In this document: piece after piece, positions 1 through 64,000 of the stretch | How positions within the stretch are numbered: position 1 is the stretch's first letter | How the letters are laid out: every line of letters starts with the position of its first letter | From: Nitrospirota bacterium | GTDB taxonomy: Bacteria; Nitrospirota; Thermodesulfovibrionia; Thermodesulfovibrionales; Magnetobacteriaceae | Direction of reading: 5' to 3' | DNA length: 64,000 nucleotides | Assembly: GCA_015233895.1 (NCBI GenBank) | Contig: JADFXG010000014.1 | Span: 1-64,000 of the forward strand | Position numbers and translations under genes: made by a program | The notes under the pieces: model-generated | What the model saw: the letters and a program-made list of their open reading frames with translations, nothing else | Databases searched by the model: none | Told to the model about the DNA's origin: nothing

Positions 1-34
1 ATTGCGAGGAGCGATAGCGACGTGGCAATCTCAG
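1..34 (+). repeat. REP-like palindromic repeat (edge copy)
   Basis: The window opens inside a short imperfect palindrome, GCGAGGAGCGATAGCGACG followed by TGGCAATC. The same pattern recurs at 42476-42512 and 42581-42610, so it is a dispersed extragenic element. The left part lies outside the window. Confidence 0.6.
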
Positions 35-197
35 CCTTTAAAAATAATTAACGTAATTATGCATATCGCTATAAGAGTTTTTTTATTGTGAAAATTCAAA
101 ATATCGAATTATGCAACGGTCTCTAGTAGCTTTCCCGGCCATAAATCCGATTGAAATCGTAGAAAGCCTTGTTTTCAAACAAAATTTTTTTGCATTA

Positions 198-926
198 TCA
201 GCATATGTCCTTCAATTTTACAAAAAAACTTTTTATATCAGTGAGGCTTCTTACCTCCTCTGAAACCGGGTTTGAAAATATCTCCTCCGGAGTACCTGTT
301 TGAACCGATCTGCCGTCGCTATAAACAATGAGTTTATCAGCCATTGTGAATGCCTCGTATATGTCATGCGTTACAAAGACAATTGGAATGTTAAGCATGG
401 TTTTTACGTCTTTTATCAAAGCACGCATCTCTACTCTCAAAGGATTGTCAAGAGCGGAAAAAGGTTCATCAAGGAGCATACACCCGGGATTTCGCATTAT
501 TGCACGCGCTATAGCTACGCGTTGTCTTTGGCCTCCGGATATTTCAGAAGGTAATTTAGCCTCAAGACCCTTTAAGTAAAATAACTCTGTCAGTTCAGCT
601 ACCCGTTCATTGTCTTTTTTCCTGTCAGCATAGGCAATGTTCTGGCCTACTGTCATATGAGGAAACAGGGCAAGGTCCTGAAAAACAAAGCCTACTGAGC
701 GGTTTTGCGGCTTTATGTTAACTCCTTTTGTGCTTTCAAAAAGATACGTGCCGCCTAACTCTATTAATCCACTATCCGGTGTTATTAATCCTGCTATCAT
801 TTTAAGCGTTAATGATTTACCTGCCCCTGAGCGGCCAAAAAGCACGGTAAACTCGTTTCCCATCGTCCAGTCTGTATTGAGAGTGAAATTGTCTAATTTT
901 TTACAAATCTGTACTCTTAATTCCAT
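198..926 (-). CDS. modC: Molybdate ABC transporter ATP-binding protein ModC
   Basis: This is the cytoplasmic ATPase that would power molybdate import through ModB. The 242-residue protein has Walker A GRSGAGKS (about 31-38), a Q-loop in VFQDLALFPH, the ABC signature SGGQRQR (about 130-136), Walker B LLDEP (about 151-155) and the switch histidine in VTHD. It stops after the nucleotide-binding domain, so the C-terminal molybdate-sensing TOBE/Mop domain of long ModC proteins is absent. It follows modB by 15 bp on the same strand, giving the order modA-modB-modC. The molybdate assignment comes from the neighbouring ModA and ModB; the ATPase alone could equally serve sulfate or tungstate. Confidence 0.85.
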   Translation of the reverse strand: MELRVQICKKLDNFTLNTDWTMGNEFTVLFGRSGAGKSLTLKMIAGLITPDSGLIELGGTYLFESTKGVNIKPQNRSVGFVFQDLALFPHMTVGQNIAYADRKKDNERVAELTELFYLKGLEAKLPSEISGGQRQRVAIARAIMRNPGCMLLDEPFSALDNPLRVEMRALIKDVKTMLNIPIVFVTHDIYEAFTMADKLIVYSDGRSVQTGTPEEIFSNPVSEEVRSLTDIKSFFVKLKDIC

Positions 927-941
927 CCTCTTACTCTTGTT

Positions 942-1609
942 TCAAATTATTTTCTTTGTAAATCTGTCGGCAATAAAAAGCAATGTTGCCGACATGGCAA
1001 CAAACACCAGTGCCATAAGGTTAGCCTCCGGCCAACTACCTGAGTTTACTGAGGAGTATATGGCAAGGGGCATAGTTTCCGTTTTTCCGGGAATGTTTCC
1101 GGCAAGCATTAAAGTTGCTCCGAATTCACCAAGTGCCCGGGTGAAAGAAAGTGCCATCCCTGCAAACACTCCTTTTTACATAAAGGGATAACCACTTTAA
1201 CTGCCGTATAGAACTCTCCGTGCCCTAATGTGTAGGAGGCATCAATGAGGTTTTTATCTACCGACTCTATTGCAGACCTTGTTGTTTTTAACATCAATGG
1301 CAAAGACACAACAAAGGATGCAAGGACGGCAGCGTACCATGTAAACATGATTGTCCAGCCGGTCAAATCATACAGAATCTTGCCAATGAAACCGTTTTTG
1401 CCAAAAAAAACAATCAGATAATACCCTATTACTGTTGGCGGCAGCACAAGAGGCATTGTCAGGGCTATATCAAGTATCTCTTTGCCGGGGAATCTCTTCT
1501 GTGCCAAAATGTAGGCAACCGGAAGCGAAACCAACACAACAAAAAATGTAGCTGTAATAGCTACAAGAAAAGACAGTTTTAATGAATAGACAAATGAATC
1601 GTTAATCAC
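942..1609 (-). pseudogene. modB: Molybdate ABC transporter permease ModB, split by a -1 frameshift
   Basis: Two adjacent reading frames together make one ModB permease of about 222 residues. The first frame covers the N-terminal membrane segments to FYTAVKVVIPLCKK. The second carries the conserved loop FTRALGEFGATLMLAGNIPG and the last helices. They join perfectly if one base is added to the A5 run at 1173-1177, giving LCKKGVFAGMALS; as written, frame one runs on into a short unrelated tail ending EQL. The join also reads as a -1 shift on an AAA-AAG stretch with an AGGAG just 3', so programmed frameshifting is possible. A sequencing error or a real recent mutation are the other options. The intact modA and modC on both sides argue the transporter was recently functional. 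Confidence 0.8.
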
Positions 1610-1624
1610 CGTTTATGCCTCAGG

Positions 1625-2395
1625 TTACTTAAGTGTTTTAAATCCATAACTTTTCAGTATATCCCGCCCGGCCTTCGATACTACAGTCTTAATAAATTCG
1701 TTAGATATTTTTTCGTTTTTAGCTCCCTTAATAAGAGCTATTGGATACACTATCGGTTTATGGCTTTCCTCAGTAGCTGTAGAAACTGTTTTGACTTCAT
1801 TTGCTCTTACCACTGTGTCAGTTAAGTACACAACGCCTGCCTCAACCTCACCTTTTGCCACATAATCCAGTACCTGTCGTACGTTTTCGGCCAAAATCAG
1901 TTTATCGTTAATAGCGGGAAGAGCCTTGTAAAAGTTAAGCACCTTAGTAGCATATCGTCCGGCAGGGACTGTTTTGGGATTCCCTATAGCCACCTTTTTT
2001 ACCTTTTCGGATTTAAGGCCATCAAAAGAAGTGACCTTGACATTGTCTGAAGCAGGCACTATGAGTACTACCGAGTTACCGGCAAAGTTCACTCTGGTAC
2101 CATAGGCAATTAGCCCTTTACCTTCTATATCATCCATGTCTTTTTGAGCTGCCGGGGCAAACACGTCAACAGGTGCGCCTCCTTCGATTTGCCTTGCAAG
2201 AGTTCCCGATGCTCCAAAGTTAAATATTACCTTAGCTCCCTTATGGCTGTCTTCAAAAAGTTTTCCAATTTTTTCAAATGCGTCTTTTAGGCTTATTGCC
2301 GCTGACACAGTAACCTCCAACTCCTCACCGGCATTAGCTGTTAAGGAAAAAACAAGCAACAAGGTTACCATCAAAAACATGTTAAGATATTTCAT
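1625..2395 (-). CDS. modA: Molybdate ABC transporter periplasmic binding protein ModA
   Basis: This is the 256-residue substrate-binding protein of the molybdate importer. The start is placed at the ATG giving MKYLNMFLMV because a GGGGGG-type ribosome site lies just upstream; a longer open frame exists but has no ribosome site. Residues 1 to about 22 form a signal peptide ending ANA. The mature part has the ModA features VTVSAAISLKDAF, FNFGASGTLARQIEGGAPVD (oxyanion-binding loop) and EAGVVYLTD. It is the first gene of modABC and is divergent from the gene at 2517. Confidence 0.9.
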   Translation of the reverse strand: MKYLNMFLMVTLLLVFSLTANAGEELEVTVSAAISLKDAFEKIGKLFEDSHKGAKVIFNFGASGTLARQIEGGAPVDVFAPAAQKDMDDIEGKGLIAYGTRVNFAGNSVVLIVPASDNVKVTSFDGLKSEKVKKVAIGNPKTVPAGRYATKVLNFYKALPAINDKLILAENVRQVLDYVAKGEVEAGVVYLTDTVVRANEVKTVSTATEESHKPIVYPIALIKGAKNEKISNEFIKTVVSKAGRDILKSYGFKTLK

Positions 2396-2516
2396 TTTAA
2401 TTCCCCCCTGTTTTTTTCTTAATTTTATTATATCGGATTTAGGGTAAAATATATAAAAGCATTTATTGTCTTTTTTATGATACAATACCGAAATAAAAAA
2501 AGTTAGGAAAACTCAA

Positions 2517-4190
2517 ATGATGAAAAACTTATTGAAGTTATCAGCTTTAACACTGTTGCTATTTTGTCTGTTTCCTCAACGAAATGGAAATGGGGAGGAT
2601 AATCCGTTAACACCGCTTAGCGATCAGGCAGTTAAATATTTTAAGTCAGCCTCTCTGACAATAACAGACGTCAAACAGGCTTCTATGACACTTACGAGAG
2701 AGTCCGGTTCAGAGCTGGCAGCCGGCTCAAGGCTGGATATATTCAGGCCTGGTGAGCAGTTTTACCATCCTGTTACAAAAGAGCCGCTGGGACGCTTTGA
2801 AAAACACATTGGAACCGCCGAGATTAAATCTATGTCAGACACCACATTCGAGGCCTCAATTATAGATGGCACTCCACAAAAAGATGACATTGCACGGATA
2901 ACGAAATCTAAAATCCGAGCGCTATACTACCAGACTAAAAAAATGGATTGGTTTTTGGGGGACGCCTACTTCAGACAGCTAAGAGACACGCAGCGTTTTG
3001 AACTCATTGACACTCCTCTTGCTGACGATGAAATTGGCAAATTAACAGAGGAGGCCAAACGTCTTCAGGCAGAAGTACTTATCGTTGTTGATTCTGTAAC
3101 AGAAAAGGATGAAAAGTACCTGAGCCAGCGCATTTTCTGGGTTAAAGACGGTAAAGAGCTTTTGGCCGGTAAATCCAAATACACCGATGCTTACGTAGAG
3201 AAACTTGCCTCTGCCGCTGACTTATTTATAGCCTCAATGAGTACCCCTGTTATTACCTATACGCTTCCCAAGTCCTCAGAGTTCATCACCACAGGAGATG
3301 TCAAGGGCGATGGACAGGTGGAAATCCTCATCGGGCACGGCTCAGACGTAACAGTGTACCAGCCCGGGGTTGATCTGCACAAACTGTGGGAACTGCATGA
3401 CAGTAAACTTGGCGAAAATCTATACCTGGATGTGTTTAAGACCGACACTAAAGGACTTGTTGTAATATCGTCACTGCTTAGGGATGGTGTGCACTCTTAC
3501 GTGTATGAACTCAGGGATAATGATTTTCATGAAGTATGGCACACTCAAGGATTTCTCAGAGTGATAAAAAATTCATTGTATTATCAGGCCTACTCTCATT
3601 TGTCAGGCTTTGACGGACAGGTTGAGAAAATCAATTATGACGGGACGTTTACAATAACTGGGCAGCCGTTGAAATTGCCTAAAGGCGTAAATCTCTACGA
3701 CTTTGCAATTATCGAAGATACCGAGAAAAACGAGCAATTAACCCTCTACTACAGCAAAGATAATTACATTAACCTTGTAGATTCTAACGGAGTAAGCACA
3801 TTCAGAAGCAAGCGCAATATGGGCGGCTTCACAAAGGAATACAAGAATGCCCAATCAATACTAATGGTAGACGGCGGCAATTGGTATGTCAGTGATAAAC
3901 TTACGGCATCCGGCAGCAGAGTAACCGCTATTAAAAGGATACCCTTAACCTCTACAGTAAGAACTCTTGGGTATAAAGAATCTGACCTTATCAGCTACCG
4001 ATACGTAGGGTTGACACTTGAGGAGGATGTGCTTGCCAATGTGGGTGGTTCAATTCTGGACTATACCATATACAAAGATAAAGTGTATGTATTGGCAAAA
4101 CCATTTTTAGGGTTAAAACTATCCAATATACTAAAGGGGGATAATCCACTGGTTTCCACTTTATATGTATATTCGATCATAAAGTATTAG
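2517..4190 (+). CDS. Secreted protein of unknown function with an FG-GAP/VCBS-like repeat
   Basis: I do not recognise a named family. The 557-residue protein begins with a signal peptide (hydrophobic about 4-20), so it is probably exported; there is no convincing lipobox. Residues about 28-240 look like a mixed alpha/beta domain. From about 257 the segment TTGDVKGDGQVEILIG is a typical FG-GAP/VCBS calcium-loop motif, followed by a beta-rich region compatible with a propeller. It ends 16 bp before uppS on the same strand, so it may be co-transcribed with the envelope operon, although the products need not be functionally linked. It could be an outer-surface or periplasmic scaffold. Confidence 0.7.
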   Translation: MMKNLLKLSALTLLLFCLFPQRNGNGEDNPLTPLSDQAVKYFKSASLTITDVKQASMTLTRESGSELAAGSRLDIFRPGEQFYHPVTKEPLGRFEKHIGTAEIKSMSDTTFEASIIDGTPQKDDIARITKSKIRALYYQTKKMDWFLGDAYFRQLRDTQRFELIDTPLADDEIGKLTEEAKRLQAEVLIVVDSVTEKDEKYLSQRIFWVKDGKELLAGKSKYTDAYVEKLASAADLFIASMSTPVITYTLPKSSEFITTGDVKGDGQVEILIGHGSDVTVYQPGVDLHKLWELHDSKLGENLYLDVFKTDTKGLVVISSLLRDGVHSYVYELRDNDFHEVWHTQGFLRVIKNSLYYQAYSHLSGFDGQVEKINYDGTFTITGQPLKLPKGVNLYDFAIIEDTEKNEQLTLYYSKDNYINLVDSNGVSTFRSKRNMGGFTKEYKNAQSILMVDGGNWYVSDKLTASGSRVTAIKRIPLTSTVRTLGYKESDLISYRYVGLTLEEDVLANVGGSILDYTIYKDKVYVLAKPFLGLKLSNILKGDNPLVSTLYVYSIIKY

Positions 4191-4206
4191 GCCGGGGGGT
4201 AAATTT

Positions 4207-4947
4207 TTGGATAAAAGTTCACTGCCATGCCATGTGGGAATAATTATGGATGGTAACGGCAGATGGGCAAACCTGAGGGGACGTCCCCGCGTAGAAGGCC
4301 ATAAGCAGGGGGCACACAGGACAAAGGAAATTATTGAAGCTGCAGCGGAACTCGGCATAAAGGTGTTAACGCTGTATGCGTTTTCAATAGAGAACTGGAA
4401 AAGGCCGGAGTTTGAAGTGGATACTCTTATGGATTTGCTGGATTATTACTTACAGACGGAAATCCTTGAGCTTCTGCAAAAGGGGATTGTGTTTAAAGTT
4501 ATTGGCAACCGTGAAAAGCTGCCGGATAAAATCCGGTATCTGATAGATCAGGCTGAGGACATGACAGCTTCTAACACTGGAATGCTGCTTTTAATGGCTA
4601 TCAGCTACGGCGGCAGAGACGACATCCTGCGCGCTGTCAGAAAGATGGCACAAAATGGAGAGGATATTGTAAATCTCTCTGAGGAACTTTTTGTGGAACA
4701 TCTGGATACTGCAGGCTGCGGCATGGTGGATTTAATAATTCGTACCGGCGGAGAAAAAAGAATCAGCAATTTTCTTATATGGCAGGCAGCATATGCGGAG
4801 CTTTATTTTACGGATACTCTTTGGCCGGACTTCACTAAAGAGGATTTTTACGAGGCCATGGAGGATTATAAGTCAAGACAAAGGCGTTTCGGTGCTATCC
4901 CCGAGGATATTGAAGCCCCGAAGGTTACCCCTGGGAAATGCACTTAA
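4207..4947 (+). CDS. uppS: Isoprenyl transferase (undecaprenyl diphosphate synthase) UppS
   Basis: UppS condenses isopentenyl diphosphate with farnesyl diphosphate to make the undecaprenyl carrier lipid for peptidoglycan and surface glycans. The 246-residue protein carries HVGIIMDGNGRWA near the N-terminus (catalytic Asp in MDGNGRW) and RTGGEKRISNFLIWQ with AYAELYFTDTLWPDF near the C-terminus, all family signatures. The start is a TTG at 4207 preceded by a GGGGGG ribosome site; the next in-frame ATG would delete part of the conserved motif. It overlaps cdsA by 10 bp, the usual uppS-cdsA coupling. Confidence 0.95.
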   Translation: MDKSSLPCHVGIIMDGNGRWANLRGRPRVEGHKQGAHRTKEIIEAAAELGIKVLTLYAFSIENWKRPEFEVDTLMDLLDYYLQTEILELLQKGIVFKVIGNREKLPDKIRYLIDQAEDMTASNTGMLLLMAISYGGRDDILRAVRKMAQNGEDIVNLSEELFVEHLDTAGCGMVDLIIRTGGEKRISNFLIWQAAYAELYFTDTLWPDFTKEDFYEAMEDYKSRQRRFGAIPEDIEAPKVTPGKCT

Positions 4948-5717
4948 AAAGGCTTTTAGTTGCCTTAGTTGTGGTACCGGCTCTGTACCTGTACATAAAG
5001 TACGTGCCGCCGTTGTTTTTTTTCGTTTTGATAGCGCTTATTTCATACCTCTGTTTGCTGGAGTTTTTATCAATGTACAAGACCAATCTTCTTGCGCGCC
5101 ATATGTTTTCTCTTTTTGGCATGATACCGGTCTATTTAACGTATAAGTACAACGACATCCCAATTTCAGCTGTAATAGCGGTGTTTTTATTGATTTCAGT
5201 TATACGGCTATACGGTAAAAAGACAGCCGACAATGCCATTTTTGATCTTGCGCCGTATTGGACCGGATTTTTCTATATACCATTTGTGCTATCTTATTTT
5301 GTTAAACTTCGGGCGATAGGGACAGAGCTTGTGATTTCCCTGCTTGTGATTATCTGGGTGGCGGATAGTTTTGCTCTCTACGTAGGTAAGGCAATTGGGC
5401 GGCGGAAACTGTATGAAACCATGAGCCCTAATAAAACAGTGGAGGGAGCGGTTGCCGCTATTATTGGTGCAGTGTTATCAACACTTGCCATGAAAGCAGT
5501 TTATTGTTTTACAATACCGGCTGTAAAGGCTGTCTTTATAGGAGTTGTTTTAGGAATATTTGGAATAATAGGAGACCTTGTTGAATCAATGTTTAAACGG
5601 GATGCAGGGGTTAAGGACTCGGGCGTCATATTGCCCGGGCACGGCGGGCTTCTGGATAAAATGGACGGGATGATTTTTAGCGCTCCGGTTTTATACTATT
5701 TGATACTTTATTTTTAA
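4938..5717 (+). CDS. cdsA: Phosphatidate cytidylyltransferase CdsA
   Basis: CdsA is the integral membrane enzyme that makes CDP-diacylglycerol from phosphatidate and CTP, the branch point to all phospholipids. The protein has 259 residues, about seven or eight membrane segments, and the C-terminal signature SMFKRDAGVKDSG followed by LPGHGGLLDKMDG. The usual D-R-x-D ending is D-K-M-D here, a conservative change. It sits between uppS and dxr with an overlap at the 5' end and 3 bp at the 3' end, so it is translated within one envelope operon. Confidence 0.93.
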   Translation: MHLKRLLVALVVVPALYLYIKYVPPLFFFVLIALISYLCLLEFLSMYKTNLLARHMFSLFGMIPVYLTYKYNDIPISAVIAVFLLISVIRLYGKKTADNAIFDLAPYWTGFFYIPFVLSYFVKLRAIGTELVISLLVIIWVADSFALYVGKAIGRRKLYETMSPNKTVEGAVAAIIGAVLSTLAMKAVYCFTIPAVKAVFIGVVLGIFGIIGDLVESMFKRDAGVKDSGVILPGHGGLLDKMDGMIFSAPVLYYLILYF

Positions 5718-5720
5718 AGC

Positions 5721-6902
5721 ATGGATATAACCCCAAGAAAAATCACTGTGTTAGGCTCAACGGGTTCGATAGGGCGAAGCACACTTGAAGTCGTAGCCGG
5801 TAATCCGGATAAATTTAAGATTTGTGCCCTTAGCGCTAATAACAACATAGAGGTGTTAAAGGAGCAAATTCTACAGTTTAAACCCGATGTGGCAGCGCTT
5901 TCAGACGATGTGGCAGCCAATGAATTATACAAATGGCTTAAGGGAAACGGGGTAAATAATTGTCACGTATTAATCGGGCCTCAGGGAGTGTGTGAGGCGG
6001 CAGCATACTCCGAGGCTGACTTTGTGGTTTCAGCAATAGTGGGTGCAGCTGGATTGCTACCGACACTTTCTGCGATACGGGCAAAAAAACATATAGGGCT
6101 TGCCAATAAGGAAACTCTGGTTATGGCAGGTGCTGCAGTGATTGCTGAGGCTCATAAACACGGAGTTAAAATCCTGCCCATAGACAGCGAGCATAGTGCC
6201 ATATTTCAGTGCCTTGAGGGGCATGAAAGAACAGCCGTCAAGCGGCTGATTTTAACCGCCTCAGGTGGCCCCTTTTTTGGTAAAACCCTAAAAGAGCTTC
6301 AATTAGTAACAAAAGCCGATGCCCTTAAACACCCAAACTGGGAGATGGGCGCAAAAATAACAATAGACAGTGCCACATTAATGAATAAAGGGCTTGAAGT
6401 GATAGAGGCGCATCATTTATTTGGTTTTTCACATGATAAAATATCGGTAGTGGTGCACCCTCAGAGTATAGTGCATTCGATGGTGGAGTTTGTGGATGGC
6501 TCTGTGCTTGCTGAGCTTTCGGTGCCGGATATGAAAGGCCCTATAGCGTATGCGCTGTCATATCCGGAGCGAATAAGCGGAGTGCTTAAGAGCATTAATT
6601 TTGAGGAGTTGTGCACGCTTAGTTTTCATAAGCCAGACACTGAGACGTTTAAATGTCTTAAACTTGCATATGAGGCTCTTAAAGAGGGTGGCACAATGCC
6701 AGCTGTCTTAAACGGGGCAAATGAGGCGGCTGTAGGTTTATTTATTAATGATGTTATCAATTTTAATATGATACCTGATATTATAAAAAAGGTAATGGAT
6801 GCTCATGAAAATGGTGGAACCTGTGATTTAGAGTCAGTGTCAGAGGCTGACAGGTGGGCCAGGGCAATGGCAGTTGAAAAAACTATGGAGGTCAAAAAAT
6901 GA
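5721..6902 (+). CDS. dxr: 1-deoxy-D-xylulose 5-phosphate reductoisomerase Dxr
   Basis: Dxr catalyses the committed NADPH-dependent step of the MEP pathway, converting DXP to 2-C-methyl-D-erythritol 4-phosphate for isoprenoid precursors. The length of 393 residues is normal. Motifs seen are the NADPH-binding GSTGSIGRSTLEV, NKETLVMAG, the metal-binding DSEHSAIFQ, TASGGPF and WEMGAKITIDSATLMNKGLE. It feeds precursor supply for UppS in the same operon. Its stop overlaps the rseP start in an ATGA. Confidence 0.96.
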   Translation: MDITPRKITVLGSTGSIGRSTLEVVAGNPDKFKICALSANNNIEVLKEQILQFKPDVAALSDDVAANELYKWLKGNGVNNCHVLIGPQGVCEAAAYSEADFVVSAIVGAAGLLPTLSAIRAKKHIGLANKETLVMAGAAVIAEAHKHGVKILPIDSEHSAIFQCLEGHERTAVKRLILTASGGPFFGKTLKELQLVTKADALKHPNWEMGAKITIDSATLMNKGLEVIEAHHLFGFSHDKISVVVHPQSIVHSMVEFVDGSVLAELSVPDMKGPIAYALSYPERISGVLKSINFEELCTLSFHKPDTETFKCLKLAYEALKEGGTMPAVLNGANEAAVGLFINDVINFNMIPDIIKKVMDAHENGGTCDLESVSEADRWARAMAVEKTMEVKK

Positions 6903-7972
6903 CAGGGGTAATAAGCGCCGTTGTGCTTCTTGGCGTGTTGATATTTGTTCATGAGTTGGGACACTTTTTGTTAGCTAAAGCTGTGGGAATAAAGGTGTTG
7001 AAGTTTTCACTTGGGTTTGGCCCGAAAGTTATTGGAAGGAAGGTGGGAGACACTGAGTATATGCTCTCTGCTGTGCCTTTTGGCGGATACGTCAAGATGT
7101 ACGGGGATGAGTCAATGGATGATATTAATGCTGAGGACAGAGACACCGCATTCTTAGCAAAATCTGTGTGGAGGCGGGCATTGGTTGTTTGTGCCGGCTC
7201 GGTGTTCAACATCCTGTTTGCCGCTCTGTTATTCGTTTTAATATATATGGTGGGAGTGCCCAGGCCGCTTCCGGTTATTGGGGAGCTTTCAAAGGGAGCA
7301 CCGGCACAGAGAGCAGGGTTAGCAGCAGGGGATAAGATTTTAGAAATAAATGGTAATAAGGTTAACTATTGGGAGGAAATGACAGAGGTAGTACACAAAA
7401 GCGCAGGCAAGGAGCTTACGTTTTCCATAGAGACAAAAGATGGAATAAAGAGTTTTAAGATAACGCCTGAGAGTAAAAAAATGAAGAATCTCTTTGGCGA
7501 GCAGGAGGAGTTGGGGCTTATTGGAATATCTCCTCGCGGGGATGCTGAAACAGTCTCTTTCGGTTTTTTTGAATCCATACCTATAGCGATTAAAAAAACA
7601 TTCGAGGTTATCATGCTGACCCTTCTTGCGTTGGTAAAGATAATTCAGAAGGTGCTACCGGCAGATACTATTGGCGGGCCTATAATGATTTTTCAATTGG
7701 CCAGCAAACAGGCCTCAACGGGAATAATGAGTTTTATAATGTTTTTAGCCGTAATCAATATAAACCTTGGGGTTTTTAATCTGTTTCCAATTCCGATACT
7801 GGATGGCGGCCACATGGTGTATCTGTTAATAGAGGCAATCAGGCGGAAACCGCTCAGTGAAAAGGTAATAATAATAACCCAGAAGATAGGGCTTGCGCTA
7901 ATTTTGATGTTGATGACATTTGCCATATATAATGACGTGTTGAGGTTGTTTAAGGGTACACCGCTACCGTAA
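6899..7972 (+). CDS. rseP: Site-2 protease RseP (membrane zinc metalloprotease)
   Basis: RseP is an intramembrane protease that cuts anti-sigma factors and remnant signal peptides in the inner membrane. The 357-residue protein has the zinc site HELGH at about 18-22 in the first membrane helix, a single PDZ domain at about 125-190 (GAPAQRAGLAAGDKILEING) and the second active-site motif NLFPIPILDGGH in the third helix. E. coli RseP has two PDZ domains, so this is the shorter form. Translation is coupled to dxr through a 4-bp overlap. Confidence 0.93.
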   Translation: MTGVISAVVLLGVLIFVHELGHFLLAKAVGIKVLKFSLGFGPKVIGRKVGDTEYMLSAVPFGGYVKMYGDESMDDINAEDRDTAFLAKSVWRRALVVCAGSVFNILFAALLFVLIYMVGVPRPLPVIGELSKGAPAQRAGLAAGDKILEINGNKVNYWEEMTEVVHKSAGKELTFSIETKDGIKSFKITPESKKMKNLFGEQEELGLIGISPRGDAETVSFGFFESIPIAIKKTFEVIMLTLLALVKIIQKVLPADTIGGPIMIFQLASKQASTGIMSFIMFLAVININLGVFNLFPIPILDGGHMVYLLIEAIRRKPLSEKVIIITQKIGLALILMLMTFAIYNDVLRLFKGTPLP

Positions 7973-7984
7973 AGCCGTAAACTT

Positions 7985-8377
7985 ATGGACGACAGTATTG
8001 ACATAAGGGTTTACTACGAGGACACGGACTGTGGCGGGGTGGTGTATTACGGCAAGTATCTTGGATTTCTTGAGCGTGCGCGCACACTGTACATGGAAAA
8101 TCGTGGAATTAAAATAACCGGGCTGATGCTTGAGGGTGTGTGGTTTGTCGTAGCGGATGTTCACATCCACTATCATAAGCCTGCAAAGTACGCTGACATC
8201 ATAACCGTGCACACAGAAATAGCAGAACTTAGTTTTGCCTCCATTGTATTTAAACACCGCATAGAGCATAAAGATACTGAGGCATTAATTGCCACGGCAG
8301 AGGTTAAACTTGCTACCGTTGGAAATGACCTCAGGCCTAAACGAATGACTGAGAAGATGAGTGCGGCGCTAAAGTAA
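7985..8377 (+). CDS. ybgC: Acyl-CoA thioesterase of the YbgC/4-hydroxybenzoyl-CoA thioesterase family
   Basis: This is a hot-dog-fold thioesterase of 130 residues. The catalytic region is RVYYEDTDCGGVVYYGKYL, matching the Y-x-D-T-D-x-x-G-V-V-Y-x-x-x-Y pattern of YbgC with its active-site aspartate. YbgC proteins hydrolyse acyl-CoA or acyl-ACP and often sit near tol-pal genes. Here it lies 12 bp after rseP as the last recognisable gene of the envelope operon. The exact substrate cannot be read from the sequence. Confidence 0.88.
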   Translation: MDDSIDIRVYYEDTDCGGVVYYGKYLGFLERARTLYMENRGIKITGLMLEGVWFVVADVHIHYHKPAKYADIITVHTEIAELSFASIVFKHRIEHKDTEALIATAEVKLATVGNDLRPKRMTEKMSAALK

Positions 8378-8398
8378 TTTAGGTAAGGGGTGTGGTCT

Positions 8399-9796
8399 AT
8401 GGCTGATGATGAAAAAGATTTTGAAATTTTAAAAAAGGTGGTATTAGATCAATCTTTGCCCGATAAATATGCGGCAGATATTAAAAAGTATATTAAGACT
8501 CTATCAGATTTCAAATCTAATGAGACACTTATAGCTGACCTCAAATCAGATAATCCTACCACAGAAGCTCTTGAAGTAAAAAAGACTTTATCACCAGTTT
8601 TAAAAAGTTTTGTAAAGGTGGTTGAAGCTTTTAAAACAAATGAGGAAATATTTGCAATTCTCAAAGAGCACAATGAATTTGCTGAATCTTTCAACTTGTT
8701 TGAAGAGTTAAACGAATCACTCAGAGAAATTTTGTCTCCAGACCTTTCCGCCTCATCCCGAAAACTTTATATTTTTGACAGTATAACCTCACATTTTTCA
8801 GAAGTCAATATTACGGAATTCCGTTGTCTAAAAAATATAGAATTAAAGAATCTATCAACAATAAATATCTTTGCAGGCATTAACAATTCTGGTAAAACCT
8901 CAGTTCTTGAGGCAATCAAGCTGCTTTCCTCTTTAAATAATAAACTTGAGTTTATAGATTTAATTCGCCTGAGGGCTAAATCATTTGGCATCAAAGCAAC
9001 TAAAACCGAATGGTTTACAGAACAAATCCCGACAGCACATATCTCTGGTATTTTTTCAGATGTTCCTGTCTCTTTATCTTTGACTAAAGAAGATTGCACT
9101 GTTGATGATGAGACATACTATGTTACAAGTGCACTTTTTGATATTAAAGCATGTGACCAGTTTTCATCGAAAATACATTTTTTCAAAAATGATTCGCAAA
9201 TGATTGGCGAAACGAAATCTTTACGTCCGTCGCTTTTTTCAAGCCCATTTACCGACGATCTAAACCCTAAATTACTGATGGATTGCCACCGTGAAAGTCT
9301 GAAAGCTGGCAGCAAGAAAATGGTCATAGATTTTATAAAAAAACACATTGATAATGCTATTCAAAATATTGAGTTGAACGATATAGATCGGTTTACCGTA
9401 GTTCATGACACGATGGTACCAAACCCCGATCTAACCGTTTTTGGAGAAGGGTTGCAACGGATTTTTAAAATGGGGATGTTATTTGCCGCTGCTAAAAACG
9501 GAGTTGTCTTAATAGATGAGTTTGAAAATGCCATTCATGCCTCACTTTTGCCAAAGGTGGTTTTGCTGGTATATAAACTTGCCGTTGAGTTCAATGTTCA
9601 AATATTTCTTACCTCACACAGCAAGGAGTGTATTGATGCTTTTGCAATGTGTGAAGACCTGCCCAAAGATGATCTTTCTGCATATAGTCTGGTTAAAAAA
9701 GATAATGAGATAACGTGTGTATATTTTTCTGGACAGCGCCTTGCCAGATTAATTGATGTAATGGATCTTGACTTGAGAGGTAGTGTTTCGGAGTGA
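8399..9796 (+). CDS. AAA/ABC-type ATPase of an OLD/PARIS-like ATPase-TOPRIM pair
   Basis: The protein has 465 residues from the ATG at 8399, chosen over the GTG at 8390 because the AGGTAAGGGG ribosome site sits 8 bp upstream of it. Residues 1 to about 130 are a helical N-terminal region I cannot assign. The ATPase part begins near EVNITEFRCLKNIEL, with Walker A GINNSGKTS at about 160-168, an ABC signature-like GEGLQRIF, Walker B VVLIDEFENAIH and a switch FLTSHSKE. This arrangement is that of AAA_15/AAA_21 ATPases of OLD-type and PARIS-type defence modules. It starts 21 bp after ybgC and overlaps the downstream TOPRIM gene by 4 bp. The text is noticeably more AT-rich than the preceding operon, suggesting transfer. 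Confidence 0.8.
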   Translation: MADDEKDFEILKKVVLDQSLPDKYAADIKKYIKTLSDFKSNETLIADLKSDNPTTEALEVKKTLSPVLKSFVKVVEAFKTNEEIFAILKEHNEFAESFNLFEELNESLREILSPDLSASSRKLYIFDSITSHFSEVNITEFRCLKNIELKNLSTINIFAGINNSGKTSVLEAIKLLSSLNNKLEFIDLIRLRAKSFGIKATKTEWFTEQIPTAHISGIFSDVPVSLSLTKEDCTVDDETYYVTSALFDIKACDQFSSKIHFFKNDSQMIGETKSLRPSLFSSPFTDDLNPKLLMDCHRESLKAGSKKMVIDFIKKHIDNAIQNIELNDIDRFTVVHDTMVPNPDLTVFGEGLQRIFKMGMLFAAAKNGVVLIDEFENAIHASLLPKVVLLVYKLAVEFNVQIFLTSHSKECIDAFAMCEDLPKDDLSAYSLVKKDNEITCVYFSGQRLARLIDVMDLDLRGSVSE

Positions 9797-10677
9797 ATAT
9801 TCTCTTTGTTTTCTGTGAGGGATTGCATGATGCACATTTTATAGCTCGTGTTTTATCAGTTAAGGATGAAAACGATAGTAAAAAATATAAAAGGTCGAAA
9901 TGGCGCATTAAGGAGTTCCCAAAGCCATTATCTGGTTTTCTAAAAAGACTTTCCGATAATAACAAATTGGAGACTATAGCAATAGGTGAATATGTACCAT
10001 TTATGCTACCTGTAGCTTCTTTGGTAAATACAGAAAACGATGAACCAAATGCAAAAATAAATGAGCTGGTTCTTGTTTTCAAAACTGATGGCAAAGACAA
10101 CATTCAATACACTACTGAGTTACTCGGAATGCTTGGAGATGTTTTGTCACAAGATGTTAGAGGAATTGGACAGGGTGGCAACAATAATAATGCATTCCTT
10201 TTTTTCTATGATGCTGACAGTAGAGGTCGTAAAAAAACTATCGAATATTTCAAAAAAAACTATGCTAACTTTTTTGGTGACCTGGATGGTTTAGATGCAG
10301 AACCCTGGGTGACTACTGATAAAGGCTTTCGGGTTGGGCTTTACGTTTTTACTGGTGATGATAACAATGTTGGCACACTTGAGGATATACTCATCAATCT
10401 TTTTGAGATGAAAAACAAAGTACTCGTTGATTCGGCAGACTGTTTTATAACCAAGCACTCATATAACAAATGCGATACAGTTGAATCGAAAGCAAACATA
10501 TCGAAATCTGTTCTGACAATTTGTGGACAGACGGAAAAAGAGCGTGCAGGAGCATCACTTGCCGCTGTTATTAGTCACTGTGACATTTTAAGCGGAGCCT
10601 TTGATTTTTCTGATGGCAAAATTGTCTGGGCTGAAATAGTAAACATGATAGATGGTGCGTTTCCTTCTCAGCCTTAA
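9793..10677 (+). CDS. TOPRIM-domain partner of the upstream ATPase
   Basis: The 294-residue protein starts at a GTG overlapping the ATPase stop (GTGA), a sign of coupled translation and a shared complex. Near the N-terminus FVFCEGLHDAHFIARVL fits the catalytic glutamate strand of a TOPRIM fold. At about 137-145 FFYDADSRG gives the D-x-D acidic pair. Such stand-alone TOPRIM proteins (DUF3226/DUF4435-like) act as nucleases or toxins in anti-phage modules with an ABC-type ATPase. The ATPase-then-TOPRIM order and the sizes resemble PARIS AriA-AriB, but I cannot prove the family. It ends 8 bp from the convergent mlaF gene. Confidence 0.7.
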   Translation: MNILFVFCEGLHDAHFIARVLSVKDENDSKKYKRSKWRIKEFPKPLSGFLKRLSDNNKLETIAIGEYVPFMLPVASLVNTENDEPNAKINELVLVFKTDGKDNIQYTTELLGMLGDVLSQDVRGIGQGGNNNNAFLFFYDADSRGRKKTIEYFKKNYANFFGDLDGLDAEPWVTTDKGFRVGLYVFTGDDNNVGTLEDILINLFEMKNKVLVDSADCFITKHSYNKCDTVESKANISKSVLTICGQTEKERAGASLAAVISHCDILSGAFDFSDGKIVWAEIVNMIDGAFPSQP

Positions 10678-10685
10678 AAACTCCC

Positions 10686-11474
10686 TCACCCTGCGATAAT
10701 TTTAAAATAATCATCCTGTGATTGTGTCTCCTCACCAGGGGTTCGTTTCAGAAACGCCTGAACTTTTGGAATTTCTGACTCTTTAAACTCTTCAAGCGTG
10801 CCTGCAAAAACAATATCACCCATGTCAAGCATAATTACATAGTCTGCTATCTTAAAAATACTCGGCAACTCATGTGTGACAACGACAACCGTGATTTTAA
10901 ACACTTTATTGAGTTTATTAATAAGATCATCCAGACCGGCTGCTGTGACAGGATCAAGTCCTGCTGAGGGTTCATCAAAAAAAAGGATTTCCGGATCCAT
11001 TGCCATTGCCCTGGCTATTCCTGCGCGCTTTTTCATACCCCCTGATAGCTGAGAGGGATAAAAATCATCAAATCCGGATAACCCCACAAGGTCAAGTTTC
11101 ATTCGCACCATTATGCCAATTACAGAATCCTTTAATTTTGTATGTTCACGCAACGGCAGCGCCACGTTTTCAGCAAGCGTAAGGGAGTTCAAAAGAGCAG
11201 CTCCCTGAAACAAGACGCCCATCTTTTTACGCTGTTCGTTTAACATTTCCTCGCTCAAGCGTGTAATGTCAACGCCGTTTATGAGGATTTCACCGCCGTG
11301 GGGCTTTAGTAAACCTATCAGATGTCTCAATATGGTGGTCTTTCCGGAACCGCTTCCGCCCACTATCACCGTTGTCTGCGCCCTGGGAATAGACACTGTT
11401 GCGTTTTTTATTATTACCCTGTCGCCGTAATAAGTGACAAGGGTTTTTACTTCGATTACGTTGTCTGTTTGCAC
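10686..11474 (-). CDS. mlaF: MlaF-like ABC transporter ATP-binding protein
   Basis: MlaF is the cytoplasmic ATPase of the Mla/TTG2 system, which moves phospholipids between inner and outer membranes. The 262-residue protein has Walker A GGSGSGKTT, the Q-loop VLFQGAALLNSLT characteristic of MlaF/Ttg2A, the signature LSGGMKKRAGIARAMAMDP and Walker B ILFFDEPSAGLDP. The start is a GTG at 11474. The permease MlaE and substrate protein MlaD are not adjacent, so the other subunits must be elsewhere. A likely promoter lies just upstream at 11501-11509. Confidence 0.85.
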   Translation of the reverse strand: MQTDNVIEVKTLVTYYGDRVIIKNATVSIPRAQTTVIVGGSGSGKTTILRHLIGLLKPHGGEILINGVDITRLSEEMLNEQRKKMGVLFQGAALLNSLTLAENVALPLREHTKLKDSVIGIMVRMKLDLVGLSGFDDFYPSQLSGGMKKRAGIARAMAMDPEILFFDEPSAGLDPVTAAGLDDLINKLNKVFKITVVVVTHELPSIFKIADYVIMLDMGDIVFAGTLEEFKESEIPKVQAFLKRTPGEETQSQDDYFKIIAG

Positions 11475-11500
11475 GGTATCTCTTTATGTCTCTCCATAAT

Positions 11501-11509
11501 ATTATACCA
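11501..11509 (-). promoter_or_regulatory. Extended -10 promoter for mlaF
   Basis: On the minus strand the sequence TGGTATAAT is a perfect extended -10 element (TGnTATAAT). It lies about 27 bp upstream of the mlaF GTG; no good -35 box is visible, as expected for this promoter type. Confidence 0.5.
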
Positions 11510-11542
11510 AATAGACAATTTTTTATATGCGTTGTCCATTGT

Positions 11543-12400
11543 CTAAATTACATTGTATCTGAGTAGTGCTACAAGCAGCATCCACACGATGACGGTTGCT
11601 GCAAGCCATGGGTCTTTTACAAGGGCATCGGTAGGGTCCCCCTGATTAGCTTTTGATAGAGCCAGATATCTTATAAGCCCAAATGTAACCACAGGAACCG
11701 TAAACACAAGCCTCTCCTGCTGTTCTGCCGTATAGAGAACATAACACATGAGGGCCGATGCTGAAGTTATTACAAGCACGTCATTAAGCACTCCGGCAGG
11801 ATAGCTGCCAAGCGCTTTCCGGTGTTTTAACGCATCAGTGTCCAGATACGCCGTCTCAGCAAGGCGCTTTCCAGAGGCAAGTGTCAAAGAGACCATAAAC
11901 ATCGTAAGAAACAACCATTTGGATATTTCCACATTGTATGCCGCACCGCCAGCAAACACCCTCAGCACAAACCCGGACGCTATCAAAAATATATCCAGCA
12001 CCGCTATGTGTTTAAAGTACATACTGTAGCCTGTCTGAAGAATCAGATAGAACACTATACAAACGGTAAAATTACTGTTTAAACCGGTGGAAAGAAATAG
12101 CGAAAGAACTATTAATATTGTAAGTAAACAAATTGCTCCAGTTTTGGATATGGCAGCTGAGGCCAGCGGACGCTGCGCCTTCTTAGGATGCAGCAGGTCA
12201 GACTTACAGTCCTTTAAATCATTAAACACGTACATTGCACTTGCGGCAAGTGCAAAGCAAACCTGTGACAACACTGTTACCGGTATGTTTTGTTTTGTGA
12301 AAAGCACCCCTCCAAAAAAAGGAGCGGAAAGTATAAAGAGGTTTTTGACCCAGTGTTTGGGTCTCATAATTTTTATATATAAGGAGAGCTTATTTGCCAT
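11543..12400 (-). CDS. UbiA-family prenyltransferase, decaprenyl-phosphate phosphoribosyltransferase-like
   Basis: This is a polytopic membrane protein of 285 residues with about eight helices. It begins with IKIMRPKHWVKNLFILSAP and carries the first aspartate motif YVFNDLKDCKSD (NDxxD, Mg-diphosphate binding) and a later GKRLAET region. Within UbiA this version resembles the DPPR-synthase subgroup, which links phosphoribosyl diphosphate to a polyprenyl phosphate for arabinose-type glycan donors. Its first 11 bp overlap the end of the TMTC-like glycosyltransferase upstream, so lipid-linked sugar synthesis and glycan transfer may be coupled. The precise acceptor is inferred. Confidence 0.75.
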   Translation of the reverse strand: MANKLSLYIKIMRPKHWVKNLFILSAPFFGGVLFTKQNIPVTVLSQVCFALAASAMYVFNDLKDCKSDLLHPKKAQRPLASAAISKTGAICLLTILIVLSLFLSTGLNSNFTVCIVFYLILQTGYSMYFKHIAVLDIFLIASGFVLRVFAGGAAYNVEISKWLFLTMFMVSLTLASGKRLAETAYLDTDALKHRKALGSYPAGVLNDVLVITSASALMCYVLYTAEQQERLVFTVPVVTFGLIRYLALSKANQGDPTDALVKDPWLAATVIVWMLLVALLRYNVI

Positions 12401-14138
12401 TTTTCATATCTCCGCCATAAAACCCTGACAATTCTCGCTTAAGTTTTAACAGTCCGGGGGTATCTGGTTTTAACTGCAATCCTGTTTCAACATACTTAAG
12501 CGCTTCCTCTTGCTTGTTTAGTCTAATGAGAGCTTGTGCAAGGCCTTCATAAATATCGGTATCGGTGTTTGAAATTTTAAGTGCCTCCAAAAAATTATCC
12601 CGTGCCTTCTTATAATGCCCACTCTTTAGCAGTGAAACACCCAGCATTTTAGGTAATGACGGGAGACTGTCCCCTGTTAAAAGAGGTGATGCCTTTACAA
12701 AGTACCGGGAGGCTGCCTCCTGCTCCCCTATTGTGTTGTATGCTTTCCATGTATAGTAATTAAGAGTAGGACTATCCGGCAATATTGCCAAAGCTCTTAA
12801 AAAGTACGGGATTGATTCCCTCACCTTACCCTTATTCATAAGACACAACCCATACTCACCAAGCGCTACGTAATTATTCTCTGTCACCTCCATTGCATGC
12901 AAATAAAGACTTTCAGAGTTCCTCCAATGTTTCAACTCCTCATGTGTCCTTGTGTACAAAAAACAGAGTATGAGTATAAACACTAAGGCTGTTGGTTTTT
13001 GAAGAAAAGCTTTTTTCTTTAATAAATTAAGCAAAGAGAATGACAGCGCAATAAATATACCAATTTGGGGTATGTATGCGTACCTGTCCGCAATCGAGGC
13101 CCATCCAACCTGCACTATCTGTATCACAGGAATAAGGGTTCCTGCAAACCAAAACCAGCCGGTAAAAAGACACGGATATTGCTGTCGTTTTATGATTGAA
13201 AATGCCGTCATAACTAAAACAACACAGATGGAGGCAATAACCGGCAATATTGATCTGGGAACAACATACGGATAGAATATTGAGAAGTTGTATGGCCAAA
13301 ATATTTTTTCTGTGTAACGCATATATGAAAGAAAAGCGTTTTCAAGGCGAACCCCGGCAGGCAGCATGTAGAGAGGGACAACGTTGCCGCCGCCTTTTTG
13401 GGTAAATATTGTGATGAAAATAAAAATCAGGCTTAATCCTATAAGTGGGAGTTTTTCAATAAATAGTTTTTTTGTGCTCTCCGTGGTAAAACGCTTAAGA
13501 GGCCAAAAATCCAAAAGCAACAAGACAAAAGGAAGCGTAACCAGCATTGGTTTAGATAGTAGTCCAAACATAAAAAATAAAGCAGTGAGGGCATATCTTG
13601 CAGTGCCTCTGCGCTTTACATAAAAGGTATAGGAAAGCATTGTTAAAAACCAAAAAAAAGTCGAAAGAAGGTTTTTTCTTTCTGATACCCACGCTACAGA
13701 TTCAACATTGACAGGAACAACTGCAAACAGGGCTGAAACTATGAGAGACCCCCATACCTGTTTTGTCATATATGTAAGAGTTAAAAAAAGAATCACCACG
13801 TTGAAACAATGAATAAACACATTTGTAAGGTGATGTCCGGCAGGGTTTAAGCCATAAAGGGAGATGTCTGCCATGTGGGTAAGCCAGGTGAGGGGATGGT
13901 AGTTATAGCTGTAGTATTCGGTAAATGTCCACTTTATAGCTTTTACCGTTATGCCGTCTTTAATGCGAGGATTTTCGGTAATATACGAATCATCGTCAAA
14001 GGATATGAAATTATTGTTGCGGGCTGGAAGATACGCAATAAGTGTGATAAGAGCTAAAACTACAGCCGTTATGATAATCACGGATTTTTTTAAGGCATGC
14101 AATCCAATAGGATGCTTATCGTTATTAGCACACATCAT
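12390..14138 (-). CDS. TMTC-like GT-C glycosyltransferase with C-terminal TPRs (paralogue 1)
   Basis: The 582-residue protein has about ten membrane helices in its first 390 residues and four or so TPR units from about 420 to the end. After the first helix it carries NNFISFDDDSYITENPRIKD, the acidic loop of this GT-C family, then HPLTWLTHMADISLYGLNP, GHHLTNVFIH and VESVAWVSERKNLLS, all repeated in the two paralogues at 34402-37631. These proteins resemble eukaryotic TMTC O-mannosyltransferases and would transfer a sugar from a lipid carrier at the periplasmic face. It heads a pair with the UbiA-like gene. No strong ribosome site is seen; the ATG three bases further in is an equal choice of start. 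Confidence 0.75.
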   Translation of the reverse strand: MMCANNDKHPIGLHALKKSVIIITAVVLALITLIAYLPARNNNFISFDDDSYITENPRIKDGITVKAIKWTFTEYYSYNYHPLTWLTHMADISLYGLNPAGHHLTNVFIHCFNVVILFLTLTYMTKQVWGSLIVSALFAVVPVNVESVAWVSERKNLLSTFFWFLTMLSYTFYVKRRGTARYALTALFFMFGLLSKPMLVTLPFVLLLLDFWPLKRFTTESTKKLFIEKLPLIGLSLIFIFITIFTQKGGGNVVPLYMLPAGVRLENAFLSYMRYTEKIFWPYNFSIFYPYVVPRSILPVIASICVVLVMTAFSIIKRQQYPCLFTGWFWFAGTLIPVIQIVQVGWASIADRYAYIPQIGIFIALSFSLLNLLKKKAFLQKPTALVFILILCFLYTRTHEELKHWRNSESLYLHAMEVTENNYVALGEYGLCLMNKGKVRESIPYFLRALAILPDSPTLNYYTWKAYNTIGEQEAASRYFVKASPLLTGDSLPSLPKMLGVSLLKSGHYKKARDNFLEALKISNTDTDIYEGLAQALIRLNKQEEALKYVETGLQLKPDTPGLLKLKRELSGFYGGDMKNGK

Positions 14139-14161
14139 GGGTTAGACTTATTATATGAGAA

Positions 14162-14191
14162 CAATGCGCGGGATTACAACCCTGCGCATTG
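14162..14191 (-). terminator. Hairpin between DUF805 and the TMTC-like gene
   Basis: CAATGCGC-GGG pairs with CCCTGCGCATTG across a 7-base loop, giving about 11 base pairs with one bulge. It lies just after the DUF805 stop on the minus strand. There is no good T-run, so it may be a weak or Rho-assisted terminator. Confidence 0.4.
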
Positions 14192-14243
14192 CCTCATTTG
14201 ATGTTTACCAGAGATTGTGCTGTGGCAGTTTGGTATTACTGCG

Positions 14244-14585
14244 CTATGTGATTAAAGTTTCCGCCTTTGGATCAGGGCCATATCTGTTATCCCCTTTAGT
14301 GCCCTCAGTGACAGCTAAGTATAAGTTGTAGAAAGGAATCAGCACAAACCACCCGCTTTTCCCAACATCGTGCATTCTGCGAATACCAGCCGCAATTGCA
14401 GGAAGCATAACGGCAAGGTTATAGATTTTAGAAAGTATGCCATATGAGCTTCCGGCAAGACCTTCTATAAATCCTAAGAGAAAAGAAATAATAAAATTAA
14501 AAAGAATAAACATCCAGTACTCTTTTCTTCTTGCTCTGCCTTCAAACACAGCGTACTTTTTTAGTACTGCCAGATACCAATTCAT
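14244..14585 (-). CDS. DUF805 family membrane protein
   Basis: This small inner-membrane protein of 113 residues has the DUF805 (YhaH) signature: N-terminal YAVFEGRARRKEYWMFILFN, two or three membrane segments and IRRMHDVGKSGWFVLIPFYN. The function of the family is unknown. A clear AAGGAGG site 6 bp upstream fixes the start. It stands alone between the TMTC-like gene and the IS630 remnant. Confidence 0.9.
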   Translation of the reverse strand: MNWYLAVLKKYAVFEGRARRKEYWMFILFNFIISFLLGFIEGLAGSSYGILSKIYNLAVMLPAIAAGIRRMHDVGKSGWFVLIPFYNLYLAVTEGTKGDNRYGPDPKAETLIT

Positions 14586-14793
14586 AAATGCCTCCTTTTT
14601 TGGGAAAGATTTTGTGTTTTTGAGTCCTAACCTTTTCGGATATAACCTGACTTTAATTCATTAATTCGTGTAAAGTCAATTATCCGAATTGCCTCATGAA
14701 AAAACAATATAAAAAGGCAACGTTGCCTCAAGTAAAAAACTATATGAAAAGATACGATAAAGACTCTCAGCTCAGAAAACTGGGAGGCATAAA

Positions 14794-15420
14794 TGAGGTT
14801 AACGATGAAAGAAAGACATGCAGTAACTAAGGTGATAGCACAGAGGTATAAAAAAGCTGGGAAAAAGCAACCGGTAAGATAGCTACTACTAAAGAAATTA
14901 AGGATTTTTTTGAGCAGACTTTGGGTCAACCAATTCATAAAACGACAATCTATAGGATTCTTAAGAGAAATGGTTGGAGAAAAATAGTACCAGGACCATT
15001 TCATGTGCAGGCAGATAAAGAGAAACAGGAAGAGTTTAAAAAAAATTTAGAGAAAAAGTAGATGTTATCTTACAGGACAGAGACCCTAAAGATAAGCGTC
15101 CAGTGATAGTGATGGCACAGGATGAGGGACTTTTTGGCCGTATAAATAATGCTCGTAGAGCATGGGCTCCACCTGTCTTACGACCAAAAGCACCGCGTCA
15201 ATATGTTTTTGCTGCAATCTGTCCGGCATTAGGGAAAATGACAGCCCTTATCCTGCCATACGCTAATACAGAAACAATGAATATCTCTCTTCGACAGGTT
15301 TCTATAGATTTTCAAATTTATTTCATGATCATCGTTGTTGATCTGGCAGCATGGCATATGTCTAAAAATCTTGTTGTGCCTGAAAACATCCGACTTATAC
15401 CTCAGCCCGCACCACCCCTT
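14794..15420 (+). pseudogene. Degraded IS630-family transposase
   Basis: Fragments of one transposase lie in successive frames. From about 14876 comes TTKEIKDFFEQTLG with HKTTIYRILKRNGWRK (helix-turn-helix part), ending in a stop at 15059-15061. From about 15063 the catalytic domain continues in another frame: VIVMAQDEGLFGRI (first acidic motif), MTALILPYANTETMN, VVDLAAWHMSKNL (second aspartate) and ENIRLIPQPAP. The last part, where ELNPIE is expected, is missing and replaced by a palindromic repeat. An N-terminal piece may start at the ATG at 14794. At least two frameshifts and a truncated end make it inactive. I did not find terminal inverted repeats or a TA duplication. Confidence 0.75.
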
Positions 15421-15421
15421 T

Positions 15422-15450
15422 GTCATCCCGCACTTGTTGCGGGATCCAAT
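15422..15450 (+). repeat. Short palindrome inserted in the transposase remnant
   Basis: TCCCGCA-CTTGT-TGCGGGA (15426-15444), flanked by GTCA and TCCAATCC, is a REP-like unit of the GTCATTCCCGC-type seen again at 29531-29612. It begins exactly where the IS630 reading frame loses homology. Confidence 0.55.
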
Positions 15451-15564
15451 CCTTTCTCTCTATCATTATATTATCTTTTGGCAGCTACCTTGGTATTAAT
15501 CATAGTATTCTTGAAATCATTTAAATCACAGTTCAGACAATCCCCTCACAATCACTGGTTAAGG

Positions 15565-15593
15565 TTGCAAAATACTCCCAAACCCTGTAAAAT
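15565..15593 (+). promoter_or_regulatory. Sigma70-type promoter for the Roco-TIR gene
   Basis: TTGCAA and TAAAAT are separated by 17 bp, ending about 50 bp before the ATG. The gene therefore has its own promoter, independent of the dead transposase upstream. Confidence 0.5.
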
Positions 15594-15644
15594 AACACCT
15601 ATGGAAAGTAATCGTGTGTTCTATAAAGGGGAGGCTAATTTAAA

Positions 15645-18092
15645 ATGGATAAAAATGAACTATTAAGAATAATCAATAAAGCGGATAAAAATAAAGTTAC
15701 AGCCTTAAACTTATCAGGCAAAGGACTAACAGCCCTACCTTCTGAGATTGGAAATCTTAAGAATTTAAAAGAGCTTTGGATTTCTAACAACCAGCTAACA
15801 ACACTGCCACATGAGATAGGAAAACTTACTAACCTAACAGAACTTTATATTGGCACTAACCAACTAAAGAGCCTCCCACCTGAGATCGGAAAACTCAGTA
15901 ACTTAAAAATTCTTTGGTGTGGCACTAACCAACTAAAAATTCTCCCACCTGAGATTGGAAAACTCAGTAACTTAATGATTCTTTTAATTGACACTAACCA
16001 ACTAACAGCCCTGCCACATGAGATTGGAAATCTTACTAATTTGCAACAGCTTCATATTTATAACAACCAACTGACAGCCCTGCCACATGAGATTGGAAAT
16101 CTTAAAAAACTAAAAGAGTTTACAGTCTCAGGCAACCCGCTTAAAACCCCGGCGATAGAAATTGCCTCTAAGGGCATTGATGCCATAAGAGAATATTTTG
16201 AATTGCTAAACAAGAAACCTGATGCTGTAACAAAATTATACGAGGCTAAACTCATAATCGTTGGCCAGGGCGGAGTAGGAAAAACGAGTATTTTAAGAAG
16301 ATTAACCGATAACACTTTCTCAGAATCTCAGGAGTCAACAGAAGGAATAGAGATCAAAAAACTACCGATTAAAACTAAAGACAGCAATGAAATCACACTG
16401 AATGTGTGGGATTTTGGCGGGCAGGAGATATATCACGCAACGCATCAGTTTTTCTTAACTAAGCGCTCCGTCTATATGCTTGTCTGGGATGCAAGACAAG
16501 AGGCGGTCTTTGGCAGAATCGAGGATTGGCTCAATGTGATTAAAGCCTTTGGCGAGGACAGCCCGATAATTTTAGTTTTGAATAAATGTGATACGTATAT
16601 TGAAGAGATTAACTCCAAAGATTTGAAAGCAAAATTTCCCAATATAATGGGTTTTCTTAAGGTAAGCTCCAAAACTCCTGGAAAGGGACCCGATTCTTTT
16701 AGTAAATTAAAGAAGGTAATAGGCGATGTGGCGGCTAAGCTCCCTCTTATGGGTACAGAGTGGGTAAATTCATGGATTGAAGTAAGAAAGACTTTAGAAG
16801 ACGATAAACGGAATTATATAGATTATCCGGAATTTAAAACCCTTTGCAGAGAACACGATATAACTGAAAGTGAGGAAAGCCTCCTTGCAGAGTATCTTCA
16901 CGATTTGGGAGTATTTCTGCATTTTAAAGACGACGTCATTTTACGTAACACGTTGATAATAAAACCCGCCTGGGGAACTCATGCGGTCTATAAGGTAGTA
17001 GCGTCAAAAAAACTAAAGCAAGGTGTTTTATGTGAAGACTACCTGCCGGAAATCTGGAAAGATACTGATGGTTATCCCAATTCTCAATACCCTACGCTTT
17101 TGAGGCTTATGAGAAAATTTGAACTCTCCTTTGCTATGGGAGACACAAATAATTACATAATCCCAAGCGTATTGCCCAGAGAGCCGATAGACTTTGATGA
17201 TGATTTCACTACCTGTACGCATGTATTGTACCAATATGAATTCTTACCCAAAAACGTGATGCCGCATTTTATAGTCCGGGTGCATGATTTAATTAAAAGA
17301 GATAATGATAAATACCTATGTTGGAGAGACGGAGTTATTTTAAGCAAAGAAACAGAGACTGAAAAAACCTCCGCGTATATCAAAGCGGATGAGTCTAAAA
17401 GATTAATAGACATAACGGTAACAGGCGAAAGCAAACGGGAGTTTCTCTGGCTTATAAGACAGCATTTCGATACAATTAACGAAAAGATAAAGCAACTGAA
17501 AGTGGATTTATTAATACCGTGTTCGTGTACGGAAAATTGCCCGTCAGTATATAAATATGAAAATGTTCGTAAGTTTGAAAGAGAAGGAAAGAACGAATTT
17601 TTATGTATGGAATCAACAAAGGCGGTGTCTGTCAAAGAACTTCTTAACGGAATTGAAACTACGGAAAGGAGAAAAAAGGAGGAGGATTCAAAAAGCATGG
17701 GAGACAGTAAATTTGATGTGTTTATCAGCCACAGTTCAAATGATGCTGAATTTATTATGAATAATGTACTACCAAAGTTTAAAAGCAGAAGAATATCCTA
17801 TTGGATTGACCATGAGCAGATTAGCTTTGGCGATGGAATTGTTCACAAAATAGAAGACGGACTACAAGCCAGCAAGCACGTCATGGTCTGCTTGAGTCCC
17901 GCACTTGGGAAATCAAACTGGTGCAGAGCCGAATATGAGTCTGTCTTACACAAAGTAATTACCAAAAAAACAGACAAAAAAGTTATACCCCTGAAACTAA
18001 GACTTGAGGATGGGGATGATTATGATACTCCTATTTTAATCACAGGCCTCAAAATGGCAGAGTTTTATAAAACGAAATCGTTTGAAAGTTAA
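15645..18092 (+). CDS. LRR-Roc-COR-TIR protein (bacterial Roco with C-terminal TIR)
   Basis: The 815-residue protein has four parts. Residues about 17-165 are seven or so leucine-rich repeats of the LPxEIGxLxNL type. From about 200 a Roc GTPase has P-loop GQGGVGKTS (about 207-215), switch motif WDFGGQE and the base motif LNKCD. About 340-640 is a COR-like region. Residues about 688-815 form a TIR domain starting [12 protein letters not shown], with the SNWCRAEYE segment holding the putative NADase glutamate (about 763). A GGGGAGG site precedes the ATG. The layout matches NLR-like immune proteins: LRR sensing, GTP-driven switching and a TIR that may deplete NAD. The flanks hold IS and phage relics, consistent with a mobile defence locus. 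Confidence 0.88.
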
Positions 18093-18130
18093 TGGATTAT
18101 CTTGTGAAGTAGCGGCATAGCAAGTAGCAG

Positions 18131-18246
18131 TCAGAAGCATAACGATACGGCAAGGAGAAGGCGACGTAGGCGTACTTTTACAGGGGATTCCCCTTTAAGG
18201 GAGACGTCGAGGAGCTTTTGACGATGCCAACAAAGTTAGGCGATAG
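18131..18246 (+). repeat. ~110-bp dispersed repeat, copy 1
   Basis: This stretch, from TCAGAAGCATAACGA to TTAGGCGATAGAA, aligns over its whole length with the reverse complement of 57801-57909. Shared blocks include GGCAAGGAGAA, GGGATTCCCCTTT, GAGGAGCTTTT and CCAAC-AAGTTAG. The centre is an inverted repeat around GGGATTCCCC. It ends where the lysozyme remnant begins. Confidence 0.75.
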
Positions 18247-18247
18247 A

Positions 18248-18546
18248 ATGCAACCTGGTATAACTGAAGAGACCGCTATGTTTTTGCTTGAAAACGACAT
18301 TGAGGACTGCGAAAGACAATTGAAAAATAATCTGGGTTTTATGATGCGCTTTCGGATGTAAGAAAAATCGTCCTTATTGATATGTGTTTAATATGGGAAT
18401 AGCAGCGCTGCTTAGCTTCACACAAACATTAAAGGATATTGAGGCCGGGAACTTTAAGAGCGCCTCACGCTAAATGATGCAAAGTCAGTGGGCAAGACAA
18501 GTGCATGGCCGTGCGTTAGAACTTTGCGCAATGATGAGAGACAATA
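18248..18546 (+). pseudogene. Decayed phage-type lysozyme (GH24-like) gene fragment
   Basis: Three frames read in turn give a recognisable GH24/endolysin C-terminal half. First comes QPGITEETAMFLLENDIEDC, then FYDALSDVRKIVLIDMC, then FNMGIAALLSFTQTLKDIEA and, after a TAA, MMQSQWARQVHGRALELCAM. Two single-base shifts (near 18335 and in the TGTTTAATATGG stretch near 18390) and one in-frame stop separate them. The catalytic N-terminal part is missing; the dispersed repeat lies in its place. It reaches the murB stop codon at 18550. This accounts for most of the 450 bp between the Roco-TIR gene and murB. Confidence 0.7.
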
Positions 18547-18549
18547 ACC

Positions 18550-19593
18550 TTATAGTATCTGCACTTCCCGGTCAAGAGTCACCTTAAACCGTTCATACAC
18601 TGTATCCTCAATCAGTTTTGCAAAGTCCATGACCTCAGTAAATGTTGCGCTGTCATAGTTAACAATTGCAAGCGTATGGTTTGGGGACAGTCCAACTCGT
18701 CCAGCTCTGTAGCCCTTACCAAAACAGTTTTCGATAAGACATGCGGCTGAGATTTTTACCTCAGAATCCGCTTGCGGCCAGTACCAGTTTCTGTCTGATT
18801 TTGCACCATTTAACCCGTCAAGTATTTCATCAAAATGACCTGCTGATACAACAGGGTTTTTAAAAAATGACCCGGCACACTTAAATCCCCGATAGCCCTC
18901 CATTTGCAGCATTCCCTTGTATTCTCTGATTTTTAGTATCGCTGTTCTTACCTCTTTTAACGTTATATCGATATCTTTCAGAAAATATTTTTCCAAATCA
19001 TGATACTTAACATTTGGTTTACCTACCCTCTTTAGAATATATTTAACCGATATAATAATATACCTGCCAAACCCCTCAGAATTAAATAAGCTTTTTCTGT
19101 AGGAAAATTTACATTCAGCATTATTAAATTTGACAACTTCTCCAGTATTTGCATCAAGAGCAATGACCTCAGAAATCAGGTTGTCCACCGACTGCCCGTA
19201 TGCACCAATGTTCTGAACCGGCGAGGCTCCCACTGTGCCCGGTATTCCTGATAAGCACTCAACACCAAAAAGATTTTCACTCACACATTCGCTGACAAAA
19301 TTATCCCATAGAACCCCGGCGCCACAAGTCTTATAAACACTCTCTCCGTCCGATATGGTTTCAGAGTCTGTGTTTGACATGTGAATTACCACACCGCCAT
19401 AGCCTTTGTCACTTACTAATAAATTACTTCCTCCGCCTAAAACATAAAAAGGGATACTATTGAGTTTTGCAAACTCAATAGATTCAAAAACGCTGATAAG
19501 GCTCTCCGCCTTAACATAAAACCGGGCAGCTCCCCCTATTTTAAACGTTGTTAGCTCAGACAGAGGATAGTTTTCTAAAACATTTAATTGCAT
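18550..19593 (-). CDS. murB: UDP-N-acetylenolpyruvoylglucosamine reductase MurB
   Basis: MurB is the FAD- and NADPH-dependent enzyme that makes UDP-MurNAc in the cytoplasm. The protein is about 347 residues from the ATG at 19593; an upstream TTG at 19611 is possible but has no ribosome site. Motifs include NYPLSELTTFKIGGAARF, VLGGGSNLLVSDKGYGGVVI (FAD binding), ECLSGIPGTVGASPVQNIGAYG, YRKSLF and the C-terminal SPNHTLAIVN. The length and C-terminal part fit the E. coli type I form. Unlike usual, it is not within a mur-fts cluster. Confidence 0.93.
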   Translation of the reverse strand: MQLNVLENYPLSELTTFKIGGAARFYVKAESLISVFESIEFAKLNSIPFYVLGGGSNLLVSDKGYGGVVIHMSNTDSETISDGESVYKTCGAGVLWDNFVSECVSENLFGVECLSGIPGTVGASPVQNIGAYGQSVDNLISEVIALDANTGEVVKFNNAECKFSYRKSLFNSEGFGRYIIISVKYILKRVGKPNVKYHDLEKYFLKDIDITLKEVRTAILKIREYKGMLQMEGYRGFKCAGSFFKNPVVSAGHFDEILDGLNGAKSDRNWYWPQADSEVKISAACLIENCFGKGYRAGRVGLSPNHTLAIVNYDSATFTEVMDFAKLIEDTVYERFKVTLDREVQIL

Positions 19594-19664
19594 TGGCAAA
19601 TATGATAACAATTAAAATGGTTATTTGGCAAATCTGTTATTGACAATCACCTCTACTCGCATTA

Positions 19665-19693
19665 TTGACAAAAATATCCGAAAATGCTATTAT
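19665..19693 (+). promoter_or_regulatory. Strong sigma70-type promoter for the chemoreceptor gene
   Basis: TTGACA and TATTAT with a 17-bp spacer, placed about 55 bp upstream of the chemoreceptor ATG. It is close to consensus. Confidence 0.65.
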
Positions 19694-19714
19694 TTATAGC
19701 ATGCATATCACAGT

Positions 19715-19750
19715 CAGGGGGTGTTCAATGCATGCAGGGGGTGTTCAATG
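19715..19750 (+). repeat. Tandem duplication of the chemoreceptor ribosome site and start codon
   Basis: The 16-bp string CAGGGGGTGTTCAATG occurs twice with a 20-bp period (19715-19730 and 19735-19750). Each copy has a GGGGG ribosome site followed by an ATG. The first ATG opens only an eight-codon frame ending in TAA at 19752-19754; the second starts the receptor. Confidence 0.75.
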
Positions 19751-21451
19751 GTAAAGAATTTAAGGATAGCAACCCGTTTATATCTGCTCGTTTTTTTTAT
19801 CTCTTCATTGACAATTGTTATAGGCATTTACGGCATGAGTAACACTGCCACAATAGATGGTATGATGAAAGCCGGTTTGGACAAGACTAAAGTTTTTTCT
19901 GATGGTGTTGATACTGCCAGAGATGCCCAGGTTACATTCAAAAAACAGGTGCAGGAATGGAAAGATATTTTACTAAGAGGCAGCGACCCTGAGGCATTTA
20001 AAAAATATAGTGCCGGTTTTGCCAAACAGGAGGAAAAGGTACAGGAAAATCTGAAGAAATTGAAGACGATTATGGAAACTATTGGCATTTCATCAACAAT
20101 GGTTGACGAGGCGCTGAAAGTACATGACATGCTTGGCGTTAAATACAGGGAAGCCCTCAAAAGTTACGACCCAAATAACGGAAACAGCTATAAAATCGTA
20201 GATACGCTTGTAAAAGGAATTGACAGAGCTCCTACCGACAGCATAGATGGAATCGTAAAATATATCAAGGAGAAACAATCCGCCTCAATTTCAGAACTTC
20301 AAAACAGCGGAAATCAAAAGTATAATTCAACGCGCAACATAACTATTGGCCTTATAATAACGATAGTATTTCTGTCGTTATTTACGGCTGCAATATTAAT
20401 CCGTAAAATAATGAAATCACTTTTATATTTAAAAGAAACAACGGAAAGTGCAGCTGGTGGCGACCTGACGAAAGACGCCCTGGTAGTCAGTGACGACGAA
20501 ATCGGAGAGCTTGCAAATTCCTTTAATACCATGTTGGGGAGTTTAAGGAATATCATAAGCAAGATTTTTTCTGGAGTCAGTCTGCTTGCAGAGGTCTCAG
20601 AGGAACTTAACTCCACAATGACAACTATATTACAGATGATTGATGAGCAAACGAACAAAACCGGACAGATTTCCACATCTTCAACTCAGATGTCTCAAAC
20701 TGTTGTAGATATCGCAAGAAATGCCTCAGATATGGCTGCATCAGCAGCAAACACATTGAAGGTTGCAAATGATGGCTCATCGATAGTAGAAAAAACAGGA
20801 AAAGAGGTTAAGGAAATATCCAAGACAGTGTTGTCGCTATTCGATGTGATAAATTCATTAGGGGAGCGTTCTAAGCAAATAGGTGAAATAATAAGTGTTA
20901 TAAAAGACATTGCAGACCAGACGAATCTTCTTGCCCTTAATGCCGCAATTGAGGCAGCCCGTGCCGGAGAGCAGGGACGCGGATTTGCAGTTGTTGCAGA
21001 TGAGGTTAGAAAATTGGCTGAAAGAACAGGCAAGTCAACAACTGAAATAAGTGGCATGATTAACTCGATTCAGGAGGAAACTACAAAGGCTATAAAATCC
21101 GTGCAGGATGGAACCAAGAGTGTGGAGACTGGAGTGAAGCTGGCTGAACAGGCAAAGATGTCTTTGGATAAAATAGTGGAGACAGCAGGAAATCTACATT
21201 CAATGGTACAGCATATAGCTACCTCCACCGAGGAAATGTCAACAGTTTCCGGCACTATATCTGAGGACATCAGTGCAGTGGCAGTTATCTCCGATGAAAC
21301 CTCCGGCCATTCGCATAAAATATTAGAGTCTGTAAATAAACTTCAAACGCTCTCAGCAGATTTACAGAGAACTGCCGGACAATTTGATGTCGGAGAGAAA
21401 GTTAGAACCCATCACAGCAGCAACACTTATCAAAAACGATTATTAGCTTAA
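19748..21451 (+). CDS. Methyl-accepting chemotaxis protein
   Basis: This inner-membrane chemoreceptor has about 567 residues. It has an N-terminal helix (about 9-28), a periplasmic region of about 165 residues rich in helix, a second membrane segment [20 protein letters not shown], a HAMP domain ([13 protein letters not shown] onward) and the signalling tip [20 protein letters not shown] with [18 protein letters not shown]. It would pass ligand signals to CheA/CheW; no che genes are in the window. The start is the second ATG of a duplicated leader; an upstream GTG at 19721 would add nine residues before the same helix. Ligand unknown. Confidence 0.92.
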
Positions 21452-21466
21452 TCCAAATTGCTTTTC

Positions 21467-22552
21467 TTATCGTTCTACAGCCTTGCAGAGAGCTGAGACA
21501 TAATCGGTCTCTCTTTTAATGCGGATAGAGAGTGCATCAGGTTTTTTAGCGGTTTTTTTTGATTTCTGAAATTGTTTGTTAATCTCTGAAAGGAGATCGC
21601 TGCGCTCACACACTGTGAGAGCATACCATTTCTGAATGTAATTTCCGTAAGGCGTGTTTTCGTATTTTTTATGGGGGTATTTTCTTGCTTGTTTAACGTA
21701 ATCTCTCAAAACCTCTCTTATACCAAATATCTTATGGACGTAGTTAGCGTTTTCAACATTTTCAACATATTTATAAAAAACAGACGGATCGCCTCTGCTT
21801 TGGCGGTAGTAGTGTGATACGCTTTTGGGAGAGCTGTTGTATATCCAGAAGGACCACAGCCATCGTTCTGAGTTTGTGGGCTTTTTCCCCTTTAAGGCAA
21901 AAGATCTGTCCCACGAATAGGTCATATTAAAATTATCTTTAAGCAGCGCTATGGCAGCCTCTGTGCTGATTTCAGGGTCATTTCTATGGTCATGGCCTCT
22001 TAGTTTGTCAATGAGCCCATAGGATTTTGCCGTATCCGGCATAAATTGCCAATAGCCACTTGCGCCTGTTGATGACAACGCAGAGGCATTCCATGAGGAT
22101 TCGGCAAGTGCTAAAAACACTATCTCAAACGGAACCGATTTAGCCCGGCATTTGTTGTAGATCATTTTTAAATGGCCGCTTTTAACCAATCGCTCCCAAC
22201 CGGCTATCAGGTTTTGATATGACGTCTTAAGCCCCATTGCGTTATTTCCTTTATATGTTAAGATGTCAATGTCATATTGAATATCCTTTTCGCTAAGGAC
22301 AGCTTTCCATCTTAAAATCCGTTTGACATTTGATTTTCCGGCTGGAGGATATACTGAGGGTGCGCGAAATAGAAGCTTATCTGTAAGGTCTTCATCAGAG
22401 AGAGTGTTCGGTACGGTATTAGTTTTAACCGGTGTATGTTTTGCCTTAACAGTAGGTTTGTGTGTTTGATGTCTGGATTTCGCTGACGCCTCTGAGGATG
22501 CAATAAGCGTCAAAATTATAAAAGATACTAAAAAAATCCTCGAGAGCATCAT
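21467..22552 (-). CDS. Lytic transglycosylase with SLT domain
   Basis: The 361-residue exported protein has a signal peptide ending near SSEASA, a low-complexity Lys/Thr-rich linker to about residue 50, and an SLT (goose-lysozyme-like) domain from about 135 to 250. That domain includes FLALAESSWNASALSSTGA, with the catalytic glutamate in AESSW, and GYWQFMPDTAKSYGL. It would cleave peptidoglycan glycan strands in the periplasm with anhydro-MurNAc formation, as in MltD/MltF-type enzymes; no LysM repeats are visible. It runs toward the chemoreceptor gene and follows polA by 6 bp. Confidence 0.88.
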   Translation of the reverse strand: MMLSRIFLVSFIILTLIASSEASAKSRHQTHKPTVKAKHTPVKTNTVPNTLSDEDLTDKLLFRAPSVYPPAGKSNVKRILRWKAVLSEKDIQYDIDILTYKGNNAMGLKTSYQNLIAGWERLVKSGHLKMIYNKCRAKSVPFEIVFLALAESSWNASALSSTGASGYWQFMPDTAKSYGLIDKLRGHDHRNDPEISTEAAIALLKDNFNMTYSWDRSFALKGKKPTNSERWLWSFWIYNSSPKSVSHYYRQSRGDPSVFYKYVENVENANYVHKIFGIREVLRDYVKQARKYPHKKYENTPYGNYIQKWYALTVCERSDLLSEINKQFQKSKKTAKKPDALSIRIKRETDYVSALCKAVER

Positions 22553-22558
22553 TAAACT

Positions 22559-25114
22559 CTAATGAGCCTCAGCCCAGTTTTTCCCAACACCGATGTCAAC
22601 AGTTAGCGGCACCCTAAGCGGATAACAGTTCTCCATTTCCGCCTTGATTATGGCTGTTGCCGCTTCAAGCTCACTTTCCGGCACCTCAAACACTAGCTCA
22701 TCATGCACCTGTAGCACCATCTTTGTCTTTAACCCGCGGGTTTTTGTGTGAAGGTTAATCATTGCCAATTTAATTATATCTGCCGCCGAGCCCTGTATAG
22801 GGGAGTTTACGGCCAGCCGCTCAGCCTGAGAAGCTACTGCTTTGTTAGAGCTTAAAATACCCTCGATTTCACGACGTCTTCCAAGAATCGTTTCCGTATA
22901 GCCAAGGCGCTTGGCACTCTCTATGGTCTTTGTTATAAATGCGCTTACTCCGGGGTGTTTCATAAAGAAGGAGTCAATGTAGTTTTTGGCGTCATTTTTA
23001 GAAATTTTGAGTGCCTCTGAAAGACCAAAAGAAGACATCCCGTAAACTATCCCAAAGTTTATACTTTTTGCTGCCCTGCGGTGCTCTGAGGTTACCCGCT
23101 GCGCAGGGATATTAAAGATGTCAGCGGCTGTTTGAGTATGAATGTCCTCGTTCCTTTGAAATGCCTCCATAAAACCAGAGTCGTTGCTAAGGTGAGCCAG
23201 TATGCGGAGCTCTATCTGTGAGTAATCGGCTGAAACTATAAAACAGCCATCATCGGCACAAAAGGCCTCTCTCAGTGCTGCTGCCCAGGGACCCTTTATG
23301 GGAATGTTTTGCAGGTTTGGGTTAGTGCTGCTTAATCTGCCGGTTGCCGTTGCGCACTGGTTAAAAGTGGTGTGAATGCGTCCGGTTTTAGCGTTAACAA
23401 ACCCGGGCAGTGTATCCAGATAGGTGTTTTTCATTTTAGCGAGATTCCGATACAGAATAATTTCTGCCGGAAGCTCATGTTTAGTGCTAAGGGATTCAAG
23501 AACGGCTGTGTCGGTTGAATAGCCAGTCTTTATTTTTTTACCGGGAGAGAGTTTGAGTTTGTCAAAGAGCACCTCCTGAAGCTGCTTAGGGGAGTTTATG
23601 TTAAACTCACAGCCGGCTAAGAAAAATATCCGCCGCTCTGCGGTTTTTATGTCCTCATCAAACTTAACCGAAAGCGCCTTTACCCGTTCCTTGTTGAGCT
23701 TAACGCCTGTTCGCTCCATTTCATAAAGCACCGGTAGAAGTGCAATTTCAACGTTTTCGTACAAACTGTATAGATTCGCTTCTTTTAGTTTATCTGACAG
23801 GATTTTATGAAGTTTTAGTATTAAAATAGGCGTATTCTCCGTCTTTTGAAACTCAAATGCGTAGTCCATGGCAAGGTCTTTTAACTGCCGGTTTACATGG
23901 TTTGGGTTAAGGATGTGGGCGGCTATCATGATGTCATGAATGTTTTCATAAGCAGTGATGTCAATGCGGTGGAGCTCTTCTTTAATATCATAAGAGACTT
24001 TCTGAATGTTTTTGTTTTGAAAAATTTTAGTAAATATGGCGGTCTTTTTCTCAGTATCTGTGTTAAGCGTTACGGAACAAGAATTTTTACCGTCAAACGA
24101 AAACGAAATACCCATCTCAGGGAAAAAACCACCGGTTCCTTTCTTATAGCTTTTCACTGCAAATATGCCTGAACCTTGCTGAGCTTTAATCGTCTGTGAT
24201 AATTCCTCTAAAGAGGTTATCTCCTTAGGAGTGACAATCTCAGGCTGTTTATCATTTACGACTGGAGTTGGAATCATTCTTAATAGAGAGGAAAATCCGT
24301 ATTTAAGAAAATCCTCCCTCAGTGTTTCCCATGCGGGCTCCTTTAAAATTAACTCCTCATACGACATTGCAAGCGGAACATTGGTATCTAGCTTAACCAA
24401 AGAGTCACTCAGCCGGATAGTTTCCGCATTTTCTGTGATAAGTCTCCGGATGCGTTCATTTTTTATTTTTTCCGGAGCGCTTAAAAGCTCATCCAGAGAG
24501 CTATAATTTTTTAGGATTTCGACAGCGGTCTTCTCTCCAATCCCCTTAACTCCGGGCACACCGTCCGATTCATCGCCGGTTATGGCCATAAGCTCGTGGA
24601 TTCTGCCGGGTGGGAGCAAAAAACGCTTTTGTACAAACTGTGTGTCAAGTATTATGTTTTTAACAGGATCAAATATTTTAATATTCTGTCCAATAATTTG
24701 AAACATATCTTTGTCTCCCGAAGCTATAAATACGGGGGTATCGGGCCGTGCAAATCTAAGTGCCAGGGTTGCCATTATGTCATCAGCCTCAAAACCAGGC
24801 AGAGCAATGGTTTTTATGCCAAGGGCTTCAACCACCTGTTTAGCCGGCTCAATCTGCTGTATAAAATCATCTGGCGGAGCCGGTCTGTGTGCCTTATATG
24901 CCTCAAAGAGTTTGTGCCTGTGGGTTTTTTCTTTAGAATCAAAAATTAGAGCCATTGCATGGGGCTTCTTATCGTTGATCAATTTAAACATCATAGTGGT
25001 AAGCCCGTATATCGCATTTGTTGGAAAACCAGAGGGTGAGGTAAGTGCCCTTATGGCATGAAATGCACGGTACAAAAACGCCGTTGCGTCAACTAAGTAG
25101 ATTTCCTTTTCCAA
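22559..25114 (-). CDS. polA: DNA polymerase I PolA
   Basis: PolA fills gaps and removes RNA primers during replication and repair. The 851-residue protein has a 5'-3' nuclease domain (YLVDATAFLYRAFHAIR, LPGFEADDIMATLA), a middle 3'-5' exonuclease-fold region and the polymerase domain with motif A SADYSQIELRILAHLSND, motif B RRAAKSINFGIVYGM and motif C QVHDELVFE. The middle region has lost its metal ligands: the usual D-x-E reads FAVKSYKKG, so proofreading is probably absent, as in Taq and Bacillus PolA. The start is a TTG with a GGAGG about 15 bp upstream. Confidence 0.95.
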   Translation of the reverse strand: MEKEIYLVDATAFLYRAFHAIRALTSPSGFPTNAIYGLTTMMFKLINDKKPHAMALIFDSKEKTHRHKLFEAYKAHRPAPPDDFIQQIEPAKQVVEALGIKTIALPGFEADDIMATLALRFARPDTPVFIASGDKDMFQIIGQNIKIFDPVKNIILDTQFVQKRFLLPPGRIHELMAITGDESDGVPGVKGIGEKTAVEILKNYSSLDELLSAPEKIKNERIRRLITENAETIRLSDSLVKLDTNVPLAMSYEELILKEPAWETLREDFLKYGFSSLLRMIPTPVVNDKQPEIVTPKEITSLEELSQTIKAQQGSGIFAVKSYKKGTGGFFPEMGISFSFDGKNSCSVTLNTDTEKKTAIFTKIFQNKNIQKVSYDIKEELHRIDITAYENIHDIMIAAHILNPNHVNRQLKDLAMDYAFEFQKTENTPILILKLHKILSDKLKEANLYSLYENVEIALLPVLYEMERTGVKLNKERVKALSVKFDEDIKTAERRIFFLAGCEFNINSPKQLQEVLFDKLKLSPGKKIKTGYSTDTAVLESLSTKHELPAEIILYRNLAKMKNTYLDTLPGFVNAKTGRIHTTFNQCATATGRLSSTNPNLQNIPIKGPWAAALREAFCADDGCFIVSADYSQIELRILAHLSNDSGFMEAFQRNEDIHTQTAADIFNIPAQRVTSEHRRAAKSINFGIVYGMSSFGLSEALKISKNDAKNYIDSFFMKHPGVSAFITKTIESAKRLGYTETILGRRREIEGILSSNKAVASQAERLAVNSPIQGSAADIIKLAMINLHTKTRGLKTKMVLQVHDELVFEVPESELEAATAIIKAEMENCYPLRVPLTVDIGVGKNWAEAH

Positions 25115-25363
25115 TTTAAGTTCTGTAGCCTCCGTAAGTAGTATAGCAAATTCAAAGTTAATCCTGTGAGCTTATTCCTTTTTTACACAATCAAAAGGTG
25201 AGGTTGTATAAAGTAAATCATTACATAATTATAAGTTTTTAATTATAATAGATTTATTATTAAGTTTGGTTTTGAACAGAAGATACAAAGGCAATAAATG
25301 AATTTTACTAAAAAACGAAATTGAGAAGGCAATATTAACCCGTAAAGTACTAAGAGGTGGAAA

Positions 25364-25558
25364 ATGAGTATCGCAGATGAGTATTTAAAAAAGCAACTTT
25401 CTGTCCCTGAATTTAAACAGTCTTATATGGAGGAGAAAGTTAAGTTGGATATTGAATATCAACTTGAAGATTTAAAAAATGATATTCAGTCTCTCAAGCC
25501 CAGTGAAGAGATAATAAAAAAGATTGATAGAATTGAGAAATTCATTTTGTCTGTTTAA
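25364..25558 (+). CDS. Small helical protein of unknown function
   Basis: A 64-residue protein that I do not recognise. An AAGAGGTGG ribosome site 4 bp before the ATG supports translation. It is predicted to be nearly all helix, with heptad-like charged segments (YQLEDLKNDIQSLK, EEIIKKIDRIEKF). The N-terminal half has the look of the short helical lead-in of some antitoxins, but there is no helix-turn-helix and no obvious toxin beside it. It lies alone in about 580 bp between polA and the Uma2 gene; the 136 bp after it show nothing clear. Confidence 0.5.
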   Translation: MSIADEYLKKQLSVPEFKQSYMEEKVKLDIEYQLEDLKNDIQSLKPSEEIIKKIDRIEKFILSV

Positions 25559-25694
25559 TTGTCAGAAATAATTCGTAATAAACTTGTTTAATAATTCGAT
25601 TACAGAAGTTTCTTTCCGTTATTTTTAAGGTGGCAACGCTTAAACAAACAGCCGGAAATTACATTAATATGTGGAACATCAATCTGAAAAACCG

Positions 25695-26207
25695 CTACTC
25701 GAAAATATCTCTGACGTTTACAGTAAGTCCTTCTATGACTTTAGAGGTAACAGAGCCCTCAAGCTCTGCAATGCAAAACTGCTCGTACCTGCCGTTTACG
25801 ATGGTAAAGACCTCTATGATTTGCAATTGAGGTATCACTATCCAATACTCCGGCACTCTGTATTTCTCATATATTTTTTTCTTAATACTGGTGTCTCTGT
25901 TATAAGTTCCCGTTGAAACGATTTCTATGATCAGATCAGGCACGCCTCTTACCCAGTCCTGAAATATTGCCATGTTCTCTTTTTTGATAAACAAAATATC
26001 AGGCTGAAGACGATTTATCCCCTCCTCAAAGATCACATCAAGCGGAGAAAAAAACACCCTGCCTGCCTCGTTTTGTTTGACATGCTGATACAACACACCA
26101 TAAAGGTTAGCAGCTATCAGTTGATGCTTTCCAAATGGGCTCGGCCCCATGATTTCCTCTCCGTTTATGATTTCCGTTAAATCAAAATCTTTTTCAAGTG
26201 TTTCCAT
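25695..26207 (-). CDS. Uma2 family (DUF820) restriction-endonuclease-fold protein
   Basis: The 170-residue protein belongs to the widespread Uma2 family with a PD-(D/E)xK nuclease fold. Seen are HQLIAANLYGVLYQHV near the N-terminus, then RLQPDILFIKK and VPDLIIEIVSTGTYNRDT, which hold the expected acidic and metal-site residues, and the YRVPEYWIV segment. These genes are usually solitary, often mobile, and of unknown biological role. It lies on the opposite strand to tig. Confidence 0.85.
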   Translation of the reverse strand: METLEKDFDLTEIINGEEIMGPSPFGKHQLIAANLYGVLYQHVKQNEAGRVFFSPLDVIFEEGINRLQPDILFIKKENMAIFQDWVRGVPDLIIEIVSTGTYNRDTSIKKKIYEKYRVPEYWIVIPQLQIIEVFTIVNGRYEQFCIAELEGSVTSKVIEGLTVNVRDIFE

Positions 26208-26269
26208 AAATAAAGTTTATCACCGGTACTTCTGTTTTGTCGAGACCATGAAATATGCAATTTGGCATG

Positions 26270-26298
26270 TTGACAAAATCTCTGCAATATTTTACATT
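26270..26298 (+). promoter_or_regulatory. Sigma70-type promoter for tig-clpP-clpX
   Basis: TTGACA and TACATT with a 17-bp spacer, about 45 bp upstream of the trigger factor ATG; an AGGAGG ribosome site follows. No inverted repeat typical of a heat-shock operator was found. Confidence 0.5.
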
Positions 26299-26341
26299 AA
26301 ATGTGTACACATTCAGTCTTAACTGATTTCAGGAGGTCGTA

Positions 26342-27589
26342 ATGGAGAGCGTTGTAGAGGATATTTCAGTTACAAAAAAGAGGTTAACCATAGAGGCGTC
26401 GGCCTCTGAGGTTGAGGGTGAGGTCGTAAAGTCACTAAATGAGGTCAGGATGAAATCAAGACTTCCCGGATTTCGCCCCGGCAAAGCACCTCTTTCACTG
26501 ATAGAGAAAAAGTACAGAAAAGACGTAGAATCGGATGTTGTTGAGAGGCTCGTAACGACTTACTATAACGATGCCCTTAAGAGCGCAAAGCTGCGAGCAC
26601 TCACTCAACCTGTTGTTGAAAGCCGCAACTATGAAAGCAGAGGCGGCATTAAACTGGTGGTAAGCTTTGAAGTGCGCCCACCTATTGAGGGACTTAGTTA
26701 CGAGGGATTGCCTCTAACGGCGGTTAAGGCTACGGTCTCCGATGAGGAGATGGAAATCTATCTCAAACGCATTGCGGTAAATAAGGCAACCTACACTCCG
26801 GTGGATCACCCGATAGAGCTTGAGGACCTTGTTGTGGCAGACTATGTTACTACTGATGACGGTAAGGCCTATGACGACCAGTTTATAAAAATTGGAGCAG
26901 GGGTGTTTCCTGATGAGTTTTATAAGGCTCTGATTGGAAAAAGTAAGGGGGATACAGCAGAGGTTAAAGTTGCTTTTCCTGAAACTTATCCAAATCAGGA
27001 ACTAAAGGGCAGAGAGGTTGACCTGAAAGTTACAATCAAAGAAGTTAAGGCTCTTTCCACACCTGAGATAGATGACGAGTTAGCTAAGGATTATGGTTTT
27101 GACGACCTGCAATCACTAAAAAAGACGGCTGGCGAAAACCTGCTTACCGTAAAAACTGACCGTGCCCAGAAAGAAGAAAAAGCGCAGCTGATTAAGGCTC
27201 TGATTGATAAATATGATTTTGAGCTTCCCGAGACACTGTTGAAAGAAGAGATAGACGCTATAGTCAAACAAGCCAGAACAGTTGAAGCGTACAAAGATGT
27301 CACGGACGAACAGCTTAAGGAAAAATTTAATACCGATGCTGTAAATAATGTAAAAACCATGGTGCTCATGGACGCAATCGGAGAGCTTGAAAATATAAAC
27401 GTAACAGAGGACGAGATGAGAGAGCGGATACTGATGCTTGCCGAGTCATCCTCAATGAGCCCTGAGGCACTGATGCAGTATTTCAATTACAGGGACGGTT
27501 CCCTTGATGGGATACGCTACACCATATTCAGAGAAAAAGTTGTAGATGCCATCCACAAAAAGGCTAAAGTCACAGAGGAGGAAAGTTAA
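26342..27589 (+). CDS. tig: Trigger factor Tig
   Basis: Trigger factor is the ribosome-bound chaperone and peptidyl-prolyl isomerase that meets nascent chains at the exit tunnel. The protein has 415 residues. The N-terminal ribosome-binding region includes [19 protein letters not shown] (the FRxGKxP signature). A middle FKBP-like domain follows at about 140-240 ([14 protein letters not shown]), then the long helical C-terminal domain. It is slightly shorter than E. coli Tig. The downstream clpP begins 1 bp after its stop, the common tig-clpP-clpX order. Confidence 0.94.
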
Positions 27590-27590
27590 A

Positions 27591-28190
27591 ATGCCCTTTA
27601 TCCCTATGGTAATAGAGCAAACAGGCCGGGGCGAGCGGGCTTACGACATATATTCAAGACTGCTTAAGGACAGAATCGTTTTTCTTGGTACGGCGGTGGA
27701 CGATAACGTAGCAAACAGTATAATAGCCCAAATGCTGTTTTTACAGACGGAGGACCCGGAAAAGGACATCCACCTGTATATAAACTCTCCTGGCGGGGTT
27801 GTGACCTCAGGACTTGCTATCTATGACACCATGCAGTATGTAAGACCAGACATTGCCACGTACTGCACAGGGCAGGCAGCAAGCATGGGTGCGCTACTGC
27901 TTGCAGCTGGAGCTAAGGGCAAACGCTTTGCCCTTCCCAACTCACGAATACTCATACATCAGCCAATGGGTGGCTTTAGCGGACAGGCTACAGATATTGA
28001 GATTCATGCACGGGAAATTTTAAAAATAAGAGAGAGCCTCAATCACATACTGGTTCACCACACAGGCCAGCCTCTGGAAAAAATCAGCAATGATACGGAA
28101 CGCGACTATTTTATGTCCTCTGAGGAGGCTAAGACGTATGGACTTGTCGATGAGGTGATAATGTCCATAAAATCAACAGAAAAGGCTTAG
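27591..28190 (+). CDS. clpP: ATP-dependent Clp protease proteolytic subunit ClpP
   Basis: ClpP forms the tetradecameric serine protease chamber fed by ClpX. The 199-residue protein starts at [20 protein letters not shown]; a longer frame upstream overlaps tig and is not needed. The catalytic triad is visible: Ser98 in [13 protein letters not shown], His123 in LIHQPMGG and Asp172 in [11 protein letters not shown]. It is translated directly after tig and about 50 bp before clpX. Confidence 0.96.
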
Positions 28191-28240
28191 GTGTTTTACA
28201 TTAAAGACAGGTAACAATTTTGCTTGATAAAGAGGATAAA

Positions 28241-29476
28241 ATGGGAAAGAAGAAAGAGGACCAGTTACGCTGCACATTTTGCGGTAAACTACAAAGTGAG
28301 GTCAAAAAGCTTATAGCAGGCCCCTCGGTATATATATGCGATGAGTGCGTTGATTTATGTAACGATATTATAGCCGAGGACTTAAAAGTACATCTATCCC
28401 ATAGAGGACACACTGGTGTTCCAACCCCAAAGCGGATAAACACTTTTCTGAACGACTATGTTATAGGGCAAGAGAGGGCTAAAAAAATAATATCCGTTGC
28501 TGTACACAACCACTACAAGCGGATTTACAGGCAGTCGGAATCTGAGGTGGAACTGCAAAAGAGCAATATAATATTAATTGGCCCCACGGGGACCGGAAAA
28601 ACCCTGCTGGCTCAGACCCTTGCCAGATACCTTGACGTCCCGTTTACCATAGCCGATGCTACTACGCTGACCGAGGCCGGATATGTCGGTGAGGATGTGG
28701 AAAATATTATCCTGAAACTCTTACAGTCAGCAAACGGTGACATTGAAAGAGCTCAGAAGGGAATAATCTATATTGACGAAATAGATAAAATCAGTAAGAA
28801 AACCGACAATCCCTCAATTACGCGTGACGTCTCCGGAGAGGGAGTACAGCAGGCACTTCTTAAGATAATTGAGGGGACAATAGCAAACGTGCCGCCTCAG
28901 GGTGGGCGCAAGCATCCTCATCAGGAATACCTCCAGGTGGACACCACTAACATACTGTTTATCTGCGGGGGGGCATTTAACGGACTTGAAGATGTCATCG
29001 AACACCGTGCCGGAAAGAGCACCGTGGGGTTTGGCGCCGAGCTTTATACAAAAAAGAAAAAGGAAAATATAATGAGTCAGGTAGCTACCGAGGATTTGAC
29101 AAAGTACGGGCTTATTCCGGAGCTTGTAGGACGCCTTCCTGTCATCGCAACCCTTGATGCCCTCAGTGAGGACGCATTGGTGCAGATTCTCGTTGAACCC
29201 AAAAATGCACTTATTAAGCAGTACGAAAAGCTTCTGTCTTTTGAAAACGTGAGGCTACGCTTTACAGACGGAGCACTCAGGGCGATTGCTAAAAAGGCAA
29301 TAGTACGCAAGTCCGGCGCCCGCGGATTAAGGGCTATTCTTGAGGAGGTTATGCTTGATGTGATGTATGAAATCCCCTCTCAAAACGGTATAAAGGAGTG
29401 CATAATCAACGAGGAAACTATAACAAACAATGTTAAGCCTCATCTTATATACGAAACACAGGTTGAATTGGCCTGA
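28241..29476 (+). CDS. clpX: ATP-dependent Clp protease ATPase subunit ClpX
   Basis: ClpX is the AAA+ unfoldase that delivers substrates to ClpP. The protein has 411 residues from the ATG at 28241, which has an AAAGAGG site upstream; a TTG seven codons earlier is less likely. The N-terminal zinc finger is [13 protein letters not shown] with ICDECVDLC. Then come Walker [14 protein letters not shown], the pore loop GYVGEDVE, Walker [11 protein letters not shown] and a sensor 2 segment [11 protein letters not shown]. All key residues are present. Confidence 0.96.
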
Positions 29477-29530
29477 GGCAGGTTACGGCCTCTTAAAGTA
29501 AGGCACTATTGAAGAGATTAGTCTCTATTT

Positions 29531-29612
29531 TGTCATTCCTGCGAAGGCAGGAATCCATTCTCTTAACAGAAGCATAAAGGACTGGATTCCCGCTCGGGGG
29601 CGGGAATGACAG
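29531..29612. repeat. MITE-like palindromic element
   Basis: The outer ends GTCATTCC and GGAATGAC are perfect inverted repeats about 79 bp apart. Each half is itself a hairpin: TTCCTGC-GAAG-GCAGGAA on the left and TTCCCGC around CGGGG with GCGGGAA on the right. This is the GTCATTCCTGCGAA-type element common in many environmental genomes. It fills most of the gap between clpX and the next gene and may also end clpX transcription. Confidence 0.7.
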
Positions 29613-29667
29613 AAGAAAAAACCTCAACCATCGAACAATGTAGGTATTTCATTAGGAGTTGTGTTAA

Positions 29668-31863
29668 ATGCAAAAGCACCATGATGATTCAAACAAGGCT
29701 CTCAGACTCATGCCTTTTGTCATTGTTTCCATTATACTTTTCTTTTGTTACTACAGTATAAACAGGTCATATCCGTTTTATTTTATATGGGATATGGATC
29801 ATCAGGTACTGCTTGACCTTTTACAAGTAAACAGCAGCATGCTTCCCAGCAATCTCACCCATCCGGGCTTTGGCATTAAGTTTCTCCTGTACCTTACGCA
29901 TAAAACAGCCTATGCACTAAAGTACATTTCCGTATCCGGTTTCAAAGACCTTTATGAATCGGTAAGTCCTCTTGTCTGTGTAGCCGAACTAACCGAGTTT
30001 TACCGCAGGCACTCCCCAGTGCTTGCCTTTCTCACGGTTTTATTGTTATGGTCTTCTCTTAACATTATTTTTAAACCCAAATGGTGGATTAGTTTATTTG
30101 TGCTTATTTTTCTGGGATTTCAGGAATCCCTTCTCTACCATAGCAGTATGATACGCTCCGAGCTGTATTGTGTGTTTTATTGGAGTTGTGCCGTATTTTT
30201 CACATCATGTGCTACAAAGCAGCACAATAGCCTGCGTAGAAATACTTATTTGATACTTGCAGGAATTTTTGTCGGATTATCCCTTCTTACAAAGGTTCAG
30301 GCCATTATGTACATATTTTTTGTAGCGCCTTTTTTTGTGTCTAACCAGTTTTGCTGTACCCAGTACAAAGACACTGAGAGGGTAACTGGAAACAATAAAC
30401 CATCTGCGCATTATTTTTACTTATGTGTCGTTAATACCGCCGTGTTTTTTCTTCTTATGTTTATGGGCTTTGTTTTCAAAATGCCCACTGCTGTGGAAAC
30501 TCTTAACCAACAACCCTACGGCTTTACAAAAGTGTCAATTGTTTTTTTTGCAATATGGGGATTTTACTTACTTTATAATCTGTTAGCGTTTTATATTCCC
30601 AAACTTAATACTCCTGAGCGAAAACCCTTGCTTTTGATAAATCTCATTGTGACCGGCTTCATATGTTCTTTTTTGCTGCATTTTTTGATTTATTCTGATA
30701 CAAGTCTGTCTTTCAATTACTTGTTAAGTGATACTAAGTCGTTATTTTTCAATCCTCAACAAATAATGGCTAACTCTCATATGGTCAATCTAACAAAACT
30801 GACAGAGCAAATCGTATATAACCCGTTTCTTTTTGCAGTCAACGCTGCCGTTACTGCTGTACTGGCACTGGGGTACTTAATGAAATTTATTGAAATACAA
30901 AAGCGCCAGATTGTTATGCTCTTTTTACTTTTAGCGCTGACATACACAAACACCGTATTTGCAACACGTTTTATGTTAAGGGATTACCTGTGGGTTGAGA
31001 TAATGGTTAATTTTGTAAGCATATATCTTGCACTGATAATCATGTCAAATATCAAAAAACATATAAAACCAGTATTATTTTTTTTAATTGTTATATTTTT
31101 GATCTTGTTTACCAAAAATATCTGTCAATGTGTGAAAGTGCCTGTAAGAATTAATGCAAACTATGGGCAGTACGGATGGAAAGTAATGCTTGGCCACGTA
31201 TATGACCGTATTGGTGAAAAAAACTATGCCGCAATTATGGATTTACATTACTTAATAAAAACTAAAAATAACCGTTTTTCTTATGATATTCAAAATGCCC
31301 TTAATTATGAAGACAATAAAAGAATTGCCTCATTCATTTTTCCCTGTTCAAAAGTAAACACCAGGTATCTGGGTTTTATCGATCAGATGGAGCATGTGTG
31401 GAAGGACAGTTTTGACTATATAATTATAGGGTTTCCGGAGGTTTTAAAAAATGCGCTGACTATTGACCCAGCATTTGTATTGTCGCAAACAACCTGCAGG
31501 TTAAAACCTGACACTGTTTCGACAGATGAATTTGGCGGGCCATTTGTTGAGTACCAGGATAAGATCAACGGTAAACCAAAGGCTGGGATTTTACCTGTCT
31601 TTGTCAGGAGGGATTTAGATGTAATATTGTTTGTTCACAAAGAGGACGAGGCAGCTCTCACAAGCATCAACCTCGTACCTATTAACATTAAGATAGTACT
31701 GTCAGATGGAAAGAACCAGCTGGAATTACACGGGCTTGAAATTAAAAAATACTCAGAGATCGATGTGAGTAAAATAAAGTATAAGTACCTCTTCGTTATA
31801 AAAGAGCTCTACCCCTATAATTACTCACCTTTAAAAATGTTCCCTAAGGCAGATAAAGACTGA
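29668..31863 (+). CDS. Large polytopic membrane protein, probable GT-C-type glycosyltransferase
   Basis: I do not recognise a named family. The 731-residue protein has about ten to twelve membrane helices up to about residue 490 and a soluble C-terminal part of roughly 240 residues. Just after the first helix comes FYFIWDMDHQVLLDLL; an acidic D-x-D placed in the first periplasmic loop is the hallmark of GT-C enzymes such as PMT or ArnT. An AGGAGT ribosome site sets the start. Its 3' end overlaps the convergent histidine kinase gene by 20 bp. Context with several TMTC-like enzymes suggests a role in surface glycosylation. Confidence 0.6.
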   Translation: MQKHHDDSNKALRLMPFVIVSIILFFCYYSINRSYPFYFIWDMDHQVLLDLLQVNSSMLPSNLTHPGFGIKFLLYLTHKTAYALKYISVSGFKDLYESVSPLVCVAELTEFYRRHSPVLAFLTVLLLWSSLNIIFKPKWWISLFVLIFLGFQESLLYHSSMIRSELYCVFYWSCAVFFTSCATKQHNSLRRNTYLILAGIFVGLSLLTKVQAIMYIFFVAPFFVSNQFCCTQYKDTERVTGNNKPSAHYFYLCVVNTAVFFLLMFMGFVFKMPTAVETLNQQPYGFTKVSIVFFAIWGFYLLYNLLAFYIPKLNTPERKPLLLINLIVTGFICSFLLHFLIYSDTSLSFNYLLSDTKSLFFNPQQIMANSHMVNLTKLTEQIVYNPFLFAVNAAVTAVLALGYLMKFIEIQKRQIVMLFLLLALTYTNTVFATRFMLRDYLWVEIMVNFVSIYLALIIMSNIKKHIKPVLFFLIVIFLILFTKNICQCVKVPVRINANYGQYGWKVMLGHVYDRIGEKNYAAIMDLHYLIKTKNNRFSYDIQNALNYEDNKRIASFIFPCSKVNTRYLGFIDQMEHVWKDSFDYIIIGFPEVLKNALTIDPAFVLSQTTCRLKPDTVSTDEFGGPFVEYQDKINGKPKAGILPVFVRRDLDVILFVHKEDEAALTSINLVPINIKIVLSDGKNQLELHGLEIKKYSEIDVSKIKYKYLFVIKELYPYNYSPLKMFPKADKD

Positions 31864-32539
31864 AACATCCGCCTCCTAAAGAGCATGTGTTACATAGATT
31901 TATATATCCTCTCTTGTCTTTGTTTGTGTGGTAGTCAGCAACAATTTCTGCAAAGAAAAGCCCTAACCCAGTGCTACCCGAGGAGAAGTCTATAGACTTA
32001 TCCCTGTGGTTACTTGTTGCATCTATTAGATTCTTAGGATAACCTCCGCCATCATCCTCTATAGAAATCTTTAAGTATCCATCTTCAACTACTGCCACAA
32101 GTCTGAGTTTTGATTTTGTATATCTGAAAGAATTGTTCATGGTGCTGTTTAACACCCCTGAGATCATGTCTAAGTCAAAAAACCAAAACAGGTCATCTTC
32201 ACACTCTGTCTCTACGGTTATGTTCTTATAGTCAAGCATTGTCTTGTTTTGAATAACCAGATCATTGAAAAGCTCGTTTATGGAATTGTAAGTAATGTTA
32301 AGAGAGTACATAGACTTGTCAAGTCTGTAGAGGGAGAGAAGCTGAATAAGATTATTATTTACGCGTTTAGCCTCGTAATGCAGATGCGTTAGTTGCACTG
32401 CCTCAGGGACATCAATTTCTTTAAAGTAATCAACCACGTCATCAAGATAATTTAACAGCATACTAAGAGAATTCTTCATATCGTGAACGGCTGACGCTAT
32501 TATCGTTGCAAAATCTATATTTCTCTGTTCAATATCCAT
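31844..32539 (-). CDS. Cytoplasmic histidine kinase without a sensor domain
   Basis: The 231-residue protein starts almost directly with the H-box ASAVHDMKNSLSML (phospho-acceptor His19), followed by a dimerisation helix pair and an ATPase domain with N-box NSTMNNSFRYTKSK, G1 box IEDDGGGYP and G2 box GSTGLGLFFAEIVADYH. There is no membrane segment or PAS/GAF domain, so its input must come from another protein. It is 12 bp downstream of the REC-TPR gene, forming a probable two-component pair. Its last 20 bp overlap the end of the convergent GT-C-like gene. Confidence 0.88.
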   Translation of the reverse strand: MDIEQRNIDFATIIASAVHDMKNSLSMLLNYLDDVVDYFKEIDVPEAVQLTHLHYEAKRVNNNLIQLLSLYRLDKSMYSLNITYNSINELFNDLVIQNKTMLDYKNITVETECEDDLFWFFDLDMISGVLNSTMNNSFRYTKSKLRLVAVVEDGYLKISIEDDGGGYPKNLIDATSNHRDKSIDFSSGSTGLGLFFAEIVADYHTNKDKRGYINLCNTCSLGGGCFSLYLP

Positions 32540-32551
32540 TTTAGCAGCCCC

Positions 32552-34171
32552 CTATGCCTCAGTGAGTTTTTTGTACACAGCAACAAGTTCCTGGTACTTT
32601 TTATAAGTAGGATCAACCTTTCTTATCTGATCAAGATACCGCTGTACCTGATTTACATGTTTGTCTGTCTTGCCAAACTTCTGCATATACATGAGCATTG
32701 CCTGAGCGGCGTTAGCATTGATAATCTTATTTTCAGGCAACCCCGAGGCAGCTTTTGAAAAAAAGTCTATAGCCTCAGCTAACTTCCCGTTTTTAACCAG
32801 CATAACGCCATCGTTATTTACCTTTATGATTTCCCGCTTTGTAGCGGCAATCATCCTCTCACCCTCTGTCTGCATATCGGCACTGGTAAAGACCTCCTGG
32901 GCCTTCTTTAGAACCTTTTCATTATCGTGGTTATTCCTGATGACATCCTGCATTATTAGGTTAGCTTTATCGGTCTCGCCCAGTTTAAAAAATGATCCTG
33001 CAATATCAAGTGAGGCCACTGAGTTAACTGTTCCCTTCATGCCGCTAAAAAGAGAATTAGCCTCCTCTATTGAGCCCTTTAGATCTGCTTCATTGCCAAG
33101 TTCCTTGTGGGCAAGCCCCTGCATTAAAGTTGCCTGAAGGGTTGACTCTCTGTCATTTGTAAAGATAGTTTTTGAGTCCTGAAGAATTTTAAGTGCTTTT
33201 TCAGGAGTTTTCTTATCCAGCATTACCTGTGCAAGCCCTGTATAATCCTTAGCGCTCTTGAAACAAGAATTCTTACCGAGATCCACCGCTTGCTTGTATG
33301 AATTTTCAGCAGTAGCCAAGTCATTGTTTTTATAGGCTAAATCCGCTAACGCCTTCTGTCTTAGAATTGCTTTAGGAGACAGCTCAAGAGCCCGCATCAA
33401 CATACGCTGTGCCTCTTTTGAGTCTCCAAGCGCCTCCAGAACCTTTGCCAGCCAATCGTATGCTTCAACAAATGACCTGTTTTCATCAATTATCTCAAGA
33501 AATATTTCCTTAGCCTCCATATGTTTATTGCTTAAAAACAGGGCCTTACCTAGCCCCAGCAGCGCCCATGGGAGTCTTCTTATGTTTACAATTTGATTAT
33601 ATATTGATTCTGCCTCAGGATAATCCCCCACTGTTATTGAAAGTTCGGCCTTTAACTTAAGTAACTCATAAAGGTTTTTGGGCTTGGACTGAATCTTTTC
33701 ATTACACATTCTGAGAGCGCTGTGGTAATCTTTGCGGGCAAGAGCTTTATCTATGGTTGCAAAATCATTTTTCTTTTCCATGATTTTTTCAAGCCGGGCC
33801 AATAACGCCTCTTTTGTAAAGGGCTTTGTCAGATAGTCATCCGGCTTATACTCCATCGCACCCATGACCATTCTCATAGTGTTTTCTGCTGTAATCATAA
33901 TGAATATGGCTGAGTATTTAAGGATTTCTTTGTGCTTAGCCTCTTCAAGTATCTGTTGACCGTCCCGCTTATTTTCGCCCAGGTTGTAATCACAAAGGAT
34001 TAAATCGTATGATTTCAAAGCTATTTTATCTATCGCCTCATCGCCATCCCCTGTGTCATCCACATCACTTGCACCCAGAGACTGCAGCATCTTCTTAACA
34101 GAATAACGAAACTCGGAAAAATCATCTACCAGCAGACATCTCTTACCTTCTAAAATTAACTTTAACGGCAT
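32552..34171 (-). CDS. Response regulator with C-terminal TPR repeats
   Basis: The 539-residue protein begins with a receiver domain: acidic pair in CLLVDDFSEF, phospho-acceptor Asp61 in LILCDYNLG and the conserved lysine in DDYLTKPF. From about 140 onward it is helical with many TPR units, for example LGLGKALFLSNKHMEAKEIF and AYDWLAKVLEALGDSKEAQR. There is no DNA-binding or enzymatic output, so it probably signals by protein contact through the TPR array. It is the first gene of an operon with the histidine kinase and has a consensus promoter about 120 bp upstream. Confidence 0.9.
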   Translation of the reverse strand: MPLKLILEGKRCLLVDDFSEFRYSVKKMLQSLGASDVDDTGDGDEAIDKIALKSYDLILCDYNLGENKRDGQQILEEAKHKEILKYSAIFIMITAENTMRMVMGAMEYKPDDYLTKPFTKEALLARLEKIMEKKNDFATIDKALARKDYHSALRMCNEKIQSKPKNLYELLKLKAELSITVGDYPEAESIYNQIVNIRRLPWALLGLGKALFLSNKHMEAKEIFLEIIDENRSFVEAYDWLAKVLEALGDSKEAQRMLMRALELSPKAILRQKALADLAYKNNDLATAENSYKQAVDLGKNSCFKSAKDYTGLAQVMLDKKTPEKALKILQDSKTIFTNDRESTLQATLMQGLAHKELGNEADLKGSIEEANSLFSGMKGTVNSVASLDIAGSFFKLGETDKANLIMQDVIRNNHDNEKVLKKAQEVFTSADMQTEGERMIAATKREIIKVNNDGVMLVKNGKLAEAIDFFSKAASGLPENKIINANAAQAMLMYMQKFGKTDKHVNQVQRYLDQIRKVDPTYKKYQELVAVYKKLTEA

Positions 34172-34291
34172 CTCTATACTTCTCCACTACAGGTTGACCG
34201 CTTGCAAGGCAGCAACCGCCTTTTCCTCAGAAGCACCTTACTCACCTCAGCACTTTGTGCAATACCTGCGTATTTCAACATTAACAGCTAA

Positions 34292-34320
34292 ATTATACAA
34301 ATAATAACATTATCTGTCAA
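34292..34320 (-). promoter_or_regulatory. Perfect-consensus sigma70 promoter for the REC-TPR/kinase operon
   Basis: On the minus strand TTGACA and TATAAT are separated by exactly 17 bp. The start of transcription would be near 34285, leaving an untranslated leader of about 110 bases before the ATG at 34171. Confidence 0.7.
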
Positions 34321-34401
34321 CAGATATAATAAACAAAAAATTTCAAACAATCTTAGTTTGATAAAAACTGCTGATTATTAAATTGAAGAGGCCTGAATTA
34401 T

Positions 34402-36015
34402 TTACTTTGCCTCAGACATTTTTTCCTTTAATAAATATGCGCTTTGTAGATTTCTCCTTGCCATTTCCATATCTGGAGCAAGCTTTACTGCTCTTTCTAA
34501 TAACTCAATTGATTTGTCCACATCCCCTAAGTAAGCGTAAGAAACACCAAGACCGTTGAAAGCTGCAGCGTTTTCAGGGCTGATTTGCAGCGCTTTTGTA
34601 AATTCCTCTTTAGCTGCAGCAAAATCTTTTAACTGAAATAAGAGGATTGTTCCAAGATTTATGTGAGCCTGCAAAAACCTCGGATTAATGGTTATTGCCT
34701 TTTTCAGTGCGGCCACACCCTCTGCCACCCTGCCGGTTTCAGCAAGATACAATCCCAGATTTACAAACATAACCTGATTATTTTCTGTAACACTTATAGC
34801 ACGGTCAAATAGTGTCTCGCTGTTTTTCCAGTACATGCTTTGCTTTACGGCAACAACGCTTAAACACACTATGGCAACCGCTGCTATAAAAGGATACAAT
34901 TTTATTAAAAAATTGCTGGACTTGACAACAGAAGGAAGCGCCATAACAATTATCAAAAAAATACCGATATGCGGTATATACGAGTATCTGTCAGCCATTG
35001 CCTGTACACCAACTTGCACAAATCCTATTGCAGGAACCAATGTTCCAATGTACCAAAACCATCCGATAAAGACATATGGATGTTTTTTTATAAGCAAAAT
35101 TGAAACAACGCCAATAACTATCAACAACGACAGCGCAGCAGCAAAAACAACTGGATTTACCGCCTCAGGGAGCGGATACAGGGCGCATAAGTTTATGGGG
35201 ATAAACATCTTATAGATATACTTAACATAAGAAACTATCGCATTCATAAACGCAGTGGAAACTGGCAAATGGGTTATGGAGCCGCCTTCTTTTTGGACAT
35301 GCACGGTTATAACGCACGAAATCACAGTGAGCAACATAAAAGGTAATTTCTCCTCTATAAGAAGAATTGTGGATTTCGATAAAGTAGTAAATCTTCTTAA
35401 AGGCCAAAAATCCAGAAGCAAAGCTAAAAATGGTAACGTGACCCCCATGGGTTTAGAAGCCAGTGAAAAGGCAAATGCGAAAAATGCAAAAAAGTAGTAC
35501 AAGGCTCTCTTTGAAGCCGTATAGCGGACATAAAATAACAGAGATAAAAAAAAGAAAAACACACTAAGAACATCCTTTCGTTCGGAAATCCATGCCACAG
35601 ATTCCACCCGCAGCGGATGAACCGCAAACAGGGCTGCTATGACAAAAGCCCGCGGTGAGGATTTAGTAAGGCGTAAAAACAGAAAAAACACTAAAATTGT
35701 ATTGGCGCAGTGAACGGCAAGGCTTGTTATGTGATGCCCGCGAGGGTTAATGCCAAACATAGACACATCCAGCATGTGTGAAAGTAAAGTGATGGGAAAC
35801 CAGTTGGAATCAACATGAGCGGTAAGCGCCCACTTTACATTTTCCAATGTAAACCCCCTAAGAACATTCGGATTTCCTGTTACGTACTTAGGGTCATCGT
35901 ATTTTACAAAATCATTACTTAAGGAGGGATAGAACACAGTTATTGTGAGCGCAACAAGACCCGCTGCCCAAAAAGCAGTAAAGTAATTTTGACGTATTAT
36001 TTTAAGTGAAATCAT
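34402..36015 (-). CDS. TMTC-like GT-C glycosyltransferase with C-terminal TPRs (paralogue 2)
   Basis: The 537-residue protein shares architecture with its neighbours: about ten membrane helices to residue 400, then three or four TPRs (LGTILLFQLKDFAAAKEEFT, LGVSYAYLGDVDKSIELLER). The first periplasmic loop is NDFVKYDDPKYVTGNPNVLR, followed by NWFPITLLSHMLDVSMFG, GHHITSLAVH and VESVAWISERKDVLS, the family motifs. It probably transfers a sugar from a polyprenyl donor to exported proteins. Its start overlaps the stop of paralogue 3 by 4 bp, so the two are translationally coupled and likely act together. Confidence 0.78.
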   Translation of the reverse strand: MISLKIIRQNYFTAFWAAGLVALTITVFYPSLSNDFVKYDDPKYVTGNPNVLRGFTLENVKWALTAHVDSNWFPITLLSHMLDVSMFGINPRGHHITSLAVHCANTILVFFLFLRLTKSSPRAFVIAALFAVHPLRVESVAWISERKDVLSVFFFFLSLLFYVRYTASKRALYYFFAFFAFAFSLASKPMGVTLPFLALLLDFWPLRRFTTLSKSTILLIEEKLPFMLLTVISCVITVHVQKEGGSITHLPVSTAFMNAIVSYVKYIYKMFIPINLCALYPLPEAVNPVVFAAALSLLIVIGVVSILLIKKHPYVFIGWFWYIGTLVPAIGFVQVGVQAMADRYSYIPHIGIFLIIVMALPSVVKSSNFLIKLYPFIAAVAIVCLSVVAVKQSMYWKNSETLFDRAISVTENNQVMFVNLGLYLAETGRVAEGVAALKKAITINPRFLQAHINLGTILLFQLKDFAAAKEEFTKALQISPENAAAFNGLGVSYAYLGDVDKSIELLERAVKLAPDMEMARRNLQSAYLLKEKMSEAK

Positions 36016-37631
36016 AATTTAGCGTTGCCTTTCTTTGCTATAGCTTTAAGAGCAATCATTTTGTTTTTGGCGGCATCACTGTGTGTTGGGTCAAGAGTCA
36101 GAGCTTTGTCAAAGAGCTCAATTGCGTCCTTTTCCTTACCATTTAGGGCAAGCACAACACCCAGCCCGTTGTAATCGTCAGCGTTGTTTGGATTAATGCT
36201 GATAGATTTTTCAAAACACCTTACAGCTTCTTTTGGTTTTTTTAGTTGAAATAAATAGACTGTCCCAAGGTTTGTGTAGGACTCTGAAAAGTTTGGATTG
36301 GCGATGATGGCTTTCTTTAACTGCTCTGCTCCATCCTGCGGATCTCCGTTTAATGCCAACGCTACACCAAGATTAGAGTACATCACGTAATTATTTTTTG
36401 TGACTGCCACGGCATGTTTAAAAAGCGTTATGCTGTCTTTCCAGTAGTGCTGCTGATTTATAGTTAAGGATAACATAGTGGCGGCTAAAATCACCGTTAC
36501 GAGATAAAACAACTGCTTAAAGCGCTCATATTTGTGATATAGATCAAAAGAGAAATTAGCAATAATCAGAAACAGCCCAATGTAAGGCATATACGTGTAT
36601 CTGTCCGCCATTGACTGAAGCCCCACCTGTACAAGGCCAATTACGGGTACAAGCATTCCCAAAAACCAAAACCATCCGGTAAAAATATACGGGTTGATTT
36701 TAATTTTTGATATGGCAACCGCTGAAACTGTTACTACAAATATAAGCGAAACCAAAAGAGCAGGCTTTGAGATTTCCTGAGCTAAAGGATAAAAAACCGC
36801 TAACCTTACAGGAATAAACAGTTTATACACGTACTGAGCATAACCAATGACAGCGTTTTCCACTCTGTAATCTATAGGCAGTATGGTCATAGCACCGCTT
36901 ACTTTTTGTACGTTAAACGTTATAAAACATGAGATTACAACAAGTAAGAAAAGTGGGATTTTCTCATACAAGAGCCTTAATATGGAACCCTGAGTTTTAA
37001 TTCTGTTAAGAGGCCAAAAATCAAGTAGCAGCAACACAAAAGGCAAAGTTACAGCCATAGGTTTTGACATGAGGGCTAGTGTAAACGAAAATATAACTGC
37101 CAAATATCTTAAAACCACAGGCCTTCTGACATATTCCGCATATAAATAAATTGTTAAAAAACAAAACAGCGCACACAAGACATCCTTTCTCTCTGCCACC
37201 CATGCCACAGACTCAACACGGGTCGGATGAATGGCAAAAAGCAGAGCAATAAAAGCACCCCGCCAAACTGTTTGCCCTAAAGCGGTAAGAGCGATAAACA
37301 GTATTACAGAGTTAAGCGCATGAATCAGTACGTTTGTTAAATGGTGGCCGGAGGGGTTTAACCCATACAGAGAGATGTCAGCCATGTGTGAAATAACAGT
37401 CAGAGGAAACCAGTTGCCGTCAACAATGCCATTTACCGCCCATTTAACGTTTTCAAACGTAAGGCCCCGCTGTATCTGCAGATTTGCCGTTATATAATGC
37501 TGGTCGTCATATTTAACAAAATCGTTGTGCAGCACCGGCAGATATGTTAAAACACTGACAGTAAAAAGAATAATTGCTGTTGCTGTGTTAGCATTTTTGC
37601 CGATTATCTTTCTGAATGAGATATATTGCAT
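36012..37631 (-). CDS. TMTC-like GT-C glycosyltransferase with C-terminal TPRs (paralogue 3)
   Basis: The protein has about 539 residues from MQYISFRKIIGK, chosen because it aligns with the N-terminus of paralogue 2. Longer starts (37646 or 37679) fall at or inside the promoter described below. Motifs are NDFVKYDDQHYITANLQIQR, NWFPLTVISHMADISLYG, GHHLTNVLIH and VESVAWVAERKDVLC, then membrane helices and three to four TPRs ending KALTLDPTHSDAAKNKM. It heads a two-gene unit with paralogue 2. The close similarity points to a tandem duplication followed by divergence. Confidence 0.78.
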   Translation of the reverse strand: MQYISFRKIIGKNANTATAIILFTVSVLTYLPVLHNDFVKYDDQHYITANLQIQRGLTFENVKWAVNGIVDGNWFPLTVISHMADISLYGLNPSGHHLTNVLIHALNSVILFIALTALGQTVWRGAFIALLFAIHPTRVESVAWVAERKDVLCALFCFLTIYLYAEYVRRPVVLRYLAVIFSFTLALMSKPMAVTLPFVLLLLDFWPLNRIKTQGSILRLLYEKIPLFLLVVISCFITFNVQKVSGAMTILPIDYRVENAVIGYAQYVYKLFIPVRLAVFYPLAQEISKPALLVSLIFVVTVSAVAISKIKINPYIFTGWFWFLGMLVPVIGLVQVGLQSMADRYTYMPYIGLFLIIANFSFDLYHKYERFKQLFYLVTVILAATMLSLTINQQHYWKDSITLFKHAVAVTKNNYVMYSNLGVALALNGDPQDGAEQLKKAIIANPNFSESYTNLGTVYLFQLKKPKEAVRCFEKSISINPNNADDYNGLGVVLALNGKEKDAIELFDKALTLDPTHSDAAKNKMIALKAIAKKGNAKL

Positions 37632-37649
37632 GAATTTTGAATTCATATA

Positions 37650-37679
37650 AGTATAGAAAATACCTATAACAAGTGTCAA
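37650..37679 (-). promoter_or_regulatory. Sigma70-type promoter for the tandem TMTC-like genes
   Basis: Minus-strand TTGACA and TATACT with an 18-bp spacer. Predicted transcription starts near 37643, only about a dozen bases before the chosen ATG, so the mRNA would be leaderless or nearly so; no ribosome site is visible. Confidence 0.6.
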
Positions 37680-37932
37680 TAGTCATAGGAATTATACCAT
37701 ATAACGCACCGCCGTCAAGACTAAAACATCCACTCTCTATTGAGTAAATTGTATATATGCCAATTCTCATCTTAGGCCTGAGAGAGATAAAATAAGGATA
37801 TGTAAAGCTCGTTGACATAATTATAGGCTTTATTTTACTATTTTATATAATGAATGATTTTAATGCAAGGAGATACGGATACAATAAGATGCTTAGAAGC
37901 ACGAAGCCAACATTTTGTATCTAAGAAAGCGC

Positions 37933-38787
37933 ATGGAAGATAGCCAAAAACAGATGTTTGAAATGGTGGAAAGCATGCCAGCTTTCCCAAAGAGCGTTCA
38001 TAGGATTATAGAATTAACCTCAAATATAAACAGTAATCCTAAAGAACTTGTAGAGGTTATAGAACATGACCCTGTATTGATACTCAATATTCTTAAGCTT
38101 GTAAACTCTGCAAGCTTCGGACTTTCTCAAAAAATCACATCTATAAACCATGCCGTTGTCTATATAGGGCTAAATACGGTAAAAAATCTTGCTCTCATCA
38201 CATCTACTTTGGGGGTTTTACCTCGCAGGAACCATGCTGGTTTTGATATTGATAAGTTTCTCTTGCACTGTTTATCGGTAGCTACAATAAGCAAACTTCT
38301 TGCCAAAAGATCCGGGGTTGCAGACAATGTAATTTTTGATTATTTTTTGGCAGGCATGCTGCATGATATTGGCAAAATTGTTTTTGCTCAATATCTTCCG
38401 GATAAGTTTAAGCTGGCTTTGGCCATGGCAAAGGAGGAGAAAGTTACTCTTTATAATGCTGAACAAAAGGTAATTGGCTATGACCATGCTTATATAGGTT
38501 CGATGCTTGCCGAAAAATGGAAACTTCCCTCCTCACTGGTCGATTGCATAAGCCGGCACCACAGTGTTACAGAGGAGGAGTCAAAGGGGTCAGAGTTTAT
38601 AGACTATGTGTTTTTAGCCAATCAGATAACTAAACAACTTGGTATAGGTTTTGCCGGAGAGATTTTACTGGATACAATTCCAAAAAGAATTTTTGATCGT
38701 TTTGGCACTGATTTGCCGGCTATTATCACCTCTTTCGAAAATTTAGACAGCGAAATAGAAAAAGCTCAGTTATTTATAAAAACATAA
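37933..38787 (+). CDS. HDOD-domain signalling protein
   Basis: The protein of about 284 residues contains a single HDOD domain, an HD-related fold without a complete catalytic set, that acts in signal transduction. Seen are ESMPAFPKSVHRIIELTS, the VEVIEHDPVLILNILKLVNS helix pair, GMLHDIGKIVFAQ and a later SRHHSVTEEE. The ATG at 37933 was preferred to an upstream TTG at 37915. A separate 11-codon frame with an AAGGAG site starts at 37889, possibly a leader peptide. It is followed 16 bp later by a metallo-beta-lactamase-fold gene in the same direction. Confidence 0.85.
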   Translation: MEDSQKQMFEMVESMPAFPKSVHRIIELTSNINSNPKELVEVIEHDPVLILNILKLVNSASFGLSQKITSINHAVVYIGLNTVKNLALITSTLGVLPRRNHAGFDIDKFLLHCLSVATISKLLAKRSGVADNVIFDYFLAGMLHDIGKIVFAQYLPDKFKLALAMAKEEKVTLYNAEQKVIGYDHAYIGSMLAEKWKLPSSLVDCISRHHSVTEEESKGSEFIDYVFLANQITKQLGIGFAGEILLDTIPKRIFDRFGTDLPAIITSFENLDSEIEKAQLFIKT

Positions 38788-38803
38788 ACGATATGAGTAA
38801 CGA

Positions 38804-39691
38804 ATGAAGATACGGTTTTGGGGTGTTAGAGGTTCAATTGCTTCACCAGGGCCTAAAACAGTTAAATACGGCGGCAATACAAGTTGTATTGAGGTGGAAA
38901 CAGACGAGGGTGACCATATCGTATTAGATGCCGGAACAGGCATTGCCCCGCTGTCATTAACATTTTTAGCTAAACTTCCATTGACTTGTTCGATTTTCAT
39001 TACCCATACACATTGGGATCATATTCAGGGGCTTCCTTTTTTTGTACCGATTTTTATACCAAATAATAAAATAGATATATATGGGGCATTCGATCCTATA
39101 TCTCATAAGTCTGTAAGAGAAATAATGTCAGCTCAGATGGAATATTGTTTCTTTCCAGTTCGTGAAGCAGAACTTAAAGCAGAAATCAATTATCATACGT
39201 TAATAGAAAAACAAACCGTTACGGTAGGCTCTGCTAAAATAACAAACATTCTGATGAATCATCCGGTTCTTAGCTATGGCTACAGAATAGAAAGTAATGG
39301 TAAAGCCATGTTTTTTACAGGTGATCACGAGCCTCTCTACAATATTTATGAGCCGGGGGACGATTACTATACAGAATACGAAAATCTCATATCCCATAAA
39401 AACGCGCAGATGTATGACATCATCCGTGGAGTGGACGTTTTGATAGCCGACGCTGCATATACCGATGATGAATACAAAATAAAAAGAGGCTGGGGACATG
39501 GCACCATCTCAAGCACCATAGCTATGGCTAAGGCGGCAGAGGTTAAGAGCCTGTACCTGACACATTACGAACCAACTCGAGGTGACGACAATCTGGAGCA
39601 ATTGTATCAAGATGCACTTACTCAATATCCATTATCCTCCGGTACCCCACCGTTTTTCCTGGCCCGTGAGGGTCATGAAATCATACTATAG
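38804..39691 (+). CDS. Metallo-beta-lactamase-fold hydrolase
   Basis: The 295-residue cytoplasmic enzyme starts with MKIRFWGVRGSIASPGP, typical of the MBL subgroup related to PhnP and RNase Z. It carries the metal motif FITHTHWDHIQGLPFF (H68, H70, D72, H73), then FFTGDHEP and a late YLTHYEPTR. A second aspartate, in VLIADAAYTDDEY, completes the site. Members cleave phosphodiester or cyclic nucleotide substrates; the substrate here is unknown. Co-location with the HDOD protein suggests a shared signalling role. Confidence 0.85.
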   Translation: MKIRFWGVRGSIASPGPKTVKYGGNTSCIEVETDEGDHIVLDAGTGIAPLSLTFLAKLPLTCSIFITHTHWDHIQGLPFFVPIFIPNNKIDIYGAFDPISHKSVREIMSAQMEYCFFPVREAELKAEINYHTLIEKQTVTVGSAKITNILMNHPVLSYGYRIESNGKAMFFTGDHEPLYNIYEPGDDYYTEYENLISHKNAQMYDIIRGVDVLIADAAYTDDEYKIKRGWGHGTISSTIAMAKAAEVKSLYLTHYEPTRGDDNLEQLYQDALTQYPLSSGTPPFFLAREGHEIIL

Positions 39692-39693
39692 TG

Positions 39694-39742
39694 CCGGAGC
39701 CATGCAATTCTGCATGCCCCACACCAGACAGCCCAGAAATAC
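39694..39742 (-). pseudogene. Fragment of a thioredoxin gene
   Basis: Thirty-six bases at 39705-39740 are identical to 40441-40476 inside the thioredoxin gene, and a shared CCGGAGC extends the match leftward with a 2-base length difference. Read on the minus strand it gives the active-site segment FWAVWCGACRI. It lies directly after the MBL stop and is too short to be expressed; it is a duplication or recombination scar. Confidence 0.8.
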
Positions 39743-39754
39743 AAATATCTGGTA

Positions 39755-40195
39755 TTAGTTTATTTGTTTAGTTAAACAAATTGCGGTCATACATTTAAGG
39801 CATTTAAATTGCTCAGTTTCGTAGATTTCTTTAGGAACGTCTTTTCGTTGTGTTTCAATAAATCCTAATTTAGTAAAAAATCCAACTGCAGTTTTTGTTA
39901 ACAAGTATAAATTTGTGACTCCGCACATCTGGGCATGGGTTAAAATCTTTGTATATAGTTGATGGGCTACTGCCATGCCCTGAAACTTTCTTTTTACGGC
40001 AAGGGAACGCAATAAAGCAGATATACCATATATTTCAAGGCCGATTATTCCTATTAGCTCACCATCCTTTTTTGCCATTATGAAATTTTTCAAATGAAAG
40101 GTTATGTCTTCAAATGGTAAATCGGAATCAGACAAAAGCTTTTTGATTTCCTCCTCATCGTAGGTATTTGCAAAGGAAAAATCTATTTTATCCAT
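39755..40195 (-). CDS. GNAT family N-acetyltransferase, ArsN2-like
   Basis: The 146-residue protein has the acetyl-CoA-binding GNAT core, with LLRSLAVKRKFQGMAVAHQL around the beta4-alpha3 pyrophosphate loop. It also has the signature NLYLLTKTAVGFFTKLGF and a C-terminal EQFKCLKCMTAICL. That combination is characteristic of the ArsN2 group found with arsenic-resistance genes, though no ars genes are nearby. The usual GxG of the loop reads Q-G-M-A here. It follows the thioredoxin gene by 27 bp on the same strand. Confidence 0.78.
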   Translation of the reverse strand: MDKIDFSFANTYDEEEIKKLLSDSDLPFEDITFHLKNFIMAKKDGELIGIIGLEIYGISALLRSLAVKRKFQGMAVAHQLYTKILTHAQMCGVTNLYLLTKTAVGFFTKLGFIETQRKDVPKEIYETEQFKCLKCMTAICLTKQIN

Positions 40196-40222
40196 TTATA
40201 TTGGTTATTATAACTCAACTAT

Positions 40223-40666
40223 TTATTTTTTTACAGATGATGCTATCCATTGGTCAAGTTGATCTTTAGACAGTGCACCCTCTATCTGATTGATTTTAAC
40301 TCCATCTCTAAACAGTATAAGTGTTGGAGTAGCTTTTATAGCAAACCGCTTTCCAAGGTCAGGGTGCTTATCCACATCTATCTTTGCAACTTTCACAAAT
40401 CCTCTGGCACTCACAGCCAGCTCATCCAAAACCGGAGCTACAATTCTGCATGCCCCACACCAGACAGCCCAGAAATCCAAAACCACTAAACCAGGCCATC
40501 GTAACACCTCCTCGTCAAAATTAGAGCTATTTATATCCACAGGTTTCTCCGGTATAATCAGAGGTGATTTACATTTGCCACAATTTGGCTTATCGTTAAA
40601 TCTGTTTGACGGTATTTTATTAACGACACCGCAGGATTTACATCTTATGAAAGCACTTTTAACCAT
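40223..40666 (-). CDS. Thioredoxin with N-terminal zinc ribbon (TrxC-like)
   Basis: The 147-residue protein has an N-terminal CxxC...CxxC zinc ribbon (CKSCGVVNKIPSNRFNDKPN then CGKC), as in TrxC/thioredoxin 2, and a thioredoxin fold with VLDFWAVWCGACRIVAPV. The active site is therefore WCGAC, not the usual WCGPC; loss of this proline generally raises the redox potential. The cis-proline region ATPTLILFRDG is intact. An AAGGAGG ribosome site fixes the start. A fragment of its active-site region is duplicated at 39694-39742. Confidence 0.88.
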   Translation of the reverse strand: MVKSAFIRCKSCGVVNKIPSNRFNDKPNCGKCKSPLIIPEKPVDINSSNFDEEVLRWPGLVVLDFWAVWCGACRIVAPVLDELAVSARGFVKVAKIDVDKHPDLGKRFAIKATPTLILFRDGVKINQIEGALSKDQLDQWIASSVKK

Positions 40667-40703
40667 TAAAATCCACCTCCTTCAATAGAAGTAATTCTAA
40701 TAT

Positions 40704-41432
40704 TTAATAGCCATACTCAAGCCTGTCAATGAGTCTGGCAGGAAGGCCCACTGATTCCATTTCTGACTGAGTTTTTCTTATATCGTACTCTACGCGCACA
40801 ATCTCTGCTGTATCATCATCCACTACAGCGTATGCAGCTCTGGGGTCGTTGTCGCGGGGCTGGCCAACACTTCCCACATTGATAATGTATCGGCAATCCG
40901 CCTCTAACTCAATCCGTTGCTTGTCTGTGATTACCTTTCCGCTTTCAGTATCAACACTGACCATAATTGGCATGTGGCTGTGGCCTATAAAGCAGAATCT
41001 CTGCTCAAAATGCTCAAAGTTAATGCGGGCATCGTTTATGGACATCAGGTATTCCCAGTTCTCAGGGTCTTTTGGTGTGGCATGGACAAAGAGAGCGTCC
41101 CGCTCAGCTGATGATTTCAATAATTTAAAATTCTCAATTTCCGTGATGTTTTCATTTGTTAAAGTGTCGGCAGTCCATGTGATTGCGTAGAGAGCCATGT
41201 CGTTAAAATAATCAGCTGTCGTATAATTAATAGCAGCCCAGTCGTGGTTACCTGCTATCAGGATTTTACAGGATTTCTTAAGCAGCTCGACACACTGATT
41301 TGGAGAGGGGCCATAGCCTACCGCATCTCCCGTAAAGTACACATCCTCAATAGCTCTAAGCTCAATGTCTTTAAGCACGGCTTCAAGAGCAGTCAGGTTG
41401 GCATGTACATCTGATATGACAGCATACGGCAT
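40704..41432 (-). CDS. Metallophosphoesterase of the YfcE/diadenosine-type family
   Basis: The 242-residue enzyme has the calcineurin-like metal motifs in order: YAVISDVHANLTAL, YFTGDAVGYGPSP, ILIAGNHDWA, LFVHATP and CFIGHSHMPIMV. It would hydrolyse small phosphodiesters or phosphomonoesters with two metal ions; the substrate cannot be told. It lies 28 bp after nusB on the same strand. Confidence 0.88.
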   Translation of the reverse strand: MPYAVISDVHANLTALEAVLKDIELRAIEDVYFTGDAVGYGPSPNQCVELLKKSCKILIAGNHDWAAINYTTADYFNDMALYAITWTADTLTNENITEIENFKLLKSSAERDALFVHATPKDPENWEYLMSINDARINFEHFEQRFCFIGHSHMPIMVSVDTESGKVITDKQRIELEADCRYIINVGSVGQPRDNDPRAAYAVVDDDTAEIVRVEYDIRKTQSEMESVGLPARLIDRLEYGY

Positions 41433-41459
41433 ACTCTATACCAGTCCCCCATTTCTTTA

Positions 41460-41942
41460 TTAAGCACGGTGTTCTTTGACGGCCCTTTTATTCACAGCTC
41501 CGGAGGGCTTTTTAACAGCCCTTTTGTCCGGCACCTTTTCATCCTTCTGATGAGCGATTTTATCCAGCACCCCGTTAATAAACGAAAACGACTCCTCTGT
41601 AGAAAACCGCTTTGCTATGTCAACCGCCTCGTTTATCGAGACAGCGTTAGGGATGTCGCCTCTGAAAATAATCTCATAAGCCGCAAATCTCATAATATTT
41701 CTGTCAATAGCGGCAAGGCGGTTTAATTCCCAGTGCTTGCACGCTCTTTGGATAAGTGCATCAAGCTCTGCCATGTGCTCTATAGTGCCATTTAGCAAAT
41801 CGTCAATGAACTCAAGTATTTCTTTTGCCGGAGGGTTGTCTTTCATAAAATTAAGCAACTCTCCTCTGTCTGGAGCAGCCCCTGTAAACTCATGCTGAAA
41901 AAGCGACTGTAGCACATATTCCCTTGCTTGTCGCCGTGTCAT
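41460..41942 (-). CDS. nusB: Transcription antitermination factor NusB
   Basis: NusB binds boxA RNA with NusE (S10) to support rRNA transcription antitermination. The all-helical protein of 160 residues starts [20 protein letters not shown] and has the conserved [17 protein letters not shown] and [18 protein letters not shown] near the C-terminus. A basic tail of about 25 residues ([14 protein letters not shown]) extends beyond the usual end. It overlaps ribH by 4 bp, the classic ribH-nusB arrangement. Confidence 0.94.
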
Positions 41943-42400
41943 AGGCTTTTTATCACGTTAGCCATCTCGATAGCCGTCACGGCAGCATCCCAGCCCTTAT
42001 TGCCGCTTTTTGAACCAGCCCGCTCTATGGCCTGCTCTATGGAATCCGATGTTATAACCCCATAACTTACCGGCACTCCGCTTTCTATTGAGGCCATTGC
42101 TATCCCCTTTGATGCCTCTGCAGATACGTACTCAAAGTGCGGAGTAGCACCGCGGATTATAGCGGCAAGTGTCACTACAGCATCAAATTTACCACTCTTA
42201 GCGGCTTTTAACGCTGTCATGGGGATTTCAAAAGACCCCGGAACTTTTATTACAGTTATGTTTTCGTCTTTGCCGCCATGCCTGAGATATGCGTCCACCG
42301 CTCCGTCAAGCAGATGGCTTGTTATAAAATCATTAAATCTGCTCACTATCATGCAGATCCTTAACCCTGAGGCATTTAAATCACCCTCTATCACTTTCAC
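41939..42400 (-). CDS. ribH: 6,7-dimethyl-8-ribityllumazine synthase RibH
   Basis: RibH joins 5-amino-6-ribitylaminouracil with dihydroxybutanone phosphate to make lumazine, the penultimate step to riboflavin. The 153-residue protein starts at a GTG at 42400, 10 bp after an AGGAGG ribosome site. It carries [48 protein letters not shown] and [20 protein letters not shown]. It is separated from ribBA by about 250 bp holding two REP elements. Confidence 0.95.
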
Positions 42401-42475
42401 TGTTCTGTCTCCTCCTAACACAAGCTGTATTTGCAGCCTAACACCAAGGTGCAGTCTAAGTTATAATATAAAGAG

Positions 42476-42512
42476 GAGATTACCACGTCGCTACCGCTCC
42501 TCGTAATGACGG
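42476..42512 (-). repeat. REP-like element (minus orientation)
   Basis: On the minus strand this reads CGTCATTACGAGGAGCGG, then TAGCGACGTGGTAATCTC, the same unit as at 1-34. It forms an inverted pair with the copy at 42581. Confidence 0.65.
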
Positions 42513-42580
42513 ATAGAAAAACACAGTAACAACCGTCATTAGGCAACAAATTAGCTTTGACATAAACAACACTCCCCCGC

Positions 42581-42610
42581 CGTCATTGCGAGCGAAGCGT
42601 CGCAATCTCC
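42581..42610 (+). repeat. REP-like element (plus orientation)
   Basis: CGTCATTGCGAGCGAAGCGT followed by CGCAATCTCC is a shorter member of the REP family. It faces the copy at 42476-42512 across 68 bp, a BIME-like pair between ribBA and ribH. Confidence 0.65.
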
Positions 42611-42656
42611 TCCGTTTTCTATAACATTTAGATGTATTTTTGAATATAACACAGTA

Positions 42657-43874
42657 TTACACCTCATCAAGCATATGGCCGAGTTTCTTTTTCTTTGTCT
42701 TAAGGTACACAATGTTCTTTTCGCATGGTTTAACCTCAATAGGGTATCTGTCCACAACTTTTAAACCATATCCCTCAAGCCCTACAATTTTACGTGGATT
42801 GTTGGTAATGAGAACTATATCGGTTAACCCCAAATCCACAAGTATCTGTGCCCCTATGCCGTAGTCCCTGAGGTCTGCCTTAAAGCCAAGCTCAATGTTG
42901 GCCTCTACCGTGTCCATACCGCTGTCTTGAAGCGCATAGGCTTTTATTTTATTAGCTAACCCTATGCCGCGTCCCTCCTGTCTCATGTAGAGTACTACAC
43001 CGCGCCCTTTTGTGTTTATTAACTCCATAGAGCGGTGAAGCTGATCTCCGCAGTCACACCGCTTTGAACCAAACACATCACCCGTAAGACACTCCGAATG
43101 TACCCGTACGAGGACTGGTTCAACTGTGTGCAAATCTCCCTTAACCAAAGCCATGTGAACGCTCTTATCAACCATACTTTCATAGGCTATAGCGTTAAAG
43201 TCACCATAACTGGTTGGCAGCTTTACCTCAGCCACTCTTTGAATCAGCCTGTCGTTGCGCAGCCGGTACTTTATCAAATCTTCAATGGTAACTATTTTAA
43301 GGTTATGAGTTTCTGCAAATGTTTTAAGCTCCGGCACTCTTGACATGGTGCCGTCATCATTCATAATCTCACATATAACGCCGGCAGGGATAAGCCCTGC
43401 AAGCCTTGCCAAATCAACTGAACCCTCGGTTTGCCCGGCTCTCTGAAGTACACCTCCGGGGCGCGCCCTAAGTGGAAACACGTGGCCTGGACGCGCCAAA
43501 TCCTCAGGTTTTGTCTTAGCGTCTATGGCAGTTAGAATTGTCCTTGCCCTGTCCTTAGCCGAGATACCCGTCGTTACACCCTTTCTGGCCTCTATGGATA
43601 CAGTAAATGCCGTACCGAATGAGGATGTGTTTTCGGCAGACATCATATGAAGGTTTAAATGGTTGACTCGCTCCGGCGTCAGGCTCAGGCATATTAGCCC
43701 CCGCCCGAACTTAGCCATAAAATTTATGGCGTCAGGGGTTACTAACTCTGCCGCCATGCACAAATCCCCTTCGTTTTCCCTGTCCTCATCGTCTATGAGA
43801 ATTACCATCTTGCCAGCTTTTATGTCTGCTATTGCTGCCTCAACACTGTCCATTATGCGTTTTTGTTCTTTCAT
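42657..43874 (-). CDS. ribBA: Bifunctional DHBP synthase / GTP cyclohydrolase II RibBA
   Basis: The fused enzyme makes both precursors of riboflavin. Residues 1 to about 200 are 3,4-dihydroxy-2-butanone 4-phosphate synthase ([48 protein letters not shown]). The rest is GTP cyclohydrolase II with the zinc cysteines in [20 protein letters not shown] and the catalytic part [20 protein letters not shown]. The length of 405 residues is typical. It follows ribE by 1 bp. Confidence 0.96.
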
Positions 43875-43875
43875 C

Positions 43876-44550
43876 TTACATATAACCCTTCTCTTTTAAT
43901 TTAGTTAAGAGAGTCAGATCTTTTGACCCACCTTGCTCTCTGTTTTCCATATATCCTGTAATAAACCTCTCCACGTATTTTCCTAAAATATCGGTCTCTA
44001 TGTTTACCCTGTCACCAGGCCCTTTTGTCCCCAGCGTTGTCACACTTAACGTGTGCGGTATCACTACCACTGAAAAGCCGCTCTCATCTGTGTCAACAAC
44101 GGTAAGACTAATGCCGTCAACAGTTACAGAGCCGCGTCTGACCACATATTTCATAAATCCAGCCGGAATCGCTATCTCTATTTTAACAGAATCCAGTCCA
44201 CCGTGTCCTGTTTGTTTTTTAGCCGATATAGTGCCGACAGTATCAACATGTCCTGTAACAAAGTGTCCTCCGAACCTGTCGGTGGCGGCCATTGCAGGCT
44301 CAAGGTTAACCCTGTCCTGTGGGGTGAGAGTACCAAGAGCTGTTGTTTTAAGTGACTCCTCAGAAACATGAAAAGTAGCAGTCCCTGCGTTATTTTCTAC
44401 CACAGTAAGACACACACCGCTTATTGAAATACTGTCTCCTGTTTTAGCTGCTGGCAGTACCACACTGTCTGAAATTGAAAGCTCCACTACAGTGCCTCTC
44501 CTTTTTAAGGATACAACTCTGCCCATTGATACCGTTATACCGGTAAACAT
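43876..44550 (-). CDS. ribE: Riboflavin synthase alpha chain RibE
   Basis: This enzyme dismutates two lumazine molecules to riboflavin and the pyrimidine precursor. The 224-residue protein contains two lumazine-binding repeats: [15 protein letters not shown] with [13 protein letters not shown], and [14 protein letters not shown] with [14 protein letters not shown]. The C-terminal tail ends in KLKEKGYM. It sits between the DUF4845-like gene and ribBA with spacings of a few bases, so the riboflavin genes are in the lepA-lepB transcription unit. No FMN riboswitch precedes it. Confidence 0.95.
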
Positions 44551-44556
44551 TGGCTA

Positions 44557-44904
44557 CTACTCAGTTATGTCCACTTTGAAAGTAAAAGTGTGTTCATAGA
44601 TACCCCAAAAATTTACAGTCTCTTTCCACTGTGTTTTTATATTTACGACCCTCTTTTCATTTATGGCCACTTTGATGTCCTCTTTCTTAACAGGAATGTT
44701 CATGTCCGTTATTTTTTCCATAACCAATGCGGTAGTCTTTGGAACATCAAGGCCGAGACGGGCTATTTCCTTAGCATCAGAGTTAAACGTGTAGTACCTG
44801 TACTGAGGCATTGCAAAGGTAAATCCGGCATACAACGCTACAACAACAACGATTATACTGATAATCGGTTTTATAGACCCGGACTGGTTTTTAAGAATCT
44901 TCAT
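44557..44904 (-). CDS. Single-pass membrane protein, DUF4845-like
   Basis: The 115-residue protein has one N-terminal membrane segment (about 12-30, ending YAGFTFAMPQY) and a small alpha/beta domain outside. It resembles the DUF4845 proteins that follow lepB in many proteobacteria, and it overlaps lepB by 4 bp here. A pilin-like N-terminus is another reading, but there is no prepilin cleavage motif. Function unknown. Confidence 0.65.
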   Translation of the reverse strand: MKILKNQSGSIKPIISIIVVVVALYAGFTFAMPQYRYYTFNSDAKEIARLGLDVPKTTALVMEKITDMNIPVKKEDIKVAINEKRVVNIKTQWKETVNFWGIYEHTFTFKVDITE

Positions 44905-45509
44905 TTAATTGCCCTCCCAATTCTGCGAAATCTGACAGACGTGTTTTCCTTATCCCATGACCAGTAGATAAACAAAGCCTCTCCGCGCACTACGCTTAGG
45001 TCAACAAAGCCCCAGAAACGGCTGTCGTAGCTGTGGTCGCGATTGTCGCCCATGACAAATATTTTGTTTATCGGCACTGTCACCGGAGCCATAACGTCCC
45101 GCGGTACCATATCACTTGTGTTCATACTTTCGGTGTGCTGGATATATGGTTCAACGAGTTTTTTCTTGTTTACATATACCTCCCGGTTTATGACCTCTAC
45201 CGTATCTCCGCCTATTGCTATCACCCGCTTTATGAAGTCCCGTGACGGGTCCTGTGGAAACTTAAACACGACAACATCACCCCGCTCCGGATGATGGAAG
45301 ATAAATATCTTTTTATCGGTAAACGGTATCTGTACTCCATATATAAACTTATTTACCAAAATATGGTCGCCTATCTGAAGAGTGGGAATCATAGACCCTG
45401 AGGGAATTTTAAATGCCTGCACAACAAATGTCCTTATAATAAGGGCAAGGACAAGGGCTGTTACAAGTGCCTCTATGTACTCTCTGTAAATGGTTTTTTC
45501 TTTTTTCAC
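44901..45509 (-). CDS. lepB: Signal peptidase I LepB
   Basis: LepB removes signal peptides at the outer face of the inner membrane. The 202-residue protein has an N-terminal membrane anchor (about 12-30), the nucleophile Ser39 in [20 protein letters not shown], the general base Lys94 in [15 protein letters not shown] and the C-terminal [15 protein letters not shown]. It overlaps lepA by 4 bp at the start and the next gene by 4 bp at the end, showing tight coupling. Confidence 0.95.
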
Positions 45510-47299
45510 TTGCCTACCCTCATAACGGCAAGGAACGCCTCCTGAGGAATTTCCACCTTGCCAAACTGTTTCATCCTCTTTTTGCCCTCCTTTTGTTTTT
45601 CAAGAAGTTTTCTCTTTCTCGTAATATCACCCCCATAGCACTTGGCTATGACGTCTTTTCTCAGAGCCTTTACCGACTCGCGGGCGATTATTTTTCCGCC
45701 TATAGCTGCCTGAATAGCGACCTCGTACATCTGTCTGGGAACCACTGCTCTTAGGTTTTCCACGATTTGTCTCCCCTTGTAGTACGACTTTTCTTTGTGG
45801 ATTATCGTTGAGAGCGCATCAAGGGCTGTCCCGTTTATTAAAATATCAAGTTTTACCAGCTCGGACTCCTTAAAACCAATAAATTCGTAATCCATCGAGG
45901 CATACCCCTTGGATATGGATTTTAGTTTATCATAAAAATCCCAAAGTATTTCGTTCATAGGAAGCTCATAGACAACCTTTACACGGTCTTTGCCATAAAA
46001 TATAAATTCCTTCTGAACCCCCCGCTTTTCGCGGCACAGATCCAGCACGTTACCGACAAACCGCTCAGGGACAAATATGGTGGCAAGTATGTAGGGTTCC
46101 TCCAGTTTATCGTAGTGCTCTGGAAGCAGTGTCGGATTATCCACATACACAACCGTGTCACCTTTTATGGTGATTCTATAGACAACGGTGGGAGCCGTGT
46201 TTATCAAGGAGAGATTAAACTCCCTTTCAAGACGCTCTTTTATGATGTCCATGTGCAGAAGGCCAAGAAAGCCGCACCTAAAGCCAAATCCAAGGGCAGT
46301 TGAAGTCTCAGGATCAAAAGAAAACGATGCGTCATTTAGCCTGAGTTTAAACAGAGCATCGCGCAGTGCCTCGTAGTCGTTAGTCTCTGTGGGGTAAATG
46401 CCGCAAAAAACCATGGGTTTTATTTCTTTGTAGCCCGATAGCGGCTCCTTAGCGGAGTTAAGGGCATTGGTTATTGTATCTCCAATTTTAGTGTCTTCAA
46501 CGTTTCTGATAGCTGCTGAGATAAAACCAACCTCGCCACACTTTAGCTCAGGCATCAACTGAAGCCTTGGGGTAAATACTCCGACATCGGTTATCTCAAA
46601 TGTTTTAGCGGTTGACATCATCGTTATTACCATACCGGGTCTGATAGAGCCGTCAAACACCCTGACCATAACTATCACGCCCTTATAGTTGTCAAACCAT
46701 GAGTCAAAAATTAACGCCCTAAGCGGAGCTGTGGCATCGCCCTTCGGGGGAGGAATTTTATGCACAATAGCTTCAAGGATTTTATTAACCCCGATGCCGC
46801 TTTTAGCCGATGCCTCTATAGCCTCTGAGCAGTCCAGTCCGATTATGTCCTCTATCTGTTGAATGATTCGCTGGGGCTCTGCCTGAGGAAGGTCTATCTT
46901 ATTGATGACAGGAATTATCTCAAGATTATGCTCAAGGGCAAGGTAGGTGTTGGCAAGGGTCTGTGCCTCAACTCCCTGGGTGGCATCCACCACCAGCACT
47001 GCGCCCTCGCACGAGGCAAGGCTTCTTGATACCTCATAGGAAAAATCCACGTGTCCTGGAGTGTCTATAAGGTTAAGCACATACGTAACCCCATCAGCAC
47101 CTTCATAGGCAAGCCTTACGGCATGCGCTTTGATGGTGATACCCCGTTCCTTTTCAAGGTCCATAGAGTCCAGCACCTGCTTTGTAATGTCCTTTTTAGC
47201 CAGCGCTCCGGTTAGTTCCAAAAACCTGTCTGCAAGCGTTGACTTACCGTGGTCTATGTGGGCTATTATGGAGAAGTTTCTTATGTTTTTCTGTGCCAT
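45506..47299 (-). CDS. lepA: Elongation factor 4 (LepA)
   Basis: LepA is a ribosome-associated translational GTPase linked to back-translocation and ribosome assembly. The 597-residue protein has G1 [15 protein letters not shown]2 [12 protein letters not shown]3 [16 protein letters not shown] and G4 [12 protein letters not shown], followed by EF-G-like domains and the LepA-specific C-terminal domain ([20 protein letters not shown]). All expected parts are present. It leads the lepA-lepB-ribE-ribBA unit. Confidence 0.97.
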
Positions 47300-47388
47300 G
47301 AGTTTATCGTTCTTATCTTCTTTAAGTATGCCGCAAGTAAAAGCTCAATATATTATTATACAGGAAAGTATTCAAAATATGCTTTATT

Positions 47389-48315
47389 CTAATTGTCCCT
47401 GCAATATGTCGTGTAGCACATATGAGGGAGAGCTGCGGCGCCGATAAGTCCGGCATCCCCGCCCAAAGCAGATGGAATTATTTTACTTTTACTGTAAAGT
47501 TCCTTAAAAGCCCTCGATGAGGCGCTTTCAATTGCAGCAGCCACGTATATATCCCATGCTCCGGTAAGTCCCCCGGAAAGGATAACGGCATCTGGGCTGA
47601 ATAAATTTATAAAATTCCCAATGCCTATACCAAGGTACCAACCGGCCTTTTTCAGTATCTCTATGGCAAAGGCATCGCCGGCTTTTGCAAAAGCATATAT
47701 GTCTTTGGGTTTGATAAGTTCAAAGTTGTCTTTCATGGCAGTCTCTCTTCCCTCTGAAATTCCCTCAGAAAGAAAAGCCATCATGGCACGGGATGAGGCA
47801 TAAGCCTCAAGACAACCGGTAGCACCGCAAAAACACCGGCGTCCGTTAGACTCCACTGTGACGTGTCCAACCTCCGAGGCTATATCAAGCAGGGCGTGTT
47901 TGTAGATAACTCCTCCGCCTATGCCAGTTCCCAGTGTTAAAAGAATAAAGGATTCAAGGTACTGACCGGCTCCTGAGATACTTTCTCCAAGGGCAGCCAT
48001 GCTGGCATCGTTACCGAGCACTGCCCTGAGGCCTGTCTCACGCTCTATTTCCTCCACTAATTTTACTCCCTCAAGGGAGGGAATATTGGGGGAGGACGTT
48101 ATACGCCCGTGGTCTATCACACCTGCCACGGCAAGCCCTACCCCAGAGACCTCCTTCTGGGTGCTGATAGTTTTTATTGAATCCGTCAAATTTTTCAGAA
48201 CATTGCCGGTAGAGGAGATATTTATCCTTTGCAGTATCTCCCCTTTTTTTGAAACCATAGCAACTCTCAGATTTGTGCCGCCAAGGTCAACTCCTATTGA
48301 ATATTTGTCTTGCAT
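47389..48315 (-). CDS. ROK family sugar kinase, glucokinase-like
   Basis: The 308-residue cytoplasmic protein has the phosphate motif GVDLGGTNLRVAMV at the N-terminus, GNDASMAALGE with the catalytic aspartate, LLTLGTGIGGGVIYKHAL, and the ROK zinc site GRRCFCGATGCLEAYAS. There is no N-terminal DNA-binding domain, so it is a kinase rather than a repressor. Glucokinase is the likeliest activity, but other hexoses or N-acetylhexosamines fit equally. It lies 89 bp upstream of lepA. Confidence 0.88.
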   Translation of the reverse strand: MQDKYSIGVDLGGTNLRVAMVSKKGEILQRINISSTGNVLKNLTDSIKTISTQKEVSGVGLAVAGVIDHGRITSSPNIPSLEGVKLVEEIERETGLRAVLGNDASMAALGESISGAGQYLESFILLTLGTGIGGGVIYKHALLDIASEVGHVTVESNGRRCFCGATGCLEAYASSRAMMAFLSEGISEGRETAMKDNFELIKPKDIYAFAKAGDAFAIEILKKAGWYLGIGIGNFINLFSPDAVILSGGLTGAWDIYVAAAIESASSRAFKELYSKSKIIPSALGGDAGLIGAAALPHMCYTTYCRDN

Positions 48316-48607
48316 AATTTTTTTTACAAAAAACCTCTCTTCGGTATTTTTTAAATGTATCTTAAACTCAGCTTTTTACATAACACAACATGAACCAGCT
48401 ATTATACATAAATTGAGCTTTAAAAAGAAGGATTTTTTAATTTTATTTAAATTATGATAATATTCCTTTTGAATTGACAATATATCTGTAGTCTGTATAT
48501 TTTAATGCCTGAGAAAGGACAATAGTTAAATGATAGGTTTTCCGCTAACATTTCGTATAGATTTTCTATTGAGGCAATACTGCCAACAGTGTGTAAAACT
48601 ATTTAGT

Positions 48608-49000
48608 TTACATCGTAAGTTTTTTCATAAGACCTGCGCCATCCCAGCTTGTCCATGCCTCAACGCCTTTGTTGTTATCAAAGCGATAAATGGTGATGCC
48701 CTCGACGGTCACAATTCTGCCGGTTGGGGCAATACCCATTAGCTCACCCTTATGTGTGCCTTTGGCTATCCAACGAGTGGCGACCTTATCTCTCTCTTCT
48801 ATTTGGTCGGCAATAGTAAACTTAATATCTGGAAAAGCACTTCGAAACAGAGAAACAAAGCCCTTTAGACCATCCCAACCTGGGAGATCAGGAAATCCTG
48901 AAATATGGTTTACACATTTTTCATCAATAATCTCACTGATAACATCCATTTTTCCTAAAGTCCAAACCTCATCCCACAAACGACTGATTATTGCCTTCAT
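48608..49000 (-). CDS. SnoaL-like/ester cyclase family protein
   Basis: The 130-residue protein has an NTF2-like fold with the SnoaL pattern: DEVWTLGKMDVISEIIDEKC, LFRSAFPDIKFTIADQIEE, RWIAKGTHKGELMGIAPTGR and YRFDNNKGVEAWTSWD. Such proteins act as polyketide cyclases or as small-molecule isomerases of unknown substrate. An AAGGGGAGGG ribosome site precedes the ATG. The 292 bp downstream to the ROK gene hold a possible plus-strand promoter (TTGACA, 16 bp, TATATT near 48475) but no convincing gene. Confidence 0.82.
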   Translation of the reverse strand: MKAIISRLWDEVWTLGKMDVISEIIDEKCVNHISGFPDLPGWDGLKGFVSLFRSAFPDIKFTIADQIEERDKVATRWIAKGTHKGELMGIAPTGRIVTVEGITIYRFDNNKGVEAWTSWDGAGLMKKLTM

Positions 49001-49028
49001 GTTGCCCTCCCCTTGTTGTAGTTTTGTA

Positions 49029-51299
49029 TTAACGGCTTTTTATATTTTTTATAGCTTCAGTTAATAAATCAAGTACAGTTTGAAGTTTTTCCTGCCAGTC
49101 AGGGTGTTTACTAATGGCTTCATTTAAATCTTCCATGTGTAAGTTTAGATTTTCATCTTTCTTGTTTTTTCTTGATTTTATCTGCTCAACTGTTAATTTT
49201 ATGGCTTCCTTATACTTATTAATTCCTTCTTCTTTTTTATCTTTAATCAATAAACACATGGCAAGATTAAGGACAGGCATATTATCTTTTTCATCAAGTG
49301 CTATTGATTTATTAAATTGTTCTATCGCCTCATCAATACGTACTAAAAGAAAATAAACAAATCCCAGGTTGTTTGTATATAAAGCATTGTTAGGAAGCAA
49401 TTTATTGGCAATTTCAATTTCTTTGAAGGCATTATTATAATCTCCATTATACCTGTATGTAATTGCTAAACGATTATGTAAATTTGCTAATTCTTCATCA
49501 TCAATATCAGCCGTTGTCTTCTCAAGTGCACTTTTATAAAAATTGACAGATTTATTATAATCTTTAAGTTTTAAATAAATGTCACCTAATAACTTAAAGA
49601 CTTTATACGACTCAGGATTAATTTCTAAAGCTTTTTCGCAAGCTGTTTTTGCCTCATCGAAATTTCCTATTACTATAAAACTTTTGCTTTTTTCTAAATA
49701 ATTTTCATAATTATCCGGCTCCAAATCTATTGCTTTTTGGATATTTTTTAAAGCTCTTGTATATTTTCCTAATATCCTATAGTTCATAGATAACCCTCGA
49801 TAATTATGAGGATTTTTGGGAACATATTTATCAAATGTTTCAAGATGTCTTAAAGCGTTTGTAAAGTCATTTTCTTTATAATAGACAAGGATTATACCCC
49901 AATTTGCCAATAGATGCTTTGAATTGTTATGGAGTGATTTAAGGAGAAATTCTTTAGCTTTTACCAAATTATCTAATTTATAGTATATATCGCCTAATTC
50001 AAAATATATTTCAACCAAATCGCCTGCCGCACTTTCCAAACATTTACTAAACATATCTATAGCCTTATCATATTTTTTTAGTTCTTTATATAAACGACCT
50101 GCCAAACTTATAAGTTCTAAATCATTATCTGCATGTTTAACCGCTTTATCAAGGCACCGCTCAGCTTTTTCTGCATTTTTACACACGTTATAAGATGATG
50201 CCATGTTAAACAGTGTAAAAGGATCTTCTATGGTGTTCTCATCTAATTTGCTAAGAGCCGCTGTCGCTTCAGCCAATTGATTTCGCATAATCTTAATTGT
50301 GATAAATAGCGTGATTACATTTGTGTCATCAGGATTTGACGAAATAAGCTTTTCAAGAATCAAATCAATCTCATCATATTTCTCAATCTGTGCAAAAAGG
50401 ACACACAAAGCAAATATAATGGGAAAATTATCATGATTTAATTGTAAAATCTTTTTAGCGTTATCATATATGAAGTCATTATGTCCCTCTACTTTTAGGG
50501 CACTGAAAGATGCCGCAAGAAGTATATTTAGATTATCGGGGTTAATCTCTACAGCTTCTTTTAGATGATGAAAACCGCCCCTTAAACCATCGTCAGTACC
50601 TTCACTTAATAAAATATTTCCTAATCCTAAGTGAAGCTTTGCATTATGAGGATTAATTTTGATCGCTTTTTTAAGACATTCCTTTGCTTTGCCATGTTTC
50701 TTATCTAATTCATATATACGCGCTAACAGAGAGTGGGCTTTTTCTGTTTCCTTGATTTCTAATGATTTTATAGCATGTTCAATTGCCTCATGATATTTTT
50801 TAAGGTTAAAATACGATAAAGCAAGTTGGTAATATATGTGTTCTTTGTTTGAAGGGCTGCTCTCCAATGAAAGAGACTTATTAAATGCTTCTAAAGCCGC
50901 CTTAAATGATTTAAGTTTTAAATAAATATCTCCTTGTAAAGAAAATATTTCTGCTCTTCCACCATCGTTGATTTCATATTTTGCGGCATTCTCTAAAGAA
51001 ATCAAAGCTTCGTTAAATTCATCTTTTTCTTTGTATATCAAACCGAGTGCTTTGTAAATATCAGCCCGATAGGGTGATAGCGTTAACGCTGATTTAAAAG
51101 CTGTTATTGCATTATCAAAATCTTTGTTGTCTCTATAAGTTAAACCAATAGCAATATGGGGCAGGGGGTCAAATTTATTAAGTTCTTTTGCTTTGTTAAA
51201 ATACATCAACGCATCATCAAATCTTCTATCTTTTTTTGCTTCTATCCCCTGAGTTAAGCTGCTGGTAAAATCACTTGAATCGGTAACAATCAATGTCAA
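49029..51299 (-). CDS. Large TPR-repeat protein
   Basis: The 756-residue protein is built almost wholly of about 20 tetratricopeptide repeats, such as LPHIAIGLTYRDNKDFDNAI, LHLGLGNILLSEGTDDGLRG and VFKLLGDIYLKLKDYNKSVN. It has no signal peptide or membrane segment, so it is a cytoplasmic scaffold or sensor. It starts at a TTG whose bases overlap the stop of the upstream gene (TTGA), so the two are translated together. The DNA is clearly more AT-rich than the lep-rib genes beside it. No enzymatic domain is visible. Confidence 0.85.
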   Translation of the reverse strand: MTLIVTDSSDFTSSLTQGIEAKKDRRFDDALMYFNKAKELNKFDPLPHIAIGLTYRDNKDFDNAITAFKSALTLSPYRADIYKALGLIYKEKDEFNEALISLENAAKYEINDGGRAEIFSLQGDIYLKLKSFKAALEAFNKSLSLESSPSNKEHIYYQLALSYFNLKKYHEAIEHAIKSLEIKETEKAHSLLARIYELDKKHGKAKECLKKAIKINPHNAKLHLGLGNILLSEGTDDGLRGGFHHLKEAVEINPDNLNILLAASFSALKVEGHNDFIYDNAKKILQLNHDNFPIIFALCVLFAQIEKYDEIDLILEKLISSNPDDTNVITLFITIKIMRNQLAEATAALSKLDENTIEDPFTLFNMASSYNVCKNAEKAERCLDKAVKHADNDLELISLAGRLYKELKKYDKAIDMFSKCLESAAGDLVEIYFELGDIYYKLDNLVKAKEFLLKSLHNNSKHLLANWGIILVYYKENDFTNALRHLETFDKYVPKNPHNYRGLSMNYRILGKYTRALKNIQKAIDLEPDNYENYLEKSKSFIVIGNFDEAKTACEKALEINPESYKVFKLLGDIYLKLKDYNKSVNFYKSALEKTTADIDDEELANLHNRLAITYRYNGDYNNAFKEIEIANKLLPNNALYTNNLGFVYFLLVRIDEAIEQFNKSIALDEKDNMPVLNLAMCLLIKDKKEEGINKYKEAIKLTVEQIKSRKNKKDENLNLHMEDLNEAISKHPDWQEKLQTVLDLLTEAIKNIKSR

Positions 51300-52330
51300 G
51301 CCCTATGTTTTAAAGTGTCCATATAACTACTGTACGGAATCTTGTTCTTAGATATCATTTTGTCAAGTAAATCATATTTATTATAAAACGTTTGAGATTC
51401 TATCTCATCATTTATTGTTGCACCACTATTAATTCCATTGTTTATTTCGTCCATGAATTGCAACTCAATTTTATATCTCACATTTTCATCAAGCAATTGG
51501 GTTTTCTCTTTTATCTCACTTATTAAGGCTATGTTAAGCCTATGCGAATTCTCAATTCCATTATTAATCAGTTTTGTTACACTTGGAGGAATATGGCTAA
51601 ATGATAATCTATTTGAAATAGAATCAAGCTTTCCTGAAAGGCTTTCATAGTTACTTTTTTCACAGGCCTTTTGTACTACGACATTAATTATTTTAAGATA
51701 ATAATTTATAATGAAGTTTTCTATTTCAAATATCTTTGGGATATTATGTTTTGCCAAAATCTCGTATGCCTTATCAGCCAACTCATTTCCCTTTTTGAAG
51801 TCATTACGTAAGAACTCAAATCTTGCCTGTAGAAAATCAATATAAGCAAATGTTATTTCATTGTGCTCGTTAAATATTGATTCTGATTTTCTTGCAAATA
51901 GTATTTCCTCTTCTATAATACTTATTGTCTCATCATTTATTTTATCAGGCGCTTCTTCTAATTCTCTTAAATTTGATACAACATAGGCATAATGCGGATT
52001 TTCTGGTTCTTCCTTGTCTAATTCACCGGGAACATCATATGTTCTAAAAAATGTTTCCACCTCATCTCTGATTCTAACAAACATTTCTCTCCCTGCTATT
52101 TTGTAATGCTGCTTAGGCCTGCCCTTTGTTACATTGGTACCATCAGGCATTACCTTATCATATAAAACTTCAGTTTTCTCAATAATACCATCCTTTAGAA
52201 GCCTTCTTACTACTGATTCTACACCTGTGTAGCTTGAATCTGTCATCATTGCAATTTTACTTACAGTAAACACTCCTGTATCCAAAATCGCACGTTTTAC
52301 CTTGATAGACACTTCACCAAAAATTGACAA
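51296..52330 (-). CDS. Winged-helix N-terminus with helical, TPR-like C-terminal region
   Basis: A 344-residue protein without a family name I can give. Residues about 8-90 form a probable winged helix: VFTVSKIAMMTDSSYTGVES is a fair helix-turn-helix and the following strands end in GRPKQHYKIAG. The remaining 240 residues are helical and may be degenerate TPRs, as in signal-sensing regulators. It has its own promoter and overlaps the large TPR gene by 4 bp, so regulator and scaffold form one unit. It could control that operon or the genes just upstream. Confidence 0.65.
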   Translation of the reverse strand: MSIFGEVSIKVKRAILDTGVFTVSKIAMMTDSSYTGVESVVRRLLKDGIIEKTEVLYDKVMPDGTNVTKGRPKQHYKIAGREMFVRIRDEVETFFRTYDVPGELDKEEPENPHYAYVVSNLRELEEAPDKINDETISIIEEEILFARKSESIFNEHNEITFAYIDFLQARFEFLRNDFKKGNELADKAYEILAKHNIPKIFEIENFIINYYLKIINVVVQKACEKSNYESLSGKLDSISNRLSFSHIPPSVTKLINNGIENSHRLNIALISEIKEKTQLLDENVRYKIELQFMDEINNGINSGATINDEIESQTFYNKYDLLDKMISKNKIPYSSYMDTLKHRA

Positions 52331-52368
52331 TTTTAATCTCCATTCACTTTACGTTACTTTATAACAGC

Positions 52369-52397
52369 ATTTTACATCTTTTGTATTATTCTGTCAA
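52369..52397 (-). promoter_or_regulatory. Sigma70-type promoter for the winged-helix/TPR pair
   Basis: Minus-strand TTGACA and TAAAAT with a 17-bp spacer, placed in the 86-bp gap between the HExxxH gene and the winged-helix gene. It makes the downstream pair independent of the upstream pair. Confidence 0.6.
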
Positions 52398-52416
52398 GTG
52401 ACTGAATAATGTTTTT

Positions 52417-53478
52417 TTAATTCATTTTCATTACCTCAATAAAATCTGTTATAGGATTATCGCTTTTAAGAGCATCCATAAAAAGCTCCTTGTAAATATT
52501 TTCATCCAGATCATCTTTATAATATGATTCATTCCATACTCTAACCCAATATAAAAAATCTACTTGTAAAATTGTAAAATTTGTAATTGAATTAAAATCA
52601 TGTGATGCTATTAAAAAGGTTATTTCAAAAAATATCTCTATTCCAACCTTTTCAAAAAAACTTTCAGCTAAGTTATATGCATCCTCATGTTTTCTGTTAA
52701 TGTTTTTGTTAGCCAATTGGAAATGTTTTCGCAGATATTTTTCCCTGTAGCAGCCATGAGCACGCAAATAAGGGCGATTTTTGATATATTTTTCATACTT
52801 TTTCTCTTCTGTAAAAAGTAACCAGCCATCTTCGAAAGCAGAAATACTATTGCTATTAACATGACGGTTAAATTTTGCTGAGTGAATATGCGACATATAT
52901 TCGTGGAAAAAATAAAAAGGTAAATTTATATAACGCAAAAAATCAAAATCAGCAGTACCAAGATTTAAATTGATTTTATAGAGTTCTTTGGCTCTGTTTG
53001 ATATAGAGCTAACTTTTGTTTCGCTGGCTGCGATCAGTTCAAGATATGCACATCTTTGTGCCTGTTTATACTTTATGGTCCGATGAGTTTCATAGCAGCT
53101 TTGAGAAATCCCTTTTCCAAGCAGGTTAAATTCGTTTGTTATTAATTCTAAGTAGTCTATATTAGGATCAAATTTACCAATCGTATATTCTTTTATGTTT
53201 TCATATGTTGTAAGTAATTCTTTATCTTCGTTATATCTATGTATTAATGAACCTTGGATTCTCTCTAATAAATCATTAATCAGTCTGTACTCATTATCTT
53301 CAAGTTTTGTCTCTCCAAATATTCTCATTGTCCCATCATAACAATCCTCAACAATTTTATAGCAATCATACTTATTCTCACCAACTGCTTTATCAATATC
53401 GCCAAGATGTTTTAATAAACATTCAAGTACATGAAAATATATGTTAAAAACTCTATGTCGGTATGAGCCGGATTCCAT
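52417..53478 (-). CDS. Unknown protein with an HExxxH metal-site-like motif
   Basis: I do not recognise a family. The 353-residue protein starts at an ATG one base after the stop of the small gene upstream (TAACATG). It is mostly helical. Near residue 200 the segment YFFHEYMSHIHSAKFNRH contains H-E-Y-M-S-H, one residue longer than the zincin HExxH but equal in spacing to the HExxxH of dipeptidyl peptidase III. An acidic FEDGW follows about 20 residues later and could give a third ligand. A metal-dependent hydrolase is therefore possible but unproven. There is no signal peptide, so any action would be in the cytoplasm. Confidence 0.55.
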   Translation of the reverse strand: MESGSYRHRVFNIYFHVLECLLKHLGDIDKAVGENKYDCYKIVEDCYDGTMRIFGETKLEDNEYRLINDLLERIQGSLIHRYNEDKELLTTYENIKEYTIGKFDPNIDYLELITNEFNLLGKGISQSCYETHRTIKYKQAQRCAYLELIAASETKVSSISNRAKELYKINLNLGTADFDFLRYINLPFYFFHEYMSHIHSAKFNRHVNSNSISAFEDGWLLFTEEKKYEKYIKNRPYLRAHGCYREKYLRKHFQLANKNINRKHEDAYNLAESFFEKVGIEIFFEITFLIASHDFNSITNFTILQVDFLYWVRVWNESYYKDDLDENIYKELFMDALKSDNPITDFIEVMKMN

Positions 53479-53479
53479 G

Positions 53480-53863
53480 TTAGTTATTATCTTTACAAAA
53501 TTCCTTAACAATATTAACTAATACTTCTTTGTTTTCAATACCTTCTAACTTAAGCATCTTTCCTTGATGTTTTATTTGAGCGCAATAATTTTTTGATTTA
53601 CCAAAGCCGAACATCTTTGAGCCAAAAAGAGCTTTCAAAAAGTCTAACAATGCTGGTAAACTTGCGACTGTTTGTATAACTGTACAAACGTTTGCTATAT
53701 CGCCCAATCCCGGCATGTTTTCCTCAGGAATTAAATATGTGTTTTCAATTCCGCTTTCCTTCACAGCTTTGTCGAAAGCATCTTTTAAATCTCTGCTTAC
53801 AGATTCAGGTGTATCTGGTTTGATAGGTTCTATTTCTATCCTGATTTCTAATAAGTTTTCCAT
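53480..53863 (-). CDS. Small alpha/beta protein, possibly EACC1-like
   Basis: The 127-residue protein has an opening strand LLEIRIEIEP, an amphipathic helix (VSRDLKDAFDKAVKE), a hydrophobic helix VQTVASLPALLDFLKALFG-type segment at about 65-85 and a closing strand-helix unit (YCAQIKHQGKMLKLEG then VLVNIVKEFC). This order resembles the effector-associated constant component EACC1 described from predicted bacterial conflict systems, but the similarity is by eye only. It is the first gene of a coupled pair with the HExxxH protein and has a plausible promoter upstream. Confidence 0.5.
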   Translation of the reverse strand: MENLLEIRIEIEPIKPDTPESVSRDLKDAFDKAVKESGIENTYLIPEENMPGLGDIANVCTVIQTVASLPALLDFLKALFGSKMFGFGKSKNYCAQIKHQGKMLKLEGIENKEVLVNIVKEFCKDNN

Positions 53864-53924
53864 ACCGTCTCCCCGTGTTGATTATTGAGTTTTACTCTTA
53901 TGAGCTACTAAATTCCAATACTGT

Positions 53925-53953
53925 ATTGTGCATACTGCAATAAATAGTGTCAA
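53925..53953 (-). promoter_or_regulatory. Putative promoter for the EACC1-like/HExxxH pair
   Basis: Minus-strand TTGACA with a 17-bp spacer to CACAAT, about 60 bp before the start codon. The -10 is only a fair match. Confidence 0.4.
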
Positions 53954-54018
53954 GATAATTTTTCCATACTATATGGTTTCAAAGGAAATCAGAGAAATAC
54001 ACTGAAGTTTTTTCATCA

Positions 54019-54047
54019 TTGACAAGTCCTCTCGCCTGCTGTATCAT
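54019..54047 (+). promoter_or_regulatory. Sigma70-type promoter for the first half of the hydrogenase-like operon
   Basis: TTGACA and TATCAT with a 17-bp spacer, ending 57 bp before the hyfB-like ATG. Confidence 0.6.
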
Positions 54048-54104
54048 ATTCTATGAGATTGCAGGAGTGCAGCAGATAGTTGACAGGCTGAGAAAACAAA
54101 CATA

Positions 54105-56165
54105 ATGTACGTTGTATCCATTGCTGTTTTGATAATTGGCGGGTTAATCGCTGCAATATCCGGCAAGGCTGCCGGGGTTGCCTCTGTTTTGGCTGTTGCT
54201 GTTGCCCTCGCTTGTAATTTATTTATCTCAGTTCCTCCGATTTTCTATAACGATGTCCCCTCCTACGTTCTATATTTGCAGTACCCGATGGGTACTGTTA
54301 ATTTTGAGATTGACTCACTGTCTGCCTTTTTTCTTATCACTGCCTCTTTCATCTTCTTTGTTACCTCGATATACTTGTACGGCTGTATGCCTAAAGAAAA
54401 CAGGAAATTCCACTTTGCATTCTTTGATTTTCTCTTTGTCTTAGTTATACTTGTGCTTACTGTAAAAAATTCAATCGGTTTTTTAATAACTCTTGAACTT
54501 GTAACCCTGCTTACCGTATTTTTAATCCTTTATGACCACAAAAGCCAAAGAGTCCAAAAAAGCGCCGTTTACTATCTTATCGCTATGCATGTTGGCACAG
54601 TTTTTCTGATTATCCCAATTATCATTCTTATAAATGCTACTGGAAACATGGACTTCAGCGCATATAAGGATTTGCTTGCATCGGCTTCAGAAATCCAAAC
54701 ACCTCTTCTGTGCCTTTTTTTGCTGGGGTTTATCTTTAAGGCAGGATTCGTTCCATTTCACACTGCTAACACATCAGCCCTCTCACAGGCTCAACCAGCA
54801 ATTTCCGCCATTATATCCGCTGTTGTTATACAAATCCCTATTTACGGCCTACTGCGTATTATTACGCTTACAGATTCCACGCCTCTTTTTATCGCATACA
54901 CGTTTCTTTTATTCTCTGTCATAACCGCTCTCTACGCGGTCACTAACGCACTGACTCAAAAGGATTTAAAACAAATACTTTCATACTCGACTGTAGCAAA
55001 CATCGGCATTACCGGAGTTGGAATATCTGTTGGGCTGCTTGGAAAAGCTTACGGAAAACCCCTGCTGACTCTTCTGGGATTTACTGGCGTACTGTTTCAT
55101 ATTTTTAACAGCGCAGTGTTTATGGCTACCGCGTTTTTTGCCTGTGGCTCTGTGCATTTAAGCACTGGCACCAGTAAGCTGGCTGAGTTAGGCGGGCTCA
55201 TAAAAACCATGCCTGTTACGGCTGTTTGTTTTCTTACCGCTTCTTTGTCAATCTGTGCACTTCCTCCTTTTAACGGTTTTATCAGCGAGTTTTTTATCTA
55301 TCTTAGCCTTGTAACCACCGAGACCTCATCCTCCGGTGCTTTGATAACCTCGCGGGTCATTGCAGCGGCTGCCCTTGCCTCTGTAGGGGCATTGTCACTG
55401 ATAGCTTATGTCAGGGCATTTGGCATTATATTTACCGGAGTTCAGCGTTGCCAGTTTACAGCTAATGAAAACCCTCGTTCCATGCTTATACCAATGGCAC
55501 TTCTGTCAGCCGTTTGTCTTATTGTAGGAATTTTCCCGTTGCCTGTGGCAGCACTCATAAAAACTCCTGCAATGTTGCTTTCAGGGGTTTCTGGTTTTGC
55601 GCTAAATGATGCCCTGATGCCTGCATTTTCCGTTTCAAAAGCATCGTTTATTTTTCTGCTCTTTATCTTTGCGATACTTGGCCTTAAACACATTTTACTA
55701 AAAAAACGTACAACTGTCACGGCAAAAACTTGGAACTGCGGTTATGAAAACGTAAGCAGCCGGATGCAATATACCGCATCCTCACTCACTGCCCCTCTCA
55801 TTAATCTGATACAGCCTATTGTGGCAAAGGGGGAGTCCGCAGAAGGTGTTTTTTCACCGAAAGGCGACGAAATAGATCAGATTGACGTTGAGGATACCGA
55901 TGCCCGCTTAAGCACAATTATCCAGATACCGGGAGTCTCTCAACTTTCAAGAAAGGACTATTTCTTTCCACAAGTGCAGGTTCACCATCAAACAGAACAT
56001 CTTGATTTTGTTGAACACTACGTAGTTGGGAATATTCTTAAAGCCTTTAAACGTTTCTATAATTTATTTGCATGGATACAGACCGGTTATATAGGACACT
56101 ACCTGTTCTATATGCTGATAACTCTGCTTGTGTTTCTCATAATCTCTGTCTGGAGACTGCTGTGA
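54105..56165 (+). CDS. hyfB: Antiporter-like membrane subunit HyfB (NuoL/M family)
   Basis: The 686-residue integral membrane protein has about 16 helices and belongs to the Mrp/NuoL-M-N family of proton-translocating subunits, closest in plan to HyfB/HycC. The core segment is LLGFIFKAGFVPFHTANTSA, keeping the central TM7 lysine (FKAG). The next helix reads SAVVIQIPIYGLLRI, where relatives usually have lysine (MIK), so a proton-channel residue is Gln here. A long amphipathic C-terminal region (about 560-650) precedes the last helix. Its stop overlaps the start of hyfC (CTGTGA). Confidence 0.85.
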   Translation: MYVVSIAVLIIGGLIAAISGKAAGVASVLAVAVALACNLFISVPPIFYNDVPSYVLYLQYPMGTVNFEIDSLSAFFLITASFIFFVTSIYLYGCMPKENRKFHFAFFDFLFVLVILVLTVKNSIGFLITLELVTLLTVFLILYDHKSQRVQKSAVYYLIAMHVGTVFLIIPIIILINATGNMDFSAYKDLLASASEIQTPLLCLFLLGFIFKAGFVPFHTANTSALSQAQPAISAIISAVVIQIPIYGLLRIITLTDSTPLFIAYTFLLFSVITALYAVTNALTQKDLKQILSYSTVANIGITGVGISVGLLGKAYGKPLLTLLGFTGVLFHIFNSAVFMATAFFACGSVHLSTGTSKLAELGGLIKTMPVTAVCFLTASLSICALPPFNGFISEFFIYLSLVTTETSSSGALITSRVIAAAALASVGALSLIAYVRAFGIIFTGVQRCQFTANENPRSMLIPMALLSAVCLIVGIFPLPVAALIKTPAMLLSGVSGFALNDALMPAFSVSKASFIFLLFIFAILGLKHILLKKRTTVTAKTWNCGYENVSSRMQYTASSLTAPLINLIQPIVAKGESAEGVFSPKGDEIDQIDVEDTDARLSTIIQIPGVSQLSRKDYFFPQVQVHHQTEHLDFVEHYVVGNILKAFKRFYNLFAWIQTGYIGHYLFYMLITLLVFLIISVWRLL

Positions 56166-57145
56166 CAGCAGAGACGCTGTTTCGCTATTTGCTGATGCTT
56201 GTACTGGCAGTGTTTATGGCTGGCATGATTGTAAAGGTGAAAGCAATGTGGGCTGGCAGATACGGAGCACCTTTATTTCAACCGTTTTTTGAAATTATCC
56301 GGCTTTTTAGAAAATCACAGGTTATTAGTGAAACATCCTCGATGGTCTCCACTTTAGGGCCAACACTTGCACTTGCCTCAGTGTTAGCTGCCGCTATGGT
56401 TGTTCCTGTGGGCGGCGGTGCTGCTATTATGAGTTTTAAAGGTGATTTCATATTCTTTGTTTATGCTTTGGCTGCTGCAAGGTTCTTTAGTGTTATCATT
56501 GCACTTGATACCGGAGGCAGTATAGGCGGCATGGGAGCAAGCAGAGTGGTCACTTTTTCAGCATTAATTGAACCGGCTTTTTTTATAATTATCGCCTCAT
56601 TAGCACAACTTACAGGTAAAAACTCTTTTACTGACATTTATGCCGTAATTCTCATGCCTGACACCGCTAACGGTATGGCCACTGCCCTTACCGGCACTTT
56701 TGTCAATTTGGCACAGGCATGGTCACACTCAGAGCTGCTTATTCCTGCCGTTTGCGGCAATATTGTGCTTATGATGTTTATCCTTACTGAGGCAGGCCGT
56801 CTGCCTGTTTGCGACCCTGCAACACTCAGTGAACCGGCTATGATTCACGGAGCTTTGACTTTTAACGTTAGCGGCCCGGATTTAGCCATTATGAATCTTA
56901 CATCCATTATTAAAATATCCTTGCTAAGCACTCTCATAACCGGTATTATCGTACCTGCCTGGGTCTCTCCGGTTACGTCTCTGTTTCTGTACATATTTCT
57001 GATGTCAGGTATTGCTGTCACTATTGGACTTATTGAGTCATTGTTTGCCCGTCTTCGGCTTTCATACGTACCTCAGTTTTTGTTTGGCGCAACAGGGATT
57101 GCTATCATTGTGCTGGCTGTGTTGGTGCTTGGAGTAAAAAAATGA
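56162..57145 (+). CDS. hyfC: Membrane subunit HyfC (NuoH family)
   Basis: The NuoH-type subunit anchors the soluble arm and forms the entrance of the proton path. The 327-residue protein starts at a GTG overlapping the hyfB stop; a longer open frame inside hyfB is spurious. Visible are WAGRYGAPLFQPFFEIIRLF and FILTEAGRLPVCDPATLSEP followed by MIHGAL. In HycD-type proteins this last stretch is typically DDPATHLELTMIHEAM, so a histidine and a glutamate are missing. About eight helices. It overlaps hyfE by 4 bp. Confidence 0.85.
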   Translation: MTAETLFRYLLMLVLAVFMAGMIVKVKAMWAGRYGAPLFQPFFEIIRLFRKSQVISETSSMVSTLGPTLALASVLAAAMVVPVGGGAAIMSFKGDFIFFVYALAAARFFSVIIALDTGGSIGGMGASRVVTFSALIEPAFFIIIASLAQLTGKNSFTDIYAVILMPDTANGMATALTGTFVNLAQAWSHSELLIPAVCGNIVLMMFILTEAGRLPVCDPATLSEPAMIHGALTFNVSGPDLAIMNLTSIIKISLLSTLITGIIVPAWVSPVTSLFLYIFLMSGIAVTIGLIESLFARLRLSYVPQFLFGATGIAIIVLAVLVLGVKK

Positions 57146-57780
57146 TTGACCAAATAGCAGTTATACTTTTTGGAGCAACAATACTTTACATAGCAACAAC
57201 AAGCCGTATTTCAGCCTTTGTCATAATACTATCAGTTCAGGGCATTATGCTTTTTTTGGCATCCATTTCACAGACGGAAACTCTAAAACTCGCCCACGCC
57301 CTGTTTATTACGTTTGAAACTGTTGTGGTAAAGGCCTTTGTACTACCCCTGTTTATTCACCATATAATTAAAAAAATGGGCATAAAGCGAGAGACAGACC
57401 CATCTCTTGGCAGCTTTACGATGTTGGTGCTTTCTACAATCATAATGTCGCTGTCATTTGTTTTGTCATCAATGCTGAAACATGCCGGGAGCAATATCAA
57501 CGTGCTTAATTTCAGCGTTTCACTCTCTGCGGTGATAATTGGTATGCTTATAATAACAACTCGAAAGAAGATTATAAGCCACGTGATGGGGTTTCTGGTG
57601 CTTGAAAACGGTGCTTTTATGATGTCACTGTCTTTAGCCCCCGGGGTGCCGATAATTGTTGAGGCAGGCGTGCTGTTTGATGTGCTGATAGGGGTGTTTC
57701 TTATGGGGATTTTCGTAAATAACATGAAAGCCGCTTTTGAAGACTCAGATGTAAGTAAGCTAACGAGGCTGTCTGATTAG
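57142..57780 (+). CDS. hyfE: Membrane subunit HyfE (hydrogenase-4 component E)
   Basis: The 212-residue protein has six or so helices and a NuoK-like core (FSVSLSAVIIGMLIITTRKK, GFLVLENGAFMMSLSL), with HALFITFETVVVKAFVLPLF before it. This matches the HyfE fold, a NuoK relative with extra helices. It overlaps hyfC by 4 bp and closes the first half of the operon. About 840 bp separate it from the next complex gene. Confidence 0.83.
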   Translation: MIDQIAVILFGATILYIATTSRISAFVIILSVQGIMLFLASISQTETLKLAHALFITFETVVVKAFVLPLFIHHIIKKMGIKRETDPSLGSFTMLVLSTIIMSLSFVLSSMLKHAGSNINVLNFSVSLSAVIIGMLIITTRKKIISHVMGFLVLENGAFMMSLSLAPGVPIIVEAGVLFDVLIGVFLMGIFVNNMKAAFEDSDVSKLTRLSD

Positions 57781-57800
57781 TTATTCGGATTCTAATTCAA

Positions 57801-57909
57801 TCGTCTAACTTCGTTGGCGTGCGTTAAAAGCTCCTCAACGTCTCCCCAAAGGGGAATCCCATGTAAGGGGAGACGTCGCTTTCTCCTTGCCGCCTCGTTA
57901 TACTTCTGA
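57801..57909 (-). repeat. ~110-bp dispersed repeat, copy 2 (inverted relative to copy 1)
   Basis: The reverse complement aligns end to end with 18131-18246. This copy forms a clean hairpin, ACGTCTCCCC pairing with GGGGAGACGT around an 18-22-base loop. It sits just after hyfE and may act as its terminator. Confidence 0.75.
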
Positions 57910-58000
57910 ATTAAAATCAGAATAAACTGATATTTGGATGGTTGTGAATTTCATACCGATGCGTGGTTGTTGCGTGTTGTATAAATCACGGCTTAAGCAT

Positions 58001-58038
58001 AGGCAGCACTCTTTTTTTCAGCTAAAATAGTGCTGCCT
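58001..58038 (-). terminator. Hairpin after the small minus-strand gene
   Basis: AGGCAGCACT and AGTGCTGCCT form a perfect 10-bp stem with an 18-base loop, starting 9 bp beyond the small gene's stop. There is no T-run after it, so termination is a guess. Confidence 0.45.
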
Positions 58039-58046
58039 GCGCTGAG

Positions 58047-58316
58047 CTATCCGTTTGCGGCGGCTTTTTCTGCAGCCTCTTTTGCGAGCAGTCTTTTAGC
58101 CTGCTGATCACCGCTCCTTGCTTCTTTGGCGGTCTGATTAGGAGTCTCCGTAGCTTCCTGTAATGCTGCAGCTGCCGGACTGATACTGACAGTGGCGCTG
58201 GGAGTCGTCTTGGGCTTAGCCTGAGCAGCTTCTGCAGCGGCAGAGTGCGGCTTAGATTGTGCTTCTTGTTTATTTACTTGCGATGATTGGGTTGCATTCG
58301 ATACATTATTAATCAT
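58047..58316 (-). CDS. Small Ala/Gln-rich protein of unknown function
   Basis: The 89-residue protein begins MINNVSNATQSSQVNKQEAQ. The start is set by an AAGGAGG site 7 bp upstream, which excludes a longer frame. It has no signal peptide or membrane segment and is rich in Ala, Gln, Lys and Ser, so it is probably disordered; the C-terminal third (QQAKRLLAKEAAEKAAANG) may be helical. It lies antisense between the two halves of the hydrogenase-like operon. I do not recognise a family. The good ribosome site and a hairpin after the stop support a real gene. Confidence 0.65.
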   Translation of the reverse strand: MINNVSNATQSSQVNKQEAQSKPHSAAAEAAQAKPKTTPSATVSISPAAAALQEATETPNQTAKEARSGDQQAKRLLAKEAAEKAAANG

Positions 58317-58404
58317 TTTGAGCCTCCTTGCTTTGATTGTTACTTTATTATCGGAATAAAACTTCAAAATCTTTAGAGACATTTTATTATCCCATGAATA
58401 TTGT

Positions 58405-58434
58405 TTGCCGTCGAATGGCATAGACGTGTATAAT
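58405..58434 (+). promoter_or_regulatory. Promoter for the second half of the hydrogenase-like operon
   Basis: TTGCCG and a perfect TATAAT are separated by 18 bp, about 190 bp before hyfF. The 303 bp between the small gene's start and hyfF hold this promoter and a 34-codon open frame. Confidence 0.5.
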
Positions 58435-58534
58435 AGTTATTTGGTTTGATAGAATACAAAGAACAGCTTTAGGTGGAACATTAATCGTTAAAAATGTTAA
58501 GGTCTAAAAATGTTGGCATCTATAAAGTAAAAAA

Positions 58535-58639
58535 ATGGAAAAAACAGAGTGCTTAAAAGTTGCAGTAGCGGCAGAGGCCATTTTTACATCCGGCAAACTG
58601 TCTGTTAATAAAAATACATGTGAGCTGTTACGTGTATAA
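58535..58639 (+). CDS. Possible 34-residue leader ORF overlapping hyfF
   Basis: An ATG opens a frame, MEKTECLKVAVAAEAIFTSG and on to a stop at 58637-58639, which lies 20 bp inside hyfF in another frame. No clear ribosome site is seen. It could be a coupling leader, a relic, or chance. Confidence 0.25.
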   Translation: MEKTECLKVAVAAEAIFTSGKLSVNKNTCELLRV

Positions 58640-60089
58640 AGATATTTTTATAATCGCTCTACCTATGGCAGCCGCCTTACTCTGTATCGTGTTAAGGTCG
58701 TCAAAAGCGGATAGATTCGCTCTCATTGTGGTTTCACTGATTAACCTTGCAGTATCACTAACGCTTCCTTATGACGGCGTTTACAGAAACGGTGAACTTC
58801 TTGGCACTGACACACTGGGATTTATCTTTCTTTTCATTGTAAACATCTCTTTTTTGGGCTCGGCAGTTTACAGCAACCTTTACCTGAAGGAGATGGATGA
58901 GGCACAACTCTATGACCACTGGTATGCGCCGGCTATGATTTTTTTACTGTCTGTTGTGACAGGGGCAGTGCTAAGCAGAAATCTTGCCTTGATGTGGTTG
59001 TTTGTTGGGGCAGTGCCACTTGCTGCCGCCACACTTATTTGGCATCACAGGGATAAGGAATCACTTGAGGCAGCATGGAAACACCTATTTATTTGTTCGG
59101 TTGGTATAGTGCTTTCATTTATCGGAGTGCTCTCTATGATTGAAGCCTCCGACTATGTGCTGGGGCATAACCTTAGCATTGATACCCTTGCAAATTACTC
59201 ATCTGTAATATCGCCGCTGTGGGGCGGGATGGCTTTTACATTTGCTCTTGTTGGTTACGGCGCACTGATGGGACTATCTCCCATGCACACATGGCTTCCC
59301 GATGCCCACTCTAAAGCTCCCTCTCCTGCCTCAGCGCTGTTTTCAGGCACTCTGCAAGCCTCTGCATTTCTGGCTATTTTAAGATACTATCAAATACTTT
59401 CAGCCACATTGATGATTCCCTTTATCCGGGGACTGCTGCTTACTTTGGGGCTTATATCTTTGCTCACAGGGGCCGTGTTTATCCCTCGTGTTGATAATTT
59501 CAGAAGAAAGCTTGCTTATTCCACTGTAGCCCATATGGGAGTGCTTGCAACTGCTCTGGGACTTGGCGGCTTTGCTATATATGCCGCCATTCTTCATACC
59601 CTTTGCCACTCCCTGCTAAAGCACACATTGTTTTTAACCAGCGGAAATTTCCTTTACACTTACGGCACAATTAAAACCAGCGGCATCTGCCGTGGAATGA
59701 GGAGAATCCCTCAGAGTTCTGTTACATTGGTTGCTGCTGCTTTATTTATAACAGGAATTCCAACTTCGGGAATTTTTGTTAGTGAGCTTATTATAATTAA
59801 ACAAATGGTGACAGATAGCCGATGGATAACACTTGCCGTATTTACAGTGCTATCGGCAACTGCTGCATATGGCTTAATGAAATCAGTGTTTCAAATGGTT
59901 TTGTCGAAAAGGCCGTCAGATTCAACCGCCTCAGTTTGTGACGAAAATGCGGAGGCAGTTAAAGAGCCTGTGTTGTCACTTCTGCCTCAATGGGTATTTC
60001 TTTTGATTATACTAATTCTCGGAATCAGTATTCCTTTTGAGTTAAACTGGCTTCTTCACGGCGCTGCTTACATCCTGGGAGGTTACTAA
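58620..60089 (+). CDS. hyfF: Antiporter-like membrane subunit HyfF (NuoM/N family)
   Basis: The 489-residue protein has about 14 helices and the family core GLSPMHTWLPDAHSKAPSPA followed by SALFSGTLQASAFLAILRYY. In relatives the stretch before it is GYGTKxGL with the central TM7 lysine; here it reads GYGALMGL, so that lysine is Leu. The GTG start at 58620 is uncertain because no ribosome site is visible; a GTG four codons on is also possible. It is 6 bp from hyfG, whose large-subunit product would contact this arm indirectly. Confidence 0.83.
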   Translation: MSCYVYKDIFIIALPMAAALLCIVLRSSKADRFALIVVSLINLAVSLTLPYDGVYRNGELLGTDTLGFIFLFIVNISFLGSAVYSNLYLKEMDEAQLYDHWYAPAMIFLLSVVTGAVLSRNLALMWLFVGAVPLAAATLIWHHRDKESLEAAWKHLFICSVGIVLSFIGVLSMIEASDYVLGHNLSIDTLANYSSVISPLWGGMAFTFALVGYGALMGLSPMHTWLPDAHSKAPSPASALFSGTLQASAFLAILRYYQILSATLMIPFIRGLLLTLGLISLLTGAVFIPRVDNFRRKLAYSTVAHMGVLATALGLGGFAIYAAILHTLCHSLLKHTLFLTSGNFLYTYGTIKTSGICRGMRRIPQSSVTLVAAALFITGIPTSGIFVSELIIIKQMVTDSRWITLAVFTVLSATAAYGLMKSVFQMVLSKRPSDSTASVCDENAEAVKEPVLSLLPQWVFLLIILILGISIPFELNWLLHGAAYILGGY

Positions 60090-60095
60090 ATTATA

Positions 60096-61592
60096 GTGAA
60101 CAGCAAATGGCTGACGATAAATAACTCTGTGGCAATCCCGCGGCGGCAAATCCCTGTGCTTCATCTAAGTGACTTGATGGAGGGTATTGCAGCTCAAATT
60201 CAACAGGGTTTAAGGGTTATTCAGTTTTTTGGTTACGAGGCCGCTAACGGTAACATATCGGTTGTTGCGGTTTTATCCGATGACATTTCTAACCACCTGA
60301 CGGTTGCTACGGCACAGACTGAGCGGGGGGGCAGATACGATTCCATATCAAACACAGTTCTGACAATGCAGTTGTTTGAACGAAACCTATATGAACAGTT
60401 CGGCGTGGTCCCTGAGGGGCATCCGTGGTTAAAACCCGTAAGGTACGGCTATGGCGCAACAGTGCGCAGCGAAATAGCCGATTATCCGTTTTATAAGTCA
60501 ACCGGAGGAGAGGTTCATGAAACAGCCCTTGGACCGGTTCATGGCGGGATAACGGAGTCCGGGCATTTCAGGTTTTTATGTCATGGTGAGGATGTGTTTC
60601 ATTTAGAAATACAGGCAGGGTATCAGCACAGAGGGGTAGAGGCACTCTTTACAACTGGAAATCCAATGAATAAATCAGCGCTTGCTGAGTCAATAGCCGG
60701 GGACACGGTGATAGGGCATGTGTGGGCACATGCGCTTGCGATAGAGGCAATGTCGGGAGTCAGGGTTTCAGCAAGGGCGGAGATAATACGGGCAATAGCT
60801 CTTGAACTTGAGCGGATAGCGATGCACTTATCGGGACTGAGCGGTATGTCGCTTGATATAGGGTTTTTACCCGGTGCTTCAACCTACGGGCGTTTAAGAA
60901 ACACCATAATGGATACGATGCTGATGATTTCCGGCTGCCGCTTTGGGCGGGGGCTGATTCGTCCTGGCGGCGTGTTAAGCGACATAGAGGTAAAGAGCAG
61001 GGAGCATGTGTTAAGAATATTTGATGGTGTTAGCAGAGATCTGGAAATAATAAATGTATATTTTTTTAATGACCCCGGTGTGCAGTCTCTGATTGAGTAC
61101 ATGGGGACAGTGAGCACGGAGGCAGCGTGGCGGGCTGGCATTATAGGAATAGCTGCGAAATCCTCAGGGCTGCCTATTGATGCCCGTGCGGATCAGCCGT
61201 ATGGAGTCTATGTAAAAGACAGTATAGAGCCGGTGTTGTTAAAGGCTGGGGATGTGGCAGCAAGGGCACGCATCAGGGTGCTTGAGATAAATCAATCCAT
61301 CGAACTTCTGCGCAGATGGCTGAATCTTGGCATAATGACAGGCGGCATAAAAGAAGAGGCGAGGCTGATGAAAGCGGACTCCTTTGTGGTTACGACAGTG
61401 GAGGGATGGCGCGGAGCAGTCACACATACGGCAATGACCGGGCGTAACAGTGAGCTTGAGCACTACAGGGTGACAGACCCCTCGTTTCATAACTGGATAG
61501 CTCTCACACTTGCCATGCGGGGAAATGGGATTTCTGACTTTCCGCTTTGTAACAGGAGTTTTGACTTATCATTCAGCGCCCATGATTTATAG
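60096..61592 (+). CDS. hyfG: Cysteine-less hydrogenase-like large subunit (HyfG/NuoCD type)
   Basis: The 498-residue protein fuses a NuoC-like N-terminal domain (QLFERNLYEQFGVVPEGHPW) to a NuoD/HycE-like domain (GYQHRGVEALFT, ELERIAMHLSGL, VEGWRGAVTHTAMTG). In group 4 hydrogenases the active site is held by E-R-V-C-G-I-C-G and D-P-C-x-x-C. Here the aligned stretches read ESIAGDTVIGH and SFDLSFSAHDL, so all four nickel-iron cysteines are absent. It cannot be a [NiFe] hydrogenase and fits an Ehr-type subunit. It starts at a GTG and is 27 bp from the small-subunit gene. Confidence 0.88.
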   Translation: MNSKWLTINNSVAIPRRQIPVLHLSDLMEGIAAQIQQGLRVIQFFGYEAANGNISVVAVLSDDISNHLTVATAQTERGGRYDSISNTVLTMQLFERNLYEQFGVVPEGHPWLKPVRYGYGATVRSEIADYPFYKSTGGEVHETALGPVHGGITESGHFRFLCHGEDVFHLEIQAGYQHRGVEALFTTGNPMNKSALAESIAGDTVIGHVWAHALAIEAMSGVRVSARAEIIRAIALELERIAMHLSGLSGMSLDIGFLPGASTYGRLRNTIMDTMLMISGCRFGRGLIRPGGVLSDIEVKSREHVLRIFDGVSRDLEIINVYFFNDPGVQSLIEYMGTVSTEAAWRAGIIGIAAKSSGLPIDARADQPYGVYVKDSIEPVLLKAGDVAARARIRVLEINQSIELLRRWLNLGIMTGGIKEEARLMKADSFVVTTVEGWRGAVTHTAMTGRNSELEHYRVTDPSFHNWIALTLAMRGNGISDFPLCNRSFDLSFSAHDL

Positions 61593-61618
61593 TAGAATAT
61601 AAACGGAGCAGATAATTT

Positions 61619-62356
61619 ATGTTTAGTGCAATAAAGACAAGACTAAATCAGCGGTTTCAGAGCATAAAAGATATGGCGTTGCCGCCGGTTAATTTCAGAG
61701 GGCTGCCAAAAATATCGGACGGTACGTGCGCTAATGCCTGCTACAGATGTATGGAGGCGTGTCCTGTGTCGGCAATAACGTATAATCCCATAACAATAGA
61801 CTTGTCAAAGTGCATACTGTGTCCGGAGTGTTCAATGGTTTGTGCAGATGGCATCATACGTTTTACAAATCAAACAGAATTGGCTTCAACCGATTTAAAA
61901 GACCTGGTGATAAGCTCTGTACACAGAGAGCCTGAGATAGTACCGGAGAAACGCATAGTAAAATTATTCAATAAATCGTTTAAACTACGCTCAGTATCAG
62001 CGGGCGGATGTAACGGCTGTGAGCTTGAGTTAAATGCGCTTTCTAACGTAAATTTTGACATCGGGCGGTTTGGGATAGAATTTGTAACATCTCCGCTTCA
62101 CGCTGATGCTCTTATCTTAACCGGACCGCTTACAAAAAACATGGCACACGCAGTAGAAGAGACCTATCGCTCAATCCCTGAGCCAAAAGTAGTGATTCTT
62201 GCCGGCTCTTGCGCCTTAAGCGGCGGAATATTCGCTAACTCAAAAGCTATTGACAGATCTTTCTTAAATCAAATTAACCCACATCTCTATATTGCAGGCT
62301 GCCCCCCCCATCCATTGACTCTTGTTAATGCGTTGTTGAGGTTTACAGGCAGGTAG
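61619..62356 (+). CDS. Iron-sulfur subunit: ferredoxin domain fused to NuoB/HycG-like small subunit
   Basis: The 245-residue protein has an N-terminal 2x[4Fe-4S] ferredoxin domain (CANACYRCMEACPVSAI and CILCPECSMVC; HycF/NuoI-like) and a C-terminal NuoB/HycG domain. The latter keeps the N2 cluster ligands: GGCNGCELELNA, AGSCALSGGIF and AGCPPHP. Electron transfer along three clusters up to the large subunit is therefore intact although the large subunit lacks nickel ligands. A fusion of these two functions is less common than separate genes. It ends the operon; the next gene is on the other strand. Confidence 0.88.
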   Translation: MFSAIKTRLNQRFQSIKDMALPPVNFRGLPKISDGTCANACYRCMEACPVSAITYNPITIDLSKCILCPECSMVCADGIIRFTNQTELASTDLKDLVISSVHREPEIVPEKRIVKLFNKSFKLRSVSAGGCNGCELELNALSNVNFDIGRFGIEFVTSPLHADALILTGPLTKNMAHAVEETYRSIPEPKVVILAGSCALSGGIFANSKAIDRSFLNQINPHLYIAGCPPHPLTLVNALLRFTGR

Positions 62357-62421
62357 TAAGGAAATTAGAAGGGAAAGGACAGAGTCCTCTCCCTTACTTA
62401 TATTCCCTTAAATTGTCCGTC

Positions 62422-64000
62422 TCATCCCTCTCTGATAGCGGCATACGGTTCTATCCTGGCTGCCGACATGGCAGGGTATATGGCGGCACACAGAGTTACC
62501 GGAATATTTACTGCAAATGTCAGCGCAAAAACAGAAATTGCAGCGGCAGGTGACGGCCAAACGTAAAGAAAGCCGAGATTTCCCATTATCGAATTTTTTA
62601 AAACAAAAAACACAGCATTCCCAAAGATGATACCTAAAAACAAGCCGGTAGCAGTAATTAAGGTGGCCTCGATAACTATCCCATAGAAAATGTCCTTACG
62701 TTTTGCTCCAAGTGCTCTGAGCATTCCAATCTCACTTTTCCTTTCGTTTACCATCATTGAAAAGACAGTAAACAGTATAACTGAGCCAAACACAATAATT
62801 GTAAAAGCTGGAATAATCAGCGGTTTGGTTTTAGACAACAGGTGTTTCTTTTCCTCTTTAGCTGTGGTGTTTATGTCTATTACGGATACGCCTTTAACTG
62901 AGTCATAAATATTTTTTGTTAAACTCTTAACAGATATGCCCTTTGCTGCTTTTATGAACACAACAGAAAATGTATCCTGATTAATCTGTGTTAAGTCAGG
63001 TTCTGTGTTATAACTGCTATCCATAAAGCCCAGGCCTGGCAATCTTTTCTTAGGGGCCATCGTAGCAGCTTGTGTTTTATTTAATTGAGATATAAACTCC
63101 CGTGCCTCATCTAAAGGGATAAAAACCGCATGGTCAAGATAGCCGATTCCCGTGGAAATTAAACTTGTGAGAATCCTCCGTTTTTTCCCAAATAATTTGA
63201 TCTCCTGTCCGGGGTAATATTTAACCTTATAACCGGCAGTCAGACCGGATACTTCATTTTTTTGCCCAATTGAATACTCAATCCATGGATTAACTATGAA
63301 ATCTGACGTCGGGTCAAAAGCTACTATTAGTACCTTATCAATTGTGGATTCAATGTCGTATGAGAAAGGTTGCAGGTACAACTGCGGGGATAGTTCATCA
63401 ATGCCGCGGACTTTTTTGAGTTTTTCATAAACACCCTCGGCAAAATAAAACAGAGTCGGCTCTCCTTTTGTGATAAGGTTAATTGCCTTAGTTTCTTCTC
63501 CCTTCGGTACAACCACAATATCTGCCTTTAACCTTTGATAAGAAAGTTTGAGGGATTTTTCTACCGTTTCAAACACAAAAAATGAAACCAATGTCACTAT
63601 CGTAACAATGGCGGAGGTTAAGATGAGTGAGCTGCTACGAAACCGCCTCATTTTAAGATTATCCCACGCATACAAAAAAATACTGATTTTAGGGAGTAAC
63701 GGTTTTTGCTTTTTCAGAGCTAAAGAAGAGGATATGAGCATAATCACAGCTAAAACCAATAGTACATACTTAATCCCTGTATGTGACCGTATAGATGATG
63801 TGTTGGCAGCTATCATCATGTCCTCTCCAAACGTATAGAAGCTTACAGATTTTAAGGTAATAGCGTGGATTAACGAGACAATAGAGAGTAAAATGGAAAT
63901 AAATTGTGCTTTTTTGTATTTAAATGATAACACTGCAGCTGCCATCACACAGATTCCAAGGTATAACTCAGGGTGGTAGTGAATAAAACATATATTTAGC
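62422..64000 (-). CDS. FtsX/MacB-type ABC transporter permease (5' end outside the window)
   Basis: The frame is open to the window edge, so the N-terminus is missing; the nearest start-like codon in view is a GTG at 63948 without a ribosome site. Present are two N-terminal helices, then FLYAWDNLKMRRFRSSSLIL (the usual beginning of MacB-like permeases), a large periplasmic domain of about 230 residues and the terminal FtsX domain with KSEIGMLRALGAKRKDIFYG and YPAMSAARIEPYAAIREG. The extra helices before the MacB-type start are unusual. The partner ATPase is not in the window. It may export a lipoprotein, peptide or drug. Confidence 0.8.
   Translation of the reverse strand, partial: LNICFIHYHPELYLGICVMAAAVLSFKYKKAQFISILLSIVSLIHAITLKSVSFYTFGEDMMIAANTSSIRSHTGIKYVLLVLAVIMLISSSLALKKQKPLLPKISIFLYAWDNLKMRRFRSSSLILTSAIVTIVTLVSFFVFETVEKSLKLSYQRLKADIVVVPKGEETKAINLITKGEPTLFYFAEGVYEKLKKVRGIDELSPQLYLQPFSYDIESTIDKVLIVAFDPTSDFIVNPWIEYSIGQKNEVSGLTAGYKVKYYPGQEIKLFGKKRRILTSLISTGIGYLDHAVFIPLDEAREFISQLNKTQAATMAPKKRLPGLGFMDSSYNTEPDLTQINQDTFSVVFIKAAKGISVKSLTKNIYDSVKGVSVIDINTTAKEEKKHLLSKTKPLIIPAFTIIVFGSVILFTVFSMMVNERKSEIGMLRALGAKRKDIFYGIVIEATLITATGLFLGIIFGNAVFFVLKNSIMGNLGFLYVWPSPAAAISVFALTFAVNIPVTLCAAIYPAMSAARIEPYAAIREG

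What the first reader, a model, noticed from the sequence alone, without database searches (positions are those of the whole stretch)
60096..61592. Hydrogenase-like large subunit without any nickel-iron cysteine
Seen: the two places that hold the four Ni-Fe ligands in HycE-type proteins read ESIAGDTVIGH and SFDLSFSAHDL, so the cysteines are Ala, Thr, Ser and Ala, while the small subunit keeps its iron-sulfur ligands. Known: Ehr-type complexes related to group 4 hydrogenases lack these cysteines and their reaction is not settled. Inference: this complex couples electrons from ferredoxin to an unknown acceptor, perhaps quinone.
Basis: partly seen in the sequence, partly recalled or inferred. Interest (0 to 1): 0.72.

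Follow-up and report, generated by a model that had tools for sequence, protein, structure and literature searches.

The report
Hydrogenase-like complex with broken ion pump
This is a known kind of membrane complex that looks like a hydrogen-making enzyme but has lost its nickel site; what is new is that in this bacterial genus it has also lost much of its ion-pumping machinery while keeping its electron wire, so it may show what is left when the two halves of such a machine come apart.

Summary
The 498-residue large subunit at 60096-61592 has Ala201, Thr204, Ser492 and Ala495 where E. coli HycE has its four Ni-Fe cysteines. It ends at that motif, without the C-terminal extension of HycE and HyfG. 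The small subunit keeps 8 ferredoxin-type and 4 proximal-cluster cysteines. This is not a sequencing error: about 100 homologues lack all four together, form one clade apart from HycE/HyfG and NuoD, and share their own signature (GD[TS]..., NKSFNLSYCGHDL at the C-terminus). It is an Ehr-type complex, a kind already reported in Nitrospira with unknown function. The genome holds a second, better conserved copy.

The quinone idea has little support: NuoD His38/Tyr87 are absent, and 16 of 29 related genomes show neither menaquinone marker. And in this genus the membrane arm has lost 12 of 48 otherwise conserved ionisable residues, including the TMH5 Glu/TMH7 Lys pair of the HyfF-like subunit; same-family kin lost 2 of 48. 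Other relatives show the reverse: at least four lineages lost proximal-cluster cysteines but kept the pump residues. Best reading: a ferredoxin-fed, non-hydrogenase complex with reduced or lost pumping and an unknown acceptor.

The parts
54105..56165 (+). HyfB-like antiporter subunit (686 aa). Keeps TMH5 Glu131 and TMH7 Lys212; has lost HycC E294, H332, K336 equivalents (A298, S336, M340) and H222/K239 (L226, Q243)
   Evidence: PF00361, best NCBIfam 'hydrogenase 4 subunit B' below its cut-off; residue mapping
56072..57145 (+). HyfC/NuoH-like membrane anchor (357 aa). Keeps E167, E240, E254; has lost HycD E130 and E206 equivalents (V159, G260), the His that Ehr has at HycD E201 (L252), D247 and D265
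   Evidence: PF00146; mapping
57142..57780 (+). HyfE-like subunit (212 aa)
   Evidence: best NCBIfam 'hydrogenase 4 membrane subunit' below its cut-off
57781..58619 (.). 839-bp stretch splitting the operon; holds a minus-strand ORF 58047-58421 without Pfam match. Same-family genomes G148 and G172 have E and F next to each other; in G096 the two halves lie on different contigs
58620..60089 (+). HyfF-like antiporter subunit (489 aa) that has lost the TMH5 Glu (HyfF E143 -> G130) and TMH7 Lys (K232 -> L216) and E304; keeps H326, H330, K334
   Evidence: PF00361; alignment of about 50 homologues
60096..61592 (+). Large subunit (fused NuoC+NuoD / HycE-like, 498 aa) without Ni-Fe cysteines; keeps H149, E154, H244, E397, R439, D490
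   Evidence: PF00329 + PF00346; 7z0s_E Z 46, 485 aligned, rmsd 2.6; motif mapping
61619..62356 (+). Small subunit (245 aa): N-terminal 2[4Fe-4S] ferredoxin domain fused to a NuoB/HycG-like domain, all 12 cluster Cys kept
   Evidence: PF01058; ferredoxin-type matches to Fer4 models below their cut-offs; alignment

Best explanation
The six genes encode an Ehr-type complex: a complex I/group 4 hydrogenase relative without a Ni-Fe site. Shown from sequence: no Ni-Fe ligands, complete ligand sets for three [4Fe-4S] clusters, a conserved non-metal cavity signature, and loss of many membrane-arm proton residues in this genus. Inferred: reduced ferredoxin gives electrons to the fused ferredoxin domain, they pass to the proximal cluster and leave to an unidentified acceptor in the cavity of the large subunit, where E154, H149 and the H244/E397/R439/D490 set could supply protons. 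Because the HyfF-like channel lacks its Glu/Lys pair, the HyfB-like channel its central His/Lys, and the NuoH-like subunit several E-channel and coupling-loop residues, transmembrane pumping is probably reduced or lost. The complex would then act mainly as an electron outlet for ferredoxin; the cell's second Ehr complex, whose F and B subunits keep these residues, may still pump.
For: Cys loss and own signature in the whole clade. All 12 SSU Cys kept in the window and in G079 and G096, and in G236 and G242 where the SSU gene has moved elsewhere. Membrane-arm ionisable losses: window 12/48, G079 12/48, G236 10/34, G096 3/11 and 7/37, G242 5/16, against 2/48 in same-family G148 and G172 and 0-2/48 in nearly all others. 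Purifying selection on all six genes (dN/dS 0.08-0.20), somewhat weaker for B (0.20) and H (0.17). Own Ehr-B keeps the F Glu/Lys and B His/Lys residues. HycE/HycC/HycD residue roles from PMC9474812.
Against: E. coli HycC mutants E135A, H222A, K239A, H328A and K336A still made H2, and native HycC has Leu at the TMH7 Lys position (PMC9474812), so such losses show only that those channels are altered. TMH12 Glu of B, K334 of F, and E167 and E240 of H remain, so residual coupling is possible. No acceptor is identified. Ferredoxin as donor is inferred from domain content only. No expression or biochemical data.
Confidence: 0.5

Rival explanations
1. A coupled ferredoxin:menaquinone oxidoreductase: the cavity binds quinone in another way than NuoD does, and pumping continues through the residues that remain.
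For: The genome has two PF02621 (MqnA/D) hits. The window lineage has Asp at the canopy position (D490 = HycE D529), which complex I needs; most other Ehr have Asn there. The cavity fold matches NuoD (Z about 43).
Against: NuoD His38/Tyr87 equivalents are absent. 16 of 29 genomes with this subtype show neither MenB over cut-off nor MqnA/D, though UbiA-family proteins are common and MAGs are incomplete. Pump residues are lost.
Confidence: 0.22
2. A sulfane-sulfur (polysulfide) reductase working like Pyrococcus MBS.
For: MBS is the best-studied non-hydrogenase relative that takes electrons from ferredoxin; Nitrospirota often live by sulfur (general knowledge).
Against: MBS depends on a proximal cluster held by only three Cys, in a shortened motif (PMC7684303); here the CxxC spacing is that of hydrogenases and all four Cys are present.
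Confidence: 0.08
3. A complex in decay: early pseudogenisation in this genus, without a function under selection.
For: Operon split by 839 bp here and dispersed in sister genera, cavity motif drift (Y493F, G495A, K487R), lost pump residues, dN/dS up to 0.20.
Against: All reading frames intact in several genomes; dN/dS 0.08-0.12 for E, F, L, S; every Fe-S Cys kept.
Confidence: 0.12
4. Mainly a non-redox ion-transport or regulatory device, as may hold for relatives that lost the proximal cluster.
For: At least four lineages lost proximal-cluster Cys with the pump kept; 23 related operons carry a PTS EIIA + HTH regulator.
Against: The window lineage shows the opposite: wire kept, pump residues lost; no EIIA gene near it.
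Confidence: 0.06

Closest known systems
Ehr (Ech / energy-converting hydrogenase-related) complexes, e.g. of Nitrospira and Geobacter sulfurreducens GSU0739-45
   Same: Group 4-like subunits with Mrp-type antiporter subunits, no Ni-Fe Cys; literature calls the function unknown (PMC12342949, PMC10284858, PMC7894505)
   Different: Window complex has lost 12 of 48 conserved membrane-arm ionisable residues and has a ferredoxin domain fused to the small subunit (absent in Nitrospirota-wide Ehr-B).
Formate hydrogenlyase / hydrogenase 3 and 4 (HycE, HyfG) of E. coli
   Same: Best fold and sequence match; equivalents of subunits B, C, E, F, G, I
   Different: All four Ni-Fe Cys and the C-terminal extension missing; no formate module in the operon
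Respiratory complex I (NuoB/C/D/H/L/M/N)
   Same: Fold of the large subunit, no Ni-Fe site
   Different: No NADH module; no NuoD His38/Tyr87; no tandem CC at the proximal cluster
Pyrococcus MBS (sulfane sulfur reductase)
   Same: Ferredoxin-fed relative without a full Ni-Fe site; quinone residues absent
   Different: MBS has a three-Cys proximal cluster and keeps two of the four Ni-Fe Cys (PMC7684303); here four and none

Membership tests
Ehr complexes | group 4-like large subunit without the Ni-Fe Cys | tested here: met
   A201/T204/S492/A495; whole clade alike
Ehr complexes | falls outside true hydrogenases and complex I in a tree | tested here: met
   100-row clade, SH-aLRT 100, apart from HycE/HyfG and NuoD (quick tree)
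Ehr complexes | groups with a named, published EhrL | tested here: inconclusive
Ehr complexes | Mrp-type antiporter and NuoH-like membrane subunits present | tested here: met
   PF00361 twice, PF00146
Ehr complexes | ion pumping by the membrane arm (suspected for Ehr in the literature, not a proven criterion); here judged by conserved ionisable residues | tested here: inconclusive
   12/48 conserved ionisable residues lost, others kept
Ehr complexes | reaction catalysed | not testable with these tools
   unknown for the family
Group 4 [NiFe] hydrogenase | four Ni-Fe Cys | tested here: not met
Group 4 [NiFe] hydrogenase | C-terminal extension removed in maturation | tested here: not met
   no residues past the motif, against 32 in HycE/HyfG
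Complex I | NuoD His38 and Tyr87 quinone residues | tested here: not met
   E154-bearing loop and invariant G202 instead
MBS | proximal cluster with three Cys in a shortened motif | tested here: not met
   four Cys, CxxC spacing

The most novel reading that the evidence does not exclude
The Ehr family has come apart in opposite directions in different lineages: a wire without a pump in this Nitrospirota genus and its relative g5 (all Fe-S Cys kept, membrane proton residues lost), and a pump without a wire in Opitutaceae, a Planctomycetota MAG, a Bacteroidota MAG and Allomeiothermus silvanus (proximal-cluster Cys lost, membrane residues kept). These would be natural decoupled versions of the complex I machine.
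Probability: 0.45. Interest if true: 0.75.

Novelty: new variant of a known kind. Interest (0 to 1): 0.52.

Why it matters
How electron transfer drives ion pumping in complex I is still debated. Natural relatives that kept only one of the two halves would show which residues serve which half, and would be test objects that need no mutagenesis. The window complex also shares its genome with an Ehr paralogue that looks better conserved, a built-in control.

Tried and rejected
Sequencing or assembly error: rejected (several independent genomes agree). Displaced CxxC pair elsewhere in the protein: none. Small-subunit loss in sister genus g5: at first it seemed lost because it is not next to the large subunit; a genome search found it elsewhere with all Cys, so that idea was dropped. 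Formate dehydrogenase or NADH module as partner: none next to the operon in the window, and no such gene recurred near the related operons. A statistical test of exclusion between wire loss and pump loss has no power: only 4 independent pairs, trait b never varied. dN/dS of Ehr-B subunits B and H gave nonsense values and was not used. UbiA search was unspecific. VIA/Foldseek list complex I chains just below HycE, so fold alone does not choose between hydrogenase-like and quinone-like function.

Full report
OBSERVATION. The ORF at 60096-61592 (+) encodes 498 residues. Pfam finds Complex1_30kDa and Complex1_49kDa; the best solved relative is E. coli HycE, 7z0s_E. The protein ends at this motif; HycE and HyfG run on for 32 residues, so the usual C-terminal extension is absent too. 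The small subunit (61619-62356) has 8 ferredoxin-type and 4 proximal-cluster Cys.

IT IS A CONSERVED STATE, NOT AN ACCIDENT. 229 of 296 Nitrospirota genomes have a homologue at E<=1e-20 (this count includes NuoD-type hits), and 61 further loci came mostly from other phyla. All large subunits near the query lack the four Cys and share another signature: GP[VI]HAGIIEPGHFRF, GD[TS]...[HY], and a C-terminal NKSFNLSY-x-G-x-DL. Invariant residues over 57 rows include E154, G202, D203, H208, H244, E397, R439, S492 and D497. A tree puts 100 such rows in one clade apart from HycE/HyfG and NuoD (SH-aLRT 100). Within it lie two Ehr types present in this genome: Ehr-A (the window; ferredoxin domain fused to the small subunit; otherwise found in Planctomycetota, Verrucomicrobiota, Riflebacteria, Elusimicrobia and others) and Ehr-B (own contig C18, Nitrospirota-wide, small subunit without that domain; L002/L110). 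The literature describes such Ehr complexes in about half of the Nitrospirales genomes analysed, without Ni-Fe ligands and of unknown function (PMC12342949, PMC10284858). So the kind is known.

WHAT THE CAVITY KEEPS. HycE E193, the proposed proton donor on the beta1-beta2 loop, is E154; HycE H188, H284, E437 and R478 are H149, H244, E397 and R439 (roles from PMC9474812). The canopy Asp529, needed in hydrogenases and complex I, is Asn in 47 of 51 other Ehr-A rows and in own Ehr-B, but Asp (D490) in the window's family. NuoD His38 and Tyr87 are absent; the Tyr87 position is an invariant Gly. The AlphaFold2 model (pLDDT 87.9, pTM 0.90) matches HycE best (Z 46, 485 residues, rmsd 2.6) and complex I 49-kDa subunits next (Z about 43).

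QUINONE. The window genome has two MqnA/D hits. Of 29 other genomes with Ehr-A, 16 have neither MenB over its cut-off nor any MqnA/D hit: Elusimicrobia, Omnitrophota, most Riflebacteria, Raymondbacteria, Spirochaetes, a Kiritimatiellae MAG. The genomes are mostly MAGs and UbiA-family proteins are common (strongest of these in the Elusimicrobia), so absence is not proven, but quinone is unlikely to be the general acceptor.

THE MEMBRANE ARM IN THIS GENUS. An alignment of about 50 homologues each gave 48 ionisable positions conserved in at least 93% of the rows outside the window's lineage in subunits B, F, H and E. The window and G079 have lost 12 of 48; G236 10 of 34; G242 5 of 16; G096 3 of 11 and 7 of 37. 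Same-family G148 and G172 lost 2 of 48, and nearly all others 0-2, apart from the Variovorax plasmid copies with 3 and 5. Mapped on known residues: F lost the TMH5 Glu and TMH7 Lys (HyfF E143, K232); B lost HycC E294, H332 and K336 and the H222/K239 positions; H lost HycD E130 and E206 and the Ehr-specific His at E201. Own Ehr-B keeps the listed F and B residues. All six Ehr-A genes stay under purifying selection between window and G079 (dN/dS L 0.11, S 0.12, F 0.10, E 0.08, H 0.17, B 0.20). In this lineage the operon is also coming apart: an 839-bp stretch separates E from F here, in G096 B-H-E lie on another contig than F-L-S, and in G236 and G242 the small subunit is on another contig, with all Cys.

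THE REVERSE CASE ELSEWHERE. In nine loci the small subunit has lost two to four of the four proximal-cluster Cys (L036 three, L054 two): six Verrucomicrobiota (five of them Opitutaceae; L046, L051, L054, L057, L065, L142), a Planctomycetota MAG (L036), a Bacteroidota MAG (L049) and plasmid pMESIL01 of the isolate Allomeiothermus silvanus DSM 9946 (L096). The tree needs at least four changes. Where measured, their membrane arms lost only 0-2 ionisable residues, and their large-subunit C-terminal signature is mostly kept. Electrons could hardly reach the cavity in these.

MECHANISM. Shown: no Ni-Fe ligands, complete Fe-S ligands, altered pump residues, purifying selection. Inferred: ferredoxin as donor, an unknown acceptor in the cavity, reduced or lost pumping. 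A caveat: E. coli HycC itself has Leu at the TMH7 Lys position, and several HycC channel mutants still make H2 (PMC9474812), so residue loss speaks to pumping, not to redox turnover.

LIMITS. Most comparisons are MAGs; trees are quick ones; no named EhrL could be aligned; 'pump lost' and 'wire lost' are sequence inferences.

Noticed in passing
L046, L051, L054, L057, L065, L142, L036, L049, L096 (small-subunit genes): Ehr-A small subunits that lost two to four of the proximal [4Fe-4S] cluster Cys in at least four lineages while the large-subunit signature and pump residues stay.
   Followed up: partly
23 Ehr-A loci, e.g. L034:3282-3932, L038:3101-3811, L046: A PTS EIIA-2 domain with an N-terminal HTH_17 is encoded in or next to Ehr-A operons of many phyla; a link of this complex to PTS-type regulation. 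Absent near the window operon.
   Followed up: partly
L064:9306-12282: A second Ehr-A copy in a Verrucomicrobia MAG whose HyfF-like subunit also lost TMH5 Glu (G) and has Arg for TMH7 Lys, with a drifting large-subunit motif (GPVQ, CCRSFNLSCCGHDL): perhaps an independent case of pump loss.
   Followed up: no
L095 (Variovorax sp. PBL-E5 plasmid 3): Ehr-A and Ehr-B operons lie side by side on one plasmid.
   Followed up: no
W01/NC_014213.1 about 21608 and 247261: Allomeiothermus silvanus plasmid pMESIL01 carries two copies of the cluster-less Ehr small subunit with equal match scores, and an Ehr large subunit next to each.
   Followed up: no
window 57795-57909 and 18131-18249: A repeat of about 120 bp (82% identical, opposite orientation) in the stretch that splits the operon; possibly a small dispersed element.
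   Followed up: no
window 58047-58421 (-): Small Ala/Thr/Pro-rich ORF without Pfam match between subunits E and F of the operon.
   Followed up: partly
window 15645-18092 (+): 815-residue protein that reads as leucine-rich repeats, a Roc GTPase-like domain and a C-terminal TIR-like domain (from sequence only).
   Followed up: no
large-subunit position 490 across the family: The canopy Asp that is conserved in hydrogenases and complex I is Asn in most Ehr-A and in own Ehr-B, but Asp in the window's family.
   Followed up: partly
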